The notes beneath the pieces are model-generated. The model ran no database searches. It was not told the DNA's origin and was given only the letters and a program-made list of their open reading frames with translations. A DNA stretch of 64,000 nucleotides. It comes from Propionispira arboris (GTDB lineage: Bacteria > Bacillota > Negativicutes > Selenomonadales > Selenomonadaceae). Where the stretch lies: NCBI RefSeq assembly GCF_900109225.1, contig NZ_FNZK01000007.1:1-64000 (forward strand), written 5' to 3'. Shown one piece after another: positions 1 to 64,000 of the stretch (within the stretch, counting starts at the first letter, position 1; every line of letters starts with the position of its first letter). Made by a program: the position numbers and the translations under genes.

Positions 1-256
1 AATCTGTGATGAATGGGGTTATGTGCCATTGGACAGAGAAGCTGCACAATTGCTGTTTCAAGTTATTTCCGACAGCTATGAGCGCAGGAACGTTGTTTTG
101 ACAACCAATCTTGAGTTCAGCCGCTGGGTGAGTATTTTTTATGATGAACAAATGACCGCAGCCATAATTGATCGGCTGGTACACCATAGTTATCTCTTGC
201 TTTACGATGGCCCTAGCAACCGCATGCGCGATTCGCTTATGCGGCAAGATGGATAA
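1..256 (+). CDS. istB: IS21-family helper ATPase IstB, C-terminal part (5' end outside the window)
   Basis: The frame is open from base 2 and reads ICDEWGYVPLD, the Walker B and following segment of IstB-type AAA+ ATPases. It continues with FQVISDSYERRNVVLTTN and a C-terminal segment ending SLMRQDG, typical of IstB. IstB helps the IstA transposase choose and load onto target DNA. Only the last 84 or so residues are visible; Walker A and any istA gene lie upstream. No IS21 terminal inverted repeat was recognised in the bases after the stop. The stop at 254-256 is followed by about 150 bases rich in hairpins before the next gene. The family call is firm; whether the element is intact cannot be judged here. 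Confidence 0.85.
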   Translation, partial: ICDEWGYVPLDREAAQLLFQVISDSYERRNVVLTTNLEFSRWVSIFYDEQMTAAIIDRLVHHSYLLLYDGPSNRMRDSLMRQDG

Positions 257-282
257 AATTCCCCACCCATATAGGTGAGGAA

Positions 283-356
283 AAACTTTTGCAAAAGTGA
301 GGAATTTTCACTTGCAAAATACACATTGCATATTGGCATGTACATTTGGCAAGTGA
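283..356 (+). other. Overlapping inverted repeats upstream of the HAD gene
   Basis: Three related blocks lie between the istB stop and the HAD start. There is a 12-bp palindrome CTTTTGCAAAAG, then AAGTGA near 294-299, then TCACTTGC at 308-315, then GCAAGTGA at 349-356. The middle block can pair with either neighbour, so two mutually exclusive hairpins are possible. This may be a structured leader, or the remnant of an insertion-sequence end. No terminator T-run is present and no known riboswitch class was recognised. Confidence 0.4.
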
Positions 357-408
357 TGATAAATATGGTAAGCTAAGTTTAAAAGTACCGAAATGAGGTT
401 GATTGTAA

Positions 409-1047
409 ATGAAAGCATTTATTTTTGATATGGATGGGGTTATTATTGATAGTGAGCCTTTACATAATGAAGGGATTTTAAAAACGTTATCATATTTCAA
501 AGTTTCTTTTGAACCGGAAAACCTTGAGCAGTATGCAGGAACGACTACAGCATTTCTTTTTAATAAAATAGTCGAAGAACGAAATTTACAGTTATCCATT
601 GATGAAATGGTAGCCTATAAAGATCAGTATATTATTAAAGGAATTCGCGAAATGAATTTGGTGCCAATTCCGGGAATTCTTGATTTACTGTCAGCCTTGA
701 AGGTGAGGGAAATTCCTCTAGCGATTGCATCATCTTCTGCTTTTCCAGTTATTGATGCGGTTGTAGAAAAATTTCAACTTTCCAATCAATTTGATATAAT
801 CATGAGTGGTGAATCGTTACCGCAAAGTAAGCCGGACCCAACTATTTATTTACTCACAGCTAAGCAGCTTGGTGTAAACCCCGTGGATTGTGTGGTCTTG
901 GAAGATGCCAGTTTAGGTGTACAGGCTGCAAAAGCCGCGAAGATGTTTTGTATTGCTTTTCAAAATAAAAATTCTGGTAAGCAAAATTTATCACAGGCAG
1001 ATCAAATTGTAGCAAAAATTTCCGATATTGATGTCAGCGTATTGTAG
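409..1047 (+). CDS. HAD-superfamily phosphatase / beta-phosphoglucomutase-like protein
   Basis: A 212-residue protein with all HAD motifs in order: DMDGVIIDSEP at the N-terminus (nucleophile Asp and acid/base Asp), ASSSA as motif II, the motif III lysine in KPDP, and LEDASLGVQAAKAA as motif IV. The helical cap between motifs I and II matches subfamily IA enzymes such as beta-phosphoglucomutase, sugar-phosphate phosphatases and phosphoglycolate phosphatase. It probably acts on a small phosphorylated sugar in the cytoplasm; the substrate cannot be read from sequence. GAGG lies upstream of the ATG. It is monocistronic: a hairpin terminator follows at 1080, and the next operon has its own promoter. 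Confidence 0.85.
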   Translation: MKAFIFDMDGVIIDSEPLHNEGILKTLSYFKVSFEPENLEQYAGTTTAFLFNKIVEERNLQLSIDEMVAYKDQYIIKGIREMNLVPIPGILDLLSALKVREIPLAIASSSAFPVIDAVVEKFQLSNQFDIIMSGESLPQSKPDPTIYLLTAKQLGVNPVDCVVLEDASLGVQAAKAAKMFCIAFQNKNSGKQNLSQADQIVAKISDIDVSVL

Positions 1048-1079
1048 TCCGAAAATAAAATATTTTTAAATTTACAATA

Positions 1080-1122
1080 AAAACAGGTCACGTATAAAAT
1101 ATACTTGACTTGTTTTTATTTT
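1080..1122 (+). terminator. Terminator after the HAD gene
   Basis: AAAACAGGTCA (1080-1090) pairs with TGACTTGTTTT (1106-1116) with one G.U pair, followed by a T-rich run. Confidence 0.7.
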
Positions 1123-1123
1123 T

Positions 1124-1185
1124 TTCTAAGCATTTCTTTTGTCAATAAAAGATATATCTTTTATTGACAAAAGAAATGCTTAGAA
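1124..1185. repeat. 62-bp perfect palindrome over the PTS promoter
   Basis: Bases 1124-1154 and 1155-1185 are exact reverse complements with no spacer. The right arm contains the -35 box and almost all of the promoter spacer of the beta-glucoside PTS operon. It is probably a large operator or a cruciform-forming regulatory site. The GntR/UTRA regulator at 5701 is the obvious candidate binder, but GntR sites are usually much shorter. It could also be a remnant of a small palindromic mobile element. Confidence 0.85.
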
Positions 1186-1192
1186 GTATAAT
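1164..1192 (+). promoter_or_regulatory. Consensus sigma-A promoter of the beta-glucoside PTS operon
   Basis: TTGACA at 1164-1169, a 17-base spacer, then TATAAT at 1187-1192: both hexamers are perfect consensus. Transcription would start near 1199 and give a leader of about 50 bases before the EIIB gene. The -35 lies inside the 62-bp palindrome, so a protein bound there would block RNA polymerase. Confidence 0.85.
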
Positions 1193-1247
1193 TTTTGTAG
1201 GAAGAAAGAAAAACAAGCTGAACCAATAAAAATCAGGAGGTAGGACT

Positions 1248-1562
1248 ATGAATATCTATTTAGTTTGTAACGCCGGAATGTCAACATCTATTTTAGTCAA
1301 AAAAATGCAGGATGCAGCAAAAACTCAACAGATTGATGTGAATATTGAAGCTTTTTCAGTCGAAATATTGGATGAAAAGATAGATAGCGCCGATGTTATT
1401 CTGTTGGGACCGCAAATTCGCCATATGTTTAATGATGTCAAAAAAGTCGTTGCGGATAAATGTCCAGTCGAAGTAATTGATATGCGCGACTATGGAATGA
1501 TTCGCGGTGATAAGGTTCTGGAAAAAGCATTGAAGATGGTTCAAAATAATAAGGGGGAATAA
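1248..1562 (+). CDS. PTS EIIB component, lactose/cellobiose family
   Basis: A 104-residue single-domain EIIB. It begins MNIYLVCNAGMSTS; Cys7, in CNAGMSTS, is the expected phosphocysteine, and the rest has the small alpha/beta fold of the Chb/Lac EIIB family. It passes phosphate from EIIA (gene at 3004) to the sugar bound by EIIC (gene at 1568). GGAGG precedes the ATG. This is the first gene of a PTS operon that also encodes a phospho-beta-glucosidase, so the sugar is probably cellobiose or another beta-glucoside. Confidence 0.92.
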   Translation: MNIYLVCNAGMSTSILVKKMQDAAKTQQIDVNIEAFSVEILDEKIDSADVILLGPQIRHMFNDVKKVVADKCPVEVIDMRDYGMIRGDKVLEKALKMVQNNKGE

Positions 1563-1567
1563 AAATA

Positions 1568-2896
1568 ATGGGTTCTGTAATTTCATCATTTGAAAAAATC
1601 ATGATGCCGGTCGCAGCAAAGATTTCGAGTAATAAATATTTGTTAGCTATGCGAGACGCATTTTCTATGTTACTGCCATTTATTATTGTTGGTTCGTTTT
1701 TTGGTATTATGGAATGGGTTATTCTTGATCCGTGGGGTACGGTCATGGGACCAAATGGTTTGAATTTTGGTTATGCTTTATCCGGTGGTCTTACAGGTGA
1801 TGCGTACAAGGTTTCTGATTTTGTCGCAGCAATGCAATCATTGCAGGGGCTTTGTAATAATGTTGTAACCGTTGGTTTTGGAATGTTTTCATTTTTGCTG
1901 GTAGCGGCATTTTCTTATCGCCTTGCTGGGATATGGGGTGGAGATAAATTCTCAACAGCATTGACAGCACTTGGAGCTTTTATTATTGTTACACCACAGC
2001 AAATCATCGGTAAGGCTGGTGACAAGATTGGTGGATTCAGTCTGGATTATTTTGGTAATCGGGCAGTTCTTTCTGCGCTGATCGTAGCTACGGTTGCTTC
2101 TTGGATTTTTGTGAAGCTATCTAAAAATAAGAAAATGTGTATCAAGATGCCGGATACAGTACCACCGGCAGTTGCAAAGTCATTTGAAGTTTTAGTGCCA
2201 GTATTTATAACACTCAGTGTTTTCACAATTTTTACTGCAACTTTAACCTGGCTGGGATTGAAGCCGTTAAACGATCTTATTTATCAAATTATTCAAGCTC
2301 CACTGATGGGTTTTTCACAGGGGCTTGGTTTCTCGCTTTTGTATCAGTTTGTAGTTTGGTTCTTTTGGTGGTTTGGTATTCATGGTCATAATGTTACAGC
2401 CGCTGTGCAGAATATGGTTTATATGCCAGCACAACTGGCCAATCAAGATGGGACAGCTGCTTATATTTTTAGTAATGGCTTTTTTGAAGCTGGTTTAATG
2501 CACATTATGGGTTTGGTCATTGCTATTTTCCTTTTTTCCAAAAAAGAAAGTTGGCGGGCTGTTGCCAAACTTGGTGTACCAGCCATGTTATTCAATATTC
2601 AAGAACCACTGGCCTTTGGTTTGCCAATAGTGCTCAATCCAATTTTATTGATACCGTATATTTTGGCACCGTTAGCAAATACGATAATTGGTTGGCTGGT
2701 TATTTCAGGTGGTCTGGTGCCGATTTTCCGCTTTGTGGTTCCATGGACAATGCCTCTGTTTTTTGGTGGCATGATCGGTACAGGTTCTCTAGCTGGTGGA
2801 CTTTTACAAATAGTCTGGTTAGTGGTAGATATCATAATATATGCACCGTTTGTCATAGCTTCGAACAAGATTAAAGATGGTTATGAAGAGGAATAA
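1568..2896 (+). CDS. PTS EIIC permease, lactose/cellobiose family
   Basis: A 442-residue hydrophobic membrane protein of the length expected for CelB/LicC-type EIIC. Features include the early segment LAMRDAFSMLLPFIIVGSFF, the conserved WFFWWFGIHGHN, and FNIQEPLAFGLPIVLNP, which is the substrate-site region of the Lac/Chb EIIC family. It binds the beta-glucoside, moves it across the membrane and hands it to EIIB for phosphorylation. It starts 5 bases after EIIB, with AGGGGG about 10 bases upstream. About 100 non-coding bases separate it from EIIA, with no obvious terminator. Confidence 0.92.
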   Translation: MGSVISSFEKIMMPVAAKISSNKYLLAMRDAFSMLLPFIIVGSFFGIMEWVILDPWGTVMGPNGLNFGYALSGGLTGDAYKVSDFVAAMQSLQGLCNNVVTVGFGMFSFLLVAAFSYRLAGIWGGDKFSTALTALGAFIIVTPQQIIGKAGDKIGGFSLDYFGNRAVLSALIVATVASWIFVKLSKNKKMCIKMPDTVPPAVAKSFEVLVPVFITLSVFTIFTATLTWLGLKPLNDLIYQIIQAPLMGFSQGLGFSLLYQFVVWFFWWFGIHGHNVTAAVQNMVYMPAQLANQDGTAAYIFSNGFFEAGLMHIMGLVIAIFLFSKKESWRAVAKLGVPAMLFNIQEPLAFGLPIVLNPILLIPYILAPLANTIIGWLVISGGLVPIFRFVVPWTMPLFFGGMIGTGSLAGGLLQIVWLVVDIIIYAPFVIASNKIKDGYEEE

Positions 2897-3003
2897 ATAA
2901 AGTCCGTTGCAGACGGCTAACAATGTAGAGTTGCATCTTGTTTTTGTGGTTAGGTTAAGTATGAACTTGAAAATGGTTATTTATGAATTTGGAGGAAAGA
3001 TGA

Positions 3004-3321
3004 ATGGATGAAAAAATAGTAGAACAGTCCATGCAGTTAATTTTATATGCTGGTACAGGTCGTTCCATGGTTTTGGAAGCAGTGAAAAAACTATTGGAAG
3101 ATAATGATGTTGTCAAGGCGAAAGCTGCTATCACAGCAGCTGGTAAAGAAATCGGTAAAGCACATGAAATTCAAACAGCACTTATGGCAGCAGAATGTGA
3201 TGGAGAACCGGTAGAAAAATCAATTCTCTTGATTCATGCACAAGATCATTTTATGAATGCTTTGACTGTCCGCGATATGGGATTGCTTATGGTACAAATG
3301 TATGAGAAATTAGAAAAATAA
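3004..3321 (+). CDS. PTS EIIA component, lactose/cellobiose family
   Basis: A 105-residue helical protein. It carries HAQDH, in which His78 is the expected phosphohistidine and Asp81 the metal-binding residue of the Lac/Chb EIIA trimer. It takes phosphate from HPr and passes it to the EIIB encoded at 1248. TTGGAGGAAAG sits just before the ATG at 3004; the overlapping ATG at 3000 runs into a stop after three codons. The gene order B, C, A followed by hydrolases is common for beta-glucoside PTS operons. Confidence 0.92.
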   Translation: MDEKIVEQSMQLILYAGTGRSMVLEAVKKLLEDNDVVKAKAAITAAGKEIGKAHEIQTALMAAECDGEPVEKSILLIHAQDHFMNALTVRDMGLLMVQMYEKLEK

Positions 3322-3364
3322 GGTTTAGACTTCGTTAATATGGATTAAGGGAGGTGAGCATGTC

Positions 3365-4039
3365 ATGCGTGAAGAGATGATTTATAATCCGAATTTCTAT
3401 CAGCTGCGGGAATATATGATTCAAACAATTCTCAGGATTATTGCTGATAATAAAAAATCGAAACCGCATGGTGTTTTGTTTTTTGGTGATTCCATTACCC
3501 AATGGTATAATATCGAAAAATATTATCCGGAAATCTCCGTAAAGTATAATTCAGGTATTGCCGGAGCTACATCCGAATCATTACGTTGGATTTGCGATGA
3601 AGCGGTAATCAAATATCATCCCCAGCTTATTGTTTTAATGGTGGGGACGAATGATTTTGGCAATACTAATATGCGAAGTCCTCGTGATGTTGGTTGTAAT
3701 GTGCGAGTTTTACTTGATTTAATATGGGGTAATTTACCAAATACAAAAATTTTATTATTAGAAACCTTGCCCTGCGATGAAAAACGACAAGGAGCGTTTG
3801 TGGGGAAAAAGATGCGATCCAATAAAATGATAGCCTTATTAAATGAAGAGTATAAAAATTTGGCACAGCTTTTTCCTGACTTGATTTTAGTTCCGACTTG
3901 TGCAGCGTTTTTCAATGAAGAGGCAAATTCAATCATTCCCGCATATACAATTGATGGATTACACTTGAGTGATGGTGGATATAGACGATTAACACAAATC
4001 ATTCAGCCCGTTTTGCAAAAATATGTAAAACAATTGTAA
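3365..4039 (+). CDS. SGNH/GDSL-family esterase in the beta-glucoside PTS operon
   Basis: A 224-residue single-domain hydrolase. Block I reads FFGDSITQW (nucleophile Ser43), block III reads VGTNDFG (oxyanion Asn), and the catalytic Asp/His block reads DGLHLSDGG near the C-terminus. This resembles the PAF-acetylhydrolase-like SGNH group, which includes carbohydrate acetyl-esterases. No signal peptide is visible, so it should act in the cytoplasm, after uptake. GGAGGTGA precedes the ATG at 3365. Its place between the PTS genes and the phospho-glucosidase suggests it removes acyl groups from imported phosphoglucosides. That role is inference. Confidence 0.85.
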   Translation: MREEMIYNPNFYQLREYMIQTILRIIADNKKSKPHGVLFFGDSITQWYNIEKYYPEISVKYNSGIAGATSESLRWICDEAVIKYHPQLIVLMVGTNDFGNTNMRSPRDVGCNVRVLLDLIWGNLPNTKILLLETLPCDEKRQGAFVGKKMRSNKMIALLNEEYKNLAQLFPDLILVPTCAAFFNEEANSIIPAYTIDGLHLSDGGYRRLTQIIQPVLQKYVKQL

Positions 4040-4102
4040 TTTATTAGAAAAGATGCATCATTGTATCAAATAACGATAGACAAAAAAATAGAGGTGGCAA
4101 TT

Positions 4103-5500
4103 TTGAGTATAAAATATAAGTTCCCAAAAAATTTTTGGTGGGGGGCAGCGACCTCAGGTCCACAGACAGAGGGACGTTTTAATAAAAAGCATGCAAATGT
4201 TTTTGATCATTGGTTTGATATTGAAAAAAATGCATTTTTTAATGGGGTTGGACCAAATGTTGCATCCAATTTTTACAATAGTTATAAAGAGGATATAAAA
4301 ATGATGGCTGATATTGGACTGAATTCAATTCGGACATCGATTCAATGGACACGATTAATTAAAGACTTTGAGACGGCGGAAGTTGATACAGAAGCCGTTG
4401 CTTTTTACAATCAGGTGATTGACGAATTTCTTAAAAATAAGATTATTCCTGTAATGAATTTGCAGCATTTTGATTTGCCGGTTGAATTGTATGATAAATA
4501 TGGCGGCTGGGAATCCAAACATGTGCTTGACCTATTTGTTTTATTCGCCGAAAAATGCTTTGCACTTTTTGGTGACAGGGTAAAACATTGGATTACCTTT
4601 AATGAACCAATGGTTATCGTGGAAGGTCAATATTTGTATAAATTTCACTATCCCAATATTGTGGATGGTAAAAAAGCCGTTCAGGTATTATACAATTTAA
4701 ATTTGGCTTCGGCTAAAGTTGTGGCGGCATTTAAACAGTCAAAATGTGCAAAACAAGGCGGTGAAATTGGTGTTGTTTTGAATTTAACACCTTCTTATCC
4801 GCGGTCACAAGCCGAGGACGATATAAAAGCCGCTGCTTTTGTCGAAGATTTTTTTAATAAATCTTTTCTGGATCCAGTGGTAAAGGGTGAATTTACACCA
4901 TCACTGGTTCAAACATTACGAAAAGATGGTGTATTATGGGAATCTACGGCTGAGGAACTGGCGATTATAAAAAATAATACAGTTGATTTTTTGGGCGTCA
5001 ATTATTATCAGCCACGGCGGGCTAAAAGCAAAGGGGCTGTCTGGGACAAGACAAAAAGCTGGATGCCAGATAAGTACTTTGATGACTATGAACTCCCGAA
5101 TCGTCGAATGAATCCTTATCGTGGTTGGGAAATATACCCACAGGCGATGTATGATATAGCAATCAATATTCGAGATAACTATAATAATATTCACTGGTAT
5201 ATATCAGAAAATGGAATGGGCGTTGAGGGGGAAGAAAAGTACCGTAATGCGGATGGTTTAATCGAAGATGTTTACCGTATTGATTTTTATGAAGAACACT
5301 TACGTTATCTGTATAAAGCGATTCAAGATGGGGCAAATTGCTTTGGTTTTCATGCTTGGACAGCGATTGATTGCTGGTCATGGTCAAATGCTTATAAAAA
5401 TCGTTACGGTTATATAGCAGTTGATCTGATAACTCAAATAAAAACAATAAAAAAATCAGGCTATTGGATTAAAAACGTAGCGAAGGAAAATGGATTTTAA
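4103..5500 (+). CDS. GH1 6-phospho-beta-glucosidase
   Basis: A family 1 glycoside hydrolase of about 465 residues. It begins with KFPKNFWWGAATSGPQTEG, has the acid/base Glu in TFNEPM and the nucleophile Glu in ISENGMG. The C-terminal SWSNAYKNRYG stretch is the region that holds the substrate phosphate in 6-phospho-beta-glucosidases. It should split phosphorylated cellobiose or aryl-glucosides delivered by the PTS into glucose-6-phosphate and the aglycone sugar. The frame is open from a TTG at 4061, but GAGGTGG at 4091-4097 places the start at the TTG at 4103. A long hairpin terminator follows. Confidence 0.92.
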   Translation: MSIKYKFPKNFWWGAATSGPQTEGRFNKKHANVFDHWFDIEKNAFFNGVGPNVASNFYNSYKEDIKMMADIGLNSIRTSIQWTRLIKDFETAEVDTEAVAFYNQVIDEFLKNKIIPVMNLQHFDLPVELYDKYGGWESKHVLDLFVLFAEKCFALFGDRVKHWITFNEPMVIVEGQYLYKFHYPNIVDGKKAVQVLYNLNLASAKVVAAFKQSKCAKQGGEIGVVLNLTPSYPRSQAEDDIKAAAFVEDFFNKSFLDPVVKGEFTPSLVQTLRKDGVLWESTAEELAIIKNNTVDFLGVNYYQPRRAKSKGAVWDKTKSWMPDKYFDDYELPNRRMNPYRGWEIYPQAMYDIAINIRDNYNNIHWYISENGMGVEGEEKYRNADGLIEDVYRIDFYEEHLRYLYKAIQDGANCFGFHAWTAIDCWSWSNAYKNRYGYIAVDLITQIKTIKKSGYWIKNVAKENGF

Positions 5501-5511
5501 TAAATAAATAT

Positions 5512-5600
5512 AAAACAAGGCTGTCTTGTACATGTTTTATCAGCAGTGTTTCTTCGAAACATAACTGAAAAATGTAAAAAGATAAGCCTTGTTTTTTTTG
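5512..5600 (+). terminator. Long bulged hairpin terminator of the beta-glucoside operon
   Basis: AAAACAAGGCT near 5512 pairs with AAGCCTTGTTTT near 5584 and is followed by a run of T. The 60-base interior folds on itself (ACAT/ATGT, TCAG/CTGA, GTTTC/GAAAC), giving one long interrupted hairpin. Confidence 0.75.
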
Positions 5601-5700
5601 CTGCTAAGATATACTTTTTTATATATAAGAGTAGTTCTAATTTTAAGTTAGACGAGATCATGATATAATAAGAATATGTACGAACAAAGGAGAAAGTTCG

Positions 5701-6414
5701 ATGATAAAATATCAAGAGATTGCTAACGATATAAGAAAAAACATTTTAGCAGGACAATATTTGTCGGGGGTGCAGCTTCCACTCGAAAAAGAAATGTGCG
5801 CACAGTATAATGTAAGCCGTATCACCATAAAAAAAGCAGTGGATGAACTGGTCAAACTAGGTCTTGTTATTAAACGACGTGGAGCAGGTACTTTTGTTAA
5901 GTCCATTGATGATGAAGATGCAAAGGATCTGAGCATGGCTAGACAATTTACAGGCTTTACAGAAACTAACAAAGGGAAAACACTTCGGACTGAAATTATT
6001 AAGTTTGATGTTGTACATCCTGATAAAGAAATTGCCGCTAAGCTGCAAATCGCGACGGATGATTTTGTTTATGATATTATTCGAGTTCGTTTTGCTGATG
6101 GGATGCCAATTGTAATCGAATATACAAAAATGCCGATCAATTTGATTCCAGGAATTAAAAAAGATGTTTTGTTAAAATCCATTTATTTTTATATTCAGCA
6201 TCAATTGAAGCTTAAAATCCAGTCGGCACATCGCTCGATTCGAGCTATTTCACCGAATGCCTTGGAAATAGAGCATTTAAAGGTTAGGGACTCATTCCCT
6301 CTTTTAGAAGTAGAACAGATTGCTTTTTTAGATGATGGACGTGCCTTTGAATATTCCATTTCACATCATCGCAGTGATCAGATTGTTTTTAAGTCGGTTA
6401 GCATTCGGCAGTAA
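5701..6414 (+). CDS. GntR-family (HutC/TreR-type) regulator with UTRA domain
   Basis: A 237-residue regulator. Residues 1-66 form a GntR winged helix (YQEIANDIRKNILAGQY, the LPLEKEM-type loop, SRITIKKAVDEL recognition helix, KRRGAGTFV wing). Residues from about 85 to the end form a UTRA ligand-binding domain, ending with YSISHHRSD. UTRA domains usually sense phosphorylated sugars or similar small metabolites. It sits directly downstream of the beta-glucoside PTS operon and is the likely regulator of the palindromic promoter at 1124-1192. GGAG precedes the ATG. Confidence 0.88.
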   Translation: MIKYQEIANDIRKNILAGQYLSGVQLPLEKEMCAQYNVSRITIKKAVDELVKLGLVIKRRGAGTFVKSIDDEDAKDLSMARQFTGFTETNKGKTLRTEIIKFDVVHPDKEIAAKLQIATDDFVYDIIRVRFADGMPIVIEYTKMPINLIPGIKKDVLLKSIYFYIQHQLKLKIQSAHRSIRAISPNALEIEHLKVRDSFPLLEVEQIAFLDDGRAFEYSISHHRSDQIVFKSVSIRQ

Positions 6415-6511
6415 AATCTTCAGCGATACTTTCCCAAAAGCTTAACTATTTTTAGTATAATAAGTAAATAGAAAAGAAAATATATAATACAGTAAAAGGA
6501 GCAATAAAAGT

Positions 6512-7477
6512 ATGTTATATCCATTAAAACTCATAGCACCACTCAAAGATTATATTTGGGGCGGTACTGCTTTAAAAACAAAATACAACCAAAAATCCGA
6601 ACTTGAAAAAGTTGCAGAAAGCTGGGAGCTTTCTTGTCATAAAGATGGGCAGAGTCTGATCGCAAATGGGGCAGCTTCTGGTATGACTTTAACTGACTAT
6701 ATTGAGCAGCAAGGTAAAAAAATTTTAGGCAGTAATGCGGAGCGTTTTACCTATTTTCCATTGCTTATTAAATTGATTGATGCAAAAGATAATTTATCGG
6801 TGCAAGTTCATCCGGAAAATGAATATGCACTTCGCGTTGAAGGTGAATATGGCAAGACGGAAATGTGGTATATCGTTGATTGTGAACCAGGAGCGGAACT
6901 TTTATATGGGTTCAAACATGAAATATCAAAGGAAGAATTTAAACAGCGTATTGAAAATAACACGTTGTTAGAAGTGTGCAATAATGTACCAGTCAAAAAA
7001 GGGGATGTATTTTTTATCGATGCTGGTACGCTGCATGCTATAGGGAAAGGTATTTTAACGGCAGAGATACAACAAAATTCGAATACAACCTATCGTATTT
7101 ACGATTATGGACGTTTGGGTAAAGATGGTAAGCCGCGTGATTTACATGTTCAAAAAGCACTTGATGTAACGAAGCTGAGTCGTCCAACAAAACCTACGGC
7201 TCCTGAAGCAGAAATGCATTTTTTTGCTGATTATGATATGAAATTATTAGCACAGTGCGAATATTTTACAGTGTATCATTTTGATCTTATACGTCAATGC
7301 AATTTGAATGCAGATACAGATACGTTTCATTCTATTCTCGTATTAGAAGGTGAATTGGCTCTTTCATATGGAGAAGGTAAAATGATATTGAACAAAGGTG
7401 AAAGTGCATTTATTCCCGCGGGTATGGGGAACTATAGTTTACACGGTGAGGGCGAATTCATTTTAAGTATGGTGTAA
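6512..7477 (+). CDS. manA: Mannose-6-phosphate isomerase, class I
   Basis: A 321-residue cupin-type type I phosphomannose isomerase of the short Firmicutes form. Visible metal ligands include the Gln and His in VQVHPENEYA, the Glu of GKTEMWYI and the His of GTLHAIGKG. The conserved TAEIQQNSNTTYRIYDYGR follows. It interconverts mannose-6-phosphate and fructose-6-phosphate, linking mannose to glycolysis. AAAGGAGC is placed before the ATG, and a strong hairpin terminator follows at 7491. It has its own spacing from the GntR gene and may be a separate transcript. Confidence 0.94.
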   Translation: MLYPLKLIAPLKDYIWGGTALKTKYNQKSELEKVAESWELSCHKDGQSLIANGAASGMTLTDYIEQQGKKILGSNAERFTYFPLLIKLIDAKDNLSVQVHPENEYALRVEGEYGKTEMWYIVDCEPGAELLYGFKHEISKEEFKQRIENNTLLEVCNNVPVKKGDVFFIDAGTLHAIGKGILTAEIQQNSNTTYRIYDYGRLGKDGKPRDLHVQKALDVTKLSRPTKPTAPEAEMHFFADYDMKLLAQCEYFTVYHFDLIRQCNLNADTDTFHSILVLEGELALSYGEGKMILNKGESAFIPAGMGNYSLHGEGEFILSMV

Positions 7478-7490
7478 ATCTATCCAATAA

Positions 7491-7536
7491 AAAATAAGGT
7501 TATTGCAAATGTGTTTTTGCAGTAACCTTATTTTTT
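7491..7536 (+). terminator. Terminator after manA
   Basis: AAAATAAGGTTATTGCAAA pairs with TTTGCAGTAACCTTATTTT around a short loop, ending in T residues. Confidence 0.88.
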
Positions 7537-7581
7537 CGAAAATGCAATATTTGAGAACGAAACAAGCTATTATATATATAA

Positions 7582-7660
7582 GTTGCATTCAATGTTTTAT
7601 TACGCAGGAAGCAAACGACCCTATATCCCGTTCCTGGCAGCCTACTAGGCTAGATGCAAT
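7582..7660 (+). ncRNA. Candidate structured leader element, copy 1
   Basis: An outer stem GTTGCATT/GATGCAAT (7582-7589 with 7653-7660) encloses two hairpins. The first is CAGGAA/TTCCTG (7605-7610 with 7631-7636) and the second is AGCCT-ACT-AGGCT (7639-7651). The outer stem, the short 3' hairpin and a TTTTAT segment recur on the minus strand at 35108-35153, also in the leader of a gene. It lies between an AT-rich promoter-like stretch and the thioesterase start. No known riboswitch class was recognised. Confidence 0.55.
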
Positions 7661-7690
7661 ATAGTAATGTATTTGAAAGTGAGTGGAATT

Positions 7691-8113
7691 ATGGAAGAAA
7701 CGTTAAAACGAGTAGAGATGTTGTTATTGTCATTTTATCAGGATAATCCATTTGTCCAATATTTAGGTATCAAAGTAGAATCGGTGGAATTTGGCAAAGT
7801 ACAGTTATCAATGCAGATTCATCATGAATGTACAAATGTTTATAAAATCGCCCATGGCGGGGCGTTAATGTCAGTAGCGGATACGGCTATGGGGGCGGCT
7901 TGTTTGAGTGTGAATAAAAAAGTTGTGACCCTCGATTTTAATATAAACTTAATGAAAGCTGTACCGGAAGATCAATTGATCTATGCTGTTGGCCGGATTT
8001 TACATAATGGTGCGCGAACGATTGTGGCTGAATGTGATATTGTTGATGCAGCCAATAAAATTTATGGTAAGGCTCGAGGTACCTTTTTTGTTAATGAGAA
8101 ATTTGCTGAGTAA
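7691..8113 (+). CDS. PaaI/YbgC-type hotdog-fold thioesterase
   Basis: A hotdog-fold protein of about 140 residues in the acyl-CoA thioesterase superfamily. The active-site block is HGGALMSVADTAMGAACLS, where the Asp and surrounding residues match the PaaI-like group. It should hydrolyse an acyl- or aryl-CoA thioester in the cytoplasm; the substrate is unknown. The frame is open from an ATG at 7667. GTGAGTGG just before the second ATG makes 7691 the more likely start, but neither site is strong. Its leader contains the two-copy structured element. Confidence 0.85.
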   Translation: MEETLKRVEMLLLSFYQDNPFVQYLGIKVESVEFGKVQLSMQIHHECTNVYKIAHGGALMSVADTAMGAACLSVNKKVVTLDFNINLMKAVPEDQLIYAVGRILHNGARTIVAECDIVDAANKIYGKARGTFFVNEKFAE

Positions 8114-8270
8114 GCAAACTATATAATAGGTGATTTAACTTATTATAAATTCGATAAAGTATATGTAGTCAAACGCTTGGTGTTACTTGTGGGGGCAACT
8201 GTTTGTGCAATTTTTACTTTTATACTATAATAAATTTAATAGAATTTTGTGATAAGTGAGGTTATGATAA

Positions 8271-9020
8271 ATGATTATTACACTGGATTGTGCTATGCTA
8301 GATAATCTTTCCAAGACGGAACGACAGATTGTACAGTTTATTAATGAGCATGAGACCGATTTATCACATATGTCGATTGTGGATATTGCCTTTGAGACGT
8401 TTTCTTCCCCGTCTACGGTCTCACGAGCGATTCGCAAATGTGGAATCAATGGATTTAATGAATTACGCTATAAATTAACAGTGCCAAGTGAGAATAAAGA
8501 ATTGGTGAGTATTAATGAAATTATGAATAAGTCTTTGATTGAAGCAACTGAGGTTTTACAAAGAATATCTCTTACGAATATTTTAGATATTGTTAAGGAA
8601 ATCATATTGGCAAAAGATAAAAAAATATATGTATTTTCACGTGGCTTAACAGAACAAGTGGCTCGTGAGTTTAGTTTGAAATTGGAATTACTGGATTATA
8701 ATATAACTGAAACTGGTGATCCGAACATTATGGTGAAACTAACCAAATCCATTCGACAAGAGAATCTGATTGTCATATTTTCATTGAATGGTCAAACAAG
8801 AGAATTGGTTGAATCTGCACAAAATGCTTATTTAGCAGGGGCAAAAGTTATTACAATTTGTTGCTCAGATAAAAGTCCACTACTGCAGTATTCTTCAAAG
8901 TATCTTATTGGATATAAGCATGAAAAAATTGCTATAAAAGAATTTGAGGTTACATCCAGATTACCTTTGTTTATTATTGCAAGAATTTTAATTGATTATT
9001 TAGTAGAGCAAGAAAACTAA
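8271..9020 (+). CDS. RpiR/MurR-family regulator with SIS domain
   Basis: A 249-residue regulator. The N-terminal HTH spans about residues 1-75 (LSKTERQIVQFINEHE, then SPSTVSRAIRKCGINGF). A SIS phosphosugar-binding domain follows from about residue 100 (KKIYVFSRGLTEQVAREF, IVIFSLNGQTRELVESA). These proteins bind phosphosugars and control the adjacent sugar genes. It is immediately upstream of the aldolase-kinase-PTS operon and is its likely regulator. GTGAGG precedes the ATG at 8271; a promoter-like TTGTGC-N17-TATAAT lies about 35-60 bases upstream. Confidence 0.9.
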   Translation: MIITLDCAMLDNLSKTERQIVQFINEHETDLSHMSIVDIAFETFSSPSTVSRAIRKCGINGFNELRYKLTVPSENKELVSINEIMNKSLIEATEVLQRISLTNILDIVKEIILAKDKKIYVFSRGLTEQVAREFSLKLELLDYNITETGDPNIMVKLTKSIRQENLIVIFSLNGQTRELVESAQNAYLAGAKVITICCSDKSPLLQYSSKYLIGYKHEKIAIKEFEVTSRLPLFIIARILIDYLVEQEN

Positions 9021-9069
9021 TTCGTTTGTGTTTTATATATTTACCTTAACTGAATCTGACTTACCATGG

Positions 9070-9113
9070 ACAGTATGAAAATCTATTTGCAAAATGCGAA
9101 AAGATTTTCATGC

Positions 9114-9124
<11 letters not shown>
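9070..9124 (+). terminator. Terminator after the RpiR gene
   Basis: ACAGTATGAAAATCT (9070-9084) pairs with AGATTTTCATGCTGT (9102-9116), one mismatch, followed by TTTCTTTT. The 3' arm overlaps the left half of the inverted repeat at 9114-9150. Confidence 0.75.
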
Positions 9125-10028
<904 letters not shown>

Positions 10029-10045
10029 AATCGGAGTGAATAGCC

Positions 10046-10972
10046 ATGATTTATACATTGACAACAAATCCAGCGATTGATATGAACTTGATGGGAAATG
10101 CTATCCGGCCTAACCAGGTGAATCGTACAGCTAATACTGTGTATTCACCAAATGGTAAGGGGATAAATGTTACTCTGGTTTTAAAGCATTTTGGCGTAAA
10201 TTCTGCGGTACTTGGATTTTTTGGCGGATTTACGGGACACTATATTATAGACGAACTTGAAAAACGTGAAGTTCAAGTATTACCAGTCTGGGTTGAGGAT
10301 AAAACGAGAATTAATATTTTTGTAAATGATGGCAGTGATGAATATAAATTCGTTAACAGTGGTTCTTTTGTACCAGTTGAGAAACAGGTAGAATTTATTG
10401 ATAAATTAAAAAATCTTACAGATTGTGAATATCTAGTGATTAGTGGTAGTTTACCAGCTGGGATTGGCGAAGAGTATTACGAAAAAATTTTAGATATATG
10501 CCAAGAGAAAAGTATAGAGGTTATTTTAGATATTAGTTCAAGTAAATTAAAAGATTTATTGAAGTATAAACCATTACTGATAAAGCCAAATGATGAAGAA
10601 GTTCAAAAAATATTTGGTATTACGATTCAATCAAAAACTGATATTAACAGGGTCATGAGTTTTTTAAAAACAAAAGGAGTTAAAAATGTACTTTTGACAT
10701 TAGGCGAGAAAGGTTCTTATTTTAGTGATGGGCATACGATCTATGAGTGCAGTGCACAGCCAGTGCAATTGATTAGTTCTGCTTGTGCTGGTGATGCTGC
10801 TTTAGGTGCATTTTTGAGTGAGTGGTTGATAACACAGGATATAGTGCAAGCACTAAAAAAATCAGCAGCAGTCGGAGCCAATGTGGCAGAAAGTGATGCT
10901 CTGGGGGATTTTAAAAAAGTAGATTCATATATAAATAATATACGGGTGCGAAAGGTAGGGACTTTATCATGA
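10046..10972 (+). CDS. PfkB-family 1-phosphofructokinase / tagatose-phosphate kinase
   Basis: A 308-residue PfkB-family kinase. It starts MIYTLTTNPAIDMNL, as FruK and LacC do, has SPNGKGINVTLVLKHFG for sugar binding, and SACAGDAALGAF as the catalytic GAGD signature. It should phosphorylate the ketohexose-1-phosphate delivered by the PTS to the 1,6-bisphosphate used by the aldolase at 9171. The stop overlaps the next start (ATGA at 10969-10972), which indicates translational coupling. FruK and TagK/LacC cannot be separated by eye. Confidence 0.9.
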   Translation: MIYTLTTNPAIDMNLMGNAIRPNQVNRTANTVYSPNGKGINVTLVLKHFGVNSAVLGFFGGFTGHYIIDELEKREVQVLPVWVEDKTRINIFVNDGSDEYKFVNSGSFVPVEKQVEFIDKLKNLTDCEYLVISGSLPAGIGEEYYEKILDICQEKSIEVILDISSSKLKDLLKYKPLLIKPNDEEVQKIFGITIQSKTDINRVMSFLKTKGVKNVLLTLGEKGSYFSDGHTIYECSAQPVQLISSACAGDAALGAFLSEWLITQDIVQALKKSAAVGANVAESDALGDFKKVDSYINNIRVRKVGTLS

Positions 10973-12378
10973 AAAAAATTTTAGGCGTAACAGGATGTCC
11001 AACTGGAATAGCGCATACTTTTATGGCAGCCGAAGCTTTAAAAATGGCAGCAAAAGAATTAAATGTTGAAATTAAAGTTGAGACAAATGGTGCGATTGGC
11101 GTCGAAGATGCTTTGACTTGGGATGATATCCAGCAAGCTAAGTGTATCATAGTTGCCTGTGATAAAAAAGTTGATATGGAACGATTTAATGGAAAACCTG
11201 TTATTGAAGTGTCGGTAGCACAAGGTATTCAACGAGCTAAAGAGCTGGTTTTAGAAGCAGTAAGTGGAAATGTTACGGTACGAGGTGGAATCGAAGTGCA
11301 TCACCACATTGGTGCTTTTGATGAAAAACCTAGTATTGGTCATGTGATTTACAAACACCTTATGAATGGTGTTTCGCATATGATTCCTTTTGTTGTAGCT
11401 GGCGGTGTATTGATAGCCATTTCTTTTTTATGGGGTATTTATTCTTTTGATCCAAATTCGGAACAATATAATCCAACGGCAGCTCTTTTGAAGCAGGTAG
11501 GTGGATACTCGATGGGACTTATGGTTCCGATACTTACAGCGTATATAGCACAGTCCATAGCAGATCGACCAGGGCTTATCGTCGGATTTGTGGCAGGGAC
11601 GATTGCTGCAACTACCGGGTCCGGATTTTTGGGTGGTATTATTGGAGGATTTTTAGCCGGATATACTGCGCTTGGGTTGGTAAAAGCTTTAGCTGGTTTG
11701 CCAAAACAATTTGAAGGATTAAAGTCAATTTTTGTTGTACCACTGATTAGTGTTGCGTTTGTCGGCGTAATAATGTGTTTTCTGTCAGGACCGGTTGCAG
11801 CAGTCAATGAATATATGATGGTGTTTTTATCAAATTTACAAAATTCGAGTCCGATTTTACTTGGTATTGTAATTGGCTGTATGTGTGCTTTCGATATGGG
11901 CGGTCCAGTCAACAAAGCAGCTTATGTTACAGGTACATTACTTTTAGGTCAAGGTAATTATTATTTTATGGCAGGGGTATCGGCTGCTTGCATTACTCCA
12001 CCGATTTTAATTGCGATAGCAACAACCGTATTTAAAAATAGATTTACGAAAGATGAACGTGCAGCTGGGGTAGTAAATTATATTCTCGGATTTACGCATA
12101 TTACCGAAGGTGCTATTCCTTTTGCAGCGAAATCACCACTTAAAGTTATTCCAATTCTAATGTTAGGGTCATCAATTGCAGCTGTTTTAACATATTTACT
12201 TAAAATACAAGTACCAGCACCACATGGTGGATTTTTAATTCTTGCACTAGTTGATCAGCCGGTTGCCTGGGTTTTAAGCATTTTTATCGGTTCAGGCATA
12301 GGTGCGGTTTTATATGGCTTTAGTAGAGAAAAGCTTATTGACAGTGAAGGAGACGAAAGGCATGGAACTATTTCGTGA
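10969..12378 (+). CDS. PTS fructose-family EIIBC
   Basis: A 469-residue fusion. Residues 1-100 form a fructose-type EIIB with the phosphocysteine in VTGCPTGIAHTFMAAEAL. A basic/His-rich linker follows, then EIIC from about residue 125 (LMNGVSHMIPFVVAGGVL, AFDMGGPVNKAAY, ITEGAIPFAAKSP). It imports and phosphorylates a ketohexose at carbon 1. EIIA is separate, encoded by the next gene, which starts 17 bases before this one ends. Confidence 0.93.
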   Translation: MKKILGVTGCPTGIAHTFMAAEALKMAAKELNVEIKVETNGAIGVEDALTWDDIQQAKCIIVACDKKVDMERFNGKPVIEVSVAQGIQRAKELVLEAVSGNVTVRGGIEVHHHIGAFDEKPSIGHVIYKHLMNGVSHMIPFVVAGGVLIAISFLWGIYSFDPNSEQYNPTAALLKQVGGYSMGLMVPILTAYIAQSIADRPGLIVGFVAGTIAATTGSGFLGGIIGGFLAGYTALGLVKALAGLPKQFEGLKSIFVVPLISVAFVGVIMCFLSGPVAAVNEYMMVFLSNLQNSSPILLGIVIGCMCAFDMGGPVNKAAYVTGTLLLGQGNYYFMAGVSAACITPPILIAIATTVFKNRFTKDERAAGVVNYILGFTHITEGAIPFAAKSPLKVIPILMLGSSIAAVLTYLLKIQVPAPHGGFLILALVDQPVAWVLSIFIGSGIGAVLYGFSREKLIDSEGDERHGTIS

Positions 12379-12805
12379 AGATACGATTTATCTGGATTTT
12401 AAAGCACAATCGAAACATGAGACCATTGTCAAATTGGTAGATTTGCTAGATCAAGCTGGAATTTTAAATGACAAAAATATATACCAACAGGAAATATTGG
12501 CACGTGAAGAGCAGTCAACAACAGGCATTGGTTTTGGAATTGCCATTCCACATGCACAAACAACAGCAGTGAAGGAAACCAGAGTGGCTTTTGCTATATC
12601 GAAAAATGGAATTGATTATGACAGCGAAGATAAGACGCCAGTTTATCTCATTTTTATGATTGCTGCCTGTAATGATAAGGCTGATCTGCATTTGCAAATG
12701 CTTGCGCAGTTATCACGTAAACTCATTGATCCAGTTTTTCGCAATCGATTAATGGCATGCACAACAAAAAAGACTGCCTTACAGATCTTACAGGAAATAA
12801 AATAA
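12362..12805 (+). CDS. PTS fructose-family EIIA
   Basis: A 147-residue EIIA of the fructose/mannitol family. The phosphohistidine is in GFGIAIPHAQT. It supplies phosphate to the EIIB domain encoded by the gene at 10969. The frame is open from 12302, but GGAGACGAAAGG places the start at the ATG at 12362, giving the normal domain length and a 17-base overlap with the EIIBC gene. It is the last gene of the ketohexose operon; a bidirectional terminator follows. Confidence 0.92.
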   Translation: MELFREDTIYLDFKAQSKHETIVKLVDLLDQAGILNDKNIYQQEILAREEQSTTGIGFGIAIPHAQTTAVKETRVAFAISKNGIDYDSEDKTPVYLIFMIAACNDKADLHLQMLAQLSRKLIDPVFRNRLMACTTKKTALQILQEIK

Positions 12806-12854
12806 AAACAGAGTGTATATTCAAGCTTCAACTTGTCTATACACTCTGTTTTAT
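12804..12854. terminator. Bidirectional terminator between convergent genes
   Basis: AAAACAGAGTGTATA near 12805 pairs with TATACACTCTGTTTT near 12838, with A and T runs on both sides. It serves the PTS operon on + and the membrane protein gene on -. Confidence 0.88.
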
Positions 12855-13589
12855 TTAAAATCCTAAAGCGGAAAATGTTACAATGAGAATTGCTGATTTT
12901 AAGTGCAGGTAATTATGTGATGTATAGCATTGCGCGTGTAAATTGGTTTGAAAGGCTAAGATACCTTGACGATTTACACTGCTGAGATGTTTGATGCAGA
13001 ATCTGGCAATGAAACCTACTAATAAAGCAGAAATTACAGTTCCTTCACGAAGACCCTCAATGCTAGCGAAATAAATAATGGATAAGATTCCGCAGAGTAT
13101 AACCATAGATATATCAAAGCAGGTTTTAACCTTACCAAAGTCGAATTTCCAATGGGTAGCGATTGCATTGACAGTTGCTTCACCTGGCAGCATGACAACG
13201 TTGCCGATAATTTGTAGTGCGACACCCAAGCCGAGTGCGCTGCAGCCAAGCAGCAAGGTTAAAAGTTTTAGCATATAGATTTCGGGAACATAGGAGCTTA
13301 GTACGAACATAATCAGATCAATGAATGCACTAAATATAAAACTCATCGGAATTTGCAGTATCTGGATATAGGCAAAATTTCGTTTTAAAATGAGAAGCTG
13401 TATACTCATGAGAATAATATTTAAGATAAACATTAAGGTACCTAAGGAGAGATGATATTTGAGATTTAAAATATAGGGAAGACTCGAAATTGGTGAAGTA
13501 CCAAGGCCGCCTTTTATGATTAGGCAGAGTCCCAACGAGGTAAGGAAAAGACCAAAAATAAATAAGACATAACGCTGTAATAATGACAT
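12855..13589 (-). CDS. YczE/YitT-like integral membrane protein
   Basis: A 244-residue membrane protein with about five hydrophobic segments. The N-terminal LCLIIKGGLGTSPISSLPY is the signature of the YczE/YyaS group related to YitT; LPGEATVNAIA appears in the middle. The molecular function of this group is not known. It is read on the minus strand, downstream of xpt, with an xpt terminator between them. The C-terminal 40 residues are less hydrophobic. Confidence 0.75.
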   Translation of the reverse strand: MSLLQRYVLFIFGLFLTSLGLCLIIKGGLGTSPISSLPYILNLKYHLSLGTLMFILNIILMSIQLLILKRNFAYIQILQIPMSFIFSAFIDLIMFVLSSYVPEIYMLKLLTLLLGCSALGLGVALQIIGNVVMLPGEATVNAIATHWKFDFGKVKTCFDISMVILCGILSIIYFASIEGLREGTVISALLVGFIARFCIKHLSSVNRQGILAFQTNLHAQCYTSHNYLHLKSAILIVTFSALGF

Positions 13590-13620
13590 AGTATAAACCC
13601 TTTCTGACGATACTGTATAA

Positions 13621-13660
13621 AATAAGAAAAACCCACGTATAATAGTGGGTTTTTCTTATT
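13621..13660 (-). terminator. Terminator after xpt
   Basis: AATAAGAAAAACCCAC and its exact 16-base complement flank an 8-base loop; a T-run follows on the minus strand. Confidence 0.9.
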
Positions 13661-13720
13661 ACTTATATAGTATATAACTGAAATATATAAATATCAACAT
13701 GTTTGTTTTTATAAAAAAGA

Positions 13721-14296
13721 TTATTCCTCAACAAATTCAATTTTGCAATCCGCAAGGGATTTTATGCGGGCTAAAGATTCAATACGGTAACCTGCCTCAG
13801 TGAGTTTACTTTTGCCAATTTGAAAAGATTTTTCAATTGCTATACCGATGCCGACTACTTTTGATCCAGCTTCTTCAACCATCTTAGCAAGTCCTAAAGC
13901 GGAGTCACCATTAGCAAGAAAGTCATCAATGATCAATACATTTTCAGCGGCAGGTAAAAACTTTTTGAGAACAGAAATTGTATTTGTTTCTTTTTTTGTA
14001 TAAGAAAACACTTTTGTCGAATACATTGATTCGGTCATCAAAATTGATGTGCGTTTACGAGCGAAAACGAGAGGCACGCCTAGTTTCAATGCGGTAGTAA
14101 GGCCAATAGCAATTCCTGATGCTTCAATAGTCAGCACGCGGTCAATTTTGCAGTCGTGAAACCGTTTGACGAATTCTTCTCCCATTTTTAAGGACAATTC
14201 CGGATCAATTTGTTGATTGAGAAATGAATCGACCTTTAGAACATTGCCGGGAAGCGAGAACCCTTCTTGCAAAATACGCTGCTTTAATAATTCCAT
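13721..14296 (-). CDS. xpt: Xanthine phosphoribosyltransferase
   Basis: A 191-residue purine salvage enzyme of normal Xpt length. It begins MELLKQRILQEGF and carries the SFLNQQIDP segment. The PRPP-binding loop reads VLIIDDFLANGDSALGL, and ARKRTSILMTESMYST follows the Xpt pattern. It converts xanthine and PRPP to XMP. The family often has a purine riboswitch, but none was seen in the 200 bases upstream. Downstream is a strong terminator, so it is probably monocistronic. Confidence 0.93.
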   Translation of the reverse strand: MELLKQRILQEGFSLPGNVLKVDSFLNQQIDPELSLKMGEEFVKRFHDCKIDRVLTIEASGIAIGLTTALKLGVPLVFARKRTSILMTESMYSTKVFSYTKKETNTISVLKKFLPAAENVLIIDDFLANGDSALGLAKMVEEAGSKVVGIGIAIEKSFQIGKSKLTEAGYRIESLARIKSLADCKIEFVEE

Positions 14297-14510
14297 AAAA
14301 AATAAACCTCCAAAATATTACGAAAAGGGGCTGTAATGACTGAAATGGACAAAGCCTCTTGTGTATAAAATCTATTGTTAAAATTTTAGCATTTTGTTCG
14401 CTGGTTGTAAATGTTAAGATGAAGAGTTTTTGCATTATGTGATAAAATCTATATAAACGAGTCATATATTGAAAAATTTAATGTAAATATTATGGAAAAA
14501 GGTGTATTTG

Positions 14511-15404
14511 ATGAATAAGAACAAAGAAATTGAGTTGAAATTGCAAGTCATGGATGAACATGTCTGGCCGATGATTGTTATGTATATAAAAAATTTGCGA
14601 GGGGTGAAACATTCGGATAAAATTCACTTGCGGGCAAATTATTTTGATACGGTAGATGAACGGCTAAGCAAAGCGAGGTTATCATATCGAGTCCGTCGAG
14701 AAAATGATGTATGGATTGCTACGATTAAAGGGGATGGGTCATCGCTTGGTGGACTTCATTCTCGCATGGAAATCAATGTTCCGGTTTATTCATCAAAACC
14801 GGATCTAAGTGTTTTTCAAGCAAATGATATTCATAAAAAAATTTTACAAGTGTTGGATGGAGGTGTACTCGAAGGGATTGTTCAGACGGATTTTGAACGC
14901 GAGGCACTACTGTTTGAACAAAATGAAACATGGATCGAAATTGCTCTTGATCAAGGCAGCATTATCGTTGCGGATAAAAAAAGTCCGATATTAGAGGTAG
15001 AGCTTGAACTTAAAAAGGGGAAGGCCGCTGAGCTGCTGTCTTTAGGAGCGCAATTAGCAGGGCAGTTTCCCTTACGAATTGAGTCAAAAAGCAAATTATT
15101 CCGCGGGCTCATTTTGGCGGGGCGAGCAAAAGAAAAACCGATTTCTTTTTTAGATAGTTCAAATCCACTTTATTATGTATATGAATTGTTGGACTTAATT
15201 TCTCAAGAATGGACAGAGGAAAAACAAGTGGATAGCAGACAGCATTTAAAGATACTGGCTGGATTGCTTTCTTATCGCCAACAAATAATAGGAGTGGAAA
15301 TTGAACTACAAGAAATCTATAATAAACTTAATGAAACAGGTAAATATGATAGGCAAAAATACATGTTTAGTTTATTACAGATTTGGAAAAATATGATTTT
15401 GTAA
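14511..15404 (+). CDS. CYTH-domain protein (triphosphate tunnel metalloenzyme family)
   Basis: A protein of 297 residues. It opens with the CYTH signature ExExK (KEIELKLQV), then basic strand residues (LSYRVRRENDVWIATIKG), and closes the tunnel with ILEVELELKKG and IESKSKLFRG by about residue 205. CYTH enzymes hydrolyse triphosphates or inorganic polyphosphate/triphosphate. The last 90 residues are helical and sit where many homologues carry a CHAD domain, but the CHAD histidine pattern is not visible. The start is the ATG at 14511, after AAAGGTG; a GTG at 14502 is in frame. Confidence 0.8.
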   Translation: MNKNKEIELKLQVMDEHVWPMIVMYIKNLRGVKHSDKIHLRANYFDTVDERLSKARLSYRVRRENDVWIATIKGDGSSLGGLHSRMEINVPVYSSKPDLSVFQANDIHKKILQVLDGGVLEGIVQTDFEREALLFEQNETWIEIALDQGSIIVADKKSPILEVELELKKGKAAELLSLGAQLAGQFPLRIESKSKLFRGLILAGRAKEKPISFLDSSNPLYYVYELLDLISQEWTEEKQVDSRQHLKILAGLLSYRQQIIGVEIELQEIYNKLNETGKYDRQKYMFSLLQIWKNMIL

Positions 15405-15605
15405 CAGGTTGGTTATATAATTAAAAAAATACAACTTAAAAGTGAAAACTTATGTATTTTAGCAGGGAATAAATTTTTTTCATAGAATATATAAAATATA
15501 TAAAATTGTTAGAAAAATTTTTATTAAAACAAGATTATATATATTATATATATGCTGTAAAACTGCCTGAATATGAGTCTTTTGAGCATGAAAGGATGAT
15601 CTTTT

Positions 15606-16646
15606 TTGAGGCAGTGTTTTAGTTTTAAAAGATTTTTTATCGGAATACTTTTTTTCAATGTTTTTATGGTATCGGCAGCACAGGCTGGTATCATCAGTAC
15701 GAAGCAGGAAATTGCGATTGGGCAAAGTGCTGTGAAACAGATTGAAACACAGTATAAATTAGTAGATGATCCGGTTTTGCAAGAGCGGGTTAGTAAGATT
15801 GGCCGGAGAATTGCTGCAGTCAGCGATCGCCCTAATTTACCTTATACATTTAAAGTTCTTGATGTGGATGAGGTGAATGCTATGGCACTACCAGGGGGAT
15901 TTGTATATATCAATAAAGGACTAACAGATTGTATGCTGACCGATGATGAACTTGCTGGAATTATCGGTCATGAGATTGGTCATATTGTGAAACGTCATTC
16001 GATGGCACAACTGGAAAAGACATTAGGAATGGCGGTTCTCATGGGTGGACTTTTTGGTGGACGCGAAATTGGTGCAGAAATGATTGCACTTAATGCAATT
16101 GCTGCCGGTTATAGCCGCAGTGATGAACGTGAAGCAGATAAGCTTGGCTTTGAACAATCTGTCAAAGCAGGCTATAATCCGTATGGATCATTGATAGGTC
16201 TAATGAAATTAGCGGAATTGAATCCTGACGTAAAAAGCGATTTGTTTTCCGATCATCCGGAAGCTGCAGAGCGAATTAAGCTTATGCAGCAGTACTTAGA
16301 AAAAAAACATATTTATCCAACAATTATAGAAGATATAAGTACTGCATCGGCACAGGTTGTCGACGGTAGTTGGTCGTTACCGCCAATTAAGATCAGTGCG
16401 GAAAAGCTGACACCTTGTTATCGAGCGTATTTGACAGCAGGGCGGTTGTATCAAATAGCCCGGCAACCAGATTATTCTGCCGATCACTATATTTTAGATA
16501 CAGATGGCAGCAACATGAGTATTTATTACGATGATAACTTGCTTATCACGCTGATGCCGGAAGATGCTTTGGCTGCGGGTACAACATTAGAGGAATTGAC
16601 AAAAAAATATGTAGAAACATTAAAGAAATGGAGAATAGATACTTAA
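15606..16646 (+). CDS. Exported M48-family zinc metalloprotease
   Basis: A 346-residue protein. A signal peptide spans residues 1-24 (basic RQCFSFKR, hydrophobic core, cleavage after SAAQA). The protease domain carries the zinc motif HEIGHIVKRH and the third ligand Glu in DEREADKLGF, typical of BepA/LoiP-like M48 proteins. It probably works in the periplasm on damaged outer-membrane or exported proteins, which fits a diderm cell. The TTG start at 15606 is preceded by AAAGGATG and gives an exact signal peptide. The C-terminal 100 residues are outside the usual protease core. Confidence 0.88.
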   Translation: MRQCFSFKRFFIGILFFNVFMVSAAQAGIISTKQEIAIGQSAVKQIETQYKLVDDPVLQERVSKIGRRIAAVSDRPNLPYTFKVLDVDEVNAMALPGGFVYINKGLTDCMLTDDELAGIIGHEIGHIVKRHSMAQLEKTLGMAVLMGGLFGGREIGAEMIALNAIAAGYSRSDEREADKLGFEQSVKAGYNPYGSLIGLMKLAELNPDVKSDLFSDHPEAAERIKLMQQYLEKKHIYPTIIEDISTASAQVVDGSWSLPPIKISAEKLTPCYRAYLTAGRLYQIARQPDYSADHYILDTDGSNMSIYYDDNLLITLMPEDALAAGTTLEELTKKYVETLKKWRIDT

Positions 16647-16749
16647 ATATAGAATTATTTTATAATATGAACGATTAAGTAAGCAAGCGATGATTGTAAA
16701 TCTCATAAGTAATACAGTTTATACAGGAACATGATATCAGTCCACGGTT

Positions 16750-16783
16750 TGTATATGATAGTGTAAACGCTTTTATATACAAG
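16750..16783. promoter_or_regulatory. cre-like site inside an inverted repeat upstream of glgC
   Basis: TGTAAACGCTTTTA at 16762-16775 matches the catabolite-responsive element pattern TGWAANCGNTNWCW closely. It is framed by TTGTATAT and ATATACAA, exact 8-base inverted repeats. A CcpA-type or another LacI-family regulator could link glycogen synthesis to carbon supply here. Confidence 0.55.
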
Positions 16784-16848
16784 TTTATAAATATATTATG
16801 TGTTATTGTAAACAGAAAAGTATGAAAACAATTCCAGGGGGAGTTTTT

Positions 16849-18006
16849 ATGAGAAAAACAGAATGCTTAGCAATGATTTTGGCAGGTGGTCAAGGAAGTC
16901 GGCTGGGAGCGCTAACGAAAAAAATTGCGAAACCAGCAGTACCGTTTGGGGGGAAATATCGTATTATCGATTTTCCTTTAAGTAATTGTTCCAATTCGGG
17001 AATTGACAAAGTAGGTGTACTTACACAATATCGTCCATTGGAATTGCATAGTTATCTTGGAACTGGCGGAGCCTGGGATCTTGACCGAAATGGCGGCGGT
17101 GTGTTTATTTTGCCTCCATATGCCCAGGAAAAAGGTGCGGACTGGTATAAAGGTACCGCGGATGCAATCTATCAAAATATCAATTTTATCGAAATAACGA
17201 ATCCGGAATATGTTTTGATTTTGTCGGGTGATCATATTTATACGATGGATTACTCATGGATGATTGAATCGCATAAAATGAATAAAGGTGAAGCGACCAT
17301 TGGTGTAATAGAAGTACCGTGGGAAGAAGCTCCGCGCTTTGGCATTATGAGTACGGACAAGAAGGGTCGCGTTACTGAGTTTGCAGAAAAACCGTCAAAA
17401 CCAAAAAGCAATCTTGCTTCGATGGGAATTTATGTTTTTAATTGGAAATTCTTGAAACGTTATTTGGAAGAAGATGCAAAAGATAGTGTATCGAATCATG
17501 ATTTCGGCAAAAATATTATTCCAAAAATGTTAGCAGCCGATGCGAAACTTTTTTCTTATGCTTTTGATGGATATTGGAAAGATGTAGGTACAATAGCCAG
17601 CCTTTGGGAAGCGAATATGGATCTTTTGAAAGAAAATCCATCCCTTAATTTACATGATCCATTATGGAAGGTTTACTCCGTGAATCCATCGCTGCCACCA
17701 CATTATATTGCGTCTACAGCCAATGTGACGAGTTCTATTGTAAGTGAGGGTGCCATGATTTATGGTGAGGTGGAAAACTCAGTTATTTTCCATGGTGTGA
17801 AGATTGGTAAAGGTGCAAAAATTATTAATTCGGTTATTATGCCATTTACAACCATTGGTGAAAATGCTTATATTGAAAAAGCAGTTGTGGCACAAAATTG
17901 TGAAATTGGCAGCGGGGCAAAAATTATTTCAGAAGATAACTCGGTTATCGTTGTTCCAGAAGGTGAAGTTGTACTCGCGGAAAATAGCAGTAAACAAGTT
18001 GGTTGA
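16849..18006 (+). CDS. glgC: Glucose-1-phosphate adenylyltransferase, catalytic subunit
   Basis: A 385-residue ADP-glucose pyrophosphorylase. Visible parts are the nucleotide loop [20 protein letters not shown], the [15 protein letters not shown] segment, the catalytic [15 protein letters not shown] and [10 protein letters not shown] left-handed beta-helix C-terminus carries hexapeptide repeats. It makes ADP-glucose from glucose-1-phosphate and ATP, the committed step of glycogen synthesis. AGGGGGAG places the start at the ATG at 16849; the open frame extends to 16798. It is the first gene of the glg cluster and pairs with glgD. Confidence 0.96.
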
Positions 18007-18040
18007 TGTCTTTTTAATGATTTGATCGGAGTGGATAACA

Positions 18041-19147
18041 TTGAAAACGGTAATGGGTATTATTGATCTTCAGGAAAACGATAAATTAATCAAAGAAATG
18101 ACAGCAAAACGACCTTTAGCAGCTGTTCCATTTGCTGGTCGATATCGATTGATTGATTTTTCATTATCAAGTATGGTGAATTCCGGCATGGATACAGTGG
18201 GAATTTTATTGCCAAATAAGTCACGTTCTATTTTAGATCATCTTCGTTCAGGCAAAGACTGGGATTTGGCACGTAAACATGATGGCTTGTTTTATTTACC
18301 TCCTGCAGAAGCTGAAAATGGGCTGCGCAATGGTAATATACAAAGTTTTTATCGCCATTTGGATTTCATTGAAAATAGTTCACAAAAATATGTGTTGATT
18401 TCCGGAAGTCGTATTGTTTATAATATGAATTTTGATAATGTATTGCGTTTCCATCAAAATACAGGTGCTGATATTACGATGGTCTACAATATGGAATCTA
18501 CAGAAAATACAGCAGGTGGTACGGTCATTAAGACTGCGGAAAATGGACTGGTTCAGGATATTGCTGTTCAGGCGGTTACGTATGAAGATGCTAAGGTTGC
18601 TATGGGAATTTACTTAATGGATAAACATATTTTTACAAATATTGTAGAATCGTGTTTTTCTCATGGTGGAACGAATTTTCTGATTGATGGTCTAATGCAT
18701 GTCGATGATTCTTATTCCATTTATGGTTTTAAGCATGATGGTTATGTCGCGAGGATTAATTCAACAGCCAGTTATTATAAAGCAAGTATGGAAATATTAA
18801 ATCCGGAAATTTGGCAGGAAATCTTTATGAACGTGGATCGGGTCTACACTAAAGTGAAAGATGAGGCTCCGGCTCAATATAAGAAGAATGCAAAAGCAAC
18901 GAATTCTTTGATTGCCAATGGTTGTGTTGTTGAGGGAACTGTCGAGAACAGTATTTTGTTTCGTGGTGTAAAAGTCGGGAAAGGCGTACATGTGAAAAAT
19001 AGTATTGTTATGCAAAAATGCGATCTGCAGGAAGATGCGTTGATTGAAAATGTTATTTGTGATAAGAACGTAGTTATTACCCACGGGAAATGGCTCAAGG
19101 GCGCTTCAAATTATCCGCTCATCGTTGAAAAAGGTGTTGTTATTTAA
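18041..19147 (+). CDS. glgD: GlgD, non-catalytic partner of glucose-1-phosphate adenylyltransferase
   Basis: A 368-residue paralogue of GlgC. The fold elements are retained (AAVPFAGRYRLIDFSLSSMVNSG, the C-terminal hexapeptide helix). The glycine-rich ATP loop is degenerate (MGIIDLQENDKLIKEMT), and the catalytic SGDHIY block has become SGSRIVYNM. This is the Firmicutes GlgD pattern, in which GlgD forms a hetero-oligomer with GlgC and alters its activity. The TTG start follows GGAGTGG. It lies 34 bases after glgC. Confidence 0.94.
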   Translation: MKTVMGIIDLQENDKLIKEMTAKRPLAAVPFAGRYRLIDFSLSSMVNSGMDTVGILLPNKSRSILDHLRSGKDWDLARKHDGLFYLPPAEAENGLRNGNIQSFYRHLDFIENSSQKYVLISGSRIVYNMNFDNVLRFHQNTGADITMVYNMESTENTAGGTVIKTAENGLVQDIAVQAVTYEDAKVAMGIYLMDKHIFTNIVESCFSHGGTNFLIDGLMHVDDSYSIYGFKHDGYVARINSTASYYKASMEILNPEIWQEIFMNVDRVYTKVKDEAPAQYKKNAKATNSLIANGCVVEGTVENSILFRGVKVGKGVHVKNSIVMQKCDLQEDALIENVICDKNVVITHGKWLKGASNYPLIVEKGVVI

Positions 19148-19156
19148 GGAGATGAG

Positions 19157-19259
19157 GCCGTCTCAAATGTATTAGCGTATTCCAGTGATAAACAAACGTT
19201 TTGTTTGCGCAAGGATGCTATGCATTTGAGGCGGCTTAGCTTGTTTCTACGGTAAGCTA
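19157..19259 (+). other. Hairpin-rich spacer between glgD and glgP
   Basis: A long-range stem pairs CTCAAATG near 19164 with CATTTGAG near 19223, extended by GCC/GGC after an internal bulge. Inside it is CAAAC/GTTTG near 19193-19207, and downstream TAGCTT/AAGCTA at 19237-19259. There is no T-run, so a simple terminator is unlikely. It may be an mRNA processing or stability element. Confidence 0.5.
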
Positions 19260-19289
19260 TACAAAAGAATGTGAGGGAGCTGTCGTATT

Positions 19290-21731
19290 TTGATTAAAGA
19301 TAAAGAGTTGAAAGATATATTAAAAACAAGGTTTACGCAAGCGGCCCACGCTATGTGGGGTAAGGACTTAACCGATCTTACGAAAAATGAAAGTTATCAG
19401 TCTCTTTCCCGCGTCATACGTCAATATATCAGTGAAAACTGGGTCAAGACCAATAAATATTATTTAGATCATAAAGAAAAACAGGTATATTATTTTTCAA
19501 TTGAGTTTCTACTTGGTCGCTTATTAAATAGTAATTTGATTAATATGAATTTTAAACAAATTTGTGAAGAGGCTTTTAAAGAATTAAATATGGATTTAAA
19601 TGTGATTTTAGATGAAGAACCTGATGCTGGACTTGGTAATGGTGGATTAGGGCGGCTGGCAGCCTGTTTTATTGATTCGATGGCAGCATTAGGTCTTCCT
19701 GGCCATGGGTGTGGTATTCGTTATAAATATGGTCTGTTTGAACAGAAGATTGTTAATAATTATCAAGTGGAAATACCAGATAACTGGCTTAAAGAAGGGT
19801 TTGCGTGGGAGTTTCGCAAAACTGACAAGGCAATTGAGGTCAGATTTGAAGGTAATGCCTATATGGAAAAACAAAAAAATGGAAAATTGAAAGCAATCCA
19901 TAAAGATTATACTTCGGTTACGGCCATTCCTTATGATGTACCAATTGTTGGGTATCGCAATAAAACAGTCAATACTTTGCGGCTTTGGAATGCCGAAGTA
20001 AATAAAGATTTCTCTGATTATGGATTATTGTCACATGAGCAGCAACAGGCTAAAATGCATTATAAACATAATGTCCAAAAGATCACAAAATATTTGTATC
20101 CGGATGATAGCTCATATGAAGGACGCAGACTTAGATTGATTCAGGAATATTTCTTTGTCTCAGCGGGGTTGCAGAGTATTGTTCGTCATTATCGGAAAAA
20201 AGGCATGAAATTAGTTGATTTTGCTGATAATATTGCAATCCATATAAATGATACACATCCAGCGGTAGGGGTAGCTGAACTCATGCGTATACTTATTGAT
20301 GAAGCGGATATGGAATGGGCTGAAGCTTGGAAAATTACAGTGGGAACGATGGCCTACACCAATCATACCATTTTGCCAGAGGCGTTGGAAAAATGGCCAA
20401 TTGACATGTTTAAGTCACTTTTGCCAAGAATCTATATGATTATTGAAGAAATCAACCGTCGCTTACTGGATGATGTTCGTGAGCGGTACGATGATGATGA
20501 ACATATGATTCAGGAATTATCTATTTTACAAGATGGGCAAGTGCATATGGCACGTTTAGCTGTTGTTGGCAGTCACAGTGTCAACGGGGTAGCGCAGATT
20601 CATTCTGATATATTAAAAAGTCATACCATGCATGATTTCAATACGTATTATCCGGGAAAATTCAATAACAAAACAAATGGTATTACACATCGGCGCTGGC
20701 TGATTGGAGCGAATCCTGAATTGGCCGCTTTAATTGATGATGCCATTTCGACAAAATGGCATAAACGACCGGAACGATTGATTGATTTATTGAAGTATAG
20801 TAAAGATAAAGCATTTACAAGTCAGGTGGAGAAGATTAAGTCGAAGCGAAAACAAGATTTGGCAAAATATATTAAAGAGCATAACAATCTTGTGGTCGAT
20901 CCAAATTCAATTTTTGATATCCAAATTAAACGGATTCATTCTTATAAACGCCAGATTATGAATTTATTACACATTATGGATCTATATAATCGTTTAAAAG
21001 AAAATCCAAAACTTGATATTGTGCCGCATACATTTATTTTTGGGGGTAAAGCAGCACCGGGGTATCATGTGGCCAAGGAAACGATTAAATTGATTAATAC
21101 GGTGGCGGAATTGGTAAATAATGATAAATCAATCCATAATAAAATAAAAATTGTCTTCATGGAAAATTATGGTGTATCTCTTGGCGAAATTTTATTCCCA
21201 GCTGCTGATATAAGCGAACAAATTTCTACTGCCAGTAAAGAAGCATCCGGTACAGGTAATATGAAATTCATGATGAATGGTGCAATTACACTCGGGACGC
21301 TTGATGGGGCAAATGTTGAAATCAGTCAAGCTGTAGGACCTGAAAATTGTGTAATATTTGGGCTGCGAGCCGAAGAAGTTTTAAACTATTATGCGAGCGG
21401 AAGTTATTCCGTTTGGGATGTCTATAACAATAATAGTCGTGTACGAACGGTTTTGGAACAATTGGTTAATGGATATTTTGTCAATGAAAATGAAGAATTT
21501 AGAGATCTCTATGATTATCTTTTAAATAGTAATGATGAATTTTTTGTCTTGAAAGATTTTGAGGCATATGCGAAAGCTCATCTGGAAATTGTAAAAAAAT
21601 ATCAGAACCGTTCGGCGTGGTTGACTTCAAGTGTTATAAATATTGCACATTCAGGAAAATTCTCCAGTGATCGAACGATTGAAGAGTATGCAAGAGATAT
21701 TTGGAAAATAAATCCTGTGTTGATTCCATGA
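19290..21731 (+). CDS. glgP: Glycogen/starch/alpha-glucan phosphorylase
   Basis: An 813-residue GT35 phosphorylase of normal length. Features include EPDAGLGNGGLGRLAACFIDS, IHINDTHPAVGVAELMR, NGITHRRWL and the PLP lysine site KEASGTGNMKFMMNGA. It releases glucose-1-phosphate from the non-reducing ends of glycogen using phosphate. The TTG start at 19290 follows GAGGGAGC. It lies between synthesis genes, which is common in Firmicutes glg clusters. Confidence 0.96.
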   Translation: MIKDKELKDILKTRFTQAAHAMWGKDLTDLTKNESYQSLSRVIRQYISENWVKTNKYYLDHKEKQVYYFSIEFLLGRLLNSNLINMNFKQICEEAFKELNMDLNVILDEEPDAGLGNGGLGRLAACFIDSMAALGLPGHGCGIRYKYGLFEQKIVNNYQVEIPDNWLKEGFAWEFRKTDKAIEVRFEGNAYMEKQKNGKLKAIHKDYTSVTAIPYDVPIVGYRNKTVNTLRLWNAEVNKDFSDYGLLSHEQQQAKMHYKHNVQKITKYLYPDDSSYEGRRLRLIQEYFFVSAGLQSIVRHYRKKGMKLVDFADNIAIHINDTHPAVGVAELMRILIDEADMEWAEAWKITVGTMAYTNHTILPEALEKWPIDMFKSLLPRIYMIIEEINRRLLDDVRERYDDDEHMIQELSILQDGQVHMARLAVVGSHSVNGVAQIHSDILKSHTMHDFNTYYPGKFNNKTNGITHRRWLIGANPELAALIDDAISTKWHKRPERLIDLLKYSKDKAFTSQVEKIKSKRKQDLAKYIKEHNNLVVDPNSIFDIQIKRIHSYKRQIMNLLHIMDLYNRLKENPKLDIVPHTFIFGGKAAPGYHVAKETIKLINTVAELVNNDKSIHNKIKIVFMENYGVSLGEILFPAADISEQISTASKEASGTGNMKFMMNGAITLGTLDGANVEISQAVGPENCVIFGLRAEEVLNYYASGSYSVWDVYNNNSRVRTVLEQLVNGYFVNENEEFRDLYDYLLNSNDEFFVLKDFEAYAKAHLEIVKKYQNRSAWLTSSVINIAHSGKFSSDRTIEEYARDIWKINPVLIP

Positions 21732-21849
21732 AGGTATTTTTCTAGGCTGGAAATAAAATGAAATTAGATTTATATAAAAGAAATTTTGCAGGCAAGCGAA
21801 TGACATTTTTATTTATGGTGAAAATTCAATGAGTTGGTGAGGCATTATC

Positions 21850-23922
21850 ATGGAGATTTCAAGACTTAGTGAGTTTGACTTATATTTATATCATCAAGGA
21901 ACCAATTATCATACGCATCAGATGTTAGGTGCACATTTAATAGAACAGAATGGTGTTTTGGGAGTTCGGTTTGCTGTTTGGGCACCTCATGCGAAATCTG
22001 TTAGTGTCGTCGGCGATTTCAACCAATGGAATAGTTCTTTAAACTATATGGAAAAAGTTTCGGACGGAGAAGTGTGGGCGCTCTTTATTCCAGATGTTAA
22101 AGTGGGTGATATTTATAAATATGATGTTGAGACAGTGCACGGTGGGCATATTTTAAAAGCAGATCCCTATGGATTTTATGCTGAAAAAAAACCGCAAACC
22201 GCGTCAAAAGTCTTTGATATCACTCAATATGGATGGCATGATCGGGTATGGGAAGAGCAGAAGAAGCAGCAAACATCCTATGAGTCACCGATGCTTATAT
22301 ATGAAGTGCACCTCGGTTCATGGCGTCGAAATTCTGCAGGGGACTATTTAAGCTATCGTGAACTGGCGGATTCGCTTATACAATATGTGAAAAAAATGAA
22401 TTATACACATATTGAATTTATGCCATTGTGTGAACATCCGTTTGATGGTTCATGGGGCTATCAGGCAACCGGATATTTTGCGGTAACAAGTCGTTATGGA
22501 TCGCCCGATGATTTTTGTTATTTAGTCGATACAGCCCATCAAAATGGCATTAGCATCATTATGGACTGGGTACCGGGACATTTTTGTAAAGATGAACAGG
22601 GCCTGCGGCATTTTGATGGGCAGCCGCTTTATGAATCTGATAATGAACGTCGGGCTGAAAACTGGGAATGGGGTACAACGAACTTTGATTATGGTCGTAC
22701 GGAAGTGCATAGTTTTCTGATTTCAAATGCTATGTTCTGGCTGGAGCAGTACCATATAGATGGTCTGCGGATTGATGCAGTGGCTAATATGCTTTATCTG
22801 AATTATGCCCGCAAAGATGGTGAATGGGAACCTAATAAATATGGAGATTCCGGTAATTTAGAAGGTATGGATTTTTTGCAAAAACTCAATCAGGCAATTT
22901 TTAAATATCATCCGTATGCATTGATGATGGCGGAAGAATCAACTTCCTGGCCGATGATATCAAAGCCCGTTCACATGGGGGGAATTGGTTTTAACTACAA
23001 ATGGAACATGGGCTGGATGAATGATATGCTTGATTATATGAGTTTGGATTCGAGTCAGCGTAAATGGAATCATGGTAAGGTTACATTTTCATTTGTTTAT
23101 GCATTTTCGGAAAACTTTGTCTTGCCGCTCTCACACGATGAGGTAGTTCATGCAAAAGGTTCATTAATCGAGAAAATGCCAGGTGATTATTGGCAAAAAT
23201 TTGCGAATTTACGGGCATTTTTTGGCTATTGGATAGCCCATCCTGGTAAAAAATTATTGTTTATGGGCAGTGAATTTGGTCAATTTATCGAATGGAAATA
23301 CGATGATAGTTTGGATTGGCACTTGGTACAGGAATATCCGATGCATGCGAAAATGGAGACGTATTCACAGAGCTTGAATGCCTTTTATTTGCAGCACCAG
23401 GCATTATGGGAAGTTGATTTTGATTGGCATGGATTTGAATGGATCGACTGTAATGATAATGAAAACAGTGTCATTTCTTTTATTCGCAAGGGGAAAGATC
23501 CCGATAACTTTCTCATTGTTGTGTGCAATTTTACGCCGGCAGTGTATCATGAATACCGGATTGGTGTGCCGGTAAAAGGTTCTTATCGAGAGATTTTTAA
23601 TAGTGATGCGGAAATGTTTGGGGGGTCCAATGTTTTGAATAAAGATGATATTTGTACGGAGAATGTCATTTGGCACAACCAGGAACAATCGATTCGCTTT
23701 ACAGTACCGCCTTTAGCTACTATTTATTTTCAATTGCAATTGGAAAAAAAAACAATAAATCGCTCTGTTGGTGAAAATATAGTTGCAGAAGCTAAAGCAA
23801 TAAAAACTTCAGTAAACTTAGACATGCCAAAACATAAAAAAACAGACATAATGAAAAAAGAGGTTTCAAATGATAAGGGCGCAAAAAAAAGATCCCGCCC
23901 CAAAAATAAGTCAATACAATAA
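21850..23922 (+). CDS. glgB: 1,4-alpha-glucan branching enzyme with a basic C-terminal tail
   Basis: A 690-residue GH13 branching enzyme. The CBM48 domain comes first (VRFAVWAPHAKSVSVVGDFNQWN). The catalytic residues follow in DGLRIDAVANM (nucleophile Asp), MAEESTSWP (acid/base Glu) and LSHDEVVH. It makes alpha-1,6 branches in glycogen. The usual sequence ends near residue 630. About 59 extra residues follow, rich in Lys and Arg (for example MPKHKKTD and GAKKRSRPKNK), probably disordered. GGTGAGG precedes the ATG. glgA begins 28 bases later. Confidence 0.95.
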   Translation: MEISRLSEFDLYLYHQGTNYHTHQMLGAHLIEQNGVLGVRFAVWAPHAKSVSVVGDFNQWNSSLNYMEKVSDGEVWALFIPDVKVGDIYKYDVETVHGGHILKADPYGFYAEKKPQTASKVFDITQYGWHDRVWEEQKKQQTSYESPMLIYEVHLGSWRRNSAGDYLSYRELADSLIQYVKKMNYTHIEFMPLCEHPFDGSWGYQATGYFAVTSRYGSPDDFCYLVDTAHQNGISIIMDWVPGHFCKDEQGLRHFDGQPLYESDNERRAENWEWGTTNFDYGRTEVHSFLISNAMFWLEQYHIDGLRIDAVANMLYLNYARKDGEWEPNKYGDSGNLEGMDFLQKLNQAIFKYHPYALMMAEESTSWPMISKPVHMGGIGFNYKWNMGWMNDMLDYMSLDSSQRKWNHGKVTFSFVYAFSENFVLPLSHDEVVHAKGSLIEKMPGDYWQKFANLRAFFGYWIAHPGKKLLFMGSEFGQFIEWKYDDSLDWHLVQEYPMHAKMETYSQSLNAFYLQHQALWEVDFDWHGFEWIDCNDNENSVISFIRKGKDPDNFLIVVCNFTPAVYHEYRIGVPVKGSYREIFNSDAEMFGGSNVLNKDDICTENVIWHNQEQSIRFTVPPLATIYFQLQLEKKTINRSVGENIVAEAKAIKTSVNLDMPKHKKTDIMKKEVSNDKGAKKRSRPKNKSIQ

Positions 23923-23950
23923 GAATGCAAAAAAGGAGGAATAAAACAAT

Positions 23951-25387
23951 ATGTTAAAAGTTCTTTTTGTAGCATCAGAAGTAGTACCATTTGCAAAAAC
24001 GGGTGGCCTGGCAGATGTAGCGGGCTCTTTGCCGAAAGAGTTACGGGCACAGGGGATTGATGTGCGAGTTGTTATGCCGAAATATGGAAATATAGCAGAA
24101 AAATATAAAAAAAAGATGAAACCGTTGCTTAATACGCAAATTCGTGTGGCCTGGCGTGAAAAATTTTGTGGTGTAGAATATGTAGAACATGATACCGTTC
24201 CGGTTTATTTTATTGACAATGAAGAATATTTCAAACGTGAAGGGTTTTATGGGTATGATGATGATGCAGAACGTTTTTCATTTTTCAGTCGTGCTGTATT
24301 AAATATGTTACCAAAACTTGATTTTAAGCCAGATATTATTCATATTAATGATTGGCATGCAAGTTTGGTAAGTGTTTTTCTGAAATTAGAACATCAGAAT
24401 GACCCTTATTATACAAATATCCGTACCGTTTATACGATTCATAATTTAAAATATCAGGGTGTTTTTCCCAAGAGCGTTATGAATGATGTATTGGGATTGG
24501 ATATGAAGTATTTTCAAAATGGTGATTTAGAATTTTTTGATGCAGTTAATTTTATGAAAGGCGGTATTATTTATTCAGATTACATCACGACAGTAAGCCG
24601 CACGTATGCGCAGGAAATCCAATATGAATATTTTGGTGAAAAACTAGATGGTTTATTGTGCAAACGTTCCAAAGAACTTGTTGGTATCATAAATGGACTC
24701 GATTATGATCTTTATAATCCTAAGACCGATAGGCATTTGGTGGTCAATTACGATGAGAATTCAACCAGTGCTAAGCTTGATAATAAAGTAGCTTTGCAGC
24801 AAGAACTTGGTCTGCCGGTGCACCGTAAGGTGCCTGTGCTGGCGATTGTATCGCGGCTCGTTGGTACGAAAGGCCTTGATCTTATTATTCGTATCATGGA
24901 TGAAATTTTACAGCATGAAGATGTACAGGTTGTTATTCTTGGGACAGGCGATAAAAAATATGAAGACTGGTTCAAAGGTTTGGCGTGGCGTTTCCCCAAA
25001 AAAGTTTCGGCGAATATCACCTTTAGTAATAGTTTAGCTCATAAAATTTATGCGGCAGCTGATATGTTTATCATGCCGTCTCGTTATGAACCATGTGGTA
25101 TTGGTCAGCTGATTGCACTTCGTTATGGAGCCATTCCGATTGTTCGTGAAACGGGCGGGTTAAAAGATACGGTTCAAGCTTTTGATAAATATACACAGAC
25201 TGGTAATGGTTTTGTTTTTACAAATTATAATGCACATGAACTTTTATTTGCGATCAAACAAGCTTTGGGGACTTATAGCGATCAATCCATTTGGAATACG
25301 ATTGTTCAAAATGCTATGACAAGTGATTACAGCTGGAAAAAATCAGCCCAGCAATATAAAGAACTCTATACGAGTCTAAAAAAATAG
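23951..25387 (+). CDS. glgA: Glycogen synthase (ADP-glucose)
   Basis: A 478-residue GT5 glycogen synthase. It opens with LFVASEVVPFAKTGGLADV, the KTGGL loop that contacts ADP-glucose. HINDWHASL and TIHNLKYQG follow in the N-terminal domain. The C-terminal domain has SRLVGTKGLDLI, MPSRYEPCGIGQL and ETGGLKDTV. It extends alpha-1,4-glucan chains from ADP-glucose made by GlgC/GlgD. AAGGAGGA precedes the ATG. Confidence 0.96.
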   Translation: MLKVLFVASEVVPFAKTGGLADVAGSLPKELRAQGIDVRVVMPKYGNIAEKYKKKMKPLLNTQIRVAWREKFCGVEYVEHDTVPVYFIDNEEYFKREGFYGYDDDAERFSFFSRAVLNMLPKLDFKPDIIHINDWHASLVSVFLKLEHQNDPYYTNIRTVYTIHNLKYQGVFPKSVMNDVLGLDMKYFQNGDLEFFDAVNFMKGGIIYSDYITTVSRTYAQEIQYEYFGEKLDGLLCKRSKELVGIINGLDYDLYNPKTDRHLVVNYDENSTSAKLDNKVALQQELGLPVHRKVPVLAIVSRLVGTKGLDLIIRIMDEILQHEDVQVVILGTGDKKYEDWFKGLAWRFPKKVSANITFSNSLAHKIYAAADMFIMPSRYEPCGIGQLIALRYGAIPIVRETGGLKDTVQAFDKYTQTGNGFVFTNYNAHELLFAIKQALGTYSDQSIWNTIVQNAMTSDYSWKKSAQQYKELYTSLKK

Positions 25388-25400
25388 ATCGAACTATGGG

Positions 25401-25440
25401 AAGCTTAACAGGTACTGTAATACTTGTTGGGCTTTTTCCA
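25401..25440 (+). terminator. Terminator after glgA
   Basis: A 14-pair stem, AAGCTTAACAGGTA with TACTTGTTGGGCTT including G.U pairs, followed by T residues. Confidence 0.7.
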
Positions 25441-25469
25441 TAGCTTGATTAATAAAAAGGTGAGGTAAT

Positions 25470-28400
25470 ATGCGGGAACAAAGAAAAATTATTCATAATT
25501 CACAGCATTCATATTATCGAAATCCGGTTGGTGCAGTTCGGGCAAAATCCAGTATTAAATTGAGTTTAGATGTAAATATGCGTGGTAATATATCTTCTAT
25601 ATTTGTTAGAATTTGGCAGGAAAGCTCTGGAGAAAAATTGGTTCCGATGTCTACGGTTTCTGCAGGTACAGACTGTGATCATTATACTTGTGAAATTATG
25701 GTTCCGGATAAAGGCTGCCTGCTTTGGTACTATTTTGTGATTGTGACGGCAACAAAATCTTTTTTTTATGGAAATAATATGGAGCATTTAGGCGGCGTAG
25801 GACAGTGCTATGACCATGTGCCGCCTTCATTCCAAATTACGGTATTCAATATAGGTGCTAAGACACCGGATTGGTTTAAACATTCGGTCATGTATCAAAT
25901 CTTTCCAGATCGATTTTATCGCAGCGGAGATAAATTGATTTCTAAAAAAGGCGCCGTTATTCATGCCAATTGGGAAGATGCCCCCTGTTACTATAAAGAT
26001 GTTGATACCAAAGAAATTGTAGCTTATGATTTTTTTGGTGGAAATTTGACGGGGATAATCGAAAAGCTGCAGTATCTGAAAGAATTAGGTATCTCTGTTA
26101 TTTACTTGAATCCAATTTTTGAATCACCGAGTAATCATCATTATGATACAGGAGATTATCATAAAATTGATCCCTTATTGGGCAGCAATGAAGACTTTAC
26201 CGTATTGTGTGAAACGGCCAAAACGATGGGCATAGCAATTATTATCGATGGTGTTTTTAGTCATACCGGTAGTGACAGCAAATATTTTAATCGGGATGGC
26301 AATTACGATTCAATTGGTGCTTTTCAATCGACGCGTTCACCATATTATGAGTGGTATAGTTTTCATAATTATCCCTATGAATATGATAGTTGGTGGGGTT
26401 TTCATACATTGCCAAATGTGAATGAAACTATACCATCCTACATGGATTTCATCATTAATCAAGATGACAGTGTGCTGAAACATTGGATCAAAAAAGGTGT
26501 TAGTGGTTGGCGGCTTGATGTGGTGGATGAACTTCCAGCGGCTTTCTCGCAACGTTTTTATCAGGTTCTCAAAGAAGAAAATCCGGATGCTGTTTTGATA
26601 GGTGAGGTATGGGAAGATGCTTCAAATAAGATTAGTTATGGGTCAACGCGGGAGTATCTTTGTGGACAAGAGATGGATTCAGCGATGAATTATCCGTTCC
26701 GTCGGATCGTTTTAGATTTTCTCTTAGACTATGTGGATGCAGAGCAAACCAATCGGAAACTTTTGAGCCTTCAAGAAAATTATCCGATTGAAAATTTTTA
26801 TGCAATGATGAATCTTGTCGATAGCCACGATGTGGAACGTGCGATCACAACATTAGGCGAAGCACCTTTTTATGAAGGCATGCCAGCGGTGAATCAGGGA
26901 AAATATCGTATGGATCAGGAGCATTTTCAATTAGGGTTGGATCGTCTCAAATTAGCAGTTTTATGGCAGATGACATTTCCTGGTGTTCCTTGCGTATATT
27001 ATGGGGATGAAATTGGAATGCAAGGATTTAAAGATCCTTATAATCGTGGCACTTATACCTGGGGTAAAGAAAATAAAATTCTGTTAGATTGGTATAAACG
27101 TGTGATAGCACTGCGAAATCAGCATGTTGTTTTGCAAACTGGTAAGTTGATTCCAATCTATGATACGGCTGATGTATATGCGTATGCGAGGATTCTTGAA
27201 AAAAATCAAGATGTTTTTGGTAAAGCAGCGGATAATGAAGTATTTATTGTTTTACTCAATCGCAGTAAAGTGCATGAACGGACGGTCGAATTGGATGTAC
27301 ATGGGATAGCTTGTGGATCGCTTACAGAAGTGTTCCATAACGGCGAGTTGGTTATGGTGCATAATGGAAAACTGACGATTACAATCAAGGCATTGACAGG
27401 ACTTGTCTATCAGATGATTTCTGAAGCTGAGCAGCTGCCACGCCGTGCCGGGATTTTACTGCATCCAACATCATTGCCATCTAAGTATGGAATTGGTGAT
27501 TTTGGTAAGCCGGCCTATGATTTTGTCGATTTTTTGGTGGGGGCAAAGCAGAAATTGTGGCAGATCCTGCCACTTAATCCAGTGGGCTATGGATATTCAC
27601 CTTACCAGTCCCCTTCAGCTTTTGCGGGGAATCCGATGCTTATTTCATTGACTCAACTATTGGATGAGGGGCTGCTTACGGCACAGGATGTCAAGGTTCC
27701 CTTTGCAGATGTCCGTCATTGCGTTTATTTTGAGGGTGTCTGGGCATTTAAAGAAAAATGTCTCCACAAAGCACATCAAAAATTTGTGACAGCAGAAGCT
27801 GACGGTGCTTATCAGGCTTTTTGTGACGAAAACAAGGTATGGCTGGAAGACTATGCTCTTTTTATGGCACTGAAAAAACAATTTAAGGAAACTGCTTGGA
27901 ATACTTGGGATAAGGACCTAATTTCACGGCAGCCAGGAATTTTGACGAAATTTCGTAAGCTGCTTCATACAGAAATTTCGTACTATCAATTTTTGCAATA
28001 TATATTTTTTAAGCAATGGAAAAAATTGCGAGAATATGCCAATAGCAAAGGTATTGAAATCATTGGTGATATGCCGATTTTTATTGCTCATGACAGCTCT
28101 GATGTCTGGGCAAATCAAAACCTATTTTTACTCGATGAAGCAGGACATCCACTCAAGGTGGCTGGCGTACCGCCTGATTATTTTAGTGTAACAGGACAAC
28201 TTTGGGGGAACCCTCATTATTGCTGGGATCAGATGGAACAAGATGATTATCTGTGGTGGCGCAATCGTTTCAAAACACTGTTGACGATGGTGGATATTAT
28301 TCGTGTTGATCATTTTCGTGGGTTTGAATCGTATTGGGAGGTAGATGGCGCAGCAACAACTGCGATCGATGGAAAATGGGTTCAAGGACCAGGCCGGCAT

Positions 28401-28916
28401 TTTTTTGCGATACTGGAAAAATATTTTGGAAAATTACCGATTATTGCTGAAGATTTAGGTATTATCACGGAAGCCGTAGAAAATCTTAAAGATGAATGTG
28501 GCTTTCCAGGTATGAAAGTTCTGCATTTTGAATTGTATCTTAATGAAATGGAGCGACTGGGTTTTATATGCAATCAAAACTGCGTTGTTTATACTGGAAC
28601 GCATGACAATAATACAACAGTGGGGTGGGCAACAGAAAATATTGATGGTAAAACACTAGAAGCAGTAGCGGATTTAATTGGTGCAGATGCTAAAGTTCCA
28701 ATGGACATTTGTGATAAACTGATTGAGTTTGCCTATGCGTCGAATGCAAGTTCAGTCATTGTGCCGATGCAAGACTTATTGCGGCTTGGTAGTGATGGTA
28801 GAATGAACAAACCGGGAACCGTTGGTACAAACTGGCAATGGTGTGCGGGTAAAGCAGATTTCACTTTGGATCTAAGTAAGGAACTTACAAAATTATGTGA
28901 GAAATATAAACGATAA
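25470..28916 (+). CDS. Bifunctional GH13 debranching/amylase and GH77 4-alpha-glucanotransferase
   Basis: An 1148-residue fusion. Residues from about 20 to 640 are a GH13 enzyme: a beta-sandwich N-domain, then MYQIFPDRFYR, IDGVFSHTG, GWRLDVVDE (nucleophile Asp), IGEVWEDA (Glu) and VDSHDVER. This is the neopullulanase/debranching type. From about 655 (PRRAGILLHPTSLPS) to the end is a GH77 MalQ-type domain with LWQILPLNPVGYGYSPYQS, IRVDHFRGFE, IAEDLGIIT and GTHDNNT. Together they could trim branches left by GlgP and rearrange short maltodextrins. GH13-GH77 fusions of this kind are known in Negativicutes and some other Firmicutes. It follows the glgA terminator and may have its own promoter. Confidence 0.92.
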   Translation: MREQRKIIHNSQHSYYRNPVGAVRAKSSIKLSLDVNMRGNISSIFVRIWQESSGEKLVPMSTVSAGTDCDHYTCEIMVPDKGCLLWYYFVIVTATKSFFYGNNMEHLGGVGQCYDHVPPSFQITVFNIGAKTPDWFKHSVMYQIFPDRFYRSGDKLISKKGAVIHANWEDAPCYYKDVDTKEIVAYDFFGGNLTGIIEKLQYLKELGISVIYLNPIFESPSNHHYDTGDYHKIDPLLGSNEDFTVLCETAKTMGIAIIIDGVFSHTGSDSKYFNRDGNYDSIGAFQSTRSPYYEWYSFHNYPYEYDSWWGFHTLPNVNETIPSYMDFIINQDDSVLKHWIKKGVSGWRLDVVDELPAAFSQRFYQVLKEENPDAVLIGEVWEDASNKISYGSTREYLCGQEMDSAMNYPFRRIVLDFLLDYVDAEQTNRKLLSLQENYPIENFYAMMNLVDSHDVERAITTLGEAPFYEGMPAVNQGKYRMDQEHFQLGLDRLKLAVLWQMTFPGVPCVYYGDEIGMQGFKDPYNRGTYTWGKENKILLDWYKRVIALRNQHVVLQTGKLIPIYDTADVYAYARILEKNQDVFGKAADNEVFIVLLNRSKVHERTVELDVHGIACGSLTEVFHNGELVMVHNGKLTITIKALTGLVYQMISEAEQLPRRAGILLHPTSLPSKYGIGDFGKPAYDFVDFLVGAKQKLWQILPLNPVGYGYSPYQSPSAFAGNPMLISLTQLLDEGLLTAQDVKVPFADVRHCVYFEGVWAFKEKCLHKAHQKFVTAEADGAYQAFCDENKVWLEDYALFMALKKQFKETAWNTWDKDLISRQPGILTKFRKLLHTEISYYQFLQYIFFKQWKKLREYANSKGIEIIGDMPIFIAHDSSDVWANQNLFLLDEAGHPLKVAGVPPDYFSVTGQLWGNPHYCWDQMEQDDYLWWRNRFKTLLTMVDIIRVDHFRGFESYWEVDGAATTAIDGKWVQGPGRHFFAILEKYFGKLPIIAEDLGIITEAVENLKDECGFPGMKVLHFELYLNEMERLGFICNQNCVVYTGTHDNNTTVGWATENIDGKTLEAVADLIGADAKVPMDICDKLIEFAYASNASSVIVPMQDLLRLGSDGRMNKPGTVGTNWQWCAGKADFTLDLSKELTKLCEKYKR

Positions 28917-28935
28917 AATTCCAATTGAACAAAAC

Positions 28936-28974
28936 AAAAAAATGACAGAACCTTGGAGGCTCTGTCATTTTTTA
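28936..28974 (+). terminator. Terminator after the GH13-GH77 gene
   Basis: AAAAAATGACAGAACC pairs with GGCTCTGTCATTTTTT; the flanking A and T runs could serve both strands. Confidence 0.88.
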
Positions 28975-28998
28975 TATTCTGTCTGGACATAAAGGCGA

Positions 28999-29859
28999 TT
29001 ATAAATGTGATGCTTTCACGAAATCGACAAATAAATTAACAAGTGGCAGTTCCATTGAACTTTCGTTGCAAATCATCCATGTTTTTCGTGTGATTGGCTG
29101 ATTTTCCTTGTTTTTTAAGTTCAAACGATGGATATTAGGAATGTCGTGCAGAATGCGCAACGGTAGTATTGCATAACCGAGACCAAATTTTACCATTTCT
29201 TTACAATTTGCTAATTTATCAACCATCATACTAATTGTTGGCGGCTGCTCAAAATTTTCTCGCCACCATTTATCAAGCTGTGACTTTAATAGATAATCAC
29301 TTTTGTATTCGATACGCGGTAAATTTGGCAGATCTTTAAAGTCAAAAGGTGTTGTTGAGGCGATACAGATGGGTTCTTCATATAGGAGATGCATATCTTT
29401 ACAACCACCGTAGTCGACGCTTACAAAACCAACATGAGCTTTTTGGTTATAGATAAGACTGAAAATATTTTTCGTCCAGTCTGTGGTTACTTTGAATTTG
29501 GCATTTGGATATTCTGTTTTAAATCGTTTCAGGAGCTGAGGAAGCGTATACATGGTCAAATAATTTGAGGCAGCGATTTCCAAGGTACCTGCATTTTGCT
29601 GGGATAAATTTTTGATTTCTTCTTTTATGAGATTGAAGCGATTAACAATATCGCTGGATGATGTGACAAGATATTCCCCTTCCGCTGTGAACTGGATTCC
29701 TTTTGTACTGCGGTGAACGAGTTTTACACCGAATTCTCGTTCAATATGCTGGAGTCTTGATGTAAGCGCTGGCTGTGACATATAAAGTGATTGTGCGGTT
29801 TTTGTTATGTTTTTTTCGGCATATAAAGCCTGCATGATTAACCAATCACGGTCTTCCAT
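28999..29859 (-). CDS. LysR-family transcriptional regulator
   Basis: A 286-residue LysR regulator. The winged HTH spans residues 1-65 (LYAEKNITKTAQSLYMSQPALTSRLQHIE). The substrate-binding domain starts near residue 90 (GTLEIAASNYLTMYTLPQLL). It lies directly downstream of, and in the same orientation as, the DASS transporter gene, so it may control that gene, but a terminator separates them. AGGGGG precedes the ATG. The effector is unknown. Confidence 0.92.
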   Translation of the reverse strand: MEDRDWLIMQALYAEKNITKTAQSLYMSQPALTSRLQHIEREFGVKLVHRSTKGIQFTAEGEYLVTSSSDIVNRFNLIKEEIKNLSQQNAGTLEIAASNYLTMYTLPQLLKRFKTEYPNAKFKVTTDWTKNIFSLIYNQKAHVGFVSVDYGGCKDMHLLYEEPICIASTTPFDFKDLPNLPRIEYKSDYLLKSQLDKWWRENFEQPPTISMMVDKLANCKEMVKFGLGYAILPLRILHDIPNIHRLNLKNKENQPITRKTWMICNESSMELPLVNLFVDFVKASHL

Positions 29860-29936
29860 AGATGATCCCCCTTAAAACGCTATAATACATATATTATATA
29901 GATTCTGTACTTGTGGACGGCATTCCTTTATAAAAA

Positions 29937-29975
29937 ATAAAAAGCCGAACGGGCGCTTATACCGTTCGGCTGAAG
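29937..29975 (-). terminator. Terminator after the DASS transporter gene
   Basis: GCCGAACGG and CCGTTCGGC form a 9-pair stem, followed by TTTTTA on the minus strand. Confidence 0.88.
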
Positions 29976-29997
29976 GGATATCAATATAAGGTGGTTA

Positions 29998-31416
29998 TTA
30001 CCAATAACCGAGAATTTTCCACCATACGCCGCCGACACCAAGCCAGATGACAATATGCATAAGGGATACTCCAAAGCCTATTTTCCACCAGGTTTTTTGA
30101 TCTACATAACCTGCACCGAAATATACGGGAGCAGGACCTGTACCAAAATGTGTTAAACAACCACAAATATTAGAAGCGATTGCTACAACAAAGACGGAAA
30201 TAAAAGCTGGTGCGCCCGCAGCGGCACCGAGAGTAATAAGGGCTGCATACATTGCTGTTACATGGGCGGACATGCTGGCAAAGAAATAATGGCTGTATAG
30301 ATAAATCACAAAAGAGAGTACAACAGCTGTCAGCATACCGACACCAACCATTTGATTTTCTAAAAGACGAGAAAACCAAGGAATGAAACCAGTTTTGTTC
30401 AAATAATCCGACATGGTGATAACACTGCCGACCCAGACCAGTGTGTCCCAAGCTCTTTTTTCACTAATAACATCATTCCAGCTGAGTACTCGTGTTAAAA
30501 GCAAAATGGCTAACCCCATAAAAGCAATCAGAGTAACTTCTATTTTTGTAATAGAAGCCGTTGCCCATAATGCAAGTAAGAATACAAAGACGAACAGCAA
30601 ATATTTTTCACTGCGAGACATTGGACCCATATCCGTCAAGGCTTTGGCGGCGATGACTTTTGCCTCAGGTGTTTCTTTTATTTCAGGTGGATAGACTTTG
30701 TAAAGTACATAAGGGATTGCTAGTAAGGCAACTGTGCCAGGAACTACGGCGGCAACAAACCAGCCGATCCAAGTGATATCAACATCTAAAACTTTTTTGG
30801 CAATACCAACAGCAATCGGATTTCCAACCATGGCTGTTAAAAACATTGCCGATACGACTAAATCTAAATGAAAAACGCAAACAACTAAATATGCACCAAT
30901 TTTTCGAGCTGATTTACCAGGATATGAATCAAATGCTTCCGCAAGACTTTGGACAATTGGAAAAACCAAACCACCGGCTCGAGCTGAATTCGAAGGAATT
31001 GCTGGTCCAATAATGAGATCACTGAGTGCCAATGAATAAACCAGTTTTAAACTGCTGTCCCCGAAGGCACGCATTGTTATGTAGGCGATTCTGCGCCCTA
31101 GTCCGGTAATGATGAAAGCTCTGGCTAAGATAAAAGCCGAAACAATCAGCCATACTGTACTACCGCTGAACGCTGACAGTACCTGTGGAAATGATAATGC
31201 TCCGGTTAAGGCAGCAAAAACCATAGCAACAAAGGCGACCGTTCCTAATTCGACTGGTTGTAACATGAAACCAACGACAGTTCCCATAAAAATAGCGAAT
31301 AAACGCCAAGCCTGAAGGTTCAATCCTTCTGGTACAGGTATGAACCATAGGACGAGGACTGTACCTAATGTTAGGATAATAGCTGGTAGTTTGCTTTGTC
31401 CGAAAAGGTTTTTCAT
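29998..31416 (-). CDS. DASS (SLC13) family anion transporter
   Basis: A 472-residue protein with about 12 hydrophobic segments. Family hallmarks are FMLQPVELG, GPAIPSNSARAGGLVFPI (the SNT-like loop of the DASS fold), MVGNPIAVGIA, and the C-terminal THFGTGPAPVYFGAGY. Relatives exchange or co-transport C4- and citrate-type carboxylates (CitT, TtdT, DIT1-like). The absence of paired citrate or tartrate enzymes leaves the substrate open. A TTG at 31437 is in frame, but CAGGGAG followed by the ATG at 31416 gives the better start. Confidence 0.88.
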   Translation of the reverse strand: MKNLFGQSKLPAIILTLGTVLVLWFIPVPEGLNLQAWRLFAIFMGTVVGFMLQPVELGTVAFVAMVFAALTGALSFPQVLSAFSGSTVWLIVSAFILARAFIITGLGRRIAYITMRAFGDSSLKLVYSLALSDLIIGPAIPSNSARAGGLVFPIVQSLAEAFDSYPGKSARKIGAYLVVCVFHLDLVVSAMFLTAMVGNPIAVGIAKKVLDVDITWIGWFVAAVVPGTVALLAIPYVLYKVYPPEIKETPEAKVIAAKALTDMGPMSRSEKYLLFVFVFLLALWATASITKIEVTLIAFMGLAILLLTRVLSWNDVISEKRAWDTLVWVGSVITMSDYLNKTGFIPWFSRLLENQMVGVGMLTAVVLSFVIYLYSHYFFASMSAHVTAMYAALITLGAAAGAPAFISVFVVAIASNICGCLTHFGTGPAPVYFGAGYVDQKTWWKIGFGVSLMHIVIWLGVGGVWWKILGYW

Positions 31417-31566
31417 ATGCAACGCTCCCTGATACAACGAATTTTTAAAATGTATGAAAATTCGCTTTATAAATTTTATTAATTAAATCATATAAAAATA
31501 GCGGAGTAATGTAAAATTAAAAAATTTTATAGGGGATGATTGCATAATTTAATAATGCTAGGTATT

Positions 31567-31593
31567 GCAGATTTTGTTAATATACAAATCTGC
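31567..31593. promoter_or_regulatory. Inverted repeat in the divergent region before ilvB
   Basis: GCAGATTTTGT and ACAAATCTGC pair with one bulged base around TAATAT. It sits about 90 bases before ilvB, between it and the divergent transporter. No T-run follows, so an operator is more likely than a terminator. The rest of 31417-31681 is plain AT-rich sequence. Confidence 0.4.
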
Positions 31594-31681
31594 TTCTATA
31601 AGAAACAAAGAGTGACATAATGTATAAAAATAGTATATAATATAATGAAAATACTGTGATAGTGTAAAGGAGGGGCTGCTG

Positions 31682-33379
31682 TTGAGAATGAATGGTGCTC
31701 AAGCAGTGATTGAAAGCTTAAAAAAAGAAGAGGTAGATGTTGTATTTGGTTATCCAGGCGGAGCTGTTCTGACTTTATATGATGCAGTATATAAAATGGG
31801 TTTTAGACATATCCTGACGAAACATGAACAAGGTGCTGTACACGCTGCTGATGGCTATGCGCGGGCAACGGGTAAAGTAGGTGTCTGTATTGCAACATCT
31901 GGTCCTGGTGCAACCAACCTGGTTACAGGGATTGCAACAGCCAATATGGATTCGATTCCTCTTGTTTGCATTACAGGGCAGGTTGGAACATCTTTTATTG
32001 GTAAAGATTCATTTCAGGAAGCGGATATGTGTGGTATTACAACGCCCATTACAAAACATAATTATCTTGTGAAAAATGTTGAAGAGCTGCCGCGCGTAAT
32101 GAAAGAGGCTTTTTTTATTGCCCGGACCGGACGTCCGGGGCCGGTTGTGATTGACATAGCGAAAGATGTTTTTGCGGCTGAGTTTAATTATATATATCCG
32201 ACCAGTGTAAATCTCAAAGGGTATAAAGGTGAGTTTAACGGCAATGAAGCTGAGATAGAGGTGGCTGTTGAAGCGGTGAAAGCTGCAAAACGCCCCTTGT
32301 TTTTTATTGGTGGTGGTTTGACATTAGCTGATATGGGAGCTGAATTGCAAAAAATAATTGACCAGACAGGTATTCCAGTTACAACTACATTGATGGGACT
32401 GGGCTGTATACCAGCTTCTTATGATGGGAATTTAGGTATGGCGGGGATGCATGGTTCTTATGCATCCAATATGGCTATTATGGAATGCGATCTTTTAATT
32501 GGGATCGGTATACGTTTTGATGACCGTGTAACAGGGGTTATTGCTGAATTTGCCCCTAAGGCAAAAATTGTTCAATTTGATGTAGATCCAGCTGAGATCA
32601 ATAAAAATATTCCGGTTACTTATAAGGTAGTGGGTGATCTGCGTTGGTCACTCCCCATTTTTTCACGTAAAATAAAATCTCTTTCGGATGATTTTAAAGG
32701 CATATTTTCAGCGTGGCGTATGTATGCCATTGGTCTATGTAGTAAAGTACCCTTTTCTTATAAGCAAGATACCGGTTGTATTATGCCGCAGCAGCTTATT
32801 GAAAAAGTGAATGAATTGACCGATGACGATACGATTGTTGTGACGGATGTTGGACAGCATCAGATGTGGACTGCACAGTTTTATAAATTTGGCAAAGCAA
32901 GAAAATTACTGACATCAGGTGGATTGGGTACGATGGGATATGGTCTCCCTGCTGCGCTTGGTGCTAAACTTGGTCGACCTCAAAATACGGTTGTTTTATT
33001 TACCGGGGATGGCAGTATTATGATGAATTGTCAGGAACTGGCAACCGCTGCTGATTATGATATTGATGTAAAAATAATAGTTTTGCATAATCATGTTTTA
33101 GGCATGGTGACACAATGGCAGCGCATGTTTTATGGGGAACGTTATTCGCAGTCGCGGCTGAATGGCAAGACTGATTTTGTGAAACTAGCAGAAGCAATGG
33201 GGGTTGCCGGGTATCGGATTAATGAACTAGCTGAACTAGAGACTACACTACAAGAAGCACTTTCCCATAAAGGTCCTGCTTTGATTGATGTTATATTGCC
33301 AGAAGTTGAAGATGTTTTACCAATGGTGCCTGGCGGAAATCGACTTGATCAGATGGTACTGGGGAGGGATGCACAATGA
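31682..33379 (+). CDS. ilvB: Acetolactate synthase large subunit
   Basis: A 565-residue ThDP enzyme. The catalytic Glu lies in LTKHEQGAVHAADGYARATG; the FAD-region residues follow. The ThDP/Mg motif reads FTGDGSIMMNCQEL through LHNHVLGMVTQWQ. It condenses two pyruvates, or pyruvate and 2-oxobutyrate, in branched-chain amino acid synthesis. The presence of ilvN argues for the biosynthetic rather than the catabolic form. AAAGGAGGGG spaces best to the TTG at 31682; an ATG at 31688 is the alternative. Confidence 0.95.
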   Translation: MRMNGAQAVIESLKKEEVDVVFGYPGGAVLTLYDAVYKMGFRHILTKHEQGAVHAADGYARATGKVGVCIATSGPGATNLVTGIATANMDSIPLVCITGQVGTSFIGKDSFQEADMCGITTPITKHNYLVKNVEELPRVMKEAFFIARTGRPGPVVIDIAKDVFAAEFNYIYPTSVNLKGYKGEFNGNEAEIEVAVEAVKAAKRPLFFIGGGLTLADMGAELQKIIDQTGIPVTTTLMGLGCIPASYDGNLGMAGMHGSYASNMAIMECDLLIGIGIRFDDRVTGVIAEFAPKAKIVQFDVDPAEINKNIPVTYKVVGDLRWSLPIFSRKIKSLSDDFKGIFSAWRMYAIGLCSKVPFSYKQDTGCIMPQQLIEKVNELTDDDTIVVTDVGQHQMWTAQFYKFGKARKLLTSGGLGTMGYGLPAALGAKLGRPQNTVVLFTGDGSIMMNCQELATAADYDIDVKIIVLHNHVLGMVTQWQRMFYGERYSQSRLNGKTDFVKLAEAMGVAGYRINELAELETTLQEALSHKGPALIDVILPEVEDVLPMVPGGNRLDQMVLGRDAQ

Positions 33380-33876
33380 AAAAATATTTATTAGCTGTTT
33401 TAGTCGATAATAAGCCAGGGGTTCTTACACATGTTGCTGGTCTTATCAGTCGTCGTGCTTTTAACATTGAAAGTATTGCGGCTGGCTATACCGAAGAGGT
33501 GGACGTGACACGGATTAACATTGTTGTATCCGTAGATGATCAGCTGGAACTTGATCAAGTGGTTAATCAGCTTTCAAAATTGATCGATGTGATCAAAATA
33601 GTTAATCTCAGTGAAGTCGATTCGATTAAGAGAGAACTGGTGATGATCAAGCTTAAAGCAACGCCGCAGACGAGAGCTGACATTATAAATATTGTTAATA
33701 TTTTTCGAGCGAAAATCGTGGATGTGAACCGTGAAAATGTTGTTATTGAACTGACAGGAGAACAAAGCAAAATCGATGCGATTTGTGAAGTTTTGGCTGA
33801 ATATGAAATTATTGAAATTGCCCGAACCGGTGCTATTGCATTGTCGAGAGGTCCGATTCCGGCGAAAGAGGCCTAA
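33376..33876 (+). CDS. ilvN: Acetolactate synthase small (regulatory) subunit
   Basis: A 166-residue protein with an N-terminal ACT domain (LAVLVDNKPGVLTHVAGLISRR) and the C-terminal ALS_ss_C domain ending ALSRG. It activates IlvB and provides valine feedback inhibition. The start overlaps the ilvB stop by 4 bases (ATGA), so translation is coupled. No ilvC or ilvD follows; the next gene is rubrerythrin with its own promoter. Confidence 0.95.
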   Translation: MKKYLLAVLVDNKPGVLTHVAGLISRRAFNIESIAAGYTEEVDVTRINIVVSVDDQLELDQVVNQLSKLIDVIKIVNLSEVDSIKRELVMIKLKATPQTRADIINIVNIFRAKIVDVNRENVVIELTGEQSKIDAICEVLAEYEIIEIARTGAIALSRGPIPAKEA

Positions 33877-33889
33877 AAAAGGATTTCAA

Positions 33890-33918
33890 TTGACATCAAG
33901 TTTTGAAAATACTACAAT
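33890..33918 (+). promoter_or_regulatory. Sigma-A promoter upstream of rubrerythrin
   Basis: TTGACA at 33890-33895, 17-base spacer, TACAAT at 33913-33918. It would give a leader of about 170 bases. A second, weaker pair, TTTACT-N16-TATAGA, is at 34042-34069. Confidence 0.75.
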
Positions 33919-34005
33919 AAAAAGAGATCTGGAATACTTGCTTTGTGGATTTTTTATAGTGCAACTTCGAAGCAGATGACTTAACGGTTTAATCAATCAA
34001 TATAT

Positions 34006-34031
34006 AGAATGATTCTTTTTGAATCATTCTT
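34006..34031. promoter_or_regulatory. Inverted repeat in the rubrerythrin leader
   Basis: AGAATGATTC and GAATCATTCT are exact inverted repeats around five T. AT-rich flanks extend the symmetry with one bulge. It lacks a 3' T-run. The AATGATT-like half sites recall Fur/PerR-family boxes without matching one exactly. Confidence 0.5.
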
Positions 34032-34098
34032 ATATGTATAGTTTACTCTATGACCATAGCGGTTATAGAATAAAATGAAATAAAAAGGGGAGATTTTA

Positions 34099-34632
34099 AT
34101 GGATTTAAAAGGTTCACAAACAGAAAAAAATTTATTGGAAGCATTTTCAGGCGAATCGCAGGCAAGAAATAAGTATACGTATTATGCAGCAAAAGCCAAG
34201 CAAGATGGCTTCGTTCAAATTTCAAACCTTTTTACAGAAACTGCGGGCAATGAAAAAGAACATGCAAAAATTTGGTTTAAATTAGTTCATGGGATTGGAA
34301 CGACAACTGAAAATCTAAAAGATGCTGCCGCAGGTGAACATTATGAGTGGACTTCTATGTATCCTGGTTTTGCAAAAATCGCCAAAGAAGAAGGTTTTAC
34401 CAAAATTGCCTATCTTTTTGAGGCCGTAGCTAAAATTGAAAAAGACCATGATGAACGCTACAATCTCTTGCTGACCAATGTTGAAGAAGACAAAGTTTTT
34501 ACAAAAGATGAGAAAGTCATATGGCAATGTGCAAATTGCGGGTATGTTTCTGTAGGTACAACTGCACCGGCAACTTGTCCTGTTTGTGATCACCCACAAG
34601 CTTTCTTTCAAGTTGTAGCGAAAAATTATTAA
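34099..34632 (+). CDS. rbr: Rubrerythrin
   Basis: A 177-residue protein with a ferritin-like di-iron domain first ([19 protein letters not shown], then [14 protein letters not shown] and the second helix pair with [10 protein letters not shown]). A C-terminal rubredoxin domain carries [10 protein letters not shown] and CPVCDHP. It reduces hydrogen peroxide in anaerobes using electrons passed through the rubredoxin iron. AAGGGGAG precedes the ATG. It is monocistronic, with an upstream promoter and a strong terminator. Confidence 0.95.
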
Positions 34633-34640
34633 TATATAAT

Positions 34641-34683
34641 AAAAATGGTAAGATTTCGCTTGTGAAATCTTACCGTTTTTATT
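34641..34683 (+). terminator. Terminator after rubrerythrin
   Basis: ATGGTAAGATTTC pairs with GAAATCTTACCGTT around a short loop, followed by a T-run. Confidence 0.9.
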
Positions 34684-34730
34684 ATATATAACGAATAAAC
34701 GAATACCCATGGATAAAAAATTAATTCATT

Positions 34731-35058
34731 TTACGAAATGAATTTTACATAACAGATATAAGCGAATAGGATACAAGCGGCGCCTATCGTGACTAACCCT
34801 GCTTTATCAAGATATGGACTAAATTTCTCTGGTATATTGACATGCTTTCGCACATAGATAGAAATGAGCGATAATGCAAGCAGTACATACATGAGCAGAC
34901 TCGGTGTATCCAGTTCTGACCAGCCTAAAGCTAAAATAAATAGATTTAAACAGATGATGGCAATAAGCCAAAAATCGCGTCCGGGGCGACCTTTTTTTTG
35001 TTGGAGTTTCAACTGGTTTTGTAATTTTTTGTTGAATGCGTTTCGATAATCTTGCCAT
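34731..35058 (-). CDS. Small membrane protein, frame broken at an A8 run
   Basis: Two overlapping frames look like one gene. The upstream frame starts at the ATG at 35058 (MARLSKRIQQK, basic) after GGATTGGTG. The downstream frame carries three hydrophobic segments (WLIAIICLNLFILALGW, LLMYVLLALSLISIYV, GLVTIGAACILFAYICYV). They meet at eight A residues (T at 34992-34999 on +). With seven A the frame would be continuous, about 109 residues. The downstream frame alone has only a TTG start at 35012. Possible causes are transcriptional slippage, a sequencing indel or decay. Function unknown. Confidence 0.6.
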
Positions 35059-35107
35059 ATGGGAAATCACCAATCCTTCGAAATGATCTATATGTTGCAT
35101 TAAAGAA

Positions 35108-35153
35108 ATTGCATCTAGCCTATTAAGCTGTCATATAAAATATTTAATGCAAC
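35108..35153 (-). ncRNA. Candidate structured leader element, copy 2
   Basis: On the minus strand it reads GTTGCATT (35153-35146), TTTTAT, then the hairpin AGCTT-AAT-AGGCT, then the shared 3' block TAGGCTAGATGCAAT. The outer stem is identical to copy 1. In the inner hairpin one C-G pair becomes U.G, which keeps the pairing. The middle hairpin of copy 1 is absent. GTTGCATTAAA can alternatively pair with TTTAATGCAAC just downstream (plus-strand positions 35094-35104), an 11-base perfect match. An extended -10 promoter (TGGTATAAT on -) precedes it near 35183-35191. Confidence 0.55.
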
Positions 35154-35207
35154 GTATATATCTTAATAATAAGACTATCGTTATTATACCATAAAGCATG
35201 GACATAA

Positions 35208-36014
35208 TTAACGTAAACAATATTTTCCAATTGCGGCGGCGACTCCATCGTTATCATTTGATGCTGTTATAGCAGCTGCATGGATTTTGACAGCATCAGG
35301 AGCGTTTCCCATTGCAATTCCAAGTCCTGCGGATTCCAGCATGTCGATATCGTTATAATTGTCACCGATGGTCATAATTTCTTTTGTGGCAATAGAGCCG
35401 ATATTAGCCAAATATTTTATAGCGTTTGTTTTTGAGGCAGAGCTGGGGACTATTTCTAAATAGGTTGGTTTTGAACAATAACTGGTTATGGATTTTGCAG
35501 CAAGCGAATTTTTTAAAGTTTGAATAATTTCGGGGGCAGCCATGCATAAAAGTTTATTAGGTCCAGTTTTTTGGCTATTCCATTGGGTTAAGAGCTTAGC
35601 GAAAGGCTGTATTTCAGGACGAATTCCGGTGATGTCGCTTTCCTGCCTTGACCAGACGTCATTTTTTTCGATATACCAGGTATCTTCTTTATAGATACTA
35701 AGATGAGCTTGCAGCTTTTTTGCCGCAGCATAAATGCTTTGAACGTCAGTTGACGGTAGTATTTCCTGGTGCAGAATATTTTGTTTTTTGTCTAAAATTA
35801 AAGCACCGCTGTAACTGATAATCGGGAACGCGATACCAAGTTCCTTTTGTAGAAAAATGATTCCTTTTGGCATTCTTGCTGAAACAAGGATAATGGGAAT
35901 GTTTTTTTCTGTGACGACTTTTTGAATGGAATCTTTTACTGGCTGTGTGATTTTGTGCTTTGAATTTAAAAGCGTTCCATCGATATCAAGGCAAATCATT
36001 TTGTAAACAGACAT
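35208..36014 (-). CDS. Cof-type HAD-superfamily phosphatase (HAD-IIB)
   Basis: A 268-residue HAD hydrolase. Motif I is CLDIDGTLLNSKH, motif II SARMPKG, and motif IV GDNYNDIDMLESAG; the large C2 cap lies between. Cof proteins dephosphorylate sugar phosphates and related small molecules. The gene is in one run with the DeoR regulator upstream (30-base gap), a frequent pairing in sugar metabolism. GGAGTTGA sets the start at the ATG at 36014. Confidence 0.9.
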   Translation of the reverse strand: MSVYKMICLDIDGTLLNSKHKITQPVKDSIQKVVTEKNIPIILVSARMPKGIIFLQKELGIAFPIISYSGALILDKKQNILHQEILPSTDVQSIYAAAKKLQAHLSIYKEDTWYIEKNDVWSRQESDITGIRPEIQPFAKLLTQWNSQKTGPNKLLCMAAPEIIQTLKNSLAAKSITSYCSKPTYLEIVPSSASKTNAIKYLANIGSIATKEIMTIGDNYNDIDMLESAGLGIAMGNAPDAVKIHAAAITASNDNDGVAAAIGKYCLR

Positions 36015-36043
36015 AAAAATCAACTCCTCTATTATTGAATAAA

Positions 36044-36796
36044 TCAGACCACGATAACTTGCACTTTATGCAGCATAAAGTTGCGTTTCATATCAAGCGG
36101 TGGTTCCTCGTTCGTGATAAGAATATCAATTTGTTCCCAACCGGCAGCTTTATGGTAACTTGTGGCATTGAATTTTTCAGCTTCGGCTAAAACGATGACA
36201 CAATCAGATTTTTTGATAACAGCTTTTTTTATGAAGGCATCTTCTTCATCGGTGTAGTATAAACCCTGTTTATTGATCGTTGCTGTACCTAAAAATGCAG
36301 CATCAAAATGCAGGGAATCAATATAGTCCGTACAGCCCGGATGATAAAAAAAACGATTTTGGGGTTGCAATGAACCGCCCGTAGAGGCAACTTGAACGTG
36401 TTCTTTTTCCGACAATACTTCCACATTATCTAGAGAATGTGTGAGTACCCAAATTGGTTTTTCAATTTTTTGCGCTAAGAAACGGACAGCAGTTGAAACA
36501 TCAAAAAAATAATGACCATTTTTTTGAATAAATTCATAAGCTTTTTGCGCAATCCGTTCTTTTTCGGCAGAGCCTTCTTGCAAGCGCTCCCGATATTCTT
36601 TTATTGAATTTTTTAAGACAGGCAGACTGATACCGCCATAGGTACGTGTAACGGTACCTTGTTCTAATAACTTTAGAATGTCACGTCTGGCGGTGTCGCG
36701 TGAAACGTGCAGTTGATCACAAATCGTATGGATTGACATCTTCTGATGTTCTTTTAGGTAGGTGAATATGGCGAGTAAGCGCTCTTCTTGATGCAT
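36044..36796 (-). CDS. DeoR-family regulator with DeoRC sensor domain
   Basis: A 250-residue regulator. The HTH spans residues 1-55 (EERLLAIFTYLKEHQKM, VSRDTARRDILKLLEQG). A phosphosugar-binding DeoRC domain follows (RIAQKAYEFIQKNGHYFFD, then AFLGTATINKQGLYYTDEEDAFIKKAVIKKS). It is likely to control the HAD phosphatase downstream and itself. Upstream, 14 bases away, is a mini-paralogue containing only the HTH. GAGG precedes the ATG. Confidence 0.9.
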   Translation of the reverse strand: MHQEERLLAIFTYLKEHQKMSIHTICDQLHVSRDTARRDILKLLEQGTVTRTYGGISLPVLKNSIKEYRERLQEGSAEKERIAQKAYEFIQKNGHYFFDVSTAVRFLAQKIEKPIWVLTHSLDNVEVLSEKEHVQVASTGGSLQPQNRFFYHPGCTDYIDSLHFDAAFLGTATINKQGLYYTDEEDAFIKKAVIKKSDCVIVLAEAEKFNATSYHKAAGWEQIDILITNEEPPLDMKRNFMLHKVQVIVV

Positions 36797-36810
36797 AAGA
36801 AACCTCTTTT

Positions 36811-36990
36811 CTATAATATATGGATATGGTTTTTATTTACGACGACTTGTTTTTGTTCTAACAGTTTCAAAATGTCACTTCTTGCTATTGTACGCGAGAT
36901 TGATAATTGATGGCAAATTGTTTGTATTGACATTTCTTTGTGTGTTTTTAGATAATTAAGAATAATCGACAAACGTTCCTCTTGCGACAT
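36811..36990 (-). CDS. Stand-alone DeoR-type helix-turn-helix protein
   Basis: About 59 residues, starting MSQEERLSIILNYLKTHKEM. It matches the first 49 residues of the neighbouring DeoR protein at about two-thirds of positions, then stops shortly after the recognition helix and has no sensor domain. AAGGAG about 10 bases upstream supports the ATG at 36990. It may be a trimmed duplicate or a small DNA-binding modulator that competes for the same operator. It could also be a decaying pseudogene. Confidence 0.65.
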   Translation of the reverse strand: MSQEERLSIILNYLKTHKEMSIQTICHQLSISRTIARSDILKLLEQKQVVVNKNHIHIL

Positions 36991-37017
36991 ATGAATCATA
37001 CTCCTTGCTTACAACAT

Positions 37018-37075
37018 GCTTATATTATAAGCAATTATAAGTTTAAAATCAATAATATATAAGTAAATATAAGCT
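37018..37075. promoter_or_regulatory. ATAAG repeat cluster between divergent regulators
   Basis: GCTTATA-T-TATAAGC (37018-37032) is an exact inverted repeat. Further ATAAG copies follow near 37037, 37060 and 37069. This is a plausible operator for the DeoR and mini-DeoR genes. A second inverted repeat, TTTACA/TGTAAA, is near 37122-37141. The rest of the 375-base spacer is AT-rich with no gene visible. Confidence 0.5.
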
Positions 37076-37365
37076 TATTTCGAAAAAAGTGTTTGCTGGA
37101 ATGCTGAAAAAGTGATTTTACACGTTTTTTTGTAAACTTTTTTCGTGAATGAATTGCCACTGGGATAAATGATTGGTACAATGTAATATACACAAGTATG
37201 CGTGAAACACAATTTGCGGAAAAAAGATAGCTGGAAATCATTTTATTCGTGTAAAGCTCGGCTGCTTTTCAATGTAAAAAAAGTTCAAAGAGCGATGGCT
37301 GATGGAAAATCGTATTATAGATCGTTCCATTAAATTATAGTTTCACGTTGGTAGGAGGAAAATAC

Positions 37366-39275
37366 ATGATTAGAGAACAACGTAGTAGGACAAAGCTGGA
37401 ATCCTATTATAAAAAGTATCAGGAAGAAGGTATTCTTGATCCGAATGTTCATCCGTGGGTTGCTCAATCTTGGCAAAAGAGCAGACAATACCAGGTGGGA
37501 ACAAAAACAATGTCCACGCAAAATCGTTTAGACAACGCCGTTTTTACTGAATATCAGAAAAAACATAAAAATGCAATTGACTATCTCAGTCAATTTAGTG
37601 AGGAAATTAGAGAGTTTTTTCAAAAATACAATTTGAGTCTGCTCTTGATTGACGCAGACTGCAATGTATTAAAGAGTTATTCGCTGCCGTTTTATCAAAA
37701 AACACCAGGAGAAATCGAAGGCGTACAGGTCGGGATTGCTGATGTTGGCACATCGAGTATTAGTATAGCCCATGAACATAAAATGCCATTTTGGCTTTTT
37801 GGACCGGAAATGTGGGTAGAAGAATGTCAATTGGGAGATGCTTGTTCGGCACCGATTCTTGTAAATGGAGAGCTCGTATATATTATTACACTTGTTTCTG
37901 TTGAACATGAAACCTTGCCACAAGATGCAGTGATTTCGTTGATGCTGACGATGAAGCATGCACTAGAAACACATCTTAGCTTGTCGCTGCGTTTAAAAGC
38001 ACAGGAAGCGATTTTGGATTCGACGCCATTTGCAGTGTATCATGTGATGCCAGGCGGCGATGTAGCCTATGCTAACAAGCTGGGATTAAGCCGCTTGGCG
38101 GGTATCGGTGCACATAAAAAAGATAGTCCGTTCATGAATCTAAATGATGTAGTGCTGAATTATCGACATACACCAATTTATAAAGGTTTTAGTGGCGTAC
38201 CATCTTATAATAAAGAAGTAACTTGGATTACAAAAGCAAAAACCTACGAAGATATTACAACGGTTGTGCCGCTTGAACGCGATCTGGATCAGGCTGTGAG
38301 CAGTGTGGTCGCGGTATCAATGCCAATTGAAGATCTGCGAACTTTGGTAGCACATGCCGCAGGCTATACTGCGAAATATAGTTTGAGTTCTATGGTCGGA
38401 GAAGGCTCTTTGTTTGGCGCGATGAAGGAAAAAGCGGCACGTGTAGCACGTAACAAAAATCATATATTGCTGCAAGGTGAGTCAGGGACTGGTAAACAGA
38501 GGATGGCGCATGGCATACATCAAGCCAGTGCTCGAGCTGCTGGCCCACTTATTTCAGTTCGGTGCGGTGATGCAACGCCGGAACTTTTAGAACAAGAATT
38601 GTTTGGTGTATCCTTGACACCAGAGGTCAGCCATCAGGGGAAGCTCGAACTGGCTAATGGTGGAACGCTCTTTATGGATGAAATTGAAAAAATACCGAAA
38701 CCATTAGCTGTTACTTTAGCCAAGGCATTACTTTCACAGCAGATGTATCGTATTGGTGAACGTGTAGAACGCACGATTGATGTGCGCATTATCGCTGCCT
38801 GTGACAGCGATTTAAAACGTCTTACCGAGCGTGGATTATTTGACAAAACGCTCTATGAAATTGTGGCTAAAAGTGTGATACGTGTACCAGCACTTAGAAG
38901 TCGCCGTGAAGATATCCCTGTGCTGGCGGAACATATTGTTAGTGAATTGGCATTGCAGCATCAAATGAAAGAAAAAGTAATTTTGCCAGAAACGGCAGAA
39001 GTTTTAAAAAATTATGATTGGCCAGGTAATATCAAACAAATGCAGGGTGTTTTGGAGTATGCATTTTTCAATACGAAAGATGATGTGATTTGCCCAGATG
39101 ATATCAATTTGATGGGGATATCAAACCGGATAACAAATGGAAAGAAGATCGCGATGTTTTTGTGAAAGCTTGGCAGGCTGCTGGTGGCAATGTAAGTCGA
39201 TTGGCAAATCTGCTGAATGTAAGTCGTGTGACATTGTATCGTTATCTGAAAAAATATGGATTAGAAAAATCATAA
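37366..39275 (+). pseudogene. AcoR-like AAA+ regulator, C-terminal HTH out of frame, no GAFTGA motif
   Basis: The main frame (37366-39165, about 599 residues) holds an AcoR-type N-terminal sensor region, a PAS-like segment (LDSTPFAVYHVMPGGDVAY) and an AAA+ domain. The AAA+ domain has GESGTGKQ (Walker A), GGTLFMDEIEKI (Walker B) and the final helical part. It then ends without a DNA-binding domain. From 39117 the -1 frame encodes GGNVSRLANLLNVSRVTLYRYLKKY, a Fis-type HTH, to a stop at 39273-39275. One extra G in the run at 39114-39117 would join the two. The loop after ELFG lacks GAFTGA, needed to contact sigma-54. TAGGAGG sets the start at the ATG at 37366. Confidence 0.8.
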
Positions 39276-39294
39276 TTAAAGGGGATAGAGGATT

Positions 39295-39942
39295 TTGCGT
39301 TTAAGGAAAAAGCCTTGGATTGATGAGGCAATTTTGGATTTCAGTGATTTTGTTTATATTGATGAAGCCAAAATCGGCGAGGCCGAAAAAGGAAAATGGT
39401 GTGATCTGTTTGGGAGGCAGGCACCCATTCAAGTGGAACTTGGCATTGGTAAAGGAACTTTTATCAGCCAGATGGCACTGCGTTATCCAGAACTTAATTT
39501 TATTGGAATTGAAGCGCAGCAGGATGTCCTTTATTATGCGGCAAAAAAAGTTAAAGAGTTGAATCTTACAAATGTCAAACTGCTTGTTTTTGATATTAAT
39601 AATATTGAAGGAATCTTCGGCGAAAATGAAATTGATCGTTTTTTTGTGAACTTTTGTGATCCGTGGCCAAAATCCCGCCATGCGAAACGCCGCTTGACAC
39701 ATATTGATTTCTTAGCGAAATATCGTAAATTGTTAAAAGAACATGGAAAACTTTTTTTTAAAACAGATAATCGTCCATTATTTGATTTTTCGTTAGAACA
39801 ATTTGAATTGGCACATTTAAAAGTGGATGCATTGACTTTTGATTTGCACAATAGTGGTATGACCGATAATATTATGACTGAATATGAACGTAAATTTAGT
39901 GGATTCGGTGAAAAAATAAACCGTTGTGAAGTTTCATTTTAA
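39295..39942 (+). CDS. trmB: tRNA (guanine-N7-)-methyltransferase
   Basis: A 215-residue SAM-dependent methyltransferase. The SAM site is VELGIGKGTFISQMA, then FIGIEAQ, and the TrmB signature NFCDPWPKSRHAKRRLTH. It methylates G46 of tRNA. The TTG start at 39295 follows AGAGG at short distance. It is 19 bases after the AcoR-like reading frame and may share its transcript. Confidence 0.95.
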   Translation: MRLRKKPWIDEAILDFSDFVYIDEAKIGEAEKGKWCDLFGRQAPIQVELGIGKGTFISQMALRYPELNFIGIEAQQDVLYYAAKKVKELNLTNVKLLVFDINNIEGIFGENEIDRFFVNFCDPWPKSRHAKRRLTHIDFLAKYRKLLKEHGKLFFKTDNRPLFDFSLEQFELAHLKVDALTFDLHNSGMTDNIMTEYERKFSGFGEKINRCEVSF

Positions 39943-39986
39943 GTGAGTTTAAAGGCTGAGAGTGGATGGAAATTGGAGGCTTATAT

Positions 39987-41150
39987 ATGCCACGTCAAAA
40001 ATTTTGGGTGAACAATACGGAAGCGGTATTAGTGATTATGAGCATATTGATTGTTATTGGGACAATCAATGTATTTAGTGCTAGCTTTGTTCTAGCGGGA
40101 ACGCAGTTTCATAATCCTTACTATTTTCTGACACGGCATTTGATTAGTCTGACAGTTGGAATTACAGCACTGGTTTTTACAATCAAAGTAGATTACCGTC
40201 GTTGGCGAGGGGGCGTTCCGTTGTTGTTTGCGGTTACTCTTATCGCGTTAGTGTTGGTGTTGATCGTTGGTGTGGAAGTGAATGGGTCTAAAAGATGGTT
40301 GAATCTCGTAGTGATGCAGTTTCAACCATCAGAACTCGCAAAATTGGTTTCTATTTTAATGGCTGCGGCTTATTTAGGTCCGCGAATTGATAAAAAACTG
40401 GAAATTCGTGTATTTACGACACCAATGTTTATGCTGCTAGTTTTGTCAGCATTGATTGAATTACAGCCAGATTTGGGAACAGCGGCACTTGTATTTGGTA
40501 TTCCCTTGATATTGCATGTTTTAGCAGGGCTGGAATGGAAGTGGCTCGGTATTTTAATAGTGCCGGTCGTTTTGATTATAATTGGTCTGACGATTTTACA
40601 GCCGTATCGACTTGAACGCATGAAGGCATGGATTGATCCCTGGCCTTACCAGCAAAATCAAGGCTATCAAACAGTGCAATCGATGTCCGCAATTGGATCA
40701 GGCGGCTTTTTCGGTGTAGGATTAGGTGAGGGGACCGGAAAATACTCTTATTTACCAGAAGCACATACTGATTTTGCTTTTGCGATTTTCTGTCAGGAAA
40801 ATGGCTATCTGGGTGCGATTTTTTTGATTTTTTTACTTTCCCTTTTGACTTTTTACGGCGGGAAAATTGCGAACCAAGTGCAGGATGGGTTTGGTAAGAT
40901 GATTGTCAGCGGCGTGCTGATCCTAATTGTTGGACAAAGTGTGGCCAATATTGCTATGGTAAGCGGGATCTTGCCGGTTGTTGGTGTACCTTTACCCTTT
41001 ATCAGTTATGGCGGGACATCCTTAATTATTAATATGGTAGGAATCGGCTTACTGGTGAATGTTGGACAATATGCGGCAAAACATCCTAAACAGGTGACAA
41101 CAGAAGATGCTGTGCCGATTCGGACACGGTTGCGCCTTGTGAAGAAATAA
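39987..41150 (+). CDS. FtsW/RodA/SpoVE-family peptidoglycan glycosyltransferase
   Basis: A SEDS protein of 387 residues with about ten hydrophobic segments. Marks include NVFSASFVLAG in the first membrane segment, VNGSKRWLNLVVMQFQPSELAKL, the catalytic-region loop ending LPEAHTDFAFAIFCQENG, and PFISYGGTSLIINMVGIGLLVNV. It polymerises lipid II during septation or elongation with a partner transpeptidase. FtsW and RodA are not separable by eye; the early VFSAS region leans to FtsW. TGGAGG sets the start at 39987. Confidence 0.9.
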   Translation: MPRQKFWVNNTEAVLVIMSILIVIGTINVFSASFVLAGTQFHNPYYFLTRHLISLTVGITALVFTIKVDYRRWRGGVPLLFAVTLIALVLVLIVGVEVNGSKRWLNLVVMQFQPSELAKLVSILMAAAYLGPRIDKKLEIRVFTTPMFMLLVLSALIELQPDLGTAALVFGIPLILHVLAGLEWKWLGILIVPVVLIIIGLTILQPYRLERMKAWIDPWPYQQNQGYQTVQSMSAIGSGGFFGVGLGEGTGKYSYLPEAHTDFAFAIFCQENGYLGAIFLIFLLSLLTFYGGKIANQVQDGFGKMIVSGVLILIVGQSVANIAMVSGILPVVGVPLPFISYGGTSLIINMVGIGLLVNVGQYAAKHPKQVTTEDAVPIRTRLRLVKK

Positions 41151-41182
41151 ACGATTGTATCAGATTGAAAGGGGCAAGGATC

Positions 41183-41581
41183 ATGATTTATGAATTTCAA
41201 TTGGAGACACCGCGGGAAGATTATATTAATATAACTGGTCAAGTACGAACTGCACTGCGTAAAAGCGGTATTCAGGACGGGATGTGTATTGTTTTTTGTC
41301 CACATACAACAGCGGGGATTACAATCAATGAAAATGCTGATCCTGATGTAGTTGAAGATATGTTATTTGCTATGAGCAAGATGTATCCAGACCGCCTGGA
41401 GTACAAACATGCGGAAGGCAATACAACCGCCCATCTTAAGGCGGGATCGATTGGCAGTAGTGTCACAATGATCATAGATCAGGGAAAGTTAATTCTTGGT
41501 ACATGGCAAGGTGTTTATTTCTGTGAATTCGATGGTCCAAGGTCACGTAAGTTTTACGTTAAAATTTTAGAATATGCATAA
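41183..41581 (+). CDS. YjbQ-family (UPF0047) protein
   Basis: A 132-residue protein of full family length. The conserved block is CPHTTAGITINENADPDV, then HAEGNTTAHLKAG and LGTWQGVYFCEFDGPRSRKFYV. Family members have been linked to thiamine-phosphate synthase side activity, but the main role is unsettled. AAAGGGG sets the ATG at 41183. It ends the trmB-ftsW-yjbQ run; a terminator follows. Confidence 0.9.
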   Translation: MIYEFQLETPREDYINITGQVRTALRKSGIQDGMCIVFCPHTTAGITINENADPDVVEDMLFAMSKMYPDRLEYKHAEGNTTAHLKAGSIGSSVTMIIDQGKLILGTWQGVYFCEFDGPRSRKFYVKILEYA

Positions 41582-41621
41582 AAAAACTGGCTCCTCTTAA
41601 TAGTGGAGCCAGTTTTTTTAT
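41582..41621. terminator. Terminator between yjbQ and the convergent antitoxin-like gene
   Basis: ACTGGCTCC pairs with GGAGCCAGT around a short loop, with A and T runs on the two sides; usable in both directions. Confidence 0.9.
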
Positions 41622-41625
41622 GCTT

Positions 41626-41817
41626 TTATTTAGTTGTATTATTATTTTTTTGCAATAGAAAAAGCTGCTTTTTTAATTCATTATATTCAACTAGTGAGAG
41701 TAAAACGGCATTTTTATCATTGGCACGCTGAATAATAAAAATTTCTTTTTCATCATGCGCTTTATTGGCATAAATCGTAAATTCATTTAAAAATTCGGAG
41801 GAAGAAACAGCAAGCAT
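41626..41817 (-). CDS. Orphan Phd/YefM-type antitoxin
   Basis: 63 residues. The pattern VSSSEFLNEFTIYANKAHDEKEIFIIQRAND followed by NAVLLSLVEYNELKKQLFLL is that of Phd/YefM antitoxins, in which the N-terminal part binds DNA and the C-terminal helix binds the toxin. GGGAG precedes the ATG. No RelE/Doc/YoeB toxin gene is adjacent, so it is either a solitary regulator or a leftover of a lost pair. The upstream 76-residue gene has no toxin features that I recognise. Confidence 0.75.
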   Translation of the reverse strand: MLAVSSSEFLNEFTIYANKAHDEKEIFIIQRANDKNAVLLSLVEYNELKKQLFLLQKNNNTTK

Positions 41818-41850
41818 AACAATCGACTCCCTTTGTTTTGTGTCGGCATA

Positions 41851-42081
41851 TTAGCAGGATGATCTGCCAAAACGAGGATGGCAGGCAGGTTTGAGGCTGA
41901 GCTTACGAACAAGCGTGAGCGCTTCGGTCAGACTAATATCTTGCCGCACGGCACTTTTTTCAAATATGCAGACCGGTTCAGCGAGACCAATCTCACTGGC
42001 AGGCATATAAACATATTCTTGGTTCATTGTATCGCCATAAATAGTGCCGACTTTTAATTCGGCTGCTACCATAACACTCAT
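41851..42081 (-). CDS. Hypothetical protein between corA and the antitoxin
   Basis: 76 residues, starting MSVMVAAELKVGTIYGD and ending CHPRFGRSSC. It is soluble, without recognised motifs; two Cys lie in the last 12 residues. AGGTGAT is well placed before the ATG at 42081, and the gene fits between corA and the antitoxin gene on the same strand, so it is probably translated. Function unknown. Confidence 0.6.
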   Translation of the reverse strand: MSVMVAAELKVGTIYGDTMNQEYVYMPASEIGLAEPVCIFEKSAVRQDISLTEALTLVRKLSLKPACHPRFGRSSC

Positions 42082-42097
42082 AAAAATCACCTATTTT

Positions 42098-43054
42098 CTA
42101 AAACATATCTTTGCGCCATAAGACAAACGCACAAAGCGAAGTCAGTACTATGGCAATAATTGAGACGTACAGGAATCCGTTGGGGCCAGCTGAAGCGAAT
42201 GGAATATCAACATTCATGCCAAAAAAACTTGAAATCACAGTTGGAATTGCCAGCATGATAGTCATGGATGCTAAAAACTTCATAACCAAATTCAAATTAT
42301 TGGAGATGATTGAGGAGAATGTATCAGCAAGCCGCGAGAGGATTTTACTATACATTTCAACCATTTCTTTAGCCTGTTTATTTTCGATAATGACATCTTC
42401 TAACAGATCCTCATCTTCTTCATACATTTTTAAAAAAGCTTGTACATTATGATTCGAACATAAGCGTAAAAGTTTGTCAAGTACGGCCCCATTGGAACGA
42501 AGTGCTGCATTAAAATAGGTCAATCCTTTTTGCAGTTCCAATAAGCGCAGTATTTCTCGATTTTTCATAGAATTACGCAGCTTTTGTTCTATTTCATCAG
42601 AGATTTTATTCATTTGTCGTAGATACCGTAAATAAAAAGTTGCTGATTTATAGAGAATCTGAAATAAAAACCGCGATTTTTTGTATGTACGGAAGGTTCT
42701 GGACGTTGTTTCATTAAATTCTGAAATAACAGGCGTATCTTCTAAACATACGGTGATGACATAATCAGTGGTGACAATAATAGCCAATGGTAAAGTATCA
42801 TAACTGTCGCGTCCACGCATTACAGGTACATTTGTTAAAACCATAACACAGTTATCTTCAACATCGGTATGAGAACGTTCTTCATCATCCAGGGCTGATT
42901 TCAAAAAGTCAGGTTCTACTTCAGTCAAATTTCCTACGACTTTTAATTCATAAGGGGTTGGGGCGATAATATTGATCCAGGAACCTTTTTCGAGAGTTTT
43001 TAAACTAAGTTCCTGCAATGGACCACTTTCTAATGATTTATATATTTTTAGCAT
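42098..43054 (-). CDS. corA: CorA-family divalent metal transporter
   Basis: A 318-residue CorA-type channel. The soluble N-domain comes first, the long stalk helix next, and two C-terminal membrane segments last. The signature FFGMNVDIPFA follows the first of these, and the basic end ALCFVLWRKDMF-like tail (CAFVLWRKDMF) closes the protein. It imports Mg2+ or Co2+, or may export other divalent ions. GGGAG is 12 bases from the ATG at 43054; the frame is open to 43078. The leader is long and structured. Confidence 0.9.
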   Translation of the reverse strand: MLKIYKSLESGPLQELSLKTLEKGSWINIIAPTPYELKVVGNLTEVEPDFLKSALDDEERSHTDVEDNCVMVLTNVPVMRGRDSYDTLPLAIIVTTDYVITVCLEDTPVISEFNETTSRTFRTYKKSRFLFQILYKSATFYLRYLRQMNKISDEIEQKLRNSMKNREILRLLELQKGLTYFNAALRSNGAVLDKLLRLCSNHNVQAFLKMYEEDEDLLEDVIIENKQAKEMVEMYSKILSRLADTFSSIISNNLNLVMKFLASMTIMLAIPTVISSFFGMNVDIPFASAGPNGFLYVSIIAIVLTSLCAFVLWRKDMF

Positions 43055-43087
43055 AGTGTATAACTGCTCCCTTCGCAAAGAAAATCA

Positions 43088-43262
43088 GTCATCATTCTGC
43101 TAAAAAGCAAAAAATAGCAAGAAAAATGACGAAATTCGGCGATATTTTTTTGTTTTTAACTTAGACCGCGAACTAGGGTGGTCTGCGTCCATTTTTCTCA
43201 CCAACCTTTGATATTTCATAGATTACATTAAAATATTACTCCCTGAGCAGGCATTAGTCAAT
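43088..43262 (-). promoter_or_regulatory. Structured leader upstream of corA, possible metal-sensing RNA
   Basis: On the minus strand, CTCAGGGAGTA (from 43247) can pair through AGGG with CCCT in GCAGACCACCCTAG (43186-43173). GGGAGTA at the 5' side and GCAGACC at the 3' side recall the paired cores of yybP-ykoY (Mn2+) riboswitches, but the middle part does not match well. A second hairpin at 43088-43130 (GTCAT/ATGAC, GCTA/TAGC) lies before the ribosome site. The remaining bases to 43431 are AT-rich. Confidence 0.3.
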
Positions 43263-43431
43263 ATATCTTCTGCTAGAATATTAGATTTCAAGTCATTTAA
43301 TGAAAATTTTACAAAAAATAAAGATAAATTTAGGGGAATAAGTAAAAAAATCGAGATAAGACGCATTAATTGAGCTGGCATAGGTTATTTATGGCAAATA
43401 ATTAAGTTGAAAAAATATTTTAAATAAAAAT

Positions 43432-43460
43432 TTGACAAATAAAAATAAAATTTGGTATAC
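43432..43460 (+). promoter_or_regulatory. Promoter of the tRNA-Ser pair
   Basis: TTGACA at 43432-43437, 17-base spacer, TATACT at 43455-43460 with an extended TGG in front. Confidence 0.88.
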
Positions 43461-43475
43461 TGTTATAGTACGTTA

Positions 43476-43565
<90 letters not shown>

Positions 43566-43595
43566 TTTTTTTATAAATATTATGATTCGTATCAT

Positions 43596-43684
43596 GGAGT
43601 GGTACTCAAGTGGCTGAAGAGGACGGTTTGCTAAATCGTTAGACGCGCAAGCGTGCGAGAGTTCGAACCTCTCCCACTCCGCCA
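43596..43684 (+). tRNA. tRNA-Ser (anticodon GCT)
   Basis: Acceptor GGAGTGG pairs with CCACTCC, the anticodon loop is TTGCTAA, a long variable arm follows (ACGCGCAAGCGT), the T-loop is AGTTCGAACCT, and CCA is encoded. It reads AGC/AGU codons and is probably co-transcribed with the previous tRNA. Confidence 0.97.
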
Positions 43685-43698
43685 TAATTTAAACATCT

Positions 43699-43732
43699 AG
43701 GACTTTGGGTTTTGCCCAAAGTCCTTTTTAGT
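43699..43732 (+). terminator. Terminator after the tRNA-Ser pair
   Basis: AGGACTTTGGG pairs with CCCAAAGTCCT around a short loop, followed by T residues. Confidence 0.92.
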
Positions 43733-43948
43733 ATGTAAATTTATATTTTATAGAAATTTTCAGCTAAAGCATATGAGTTTATTTAGAGGTATTTTCTTTT
43801 AAATAGAGAAGATTTACTTTGTTAGTACTATATGAACGGATTTAAAAAAATAACGAGTTGGCGCGTTTCGTAAAATAACGAGTAACATGGTTTATTAACT
43901 GACTTACATACAAGATTATTGGATCTTTGGGGAGGAAGTTGTGAAAGC

Positions 43949-45766
43949 ATGGAGACATATCAACGATCGATGAAAAATCAAATTCGTTATTTATTTATTA
44001 TTCTCATGACGATGATGGTTGCAGTGGTGAGTTTTATTGCTTTTTATTATTGGAAATTATCGATTGATGATATGGTCATGAAAATTCAGGAAGAAGCGAA
44101 TACCGCTATTTTACATGAAATAGAAAATTTCATTACAACTCCTTTAGATATGAATGAAAGAAATAGTTTGTTCATTAAGAGCGGTCTTGTCGATATAAAT
44201 AATGCAGACAATCGAGAAGATTTTTTTTCGAGTGTTATGCAAACAGCACCACGAAATGTATATAGCTTCAGCTATGGGACTCGCATGGGTGAGTATTATG
44301 GTGTAAGGCGCAATCACGAAAATCAGTTAGAATTTATGAAAAGCGATAAAACGACACAAGGACATTCAAAATATTATGCGGCAAATGATGATTTTAGTGA
44401 AGGTGAATTGCGATTGACATTAGGTGCATTTGATCCGCGGACTAGAAGCTGGTATCAACTTGCCGAACAAACACATAAACCAATCTTTTCTCCTGTGTAT
44501 AAACATTTTATTATGCACGATCTGGCACTTTCAGCTTCATATCCTATTTATAATGTAACGGGCGACTTAATGGGAGTTATGGGAACTCATATTCTTTTAT
44601 CAGAAATGAATCAGAAGCTAAAAGAAGTAGTCCGTGACAAAAATGCGATTGCTTATATCGTAGAAAAAAATTCCGGCGAACTAGTTGCCAACACCGAAGA
44701 TGAATCAAATTTTGTTGTAGATCAGGCAGGGACGATTGATCGAATCGACAGTATGCAGATTAAAAATAAAATTATTCACACAGCGCTGGAAAATTATCAT
44801 GAGGATGAAAAACCTGAGTTTATGGAAGATACGACAAAAGGCCAATGGTATATTAAAATATCTGAATTGAAAAAAAACGGTTTAAATTGGTTGATTATTA
44901 TGGCGATGCCAGAAGATCATTCTATTGTTGAACTTAAGCAAAGCATTATTTTTTCGGTATTTTTATCTGTTTTAACGATTATCATTGCAATTGTGATCTG
45001 GACAAAAAAAATAGATCAATATTTAAGGCCGATTTATGAATTGATTTCTATTACGGAAGAATATGGGTTAGGTGATTTTTCAAAGCGAGCCAATATATCC
45101 AAACGAGATGAGGTTGGTAAGTTAGGGTCAGCATTTAATAAAATGGCAGAGGAATTAGAAGTACTGATCAATCATTTAGAAAATAAAGTTGTTGAACGAA
45201 CGCAAGAATTGGAACGAAGAAATACAGAACTCGCAAAAGCGAAAGAACAGATGGAGCTTTCTGCTCAGACCGATTTTTTAACAGGGTTGTATAACAGAAA
45301 ATTTATTATACAACAAATTGAAACGGAAATAGAAAATTTCGGGACTAAATATGATGGATTTGCCATTGTTATGATGGATCTGGATTATTTTAAAAAAATA
45401 AACGATGAATATGGACATGATTGCGGCGATTTAGTTCTAAAAGATACTGCTATGATTATGCAGCAAGTAGTTCGTAAGCAAGACTGTGTTTCTCGTTGGG
45501 GCGGCGAAGAATTTTTAGTATTTTTGCCAAAAACAACGTTAATACAGGCGATTGAAATTGCTGAACTGCTACGGAGTGGTATAGAGGAACATGCATTTGT
45601 TTGTAAAAAAACACCGTTGAAAGCGACGATGACTTTAGGGATTGCTATGTACAAAGACGGGCTTAGCTTGGATGAAGTAATTAAAAATGCAGATATTGCC
45701 GTGTATAAAGGGAAAAAGAATGGACGGAATCAAGTATGTTGTTTCGAACAATTGGCAGAGCATTAA
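43949..45766 (+). CDS. Membrane diguanylate cyclase (dCACHE-HAMP-GGDEF)
   Basis: About 605 residues. Membrane segment 1 is near residues 14-34. A periplasmic dCACHE-type sensor follows (GAFDPRTRSWYQLAEQ, LALSASYPIYNVTGDLMGVMG). Membrane segment 2 is near 330-350, then a HAMP domain, a coiled coil (LENKVVERTQELERRN) and a GGDEF domain from about 445 (DFLTGLYNRKF, DLDYFKKINDEYGHDCGD, RWGGEEF). The catalytic GGEEF is intact and an RxxD inhibitory site (RKQD) lies five residues before RWGG. It should make cyclic di-GMP in response to an extracellular small molecule. The ATG at 43949 is 13 bases after GGGGAGG, a long spacing. Confidence 0.93.
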   Translation: METYQRSMKNQIRYLFIILMTMMVAVVSFIAFYYWKLSIDDMVMKIQEEANTAILHEIENFITTPLDMNERNSLFIKSGLVDINNADNREDFFSSVMQTAPRNVYSFSYGTRMGEYYGVRRNHENQLEFMKSDKTTQGHSKYYAANDDFSEGELRLTLGAFDPRTRSWYQLAEQTHKPIFSPVYKHFIMHDLALSASYPIYNVTGDLMGVMGTHILLSEMNQKLKEVVRDKNAIAYIVEKNSGELVANTEDESNFVVDQAGTIDRIDSMQIKNKIIHTALENYHEDEKPEFMEDTTKGQWYIKISELKKNGLNWLIIMAMPEDHSIVELKQSIIFSVFLSVLTIIIAIVIWTKKIDQYLRPIYELISITEEYGLGDFSKRANISKRDEVGKLGSAFNKMAEELEVLINHLENKVVERTQELERRNTELAKAKEQMELSAQTDFLTGLYNRKFIIQQIETEIENFGTKYDGFAIVMMDLDYFKKINDEYGHDCGDLVLKDTAMIMQQVVRKQDCVSRWGGEEFLVFLPKTTLIQAIEIAELLRSGIEEHAFVCKKTPLKATMTLGIAMYKDGLSLDEVIKNADIAVYKGKKNGRNQVCCFEQLAEH

Positions 45767-45889
45767 TATATAGCATTTGTAAAGTTGCTCTTGCATAAAA
45801 TTAGCAAAGTGTTAAAATAAAACTATATAATAATTATTATCGATTAGCAAAAATTTTTATCTTACAAAGGTAATAAAGGAGAGTTTCAT

Positions 45890-47416
45890 ATGAATAAATC
45901 TTCGCAGATGGAGCCAGTCATTATTGTTTTATTTGGAGCGTCGGGTGATTTGTCAGCACGCAAGGTAATTCCTGCTTTATATAATTTGCATCTTGATGGT
46001 TTATTGCCACAGCAGTATGCAATTGTTGGTGTAGCGAGAAGTTCTCTGACTGAGGAAACGCTTCGCGAGCGTTTTCGGCAGGGTGTTGATCAATATTCTC
46101 GGCGGGGACCTGCCAAGGAACAGGAATGGGATGCTTTTGCGGAGCATCTTCATTATATACAGTCGAACTATGATGAACCAACGTTGTATGATCGCTTGAC
46201 GAAACTTGGTGATACTGGATGGGAAACACCACCCAATATTGTCTTTTATCTGGCGACACCACCCAATTTATTTACTATTGTTATTGATCAATTAGGACGC
46301 TTTTCGGAACTTCAGGGTGATATCCGCTATCGCATTGTCATTGAAAAACCATTTGGCCATGATTTGCATTCAGCTAAAGCTTTAAATCAACGATTACTGC
46401 AAGTTTTTGAAGAAAAGCAGATTTATCGGATTGATCATTATCTAGGCAAAGAAACCGTGCAGAATATTTTGGCGTTCCGTTTTGGCAATGCCATGTGGGA
46501 GCCTGTTTGGAATCGAAATTTCATTGATCATGTGCAAATTACCGTATCGGAAAAAATTGGTATTGGTCGTCGCGGCCAGTATTATGATTCAGCCGGTGCT
46601 TTGCGGGATATGATACAAAATCATTTGATGCAGCTTTTGTGCTTAATTGCTATGGAAGCACCTACGGAATTTACAGCGGATCAAATTCGCAACAAAAAAG
46701 TAGATGTCATGCATGCGATTCGAGCTATTAATAAAGCAGACGTTCCGGCTTTTGCCGTTCGGGGGCAATATGGACAAGGCTGGATGGATGGACAGCCAGT
46801 GCAAGCCTATCGCTGTGAAAAAGATGTCGATATTAATTCTAATACTGAAACCTTTGCAGCTTTGAAATTATTTGTGGATAACTGGCGTTGGCAAGGCGTT
46901 CCTTTTTATTTGCGGACTGGTAAATGTATGCCTGGTCGTGTTTCGGAGATTTCACTGCAATTTAGACCAGTGCCGCATCATCCGTTTGCTCATTTAAATA
47001 CGCAGGTTTTTCAGCCAAATCGTTTGGTGCTGCAAATTGAACCGAATGAAGGGGTGGTTCTTAGAACTCAGGCCAAAGAACCGGGAATGGGGATGAAATT
47101 GAAACCAGTTGATATGAGTTATTGTTATCAAGATGTATTTCATCAGGCATCACCGGATGCGTATGAAACATTGCTGGTGGATATCATGCGTAATGATCCG
47201 GGGCTGTTTATGCGAGCGGATCAGGTTGAAGCTGCATGGAGTGTAATCGATCCAATTTTAGAGGTGTGGAGCGAAAATACAGAACTTAATTTTCCAAATT
47301 ATCAAGCAGGGCAATGGGGGCCGCCTGAAGCGGAAAGTTTAGTTGCACAGGATAGACGTACCTGGCTTTTACCAATTTCTTTTGAACCGAAACGGGGAGG
47401 TTGTTCTGTTGAATAA
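45890..47416 (+). CDS. zwf: Glucose-6-phosphate 1-dehydrogenase
   Basis: A 508-residue enzyme of normal length. The NADP site is LFGASGDLSARKVIPALYNL, the EKPFGHD segment follows, and the active site is RIDHYLGKETVQN. It oxidises glucose-6-phosphate to 6-phosphogluconolactone, making NADPH. AAAGGAGAG precedes the ATG. A promoter-like TTGCAT-N16-TAAAAT lies at 45791-45818. It is the first gene of a zwf-pgl-gnd operon, the complete oxidative pentose phosphate branch. Confidence 0.96.
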   Translation: MNKSSQMEPVIIVLFGASGDLSARKVIPALYNLHLDGLLPQQYAIVGVARSSLTEETLRERFRQGVDQYSRRGPAKEQEWDAFAEHLHYIQSNYDEPTLYDRLTKLGDTGWETPPNIVFYLATPPNLFTIVIDQLGRFSELQGDIRYRIVIEKPFGHDLHSAKALNQRLLQVFEEKQIYRIDHYLGKETVQNILAFRFGNAMWEPVWNRNFIDHVQITVSEKIGIGRRGQYYDSAGALRDMIQNHLMQLLCLIAMEAPTEFTADQIRNKKVDVMHAIRAINKADVPAFAVRGQYGQGWMDGQPVQAYRCEKDVDINSNTETFAALKLFVDNWRWQGVPFYLRTGKCMPGRVSEISLQFRPVPHHPFAHLNTQVFQPNRLVLQIEPNEGVVLRTQAKEPGMGMKLKPVDMSYCYQDVFHQASPDAYETLLVDIMRNDPGLFMRADQVEAAWSVIDPILEVWSENTELNFPNYQAGQWGPPEAESLVAQDRRTWLLPISFEPKRGGCSVE

Positions 47417-48128
47417 AATTTATCAAAATATGAATGAATTATGTGTGGCTGGAGCAAATTTATTTGTGGAAGAAGCGCAAAAAGCGATTGTGGCAAGAGG
47501 TCGTTTTTCGGTGGCTCTTTCTGGCGGTTCCACGCCGCGCCGATTATTTGAAGAGATTGCGAAAAAAGAGTGGCATGAAAAATTAGATTGGCAGCGAATT
47601 TTTGTCTTTTGGGGCGATGAACGTTTTGTTCCTGCGGATGATGCCCAGAGCAATCAAAAAATGGCACGGGAAAGTTTATTGCGTTATGTGCCAATTCCCG
47701 AAGAAAATATTTTCCCAATTCCGTTTGCGGAAACTCCTATAGAATCAGCAGAAAAATATGAAGCAGTTCTTAAACAATTTTTCATGGATTCATGGCCGCA
47801 AATTGATCTTATTTTACTAGGCTTGGGTCCGGATGGACATACAGCCTCTCTATTTCCTGGATCAAATGCCTTAAATGAAGAGACACGCTGGGTTTGTCCG
47901 TCTAAAACAAAAGTGCCGGGGCCGGAACGAATTACATTGACTTTTCCTGTTTTAAACCGGGCGGGTCTTGTCTGTTTTATGGTAACCGGAAAAGAAAAGG
48001 CAGAAATGGTAAAACAGATTTTAAAACCTGTTTCGACAGAATTGATTTATCCAGCTCAGCGTATTCAACCGCTCACAGGCCGGTTGATTTGGCTGCTTGA
48101 TCAAGCAGCAGCTCAGCTTATTTCTTGA
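47409..48128 (+). CDS. pgl: 6-Phosphogluconolactonase
   Basis: A 239-residue DevB/SOL-type lactonase. Marks include VALSGGSTPRRLFEEIA, FWGDERFVPADDAQSNQKMA and LLGLGPDGHTASLFPGS. It hydrolyses the lactone made by Zwf. GGGGAGG at 47394-47400 sets a TTG start at 47409, so the gene overlaps the zwf stop by 8 bases and translation is probably coupled. The frame is open from 47343, but that start has no ribosome site. Confidence 0.94.
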   Translation: MNKIYQNMNELCVAGANLFVEEAQKAIVARGRFSVALSGGSTPRRLFEEIAKKEWHEKLDWQRIFVFWGDERFVPADDAQSNQKMARESLLRYVPIPEENIFPIPFAETPIESAEKYEAVLKQFFMDSWPQIDLILLGLGPDGHTASLFPGSNALNEETRWVCPSKTKVPGPERITLTFPVLNRAGLVCFMVTGKEKAEMVKQILKPVSTELIYPAQRIQPLTGRLIWLLDQAAAQLIS

Positions 48129-48161
48129 AGTTTATAGAATAAAAAAATAGAGGTGGATGGT

Positions 48162-49592
48162 ATGGATAAAAAATATGATATCGGACTGATTGGTTTAGCT
48201 GTCATGGGGCAGAATTTGGTTTTGAATATGAGCAATCATGGTTTTGCTGTTGCTGTTTACAATCGGACAGCTGGTAAAACAGATGAATTTAAACATACAA
48301 CAGCTGCATCGGATATGATTGGGGCAGCCTATACAATTCCGAATTTTATCAAAATGCTTAAAAAACCGCGCAAGGTTATGCTGATGGTAAAAGCGGGTGC
48401 ACCAGTGGATGATGTCATTTCTGAACTTGTTCCTTATTTAGAAGCAGGCGACATTATTATTGATGGGGGGAATTCGTTCTTCATGGACACCCAGCGCCGT
48501 TATAGTGAATTAGCTGATAAACAGATTCGGTTTATTGGTATGGGGGTTTCTGGCGGTGAAGAAGGGGCTCTCAATGGACCTAGCCTCATGCCTGGTGGTG
48601 ATCTTTCAGCTTATGAGGAAGTTGCTACTATTTATCGGACGATTGCTGCTCAGGTAATGGATGGACCCTGTTGTGCATATATTGGTCAAGGCGGAGCTGG
48701 CCATTATGTGAAAATGGTGCATAATGGCATCGAATATGGAGATATGCAGTTAATCAGCGAAGCCTATTACATTATGAAAACAGTTTTAGGCTTAACAGCG
48801 GCTGAAATGTATCAGGTTTTTGATGAATGGAATCAGGGAGAATTGAATTCTTATCTCATTGAGATCACACGTGACATCTTCTTGAAGCAGGATGAAAAAA
48901 CAGGTAGACCGTTGCTCGAGATGATTTTAGATAAAGCCGGACAAAAAGGAACAGGTAAATGGACGTCACAAAGTGCCCTCGATCTTGGCGTTCCGGTACC
49001 GACCATTACGGAGGCTGTCTTTGCCAGATGCATGTCTTCGTATAAGGATGAACGCATAGCTGCATCAACTATTTTAACAGGTCCTGAAATCCACTATACG
49101 GGTGATCGCAAAAAATTGATTCAGGCCATTCATGATGCGCTGTATGCATCAAAAATTTGTTCTTATGCGCAAGGTTTTGCTTTGCTTAAGGCCGCAAGTG
49201 CTGAATATAAATGGGATTTGAATTATGGCGATATGGCGTTGCTATGGCGGGGCGGCTGTATTATTCGGGCTCAATTCTTAGATCGGATCAAAGCGGCTTT
49301 TGTGAAAAATGCTAAGTTGACCAATCTTATGATGGATCCATTTTTCCAGGATATCTTGAGTCGAATGCAGGATAACTGGCGTTTGGTGACTACGATCTGT
49401 AAACAGCAAGGAATTCCGGCACCAGCTTTTAGTGCCTCCTTAGACTATTACGATAGCTATCGACAGCCAGTATTAAGTGCCAATATGATTCAAGCCCAGC
49501 GAGATTATTTTGGCGCTCATACGTATGAAAGAACCGATACAAAGGGAATTTTTCATACGCAGTGGCTAGAGGAATTAATGCATAAAGATTAG
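48162..49592 (+). CDS. gnd: 6-Phosphogluconate dehydrogenase (decarboxylating)
   Basis: A 476-residue enzyme of the long NADP-dependent form. The cofactor site is IGLAVMGQNLVLNMSNHGF, substrate residues are in GVSGGEEGALNGPSLMPGG, and GQGGAGHYVKMVHNGIEYGD contains the catalytic Lys. It converts 6-phosphogluconate to ribulose-5-phosphate and CO2. AGAGGTGG sets the ATG at 48162; an in-frame GTG at 48153 is less likely. It is the third gene of the operon. Confidence 0.96.
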   Translation: MDKKYDIGLIGLAVMGQNLVLNMSNHGFAVAVYNRTAGKTDEFKHTTAASDMIGAAYTIPNFIKMLKKPRKVMLMVKAGAPVDDVISELVPYLEAGDIIIDGGNSFFMDTQRRYSELADKQIRFIGMGVSGGEEGALNGPSLMPGGDLSAYEEVATIYRTIAAQVMDGPCCAYIGQGGAGHYVKMVHNGIEYGDMQLISEAYYIMKTVLGLTAAEMYQVFDEWNQGELNSYLIEITRDIFLKQDEKTGRPLLEMILDKAGQKGTGKWTSQSALDLGVPVPTITEAVFARCMSSYKDERIAASTILTGPEIHYTGDRKKLIQAIHDALYASKICSYAQGFALLKAASAEYKWDLNYGDMALLWRGGCIIRAQFLDRIKAAFVKNAKLTNLMMDPFFQDILSRMQDNWRLVTTICKQQGIPAPAFSASLDYYDSYRQPVLSANMIQAQRDYFGAHTYERTDTKGIFHTQWLEELMHKD

Positions 49593-49638
49593 CCGACGTT
49601 TTCAGAAAAAATAGAACGATAAAAAAAGGAGAATTTAT

Positions 49639-50139
49639 ATGGATATTTTTGCTTATGCACTCAAAATGGAGCTTGATGGTGAAGCCTATTATACTGAGCT
49701 GGCTAAACATGCTGGTTATAAAGATCTGGAAGTTGTTTTCCTGGATTTAGCGGAGGCTGAAAAACGTCATTACGAAATCATTAAAGAGGCAAGAGATGCG
49801 GGGCATTATACGCTTACGCCAGGTCCAATGCCAACTATTCCTAATGTCTTTGCTTTTCCCGATGAACTTAAAGAAAAATCGCCGGAATGGCTGGCTCAGT
49901 GGAAAAAAGAACAACTTGATGTCTATCAGGCCGCTCTTTTAAAAGAACAACAAAGCGTTACGCTTTATCAGGATTTGAAAACAAAGGTAGTTACGGTAGA
50001 AGAAAAAGATATTTGCGAGCGTTTGGCTTTAGAAGAAACAAAGCATGTCCATGTCATCGAGGATCTTATTGAAATGCTCAATCATGTTAATGATTGGGTT
50101 GAGGCAGCAGAATTCAATCCTAAAGATGATGCCTATTAA
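49639..50139 (+). CDS. Ferritin-like (rubrerythrin-type) di-iron protein without rubredoxin
   Basis: A 166-residue four-helix protein. Helix pairs carry ALKMELDGEAYYTEL with AEAEKRHYEI, and LLKEQQSVTLYQDL with ALEETKHVHV; the Glu and ExxH residues fit a di-iron site. It lacks the rubredoxin domain of the protein at 34099. It may handle iron or peroxide. AAGGAG precedes the ATG, 46 bases after gnd with no terminator between, so it may be read with the NADPH-producing operon. Confidence 0.8.
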   Translation: MDIFAYALKMELDGEAYYTELAKHAGYKDLEVVFLDLAEAEKRHYEIIKEARDAGHYTLTPGPMPTIPNVFAFPDELKEKSPEWLAQWKKEQLDVYQAALLKEQQSVTLYQDLKTKVVTVEEKDICERLALEETKHVHVIEDLIEMLNHVNDWVEAAEFNPKDDAY

Positions 50140-50191
50140 AAATAACGAATCGTTATATAAACAGGCTGTCAAAAACCTTATTTGTAAAAAT

Positions 50192-50237
50192 AAAGCTGCT
50201 TCAAACAAGATAGAAATCTTGTTTAAGCAGCTTTTTT
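50192..50237 (+). terminator. Terminator after the ferritin-like gene
   Basis: AAAGCTGCTTCAAACAAGAT pairs with ATCTTGTTTAAGCAGCTTT around AGAA, with a T-run after it. Confidence 0.93.
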
Positions 50238-50363
50238 CATATTTGTCTATTTGATAATTCTTTAGTTGGTAAAAAGGAGTTTTGCTGATTTTGCGTAAAT
50301 AATACGATAGGAGATATAGCGAGCCTTGCGCACAATTCTATTTATTCAGAGGAGGGATGGAGA

Positions 50364-50870
50364 ATGAATAAAGCTTATATAATGCAACAGGTTTGGCGAT
50401 TTTTATTTTGTTTGGTTCTTTTATTTGCTGGCAGCAGTATCGCTCAGGCAGATTCTTTATTGCCGAGTACCCGCTGGGCGGGCTATATGAATTATACGAA
50501 TTCCAGGTTTGGTTATTCCATTGAGGTTCCTAATTCTTTTGTTTTGATTTTTAAACCAGATAATGCCGATGGCGCTATTTTTAAGGACAATACTTTTAAT
50601 CGAAACCTGCGAGTATATGCTACGTATTTTAATACAGCGTATGAAGAGCAGCTTAAAAATTTACATGGAAAAGTAACATACAGCGATCTGCAAGATGATT
50701 GGTATGTGATTTCCTGGCTGGATCAAGGTATGATTTATTATAAAAAAGTATATTTCACAAAAGAAGAATCGGCGGGATTTATCTTAGAATATCCAGTTGG
50801 TGAAAAAGAAATGATGGATGAAGTAGTGAGTCATATTGCTGAAACATTAACTCCGAGATGGAAAAAATAA
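50364..50870 (+). CDS. Exported hypothetical protein
   Basis: 168 residues. A signal peptide covers about residues 1-30 (FLFCLVLLFAGSSIAQA then DSLLP). The mature part begins with YTNSRFGYSIEVPNSF, a pattern common in small exported Firmicutes proteins of unknown role, and is rich in aromatic and charged residues. GGAGGG precedes the ATG. It sits alone between the ferritin-like gene and the kdp operon. Confidence 0.75.
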   Translation: MNKAYIMQQVWRFLFCLVLLFAGSSIAQADSLLPSTRWAGYMNYTNSRFGYSIEVPNSFVLIFKPDNADGAIFKDNTFNRNLRVYATYFNTAYEEQLKNLHGKVTYSDLQDDWYVISWLDQGMIYYKKVYFTKEESAGFILEYPVGEKEMMDEVVSHIAETLTPRWKK

Positions 50871-50953
50871 AGGCTATTTCTGTTGATATATCGAAGCTGA
50901 TTGCCAAATTTATGGTGGTCGGCTTTTTTTGCATGGTATTTTAGCGGATAATC

Positions 50954-50970
50954 TTTACACTTTCTTTATA
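50954..50970 (+). promoter_or_regulatory. KdpE-type operator upstream of kdpFABC
   Basis: TTTACA-CTTTC-TTTATA forms the 6-5-6 direct repeat of the E. coli KdpE site (TTTATA-N5-TTTACA) with the halves swapped. A -10 TATAAT at 51014-51019 has no good -35, as expected for an activator-dependent promoter. The operator centre is about 64 bases before the implied start. Confidence 0.7.
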
Positions 50971-51050
50971 TAAATGGAATCATTATTGACGACATCTTTA
51001 CGGAGAATGGATTTATAATGAGAACAAGCAAACGAAAGGGGCTCAGGGGT

Positions 51051-51137
51051 ATGGATGATTTATGGCTGGCAGCTATTTTAGCTGGAGGAATATTTGTTTA
51101 TTTAGTTTATGTCTTAATGAAACCGGAGGAATTTTAA
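51051..51137 (+). CDS. kdpF: KdpF small membrane subunit
   Basis: 28 residues, starting MDDLWLAAI and ending MKPEEF, with a single hydrophobic helix of the KdpF type. KdpF stabilises the KdpFABC potassium-pump complex. AAAGGGG precedes the ATG, the stop is 1 base before kdpA, and the kdpA Shine-Dalgarno lies inside this gene. An in-frame ATG at 51018 would add 11 basic residues. Confidence 0.85.
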   Translation: MDDLWLAAILAGGIFVYLVYVLMKPEEF

Positions 51138-51138
51138 C

Positions 51139-52845
51139 ATGTTTAGTGATATGACGTTATTTGTTGTTTTTGCAGTTGTACTTATTGCAATAGCTTTGCC
51201 ATTAGGTCGCTATATGACCAATGTATTTTTTGGCGAAAATAAAATCGTTGGTAAGTTCTTTTTACCAATCGAACGAATTTTTTATCGTTTGGCTGGTGTG
51301 AATGAAAAAACAGAAATGAATTGGCGGCAATATGCCACAGCTCTTATACTATTTAATGTATTTGGTGCAGTTTTTTTGTTTCTGATCCAATTGAGCCAGC
51401 AGGCTCTGCCACTTAATCCACAAAATTTTGGTTCTGTGGAAACTTGGCATTTGGCACTAAATACAGCGATTAGTTTTATTACCAATACGAATTGGCAGGC
51501 TTATGGCGGGGAATCTACATTAAGCTATTTCACGCAAATGACTGGTCTTACCGTGCAAAACTTTTTATCAGCGGCAACGGGGTGTGCTGTAGCAGTTGCT
51601 TTTATTAGAGGATTAACAAGGAAGTCAACGCATCTGATCGGAAATTTCTGGCTTGATTTAGTACGCTTTACAGTACGGGTTTTATTACCGATTTCCATTG
51701 TTTTGACGCTGTTTTTCGTACAGCAGGGTGTGATTCAAAATTTTGATACGTATCAAACGGTACAAACACTTGAGGGCGCAGAGCAAACGATTGCTATGGG
51801 GCCGGTTGCATCACAAGAGTCCATTAAAATGCTGGGAACGAACGGTGGTGGATTTTTTAATGCAAATTCAGCTCATCCGTTTGAAAATCCAACCCCACTT
51901 ACAAATTTCGTGCAAATGCTGGCAATATTTATAATTCCATTAGCACTTGTTTTTATGTTTGGAAATGTGACAAAAAATAAAAAACAAGGTTATGCGATTG
52001 CCGGCGCGATGTTTTTGATGTTTTTCATTATGCTGGGTGTTAATTACAGCAGTGAGATCAATGGTAATCCAATCATTGATCAAATGAATATCAGTGAGCC
52101 GACTTCTTTTGAAGGGAAGGAAGTTCGTTTCGGAATGGGAAGCTCTTCTTTATTTACAACAATCACAACGGCTGCTTCTTGCGGTGCAGTCAACAATATG
52201 CATGATAGTTTAACACCGCTTGGTGGATTAGTGCCGCTCTTACAAATGATGTTAGGTGAAATTGTTTTTGGCGGCGTTGGTGCAGGGTTTTATGGCATCA
52301 TGGTTTATGTTTTGATTACGGTGTTTATTGTTGGTCTGATGGTCGGACGTACACCGGAATATTTGGGGAAAAAGATTGAAGCGAAAGAAATGAAATTCGT
52401 CATGTTGGCCTTACTCATACCATCGGTTACTATTTTGCTGTTTAGTGCAGCAGCATCCGTATCGGATGCTGGTTTGGCGGGACTAAACAATGATGGGCCG
52501 CATGGGTTGAGTGAGATTTTATATGCCTTTACGTCAGGCACGGCAAATAACGGCAGTGCTTTTGCTGGATTAACGGCCAATACAGTCTTTTACGATCTGA
52601 GCCTTTCCGTCGCTATGCTGCTGGGCCGGTTTGGGGTCATTGTGCCACTTTTGGCAGTCGCCGGCAGTATGGCTGAAAAGAAAATAGCACCGAGTGGGTT
52701 AGGTACGTTTGAAACAACTGGTTTCACGTTTATGATTTTACTGGCAGGTATTGTTTTCATTATTGGTGCACTTACCTTTTTACCGGCATTGGCATTGGGG
52801 CCTATTGTAGAACAGGTTCTTATGATACAGGGAATAACATTTTAA
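51139..52845 (+). CDS. kdpA: Potassium-transporting ATPase subunit A
   Basis: A 568-residue channel-like subunit of normal length with about ten membrane helices. Selectivity-filter regions can be seen at TNTNWQAYGGEST, GTNGGGFFNANSAHPFENP, TAASCGAVNNMHDS and TSGTANNGSAFAG, one per repeated channel unit. It binds K+ from outside and passes it toward KdpB. GGAGG lies upstream within kdpF. It is part of kdpFABC-DE. Confidence 0.96.
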   Translation: MFSDMTLFVVFAVVLIAIALPLGRYMTNVFFGENKIVGKFFLPIERIFYRLAGVNEKTEMNWRQYATALILFNVFGAVFLFLIQLSQQALPLNPQNFGSVETWHLALNTAISFITNTNWQAYGGESTLSYFTQMTGLTVQNFLSAATGCAVAVAFIRGLTRKSTHLIGNFWLDLVRFTVRVLLPISIVLTLFFVQQGVIQNFDTYQTVQTLEGAEQTIAMGPVASQESIKMLGTNGGGFFNANSAHPFENPTPLTNFVQMLAIFIIPLALVFMFGNVTKNKKQGYAIAGAMFLMFFIMLGVNYSSEINGNPIIDQMNISEPTSFEGKEVRFGMGSSSLFTTITTAASCGAVNNMHDSLTPLGGLVPLLQMMLGEIVFGGVGAGFYGIMVYVLITVFIVGLMVGRTPEYLGKKIEAKEMKFVMLALLIPSVTILLFSAAASVSDAGLAGLNNDGPHGLSEILYAFTSGTANNGSAFAGLTANTVFYDLSLSVAMLLGRFGVIVPLLAVAGSMAEKKIAPSGLGTFETTGFTFMILLAGIVFIIGALTFLPALALGPIVEQVLMIQGITF

Positions 52846-52859
52846 AGGAGCTATAGAAT

Positions 52860-54893
52860 ATGAATGCGCAAAAAAACAACTTGAATTCAACAATTATTAT
52901 AGAAGCAGTTCGTGATTCTTTTCGGAAACTGCATCCAGCTATACAAATAAAAAGCCCGGTCATGTTTATTGTGTATCTTGGGGCGATATTTACAAGCTAT
53001 GTGGCTTTGCGTGATGCTGTCACTAGCTCAAATTCTATTTTTCTGGTAACTCAAATCAGCGTATGGTTATGGTTTACAGTGTTATTTGCCAATTTTGCTG
53101 AAGCTGTCGCTGAAGGCCGCGGCAAAGCACAGGCACAATCACTTCGCAGTACGCGAAGCCATGTGCAGGCAAAAAAACTAATGGGGACCGATTGGTTGAT
53201 GGTCGATGCGGATACCTTGCGTAAAGGTGATATATTAATGGTAGAAGCCGGAAACTTTATCCCCAGCGATGGTGAAATCATCGAAGGAATGGCAACGGTA
53301 GATGAAAGTGCGGTTACAGGTGAATCTGCACCGGTTATTCGTGAATCCGGTGGAGATAAATCATCGGTAACTGGTGGTACAAAAGTTTTATCAGATTGGA
53401 TTAAAATCAAAGTTACGGCAAATCCCGGCGAAACATTTTTAGATCGGATGATTAGCTTAGTTGAAGGGGCACAGCGCCAAAAAACACCAAATGAAATAGC
53501 TTTGACTATTTTATTAGTAAGTCTATCTTTAATCTTCTTGGTTGCCGTAGCTACTATTGAACCATTTGCCATTTATTCAGGAGCCGTCGTTTCCACGACC
53601 ACGTTAATGGCGCTGCTGGTTTGTTTAATTCCGACAACGATTGGTGGGCTCTTAAGTTCTATCGGGATTGCCGGTATGGATCGATTGCTAAAACATAATG
53701 TTTTAGCAATGTCGGGGCGTGCTGTCGAAGCTGCTGGTGATGTCAATGTATTGTTACTCGATAAAACAGGTACGATTACGTTAGGAAATCGTATGGCAAC
53801 GGAATTTATTTCGGCTGAAGGGGTCAGCGCTGCAGAAATGGCGGATGTTGCACAATTGTCATCCTTAGCTGATGAAACCCCGGAAGGCCGCAGCATTGTT
53901 GTTTTAGCGAAAGAACAATATGGTTTAAGAGAACGCGACCTTAATGCTTTACAAGCTGAATTTGTGCCATTTACAGCCCAAACACGCATGAGTGGTGTCA
54001 ATATTCAAAAATTAGAAATTCGCAAGGGTTCGGTTGATGCAATTGAAAGATATGTGAAAGAACGGGGCGGGATTTTGCCGGATGATGTGAGACAGGCGAG
54101 CGAACGTATTGCAAAAAGCGGTGGTACACCTCTCGTCGTAGCACAAGATACAAAAATTATGGGGACAATTCATTTGAAAGATATTGTAAAAGGCGGTATC
54201 AAAGAACGTTTCCGTGAACTTCGGCAGATGGGAATCAAGACGGTTATGATAACCGGAGATAATCCCCTTACGGCAGCGGCAATTGCAGCAGAAGCAGGCG
54301 TTGATGATTTTCTGGCCGAAGCAACTCCGGAAGCAAAATTACAAATGATCCGTGATTATCAAGAGGGTGGTATGCTGGTAGCGATGACGGGCGATGGTAC
54401 AAATGATGCCCCGGCACTGGCACAGGCTGATGTGGGTGTGGCGATGAATAGTGGTACCCAGGCAGCCAAAGAAGCCGGCAATATGGTGGATCTCGATTCG
54501 AATCCAACCAAATTGATTGAAATTGTTGAAATTGGCAAACAGCTTTTGATGACCCGCGGTTCTTTGACCACCTTTAGTATTGCCAATGATATTGCAAAAT
54601 ATTTTGCGATTATACCAGCGATGTTTGTTGGGACATATCCAGCACTGGGTGTCTTTAATATCATGCAGTTAGCTACACCGGATAGTGCTATTTTAAGCGC
54701 AGTCATCTTTAATGCTTTAATTATTATCGGTTTAATTCCGCTTGCATTGAAAGGTGTGAAATACAAACCGGTTGGAGCAGCCATGATTTTAAAGCAAAAT
54801 TTATTTATTTATGGTTTGGGTGGCTTAATTGCTCCCTTTATTGGCATTAAAATCATTGATATGATTTTAGTGGCGCTCAATATTGTTGGTTGA
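52860..54893 (+). CDS. kdpB: Potassium-transporting ATPase subunit B (P-type ATPase)
   Basis: A 677-residue type IA P-ATPase. The actuator motif is AVTGESAPV, the phosphorylation site [14 protein letters not shown], and the hinge [21 protein letters not shown]. It hydrolyses ATP to drive K+ uptake through KdpA. GGAG precedes the ATG, 14 bases after kdpA. Confidence 0.97.
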
Positions 54894-54914
54894 TAAAAAG
54901 GAGTTGGAAGATAA

Positions 54915-55493
54915 ATGTTGAAAGAAATTAGTACTTCAATTCGCATGCTTTTGGTTTTAACCTTGGTTTTAGGAGTTTTTTATCCTTTAAGTATGACGGG
55001 ATTTGCACAACTGTTTTTCTCGTCACAGGCCAATGGTTCGCTGATAACGAAAGATGGGCAGGTCGTTGGTTCAGAGTTGATTGGACAGACATTTGCAAGT
55101 GATGCATATTTTAATGGGCGTCCATCGGCTGCTGGTGATGATGGGTATGATGCGACCAGTTCCGCTGGTTCAAATTTAGGTCCTACGAGTGAAAAACTGA
55201 TGAAAAATATTACCGAAAGGGCCGATCAGGTACGTCAGGATAATGATTTATCCCAAACGGCGATGGTTCCAAGTGATTTGGTTATGGCATCCGGCAGTGG
55301 ACTTGATCCTCATATTTCACCGGCGGCCGCCAAACTGCAAATTACACGCATAGCGAAAGCCAGAGGTTTGGCTGAAAATCAGGTGGATGCTCTGGTCGAA
55401 AAAAACATCGAAAATCCGCAACTAGGATTTTTAGGAGATAAGAGAGTGAATGTATTGCGGCTTAATTTAGCGTTGGATGCAATGGCTTTGTGA
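54915..55493 (+). CDS. kdpC: Potassium-transporting ATPase subunit C
   Basis: A 192-residue subunit with one N-terminal membrane helix (MLLVLTLVLGVFYPLSMTG). The soluble domain has SELIGQTF, YFNGRPSA, LVMASGSGLDPHISPAAA and LGFLGDKRVNVL, all typical of KdpC. It assists ATP binding and assembly of the Kdp complex. AAGGAG precedes the ATG; kdpD starts 31 bases after its stop. Confidence 0.95.
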   Translation: MLKEISTSIRMLLVLTLVLGVFYPLSMTGFAQLFFSSQANGSLITKDGQVVGSELIGQTFASDAYFNGRPSAAGDDGYDATSSAGSNLGPTSEKLMKNITERADQVRQDNDLSQTAMVPSDLVMASGSGLDPHISPAAAKLQITRIAKARGLAENQVDALVEKNIENPQLGFLGDKRVNVLRLNLALDAMAL

Positions 55494-55524
55494 AATACGT
55501 GACATAAAACAGGGAGGAAAGAAA

Positions 55525-58224
55525 ATGGAAAACCGCCCGAATCCTGAAGTGTTATTAAAAAAACTGCATAAAGAGACACGGGGAAAATTGACGGTGTTTT
55601 TAGGTTCAATGGCTGGGGTTGGCAAAACATTTACCATGCTAAAGTCGGCTCATGATCAACAAAGTGAAGGAAAAAATATTGTAATTGGCTGGATTGAAAC
55701 ACATGGTCGAGCTGAAACTGAAAAACTGGTAACGGGGCTTTTTAAAGTAGCCCCGTTATCCGTTCGTTATCATGAAAATGACCTTTTGGAAATGGATATA
55801 GATGCAATTTTGACATTGAAACCGGAAATTGTTTTGGTTGATGAATTGGCACATACGAATGTTTTTGGCTCAAGACATGTAAGACGATATCAGGATGTGG
55901 AAGAATTATTAGAGGCTGGTATCAATGTTTATACGACTGTTAATATACAGCATATAGAAAGTCTCAATGATGTTGTGGCTCAGATTACGGGTATTATTGT
56001 GAAAGAGACTGTGCCGGACTATGTTTTGGAAGAAGCAGACACGGTTCAATTAATTGATATTGCACCGGAAAACTTGATGCAGCGGCTGCGCGACGGAAAA
56101 ATTTATATACCAGAACAAGCCAAACAGGCTTTGAAAAACTTTTTTCGTCAGGGTAATATCAGTGCGCTGCGTGAGCTGGCACTCAGATTTACCGCTCAGC
56201 GGGTTGATAAAGATTTAGCAGAATATATGCAGGATCACCATATTGAAGGACCGTGGCCTGCTGCTGGAAGAGTTATGGTCTGCATTAGCGGCAGTCCTTT
56301 TTCGGCGCAGCTGATTCGTGCGGCGAACCGTCTGGCAACGGGTCTGCGTTCCGAGCTTTTGGCTGTACATATTGAAGCCGAAAAAATGGATTTTCCCATT
56401 GGCGATAAGGAACGAGATCGTATTGCCAAAAATATGCGGCTGGCTGAAGATTTGGGGGCTAAAACTTTAACAGTAGTAGGACAAAACTTAGTCGATGAAA
56501 TGCTGATGATTGCCCGTAAACAAAATGTTACGGCGATTGTTGTTGGCAAGCCAAATCATAGTAAACTTCTGGAACTGTTTCGCGGCTCTATTGTAGACAA
56601 TATTATTCGGCGCAGCGGAGATATCAATGTGTATGTCATTCCCGGAACGAAGGAGACAAAAAATGTCAGAGTTAACGATTTTACCCCGAACTCGGTGGCA
56701 CTTAGTTACCGTCAGGTATGCTTGAGCCTTAGTATGGTTGTTTTTATTACAGTGTTTGGTTGGTGGCTCAAAGAGCAGTTGGAAATTTTAAATATTGCTT
56801 TTTTATATATTCTGCCTGTTTTATTCAGTGCTTTGTGGTGGGGGAAATGGGCATCGTATTTGAGCGCAATTGTTGGAATTTTGGCTTTAGATTTTTATTT
56901 TATTGAACCGATTATGACTTTTTCAGTGGGGGATGTACGTTATATATGGAGTTTTGTGATCTTCTTGCTGTTATCGGCTTTGATCGGTGGCAGAACAGAT
57001 AAATTGCGCAAAGAAAGCAAACAGGCCCGGCAGCAAGAAAAAAGTACACGGGCCGTTTATGAATTCAGTCGTGATATTGTGGCAGTAGTCAATCTGGAAG
57101 CGATTGCGAAAAGTTTGGTCAGACAGGCAGGGGAAACGATTGAACGAAAAATTTTACTTTTACTGCCAGATGATAAAGGAAATATCAGCAAGCAAATGCA
57201 ATACGATCCGCAAACGGGGACTGTTAATGAAACGCTTCGCCAGATAACCCTGCACGAGTCAGAGTCCGCTGTTGCAGCGTGGGTGTATAAAAATAAACAA
57301 GCTGCAGGCTGCAGCACGGATACTCTGCCTGGCGGGACATATATGTATGTGCCTATTTATAGCCAGGAAACAGTATTTGGTGTACTTGGTATAGATTTGG
57401 CACAGCAAAAATTGATACCAAGTGAACGGCGATTGATTGATGCCTGGGTGAGGCTGGCAGCTGTTGCAATGGAACGGGTGGATTTGGCTGAAAAAGCTCG
57501 CCGGACGGATTTGATTTTGGAAGCTGATAAATTGCGTACGGCTTTATTTAATTCTATTTCACATGAATTAAAAACCCCACTATCGGCTATTTTGGGCTGT
57601 GTGACAACATTGTTGGAAGCGGATTCTGTTTATAATCAACAAGATAGAATTGAATTATTGTCCAACATAAAAGACAGCTCGTTTCGTATGGAACGTCTGA
57701 TTGGTAATTTGTTGGATACCGCACGTATGGAAAGTGGGATGATGAAACTAAAATCGGATTGGTGTGATATGGAAGATATCATTGGCACAACTTTACGGCG
57801 GCTGGGAGATCTCTTAAAAAATCATAAGGTGACGGTGGATGTTGAACCAAATTTGCCTTTTGTGCAAGGAGATTGTGTTTTAATTGAACAGGTTTTAGTG
57901 AATTTGCTTGATAATGCAATTAAATATTCTAAGAAACAGACTGAAATTGTCATTCGGGTAAAAAAAATACAAGGAGCAATTGAAATCGCCATAATGGATC
58001 AGGGGGTTGGGATTCCCATAGAAGATTTGGAGAATGTTTTTCATAAGTTTTATAGGGTCAAACAACCTAAAAAAGTCACGGGGACGGGACTTGGACTGTC
58101 TATTTGTAAGGGTATCATTGAAGCACATAAAGGGAAAATAACAGCAGTAAATCGCAGTTTGGGCGGGGCGATGATCGTATTTACACTTCCTCTGCCAGAT
58201 AAAAACAAAAAAAGCAGCAATTAA
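55525..58224 (+). CDS. kdpD: Sensor histidine kinase KdpD
   Basis: About 899 residues, full length. The KdpD domain has Walker A in GSMAGVGKTFTML and DELAHTNVFGSRH. A universal-stress-like domain follows (MVCISGSPFSAQLIRAA), then four membrane segments near residues 395-490, a GAF-like region, the dimerisation helix with SISHELKTPLSAI, and the ATPase domain (DNAIKYS, DQGVGIP, GTGLGLSI). It senses K+ limitation or turgor and phosphorylates KdpE. GGGAGG sets the ATG at 55525; the frame is open from 55477. Confidence 0.95.
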   Translation: MENRPNPEVLLKKLHKETRGKLTVFLGSMAGVGKTFTMLKSAHDQQSEGKNIVIGWIETHGRAETEKLVTGLFKVAPLSVRYHENDLLEMDIDAILTLKPEIVLVDELAHTNVFGSRHVRRYQDVEELLEAGINVYTTVNIQHIESLNDVVAQITGIIVKETVPDYVLEEADTVQLIDIAPENLMQRLRDGKIYIPEQAKQALKNFFRQGNISALRELALRFTAQRVDKDLAEYMQDHHIEGPWPAAGRVMVCISGSPFSAQLIRAANRLATGLRSELLAVHIEAEKMDFPIGDKERDRIAKNMRLAEDLGAKTLTVVGQNLVDEMLMIARKQNVTAIVVGKPNHSKLLELFRGSIVDNIIRRSGDINVYVIPGTKETKNVRVNDFTPNSVALSYRQVCLSLSMVVFITVFGWWLKEQLEILNIAFLYILPVLFSALWWGKWASYLSAIVGILALDFYFIEPIMTFSVGDVRYIWSFVIFLLLSALIGGRTDKLRKESKQARQQEKSTRAVYEFSRDIVAVVNLEAIAKSLVRQAGETIERKILLLLPDDKGNISKQMQYDPQTGTVNETLRQITLHESESAVAAWVYKNKQAAGCSTDTLPGGTYMYVPIYSQETVFGVLGIDLAQQKLIPSERRLIDAWVRLAAVAMERVDLAEKARRTDLILEADKLRTALFNSISHELKTPLSAILGCVTTLLEADSVYNQQDRIELLSNIKDSSFRMERLIGNLLDTARMESGMMKLKSDWCDMEDIIGTTLRRLGDLLKNHKVTVDVEPNLPFVQGDCVLIEQVLVNLLDNAIKYSKKQTEIVIRVKKIQGAIEIAIMDQGVGIPIEDLENVFHKFYRVKQPKKVTGTGLGLSICKGIIEAHKGKITAVNRSLGGAMIVFTLPLPDKNKKSSN

Positions 58225-58265
58225 TTTGCTATAATTAGGTTAAAAACAGGCAGCAGGTGATCAAT

Positions 58266-58958
58266 GTGACAACCGCAGGAACACGAATTTTGGTTATTGA
58301 TGATGAGGCGCAGATTCGAAAATTATTGCGTGTCGTATTAAGTGCGCATGGCTATGAAGTAGAAGAAGAAAAAAATGGTCGAGATGGTATTGTCAGAGCT
58401 ACCATGTTTAAACCAGATCTATTGATTGTTGACTTGGGTTTGCCGGATATAGACGGTAAAGTTGTTGTCAAAGAAATTCGCGAATGGTCAAAAGTGCCGA
58501 TTATTGTATTGACGGCTCGTGACGAAGAACAAGAGAAAATTGAAGCACTGGATTTAGGCGCTGATGATTATGTAACCAAGCCATTTAGTACAGGTGAACT
58601 ATTAGCCAGACTGCGTGTCTGCTTGCGGCGAAGCATCACCGATGCCGATGCAGAGGAATCGGTCATCCAATGTGGTGACTTAAAGATTGATTTTGCCAAA
58701 CGGAAAGTAACGATCCTTGATCGTGAGATCAAATTGACACCCACCGAATATGATATTGTAAAAATCATGGCCCAAAATGCAGGCCGTGTATTAACCCATA
58801 AGCAATTGTTAAAAGCAGTCTGGGGCAGCGAATACAATGAAGACACGCATTATATTCGTGTTTATATAGGTCAAATCAGGCGCAAAATAGAATCAAATCC
58901 TACACAGCCGCATTATATTCTTACGGAAACCGGAGTCGGATATCGTTTTATGGGCTAA
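58266..58958 (+). CDS. kdpE: Response regulator KdpE
   Basis: A 230-residue OmpR-type regulator. Receiver residues are intact: the acidic pair in VIDDEAQ, the phosphoacceptor Asp in LLIVDLGLPD, Thr in VLTARD, and Lys in TKPF. The winged helix ends with DTHYIRVYIGQIRRKIE and TETGVGYRFMG. It activates kdpFABC through the site at 50954. AGGTGA favours the GTG at 58266; a GTG at 58257 would add three residues. Confidence 0.94.
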   Translation: MTTAGTRILVIDDEAQIRKLLRVVLSAHGYEVEEEKNGRDGIVRATMFKPDLLIVDLGLPDIDGKVVVKEIREWSKVPIIVLTARDEEQEKIEALDLGADDYVTKPFSTGELLARLRVCLRRSITDADAEESVIQCGDLKIDFAKRKVTILDREIKLTPTEYDIVKIMAQNAGRVLTHKQLLKAVWGSEYNEDTHYIRVYIGQIRRKIESNPTQPHYILTETGVGYRFMG

Positions 58959-58998
58959 AAAACACCCCTGTCACGCTCAAGCGTCTCAGGGGTGTTTT
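58957..58998. terminator. Terminator after kdpE, usable from both sides
   Basis: AAAAACACCCCTG pairs with CAGGGGTGTTTTT around a loop containing its own short stem (ACGCT/AGCGT). Confidence 0.92.
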
Positions 58999-59001
58999 TG
59001 G

Positions 59002-59415
59002 TTAAAAACTTTTTTTTACTTGTTCGATTCGATCTGCTTTTTCGGAGCGGATCATCAGCTGTAATTGCTCGGCCCGTTTGCGGTGCGCAATGATGGCAAA
59101 TTCGATACGTTTTTTTACTTCTTCTGATTCAATGTCACTTTCATATGCTTGTTTTAGTTTTTTCCCACGCTCAATAATATCATGGAGTTCGTTTTCTAAA
59201 AGTTTTGGTTCGCCCAGACCAATGCCATAAATTGAGCGAATATTATCTTTGACGATTTGGGCATAACCGCCCTCAGCTGAAGTTCTTTCTAAGTATTTGG
59301 CAATATGGATAATGATTTGAAAGGGATCTTCACAATTATGAATCATATCCATTAGTTCTATTTTTATATCTTGCTGTATACCGTGAGGAATACTGACATC
59401 AATATTTTCGCTCAT
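59002..59415 (-). CDS. Hypothetical helical protein
   Basis: 137 residues, predicted mostly helical from its heptad-like Leu/Ile/Lys/Glu pattern, with no membrane segment or signal peptide. It starts MSENIDVSIPHGIQQDIKIE and ends in a charged helix (EQLQLMIRSEKADRIEQVKKSF-like, residues 115-137). I recognise no family. AAGGAG precedes the ATG. It is the last gene of a minus-strand run with the pseudo-receiver and the GT9 gene. Confidence 0.65.
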   Translation of the reverse strand: MSENIDVSIPHGIQQDIKIELMDMIHNCEDPFQIIIHIAKYLERTSAEGGYAQIVKDNIRSIYGIGLGEPKLLENELHDIIERGKKLKQAYESDIESEEVKKRIEFAIIAHRKRAEQLQLMIRSEKADRIEQVKKSF

Positions 59416-59421
59416 GTTTAA

Positions 59422-59796
59422 TTACTCCTTTTTATAATGTATGATTTTTGTTTTAATGGCCTGTTGTAAAGAATCGAGTGTATAAGGGTAAAGCAGCTGA
59501 CTTGATAAGCTCTGCAAGCCTTCGGGCGGAGGACCGGAAGGTGTAATTAGTAAAAAGGGAATATTCTTAATGAGCGGATGGCTGCGAAATTGAGCGAAAG
59601 AAAAATTTTCAGAATAAATGAGATCCGTATTTAAGATAATTAAATCTGGTAAAAATACTTCTAGATATGCAGTCGAGGTAAAATCATCTGAAATAGGGTA
59701 TAAGTCATAAACATCAAATAAAGCGCAGCAAACCATATCAAGATTATCAAAATTATTATCAATAATTACTATTTTGTCTCTTGTTTGTTCTGACAT
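59422..59796 (-). CDS. Degenerate CheY-like receiver protein
   Basis: About 124 residues from the ATG at 59796; the frame is open to 59862. It keeps the receiver fold pattern: KIVIIDNNFDNLDMV, then LPDLIILNTDLIY, IPFLLITPSG and YPYTLDSLQQAI. The phosphoacceptor position in IILN is Asn, not Asp, the Lys before Pro in the last loop is Tyr, and the first acidic pair is reduced to one Asp. It cannot be a normal phosphorelay receiver. It probably acts through protein contacts. No output domain is fused. Confidence 0.7.
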   Translation of the reverse strand: MSEQTRDKIVIIDNNFDNLDMVCCALFDVYDLYPISDDFTSTAYLEVFLPDLIILNTDLIYSENFSFAQFRSHPLIKNIPFLLITPSGPPPEGLQSLSSQLLYPYTLDSLQQAIKTKIIHYKKE

Positions 59797-59858
59797 AGAT
59801 GAAACCTGCCTTTCCATTAAACAACTATCATTATATAATAGAATATCGATGAAAAACG

Positions 59859-60904
59859 TCATAAAGTTAAGAGGTCATGAATTTTTTTTGCTACAGCTGC
59901 TGGTTCAATTTGGTTCATGCAGGCATTGGTTTTATAACGACACTTTGTTTTGTTACAATTTCGACATTCATTGTCGCTGCAAATGAATGTATGTCCTTTG
60001 ACCAATGGGCCATATTGTTCAGGTCGTGTCGGTCCCCAGAGACTGATCGTGGGTGTCATGACCGCGGTGGCTATATGCAGCGCTCCGGTATCACCGGTTA
60101 ATAGAAGATCTATATGTTTCAAAAGTGCGGCCATTTCTATGAGTGATGTTTTTCCGGCAATATTTATAACCTGCTTGTTCGTTAAGGTCATGATTTCAGC
60201 TGCATCCTTTTTATCTGAGGGACCGCCGGAGATAAGCAGTTGAATTTCAGGGTCAAGCAAATCAATGCAGCTCGCAAAATGCTGATTACCCCAATTTTTA
60301 TTGGGCCAGCTTGTACGTGGATTTATCATGAGTGTTTTTTTCAGAGGATTTATTTTATATCTAGTAAAAAAATCTTTTACGAAAGTATCAAACTGATTTG
60401 GCAGGGGTAATGTTAGGTGATAATCGGTGGTTTCAATGCCAAGCTGCTGCAGTACGGAAAGATAGCGTTTGATCATATGAGGACTGTCAATGGCAGGTGC
60501 CAATTCGGTCATAAAAAAACGGTTGAGTTCACGTGTTCCCGCCATGCCGATACGTCGTTTTGATTGGCTTAACCTGGTTATAATACCCGACATAAAGAGT
60601 CCGTGAATATCAAGGACGATATCAAAATGATGTTGCTTAAAAAAATTTTTAGTGTTTGCCATGACTGAATGACTTTGCTGATATTAAGATGAATGGCAGC
60701 TTTTTCAAACTCTTCTCTAGACCAGATGAAGAGTTCATCAATATCGGGATTGTATTTTAATAATTCAGCAGCTGTTTGGCTTACAATCCATGTTATATGA
60801 CAGTTTGGATAGTTTTCTTTCAATGTACGGGCAACTGGTGTTGCATGCAGAACATCTCCAATGGAACTTAAACGTACAATTAAGAATTTTGTGTTATTAA
60901 ACAT
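59859..60904 (-). pseudogene. GT9 heptosyltransferase-type gene, frame broken at a TTTTTTA heptamer
   Basis: The upstream frame from the ATG at 60904 encodes FLIVRLSSIGDVLHATPVARTLKE and the start of the first Rossmann domain. The downstream frame continues with FDIVLDIHGLFMSGIITR, the second domain MINPRTSWPNKNWG, LLTGDTGALHIATAV and SLWGPTRPEQYGP, and a Cys-rich end typical of GT9. They are joined by a -1 shift at T-TTT-TTA (60644-60638 on -), whose codon phase fits a classical slippery heptamer. A shift there yields a full protein of about 348 residues. GT9 enzymes add heptose or related sugars to the LPS core. Confidence 0.8.
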
Positions 60905-61030
60905 AATAAACCATGCTTTCTTATTATTTTGTTCCGTCACAGTAAAAATATAATTGTTATTGTAGCATGAGATGCTTAAAATCGCAAAAAAACATCATAA
61001 AAATATTGGCTTTGTGTTAAAATATGAATT

Positions 61031-61052
61031 TTGAGAAATACAAATTTCTCAA
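61031..61052. promoter_or_regulatory. Inverted repeat between the GT9 and SNF2 genes
   Basis: TTGAGAAAT and ATTTCTCAA are exact inverted repeats around ACAA. It lies in the divergent spacer, about 75 bases before the SNF2 start, and could be an operator. Confidence 0.45.
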
Positions 61053-61128
61053 GCAATGATATGATATAGGGAAGACTTATTTTTTTGCTGGAACATAAAT
61101 GCAGAAAATCGAAAGGATTTTTAAAGGT

Positions 61129-64000
61129 ATGATCAAAGATAGTGAAATCCAAAAAAGAGCAACGGAAGCAGTTTATCAGCGTGGCTGCCGATATTTTAAG
61201 AATAAAGCAGTAAAAAAAATGAAACTTCACAAGGATGGGCATTATACGGCTGAAGTTTGGGGAAATTCAATTTATTCAATAGCGGTTCATTTAACGGATC
61301 AAGATACGGTACATTCCTGCTCTTGCAGCTGTCCGGCATATGATTTATATGATGGTATTTGCAAACATATTGTAGCGGTCCTTAAAGAAATGCAGAAACT
61401 CCAATTTATGGATCAACTTCAAAATATGGGAATGCATCAGGAGTCGAAAGGCAAACTGTTTTCTCTATTTGCAGAGGCAGTGCAGTCGAATGAAGTGGCT
61501 GATATGGAACCACTTCATTTAATCCCTGAATGCCGCTGCACGCAGCAATATAATGAAATGACCGTGTGGCTGGAGTTTAAAATTGGTCGGACTCGCCAAT
61601 ATGTGATGCGCAATGTAGCGGATTTTGTTAAATCCATGTTATATGAAGAAGAAATTGTCTTCGGCAAAGAATTGACACTGCGACCGCATCGCATTAAATT
61701 TGATGCACTATCGCAAGAGCTATGGGATTTGCTGCGCATGGCTTATGAAGATGAAAAAAGCCTCTCACCATATAGTGCTGCTTCAGGGATTAGCAAAACA
61801 TTTGATCAAAAACGGTTTAAATTGTCGCCAAGCAACTTGGTGAAATTTTTCACCATTATGGAAGAGCATGCTTTTTCGTTTGGGCTCAATGAATTTGCAC
61901 CAACTCGAATTAAAATTGAGGAGTCAAGGCCGCAGATTCGTCTTATGGTAAACGATTTGGCGGCAGGCGGGCAGCTATCGATGGGGCAGGATGAACTTGT
62001 CAATTTAGATAAAAATTTTCGCTATCTGTTATATAATCATACCATCATCCATAAGGTTGATGAAGAATTTTCCCGTTATATAAAACCACTCATCCAATGT
62101 TTTAAAGAGGACAAACATATAAAAATAGATAAAAAATATATGCCAGACTTTTTTAGTAATGTTATGCCGGAAATTGAAAAAATTGTAAATGTGAAGGTTG
62201 CGCCTTCCTTCTTGAATCGTTTTGAAATTCTGCCACTCAGTGCGGATATCTATCTCGATTATGCAGGTTCTGGCATCGGTGCAAAAATTCTGTTTAGTTA
62301 TGGTGATGTGACATTTAATCCAGCCATTGGTTCACAGGAGATTTCAACGATGAATCGTAAGATTTTGATTCGTGATCAGTTAGTAGAAGGACAGATTTTA
62401 CGTTTTTTTGAACAGTTTGAGTTTCGAGCTGAACAAGAATTATATGTACAAAAAGAAGAAGAACAATGTTATAACTTTTTGACGCAGGCTTTGCCCGAAC
62501 TTACTGAATTAGCCGATATTTATTATTCGGAGTCACTTAAGAAAAAACCGATTCAGCGTCTCGAAAAAGTGACAGCAGGGGTAAGCGTCAATCAGGATAA
62601 TCTACTGGAAGTATCACTCAATCATGAAGGCTTTAATTTAAATGAACTTCTCGATATTATTTCATCTTATCGATTAAAAAAACGTTATCACCGGTTAAAA
62701 GATGGTACATTTATTCCTTTGGAAGATGATGCTTTGGCTGGTGTAGCGGATTTTGTTGAAAATACAGGGCTTCAGGCAGGCAAAGCAGAGTTTATTCGGA
62801 TGCCGCTGGCCAAAGCAGCCTATATAGATAGTTTGGCTAAAGAGGAACACGGTTTTCGCTTAGAGCGCAATCAGGCCTTCAAAAAATTAGTAACCGATCT
62901 TAAAGATCCCATGGATGCTGATGTTGAAGTTCCAGAATCACTGAAAAAAATATTGCGTGACTATCAAAAAGTTGGTTTCCGCTGGCTGGCAACACTAGCT
63001 AAATATGGATTAGGCGGCATTTTAGCGGATGACATGGGGCTGGGCAAGACACTACAAGTCATTGCTTTTTTATTATCGCAGCGTGATGATGCTAAAAGTC
63101 CATCACTGGTTGTGGCGCCGACATCACTCATGTACAACTGGCTGGATGAAATCGAACACTTTGCCCCAGAATTAAAAGCCATTGTATTGGCGGGAAGCAA
63201 AAGTGAACGTCGGGAAAAATTAGCGACAATTCAAGGTGCGGATCTCGTAATTACGACCTATAATATGTTAAAAAAAGATATTGAAGAATATGAGAAATTA
63301 GATTTTTGTTATTGTTTCCTTGATGAAGCGCAGCATATCAAAAATCCTGGTACGCAAAATGCAAAAGCAGTCAAACGGCTTAAAACACATGGATATTTTG
63401 CGCTTACAGGTACTCCAATTGAGAACACTTTGACGGAATTGTGGTCTATTTTTGATTTTTTAATGCCAGGGTACTTGTTATCACATAAAGAATTTAAAAA
63501 TCGATTTGAAATACCGATTATCCGTGATCAGGACAAACATGCTCTCCGGGATCTCAATCGACATATTACACCGTTTATTTTGCGGCGTATGAAAAAAGAT
63601 GTTTTAAAAGAATTGCCGGATAAAGTAGAAGGCAAGATGATCAATGAAATGACTACCCAGCAGGCCAAGGTCTATTTAGGTTATTTTATGCAGGCCAAAC
63701 AGGAATTTGAAACTGGGCTGGCACAGTCCGGTTTTAATAACAATCGTATGAAGATTTTGGCACTTTTGACAAGGCTGCGACAGATATGCTGCCATCCTTC
63801 GTTGTTTTTAGAAGATTATAAAGGCGGCAGTGGTAAACTGGAGATGTTGGAAGAAGTCGTGCATGATGCAGTCGACGGGGGGCACCGTTTACTTATTTTT
63901 TCTCAGTTTACGAGTATGCTGGCGATGATTGGTGCTAAATTAAAAAAAGCGGGTATCGTTTATGAATATCTTGATGGGCATACACCAGCGCTTGAACGAA
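61129..64000 (+). CDS. SWIM zinc finger and SNF2-family helicase (3' end outside the window)
   Basis: 957 complete codons are visible with no stop in the stretches translated. A SWIM zinc finger comes first (SCSCSCPAYDLYDGICKH, residues about 60-80). A long SNF2-associated region follows to about residue 590. The SNF2 ATPase comes next: GGILADDMGLGKTLQV (motif I), DEAQHIKNPG (motif II), LTGTPIENTLTELWSIFDFL (motif III) and RRMKKDVLKELPDK. The second RecA lobe is entering at the edge (LLIFSQFTSML). SNF2 proteins move along duplex DNA and remodel bound proteins. The ATG at 61129 is in frame with one at 61099; neither has a strong ribosome site. Confidence 0.93.
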   Translation, partial: MIKDSEIQKRATEAVYQRGCRYFKNKAVKKMKLHKDGHYTAEVWGNSIYSIAVHLTDQDTVHSCSCSCPAYDLYDGICKHIVAVLKEMQKLQFMDQLQNMGMHQESKGKLFSLFAEAVQSNEVADMEPLHLIPECRCTQQYNEMTVWLEFKIGRTRQYVMRNVADFVKSMLYEEEIVFGKELTLRPHRIKFDALSQELWDLLRMAYEDEKSLSPYSAASGISKTFDQKRFKLSPSNLVKFFTIMEEHAFSFGLNEFAPTRIKIEESRPQIRLMVNDLAAGGQLSMGQDELVNLDKNFRYLLYNHTIIHKVDEEFSRYIKPLIQCFKEDKHIKIDKKYMPDFFSNVMPEIEKIVNVKVAPSFLNRFEILPLSADIYLDYAGSGIGAKILFSYGDVTFNPAIGSQEISTMNRKILIRDQLVEGQILRFFEQFEFRAEQELYVQKEEEQCYNFLTQALPELTELADIYYSESLKKKPIQRLEKVTAGVSVNQDNLLEVSLNHEGFNLNELLDIISSYRLKKRYHRLKDGTFIPLEDDALAGVADFVENTGLQAGKAEFIRMPLAKAAYIDSLAKEEHGFRLERNQAFKKLVTDLKDPMDADVEVPESLKKILRDYQKVGFRWLATLAKYGLGGILADDMGLGKTLQVIAFLLSQRDDAKSPSLVVAPTSLMYNWLDEIEHFAPELKAIVLAGSKSERREKLATIQGADLVITTYNMLKKDIEEYEKLDFCYCFLDEAQHIKNPGTQNAKAVKRLKTHGYFALTGTPIENTLTELWSIFDFLMPGYLLSHKEFKNRFEIPIIRDQDKHALRDLNRHITPFILRRMKKDVLKELPDKVEGKMINEMTTQQAKVYLGYFMQAKQEFETGLAQSGFNNNRMKILALLTRLRQICCHPSLFLEDYKGGSGKLEMLEEVVHDAVDGGHRLLIFSQFTSMLAMIGAKLKKAGIVYEYLDGHTPALER

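Follow-up and report, generated by a model that had tools for sequence, protein, structure and literature searches.

Two similar leader sequences of Propionispira arboris are very probably decayed copies of a MITE that inserts at TA

In a stretch of 64,000 nucleotides of the Propionispira arboris genome (hereafter, the window), two similar sequences are found far apart, each in front of a gene of unrelated kind, and the question is whether they belong to a regulatory RNA or to a repeat. The original prediction, made from the letters of the window, left both possibilities side by side. The sequences GTTGCATT, TTTTAT and TAGGCTAGATGCAAT were indeed common to the two copies at the predicted places. 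The 14-mer TAGGCTAGATGCAA occurred at 5 exact places in the 4.26-Mb P. arboris genome (40 contigs), where about 0.03 was expected by simple base counting; there were 11 places with one mismatch, and with up to two mismatches 39 places were found (16 for the reversed pattern). The likeness of the two window copies is real, and far beyond chance. From the neighbourhoods of the TAGGCTAGATGCAA matches, a longer common unit was recognised, and the window copies are its shortened versions (Table 1).

The intact unit has a consensus of about 147-151 bp (most full-length copies, 144-154 bp), and is made up of a central hairpin of 18 bp with a conserved loop of about 28 nt, a 3' tail, and, at the ends, terminal inverted repeats of about 16-18 bp. 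The consensus (about 150 bp) is composed of CTATATAAGTTGCATTAAATATTTTATATGGCAATCGTCAGGAATGGGGTATAGGG, the loop CTCCGTGGCGTTACGTAGGAAGCAAACGATG, and CCCTATACCCCATTCCTGGCAGCCTAATAGGCTAGATGCAATTTCTTTAATGCATTATATATAG; the ends take the form TATAAGTTGCATTAAA or TATAGAACGCATTAAA, the latter belonging to a second subfamily, which has the tail CAGACTGATAGACTGGATGTAA. In the alignment of 38 full copies, the core of the terminal inverted repeat (GCATTAAA/TTTAATGC) was paired in 94% of cells, and in many copies the terminal repeats reach outward to TATAAGTT or TATAGAAC. A covariance model was made from the 38 full copies, neither window copy being among them; the search with this model, the kind of check that had been proposed, recovered both window copies (E values in Table 1). 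Since the ends of copy 2 are inverted repeats, a weak score was obtained for it on the other strand too. The boundaries and the structures first described had to be revised. Copy 2 extends to 35091 and takes in the true 3' terminal repeat TTTAATGCAAC, and it is this repeat that pairs better with the 5' GTTGCATTAAA than the outer stem as it had been drawn. As for the supposedly shared fold, neither copy was clearly more stable than shuffles (z, -0.4 to -1.9), and the short 3' hairpin thought to be conserved is not a feature of the family, its middle pair failing in 29 of the 37 full copies. The extra hairpin seen in copy 1 is really a remnant of the central hairpin of the family, which was deleted from copy 2. 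From copy 1, the 5' arm of this hairpin and part of the 3' end of the copy are missing; copy 1 is common to P. arboris and P. raffinosivorans with the identical internal deletion in both, and has 11 more 3' bp in P. raffinosivorans than in the window.

Table 1. Features of the window related to the two copies (CM, covariance model)
Feature	Position	Strand	Remarks
MITE copy 1	7577..7661	+	85 bp of ~147 remain, with sequence lost internally and at the 3' end; target TA at 7575-7576 and 7662-7663
Copy 1 CM match	7574-7681	+	E 1.3e-4 in the 64-kb window
Copy 1 5' terminal inverted repeat TATAAGTTGCATTCAA	7577..7592	+	Agrees with the 5' end of the family
Copy 1 central hairpin and loop remnant GCAGGAAGCAAACGACCCTATATCCCGTTCCTGGCA	7604..7640	+	5' arm deleted; from comparison with full-length copies
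4HBT-type thioesterase gene, downstream of copy 1	7691..8113	+	Pfam PF03061, E 2.3e-13
MITE copy 2	35091..35158	-	68 bp, lacking the central hairpin by deletion; target TA at 35159-35160 and 35089-35090
Copy 2 CM match	35086-35161	-	E 7.3e-9 in the 64-kb window
Copy 2 5' terminal inverted repeat TATACGTTGCATTAAA	35143..35158	-	From the family alignment; pairs with the 3' repeat
Copy 2 3' terminal inverted repeat TTTAATGCAACATA	35091..35105	-	Beyond the originally predicted range
Small predicted membrane protein gene, downstream of copy 2	34731..35058	-	From the translations of both species

The sites of insertion were compared between P. arboris and P. raffinosivorans with about 1.0 Mb of the former and 0.9 Mb of the latter. 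Copy 2 is absent at the orthologous place of P. raffinosivorans, where the flanks continue at 98-99% identity; the empty site reads GATC-TA-TCTTAG in P. raffinosivorans, and the filled site reads GATC-TA-(68 bp)-TA-TCTTA in the window. On this alignment, copy 2 arrived after the split of the two species, recently enough for the site of the sister to remain empty. Over the ~1.9 Mb, 19 insertions were shared (viewed from the P. arboris side), and 15 sites, from either genome, were called empty in the other. Duplication of TA fits copy 2, P. arboris C22:27471, C22:31366, C28:107119, C28:133018, C27:149463 and C27:164959, and P. raffinosivorans C2:86142, with the empty site reading TG, not an exact TA, at two of these sites; others among the 15 are irregular or concern partial copies (P. 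raffinosivorans C1:262148, for example, looks irregular). The unit is shorter than about 200 bp and has terminal inverted repeats, a target-site duplication with empty sites, and many dispersed, mostly intergenic copies, as is required of a MITE. The window elements are almost certainly decayed copies of such a MITE, inserting at TA with duplication of the TA.

The short forms can be followed in orthologous copies. The P. arboris copy at C27:64384 is near full length, and its ortholog in P. raffinosivorans (C5:123158) is short and joined at TGGCA, as is copy 2. In the full unit, TGGCA flanks the hairpin on both sides (TATATGGCA...CTGGCAG), and copy 2 has the corresponding junction (TATATGACAGC). 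After insertion, copies would shed internal sequence via deletion between short direct repeats (TGGCA...TGGCA), giving short forms like copy 2; this route is supported by the comparison of the orthologous copies, and a direct-repeat deletion across the hairpin would explain copy 2. Alternatively, an already short form may have inserted at the copy 2 site.

The repeat is abundant in Propionispira. At least 40 strongly scoring places were found in the P. arboris genome with consensus BLAST (40 scored of 167 first-look candidates), and a profile search gave 51 copies in 1.0 Mb, which extrapolates to about 200 copies in total; many copies are also present in the sister genome, P. raffinosivorans DSM 20765. 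When the covariance model was applied to 250 Negativicutes genomes, matches were obtained in 11 genomes, belonging to 4 of 92 genera: Propionispira, two genera in a second family (f6), and one in a third (f5). No match was found in the other sampled genera of Propionispira's own family in this set, and the copies outside Propionispira, in the two other Negativicutes families, are few and decayed. This patchy distribution fits a mobile element. Plasmid and phage collections gave no match to the repeat, nor did one exact pattern of it searched in viral contigs. The alternative of a small dispersed element in the original prediction holds, on account of the TA duplication, the empty sites, and the ~200 copies per genome; that of a cis-acting RNA is not supported. 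A search of the open literature gave no account of the repeat. The family is apparently undescribed; its kind, the TA-type bacterial MITE, is well known.

With about 150 bp, the unit is too short for transposase coding and thus must be moved in trans; judging from the TA duplication, a TA-specific transposase, most likely IS630/Tc1-mariner-like, would perform this. DDE_3 (PF13358) was found in none of three genomes (P. arboris, P. raffinosivorans and G029), and the NCBIfam IS630 model detected in both Propionispira species only N-terminal DNA-binding halves, below the cut-off and without matching ends. DDE_Tnp_1 elements were also examined as the partner and rejected; their ends differ from those of the MITE. 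Paired solo ends 250-4000 bp apart, searched for in ~1.9 Mb (about a quarter of each draft Propionispira genome), revealed no convincing autonomous element. The partner transposase may be extinct, or may lie in parts of the genomes outside the assembled or scanned sequence. Note that stand-alone ORFs of 157-176 aa that have only the IS630 N-terminal DNA-binding half are present in P. arboris (L225 and L232) and P. raffinosivorans (L226 and L233), and that L225 adjoins a diverged MITE copy (C23:73656); these ORFs are possibly domesticated or fossil transposase halves. A decayed DDE_Tnp_1 pseudogene (P. arboris C28:64459-64800; P. raffinosivorans C16:64364-64705) was also observed, lying about 500 bp away from a MITE copy with equivalent spacing in both species; the inverted repeats of the pseudogene (TGAGCCTTGAAAA) are unlike the MITE ends.

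The repeat belongs with bacterial MITEs such as RUP, Correia, and ERIC, to judge by its size, its ends, the duplication of TA, and the number of copies. RUP of pneumococcus, an IS630-Spn1-linked MITE, is a non-autonomous element of 107 bp with 108 intergenic copies, terminal inverted repeats, and a TA target (PMC2229807). The Propionispira repeat is likewise non-autonomous and intergenic, with terminal inverted repeats and TA at the target; however, an IS630 partner of RUP is known from the pneumococcal genome, whereas for the Propionispira repeat none was found and a conserved central hairpin is present, the likeness being drawn from these features. Correia/NEMIS of Neisseria has forms of ~107 and ~155 bp that differ by an internal segment, a terminal inverted repeat, and TA termini, and was sized by filled and empty sites (PMC2229807). 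Long and short forms, terminal inverted repeats, and TA termini are thus shared with the Propionispira repeat, but the difference in Correia is a discrete 50-bp internal segment, while several different internal deletions, some at TGGCA direct repeats, occur in Propionispira. ERIC/IRU of enterobacteria is a 127-bp intergenic repeat with a terminal inverted repeat and TA termini, and its transcripts fold (PMC2229807); it resembles the Propionispira repeat in intergenic location, terminal inverted repeat, and TA, as likened by description in another host, and an effect on mRNA stability is reported for ERIC. The bcr1-bcr3 repeats of the Bacillus cereus group are MITE-like intergenic repeats, often in UTRs or intergenic parts of operons (PMC3446304); they too are likened by description in another host, and transcription by RNA-seq was seen for bcr1-bcr3. 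REP/BIME-like palindromic repeats, spread by a tyrosine (Y1) transposase, share the high copy number, the intergenic location, and the ability to form hairpins. REPs are, however, described as palindromes of 20-40 bp with a GTAG or CGTC tag at one end (PMC3733652), and the transposases linked to them are RAYTs (PMC2817692). The Propionispira unit measures ~150 bp, its terminal inverted repeats are long, and it duplicates TA, so an assignment to this group is hardly credible.

A cis-acting regulatory RNA, that is, a riboswitch- or attenuator-like leader for the thioesterase gene and for the gene below the HAD hydrolase, would account for the position of both window copies, in sense orientation between an upstream gene and a start codon, and for the covariation of the family hairpin. 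The predicted location in the leader of a same-orientation gene is correct for the two window copies but is not a property of the family. Among 84 copies of the two species (orthologous copies counted twice; genes called by a simple longest-ORF rule), 50 were in tandem intergenic regions (18 sense and 32 antisense), 18 between divergent genes, 13 between convergent genes, and 3 inside called ORFs. The split among the intergenic classes tracks intergenic length, also in P. arboris alone (P = 0.77); that is, the copies are scattered with no link to genes, the outcome that had been named in advance as counting against the leader RNA. In the P. arboris tandem regions, 10 sense and 19 antisense copies were found (P = 0.14), giving no sense-strand preference. 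Nor did the copies keep to the sense strand in front of any one class of genes, and neither window copy has the covarying structure whole: copy 2 has lost it by deletion, and copy 1 retains one arm. Copy 2 is missing in the sister species, in which the gene and the leader are otherwise ~98% identical. The copies also diverge faster than their flanks: orthologous copies differ by 9.3%, and the 35 bp next to them by 3.9%, figures inflated by a few very divergent pairs; without the three worst pairs the values are 4.7% and 2.5%. In the f6 genomes, most copies retained at orthologous sites are conserved no better than the flanking DNA, and no constraint in place was found on orthologous copies, either in the Propionispira pairs or in f6. 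With Rfam, no match was obtained in the window at the gathering score, and no family for the element was found at eight loci with near-full-length copies down to E 5. A leader RNA is thus very unlikely. Under the MITE reading, the leader position would be a by-product of insertion into intergenic DNA, and any influence on downstream genes is probably incidental.

The central hairpin (18 bp) is the only family-wide structure, and raises the question of why conservation in a MITE should be higher in the middle than at the ends. In the 38-copy alignment, changes on both sides were found in 8 of 15 pairs of the outer central hairpin (named pairs counted), and the whole structure had 25 double-changed cells against 7.8 in shuffled columns. 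A possible pseudoknot (ATCGT/ACGAT) was paired in 96% of cells, its covariation consisting of one double change in one copy (L048). Between families, the loop and arms were the best-kept parts (79-82%; loop, 79% identity), followed by the ends (64%) and the tail (53%), as compared in matches picked by a model that includes the hairpin. In the lineages that spread, the hairpin is kept as a hairpin, be it as RNA, as DNA, or via arm-correction in replication; its covariation and the loop conservation go beyond the needs of a plain MITE, and may point to some structural function while the element is mobile. A refinement of the MITE reading, not exclusive of it, is that the central hairpin-loop with the possible pseudoknot is a structured RNA needed by the element, for example as a transcript to which the transposase or a host factor binds, or one that stabilises or cuts the mRNAs in which the element has inserted, as proposed for ERIC. 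The paired changes, the conservation of loop and arms, and the pseudoknot are in its favour; the pseudoknot covariation, however, comes from one copy, and arm-correction of quasi-palindromes in replication also yields paired changes. In addition, G-U states should outnumber A-C states if pairs are selected in the RNA of one strand. The 38-copy alignment had 28 G-U and 16 A-C cells, but counted as distinct states the numbers were 13 and 10 (P = 0.68), and a wider set of poorer alignment had 28 and 36; the asymmetry was therefore dropped as a mark of RNA-level selection, which is not supported when G-U does not significantly exceed A-C. We consider this refinement unlikely. Somewhat more doubtful still is the idea that the hairpin-loop, with its possible pseudoknot, is a structured RNA module that is older and better kept than the ends, common to the TA-type MITEs of at least three Negativicutes families, and needed for movement or for processing of host mRNA. 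As an observation on a single locus, one MITE copy lies at the identical orthologous place in four f6 species (L187, L191, L192 and L194); its hairpin arms have some matching changes (GGGATGG/CCATCCC and GGAATGG/CCATTCC), and one copy is broken.

For the window, the MITE reading replaces a false lead, the supposed regulatory RNA, with an insertion that can be dated after the split of the two Propionispira species. The family supplies Propionispira with insertion differences between species, and the repeat should be masked in RNA-motif discovery on Negativicutes. As for the neighbouring genes, the start of the thioesterase gene was placed at 7691, which is likely from an upstream ribosome-binding-like sequence. 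The membrane-protein gene is frameshifted in an A8 tract in P. arboris and has A7 with an intact frame in P. raffinosivorans; the frameshift may reflect phase variation or a recent pseudogene, or may come from an error in the assembly. At 7491-7535 (+), 3' of a phosphomannose isomerase-like gene and shortly before copy 1, a strong inverted repeat is followed by a T run (AATAAGGTTATTGC...GCAGTAACCTTATTTTTT); it looks like the terminator of that gene, and was not among the terminators listed by a simple terminator scan. The window also contains two adjacent tRNA-Ser genes, at 43477-43565 and 43596-43684 (+), with the anticodons TGA and GCT.
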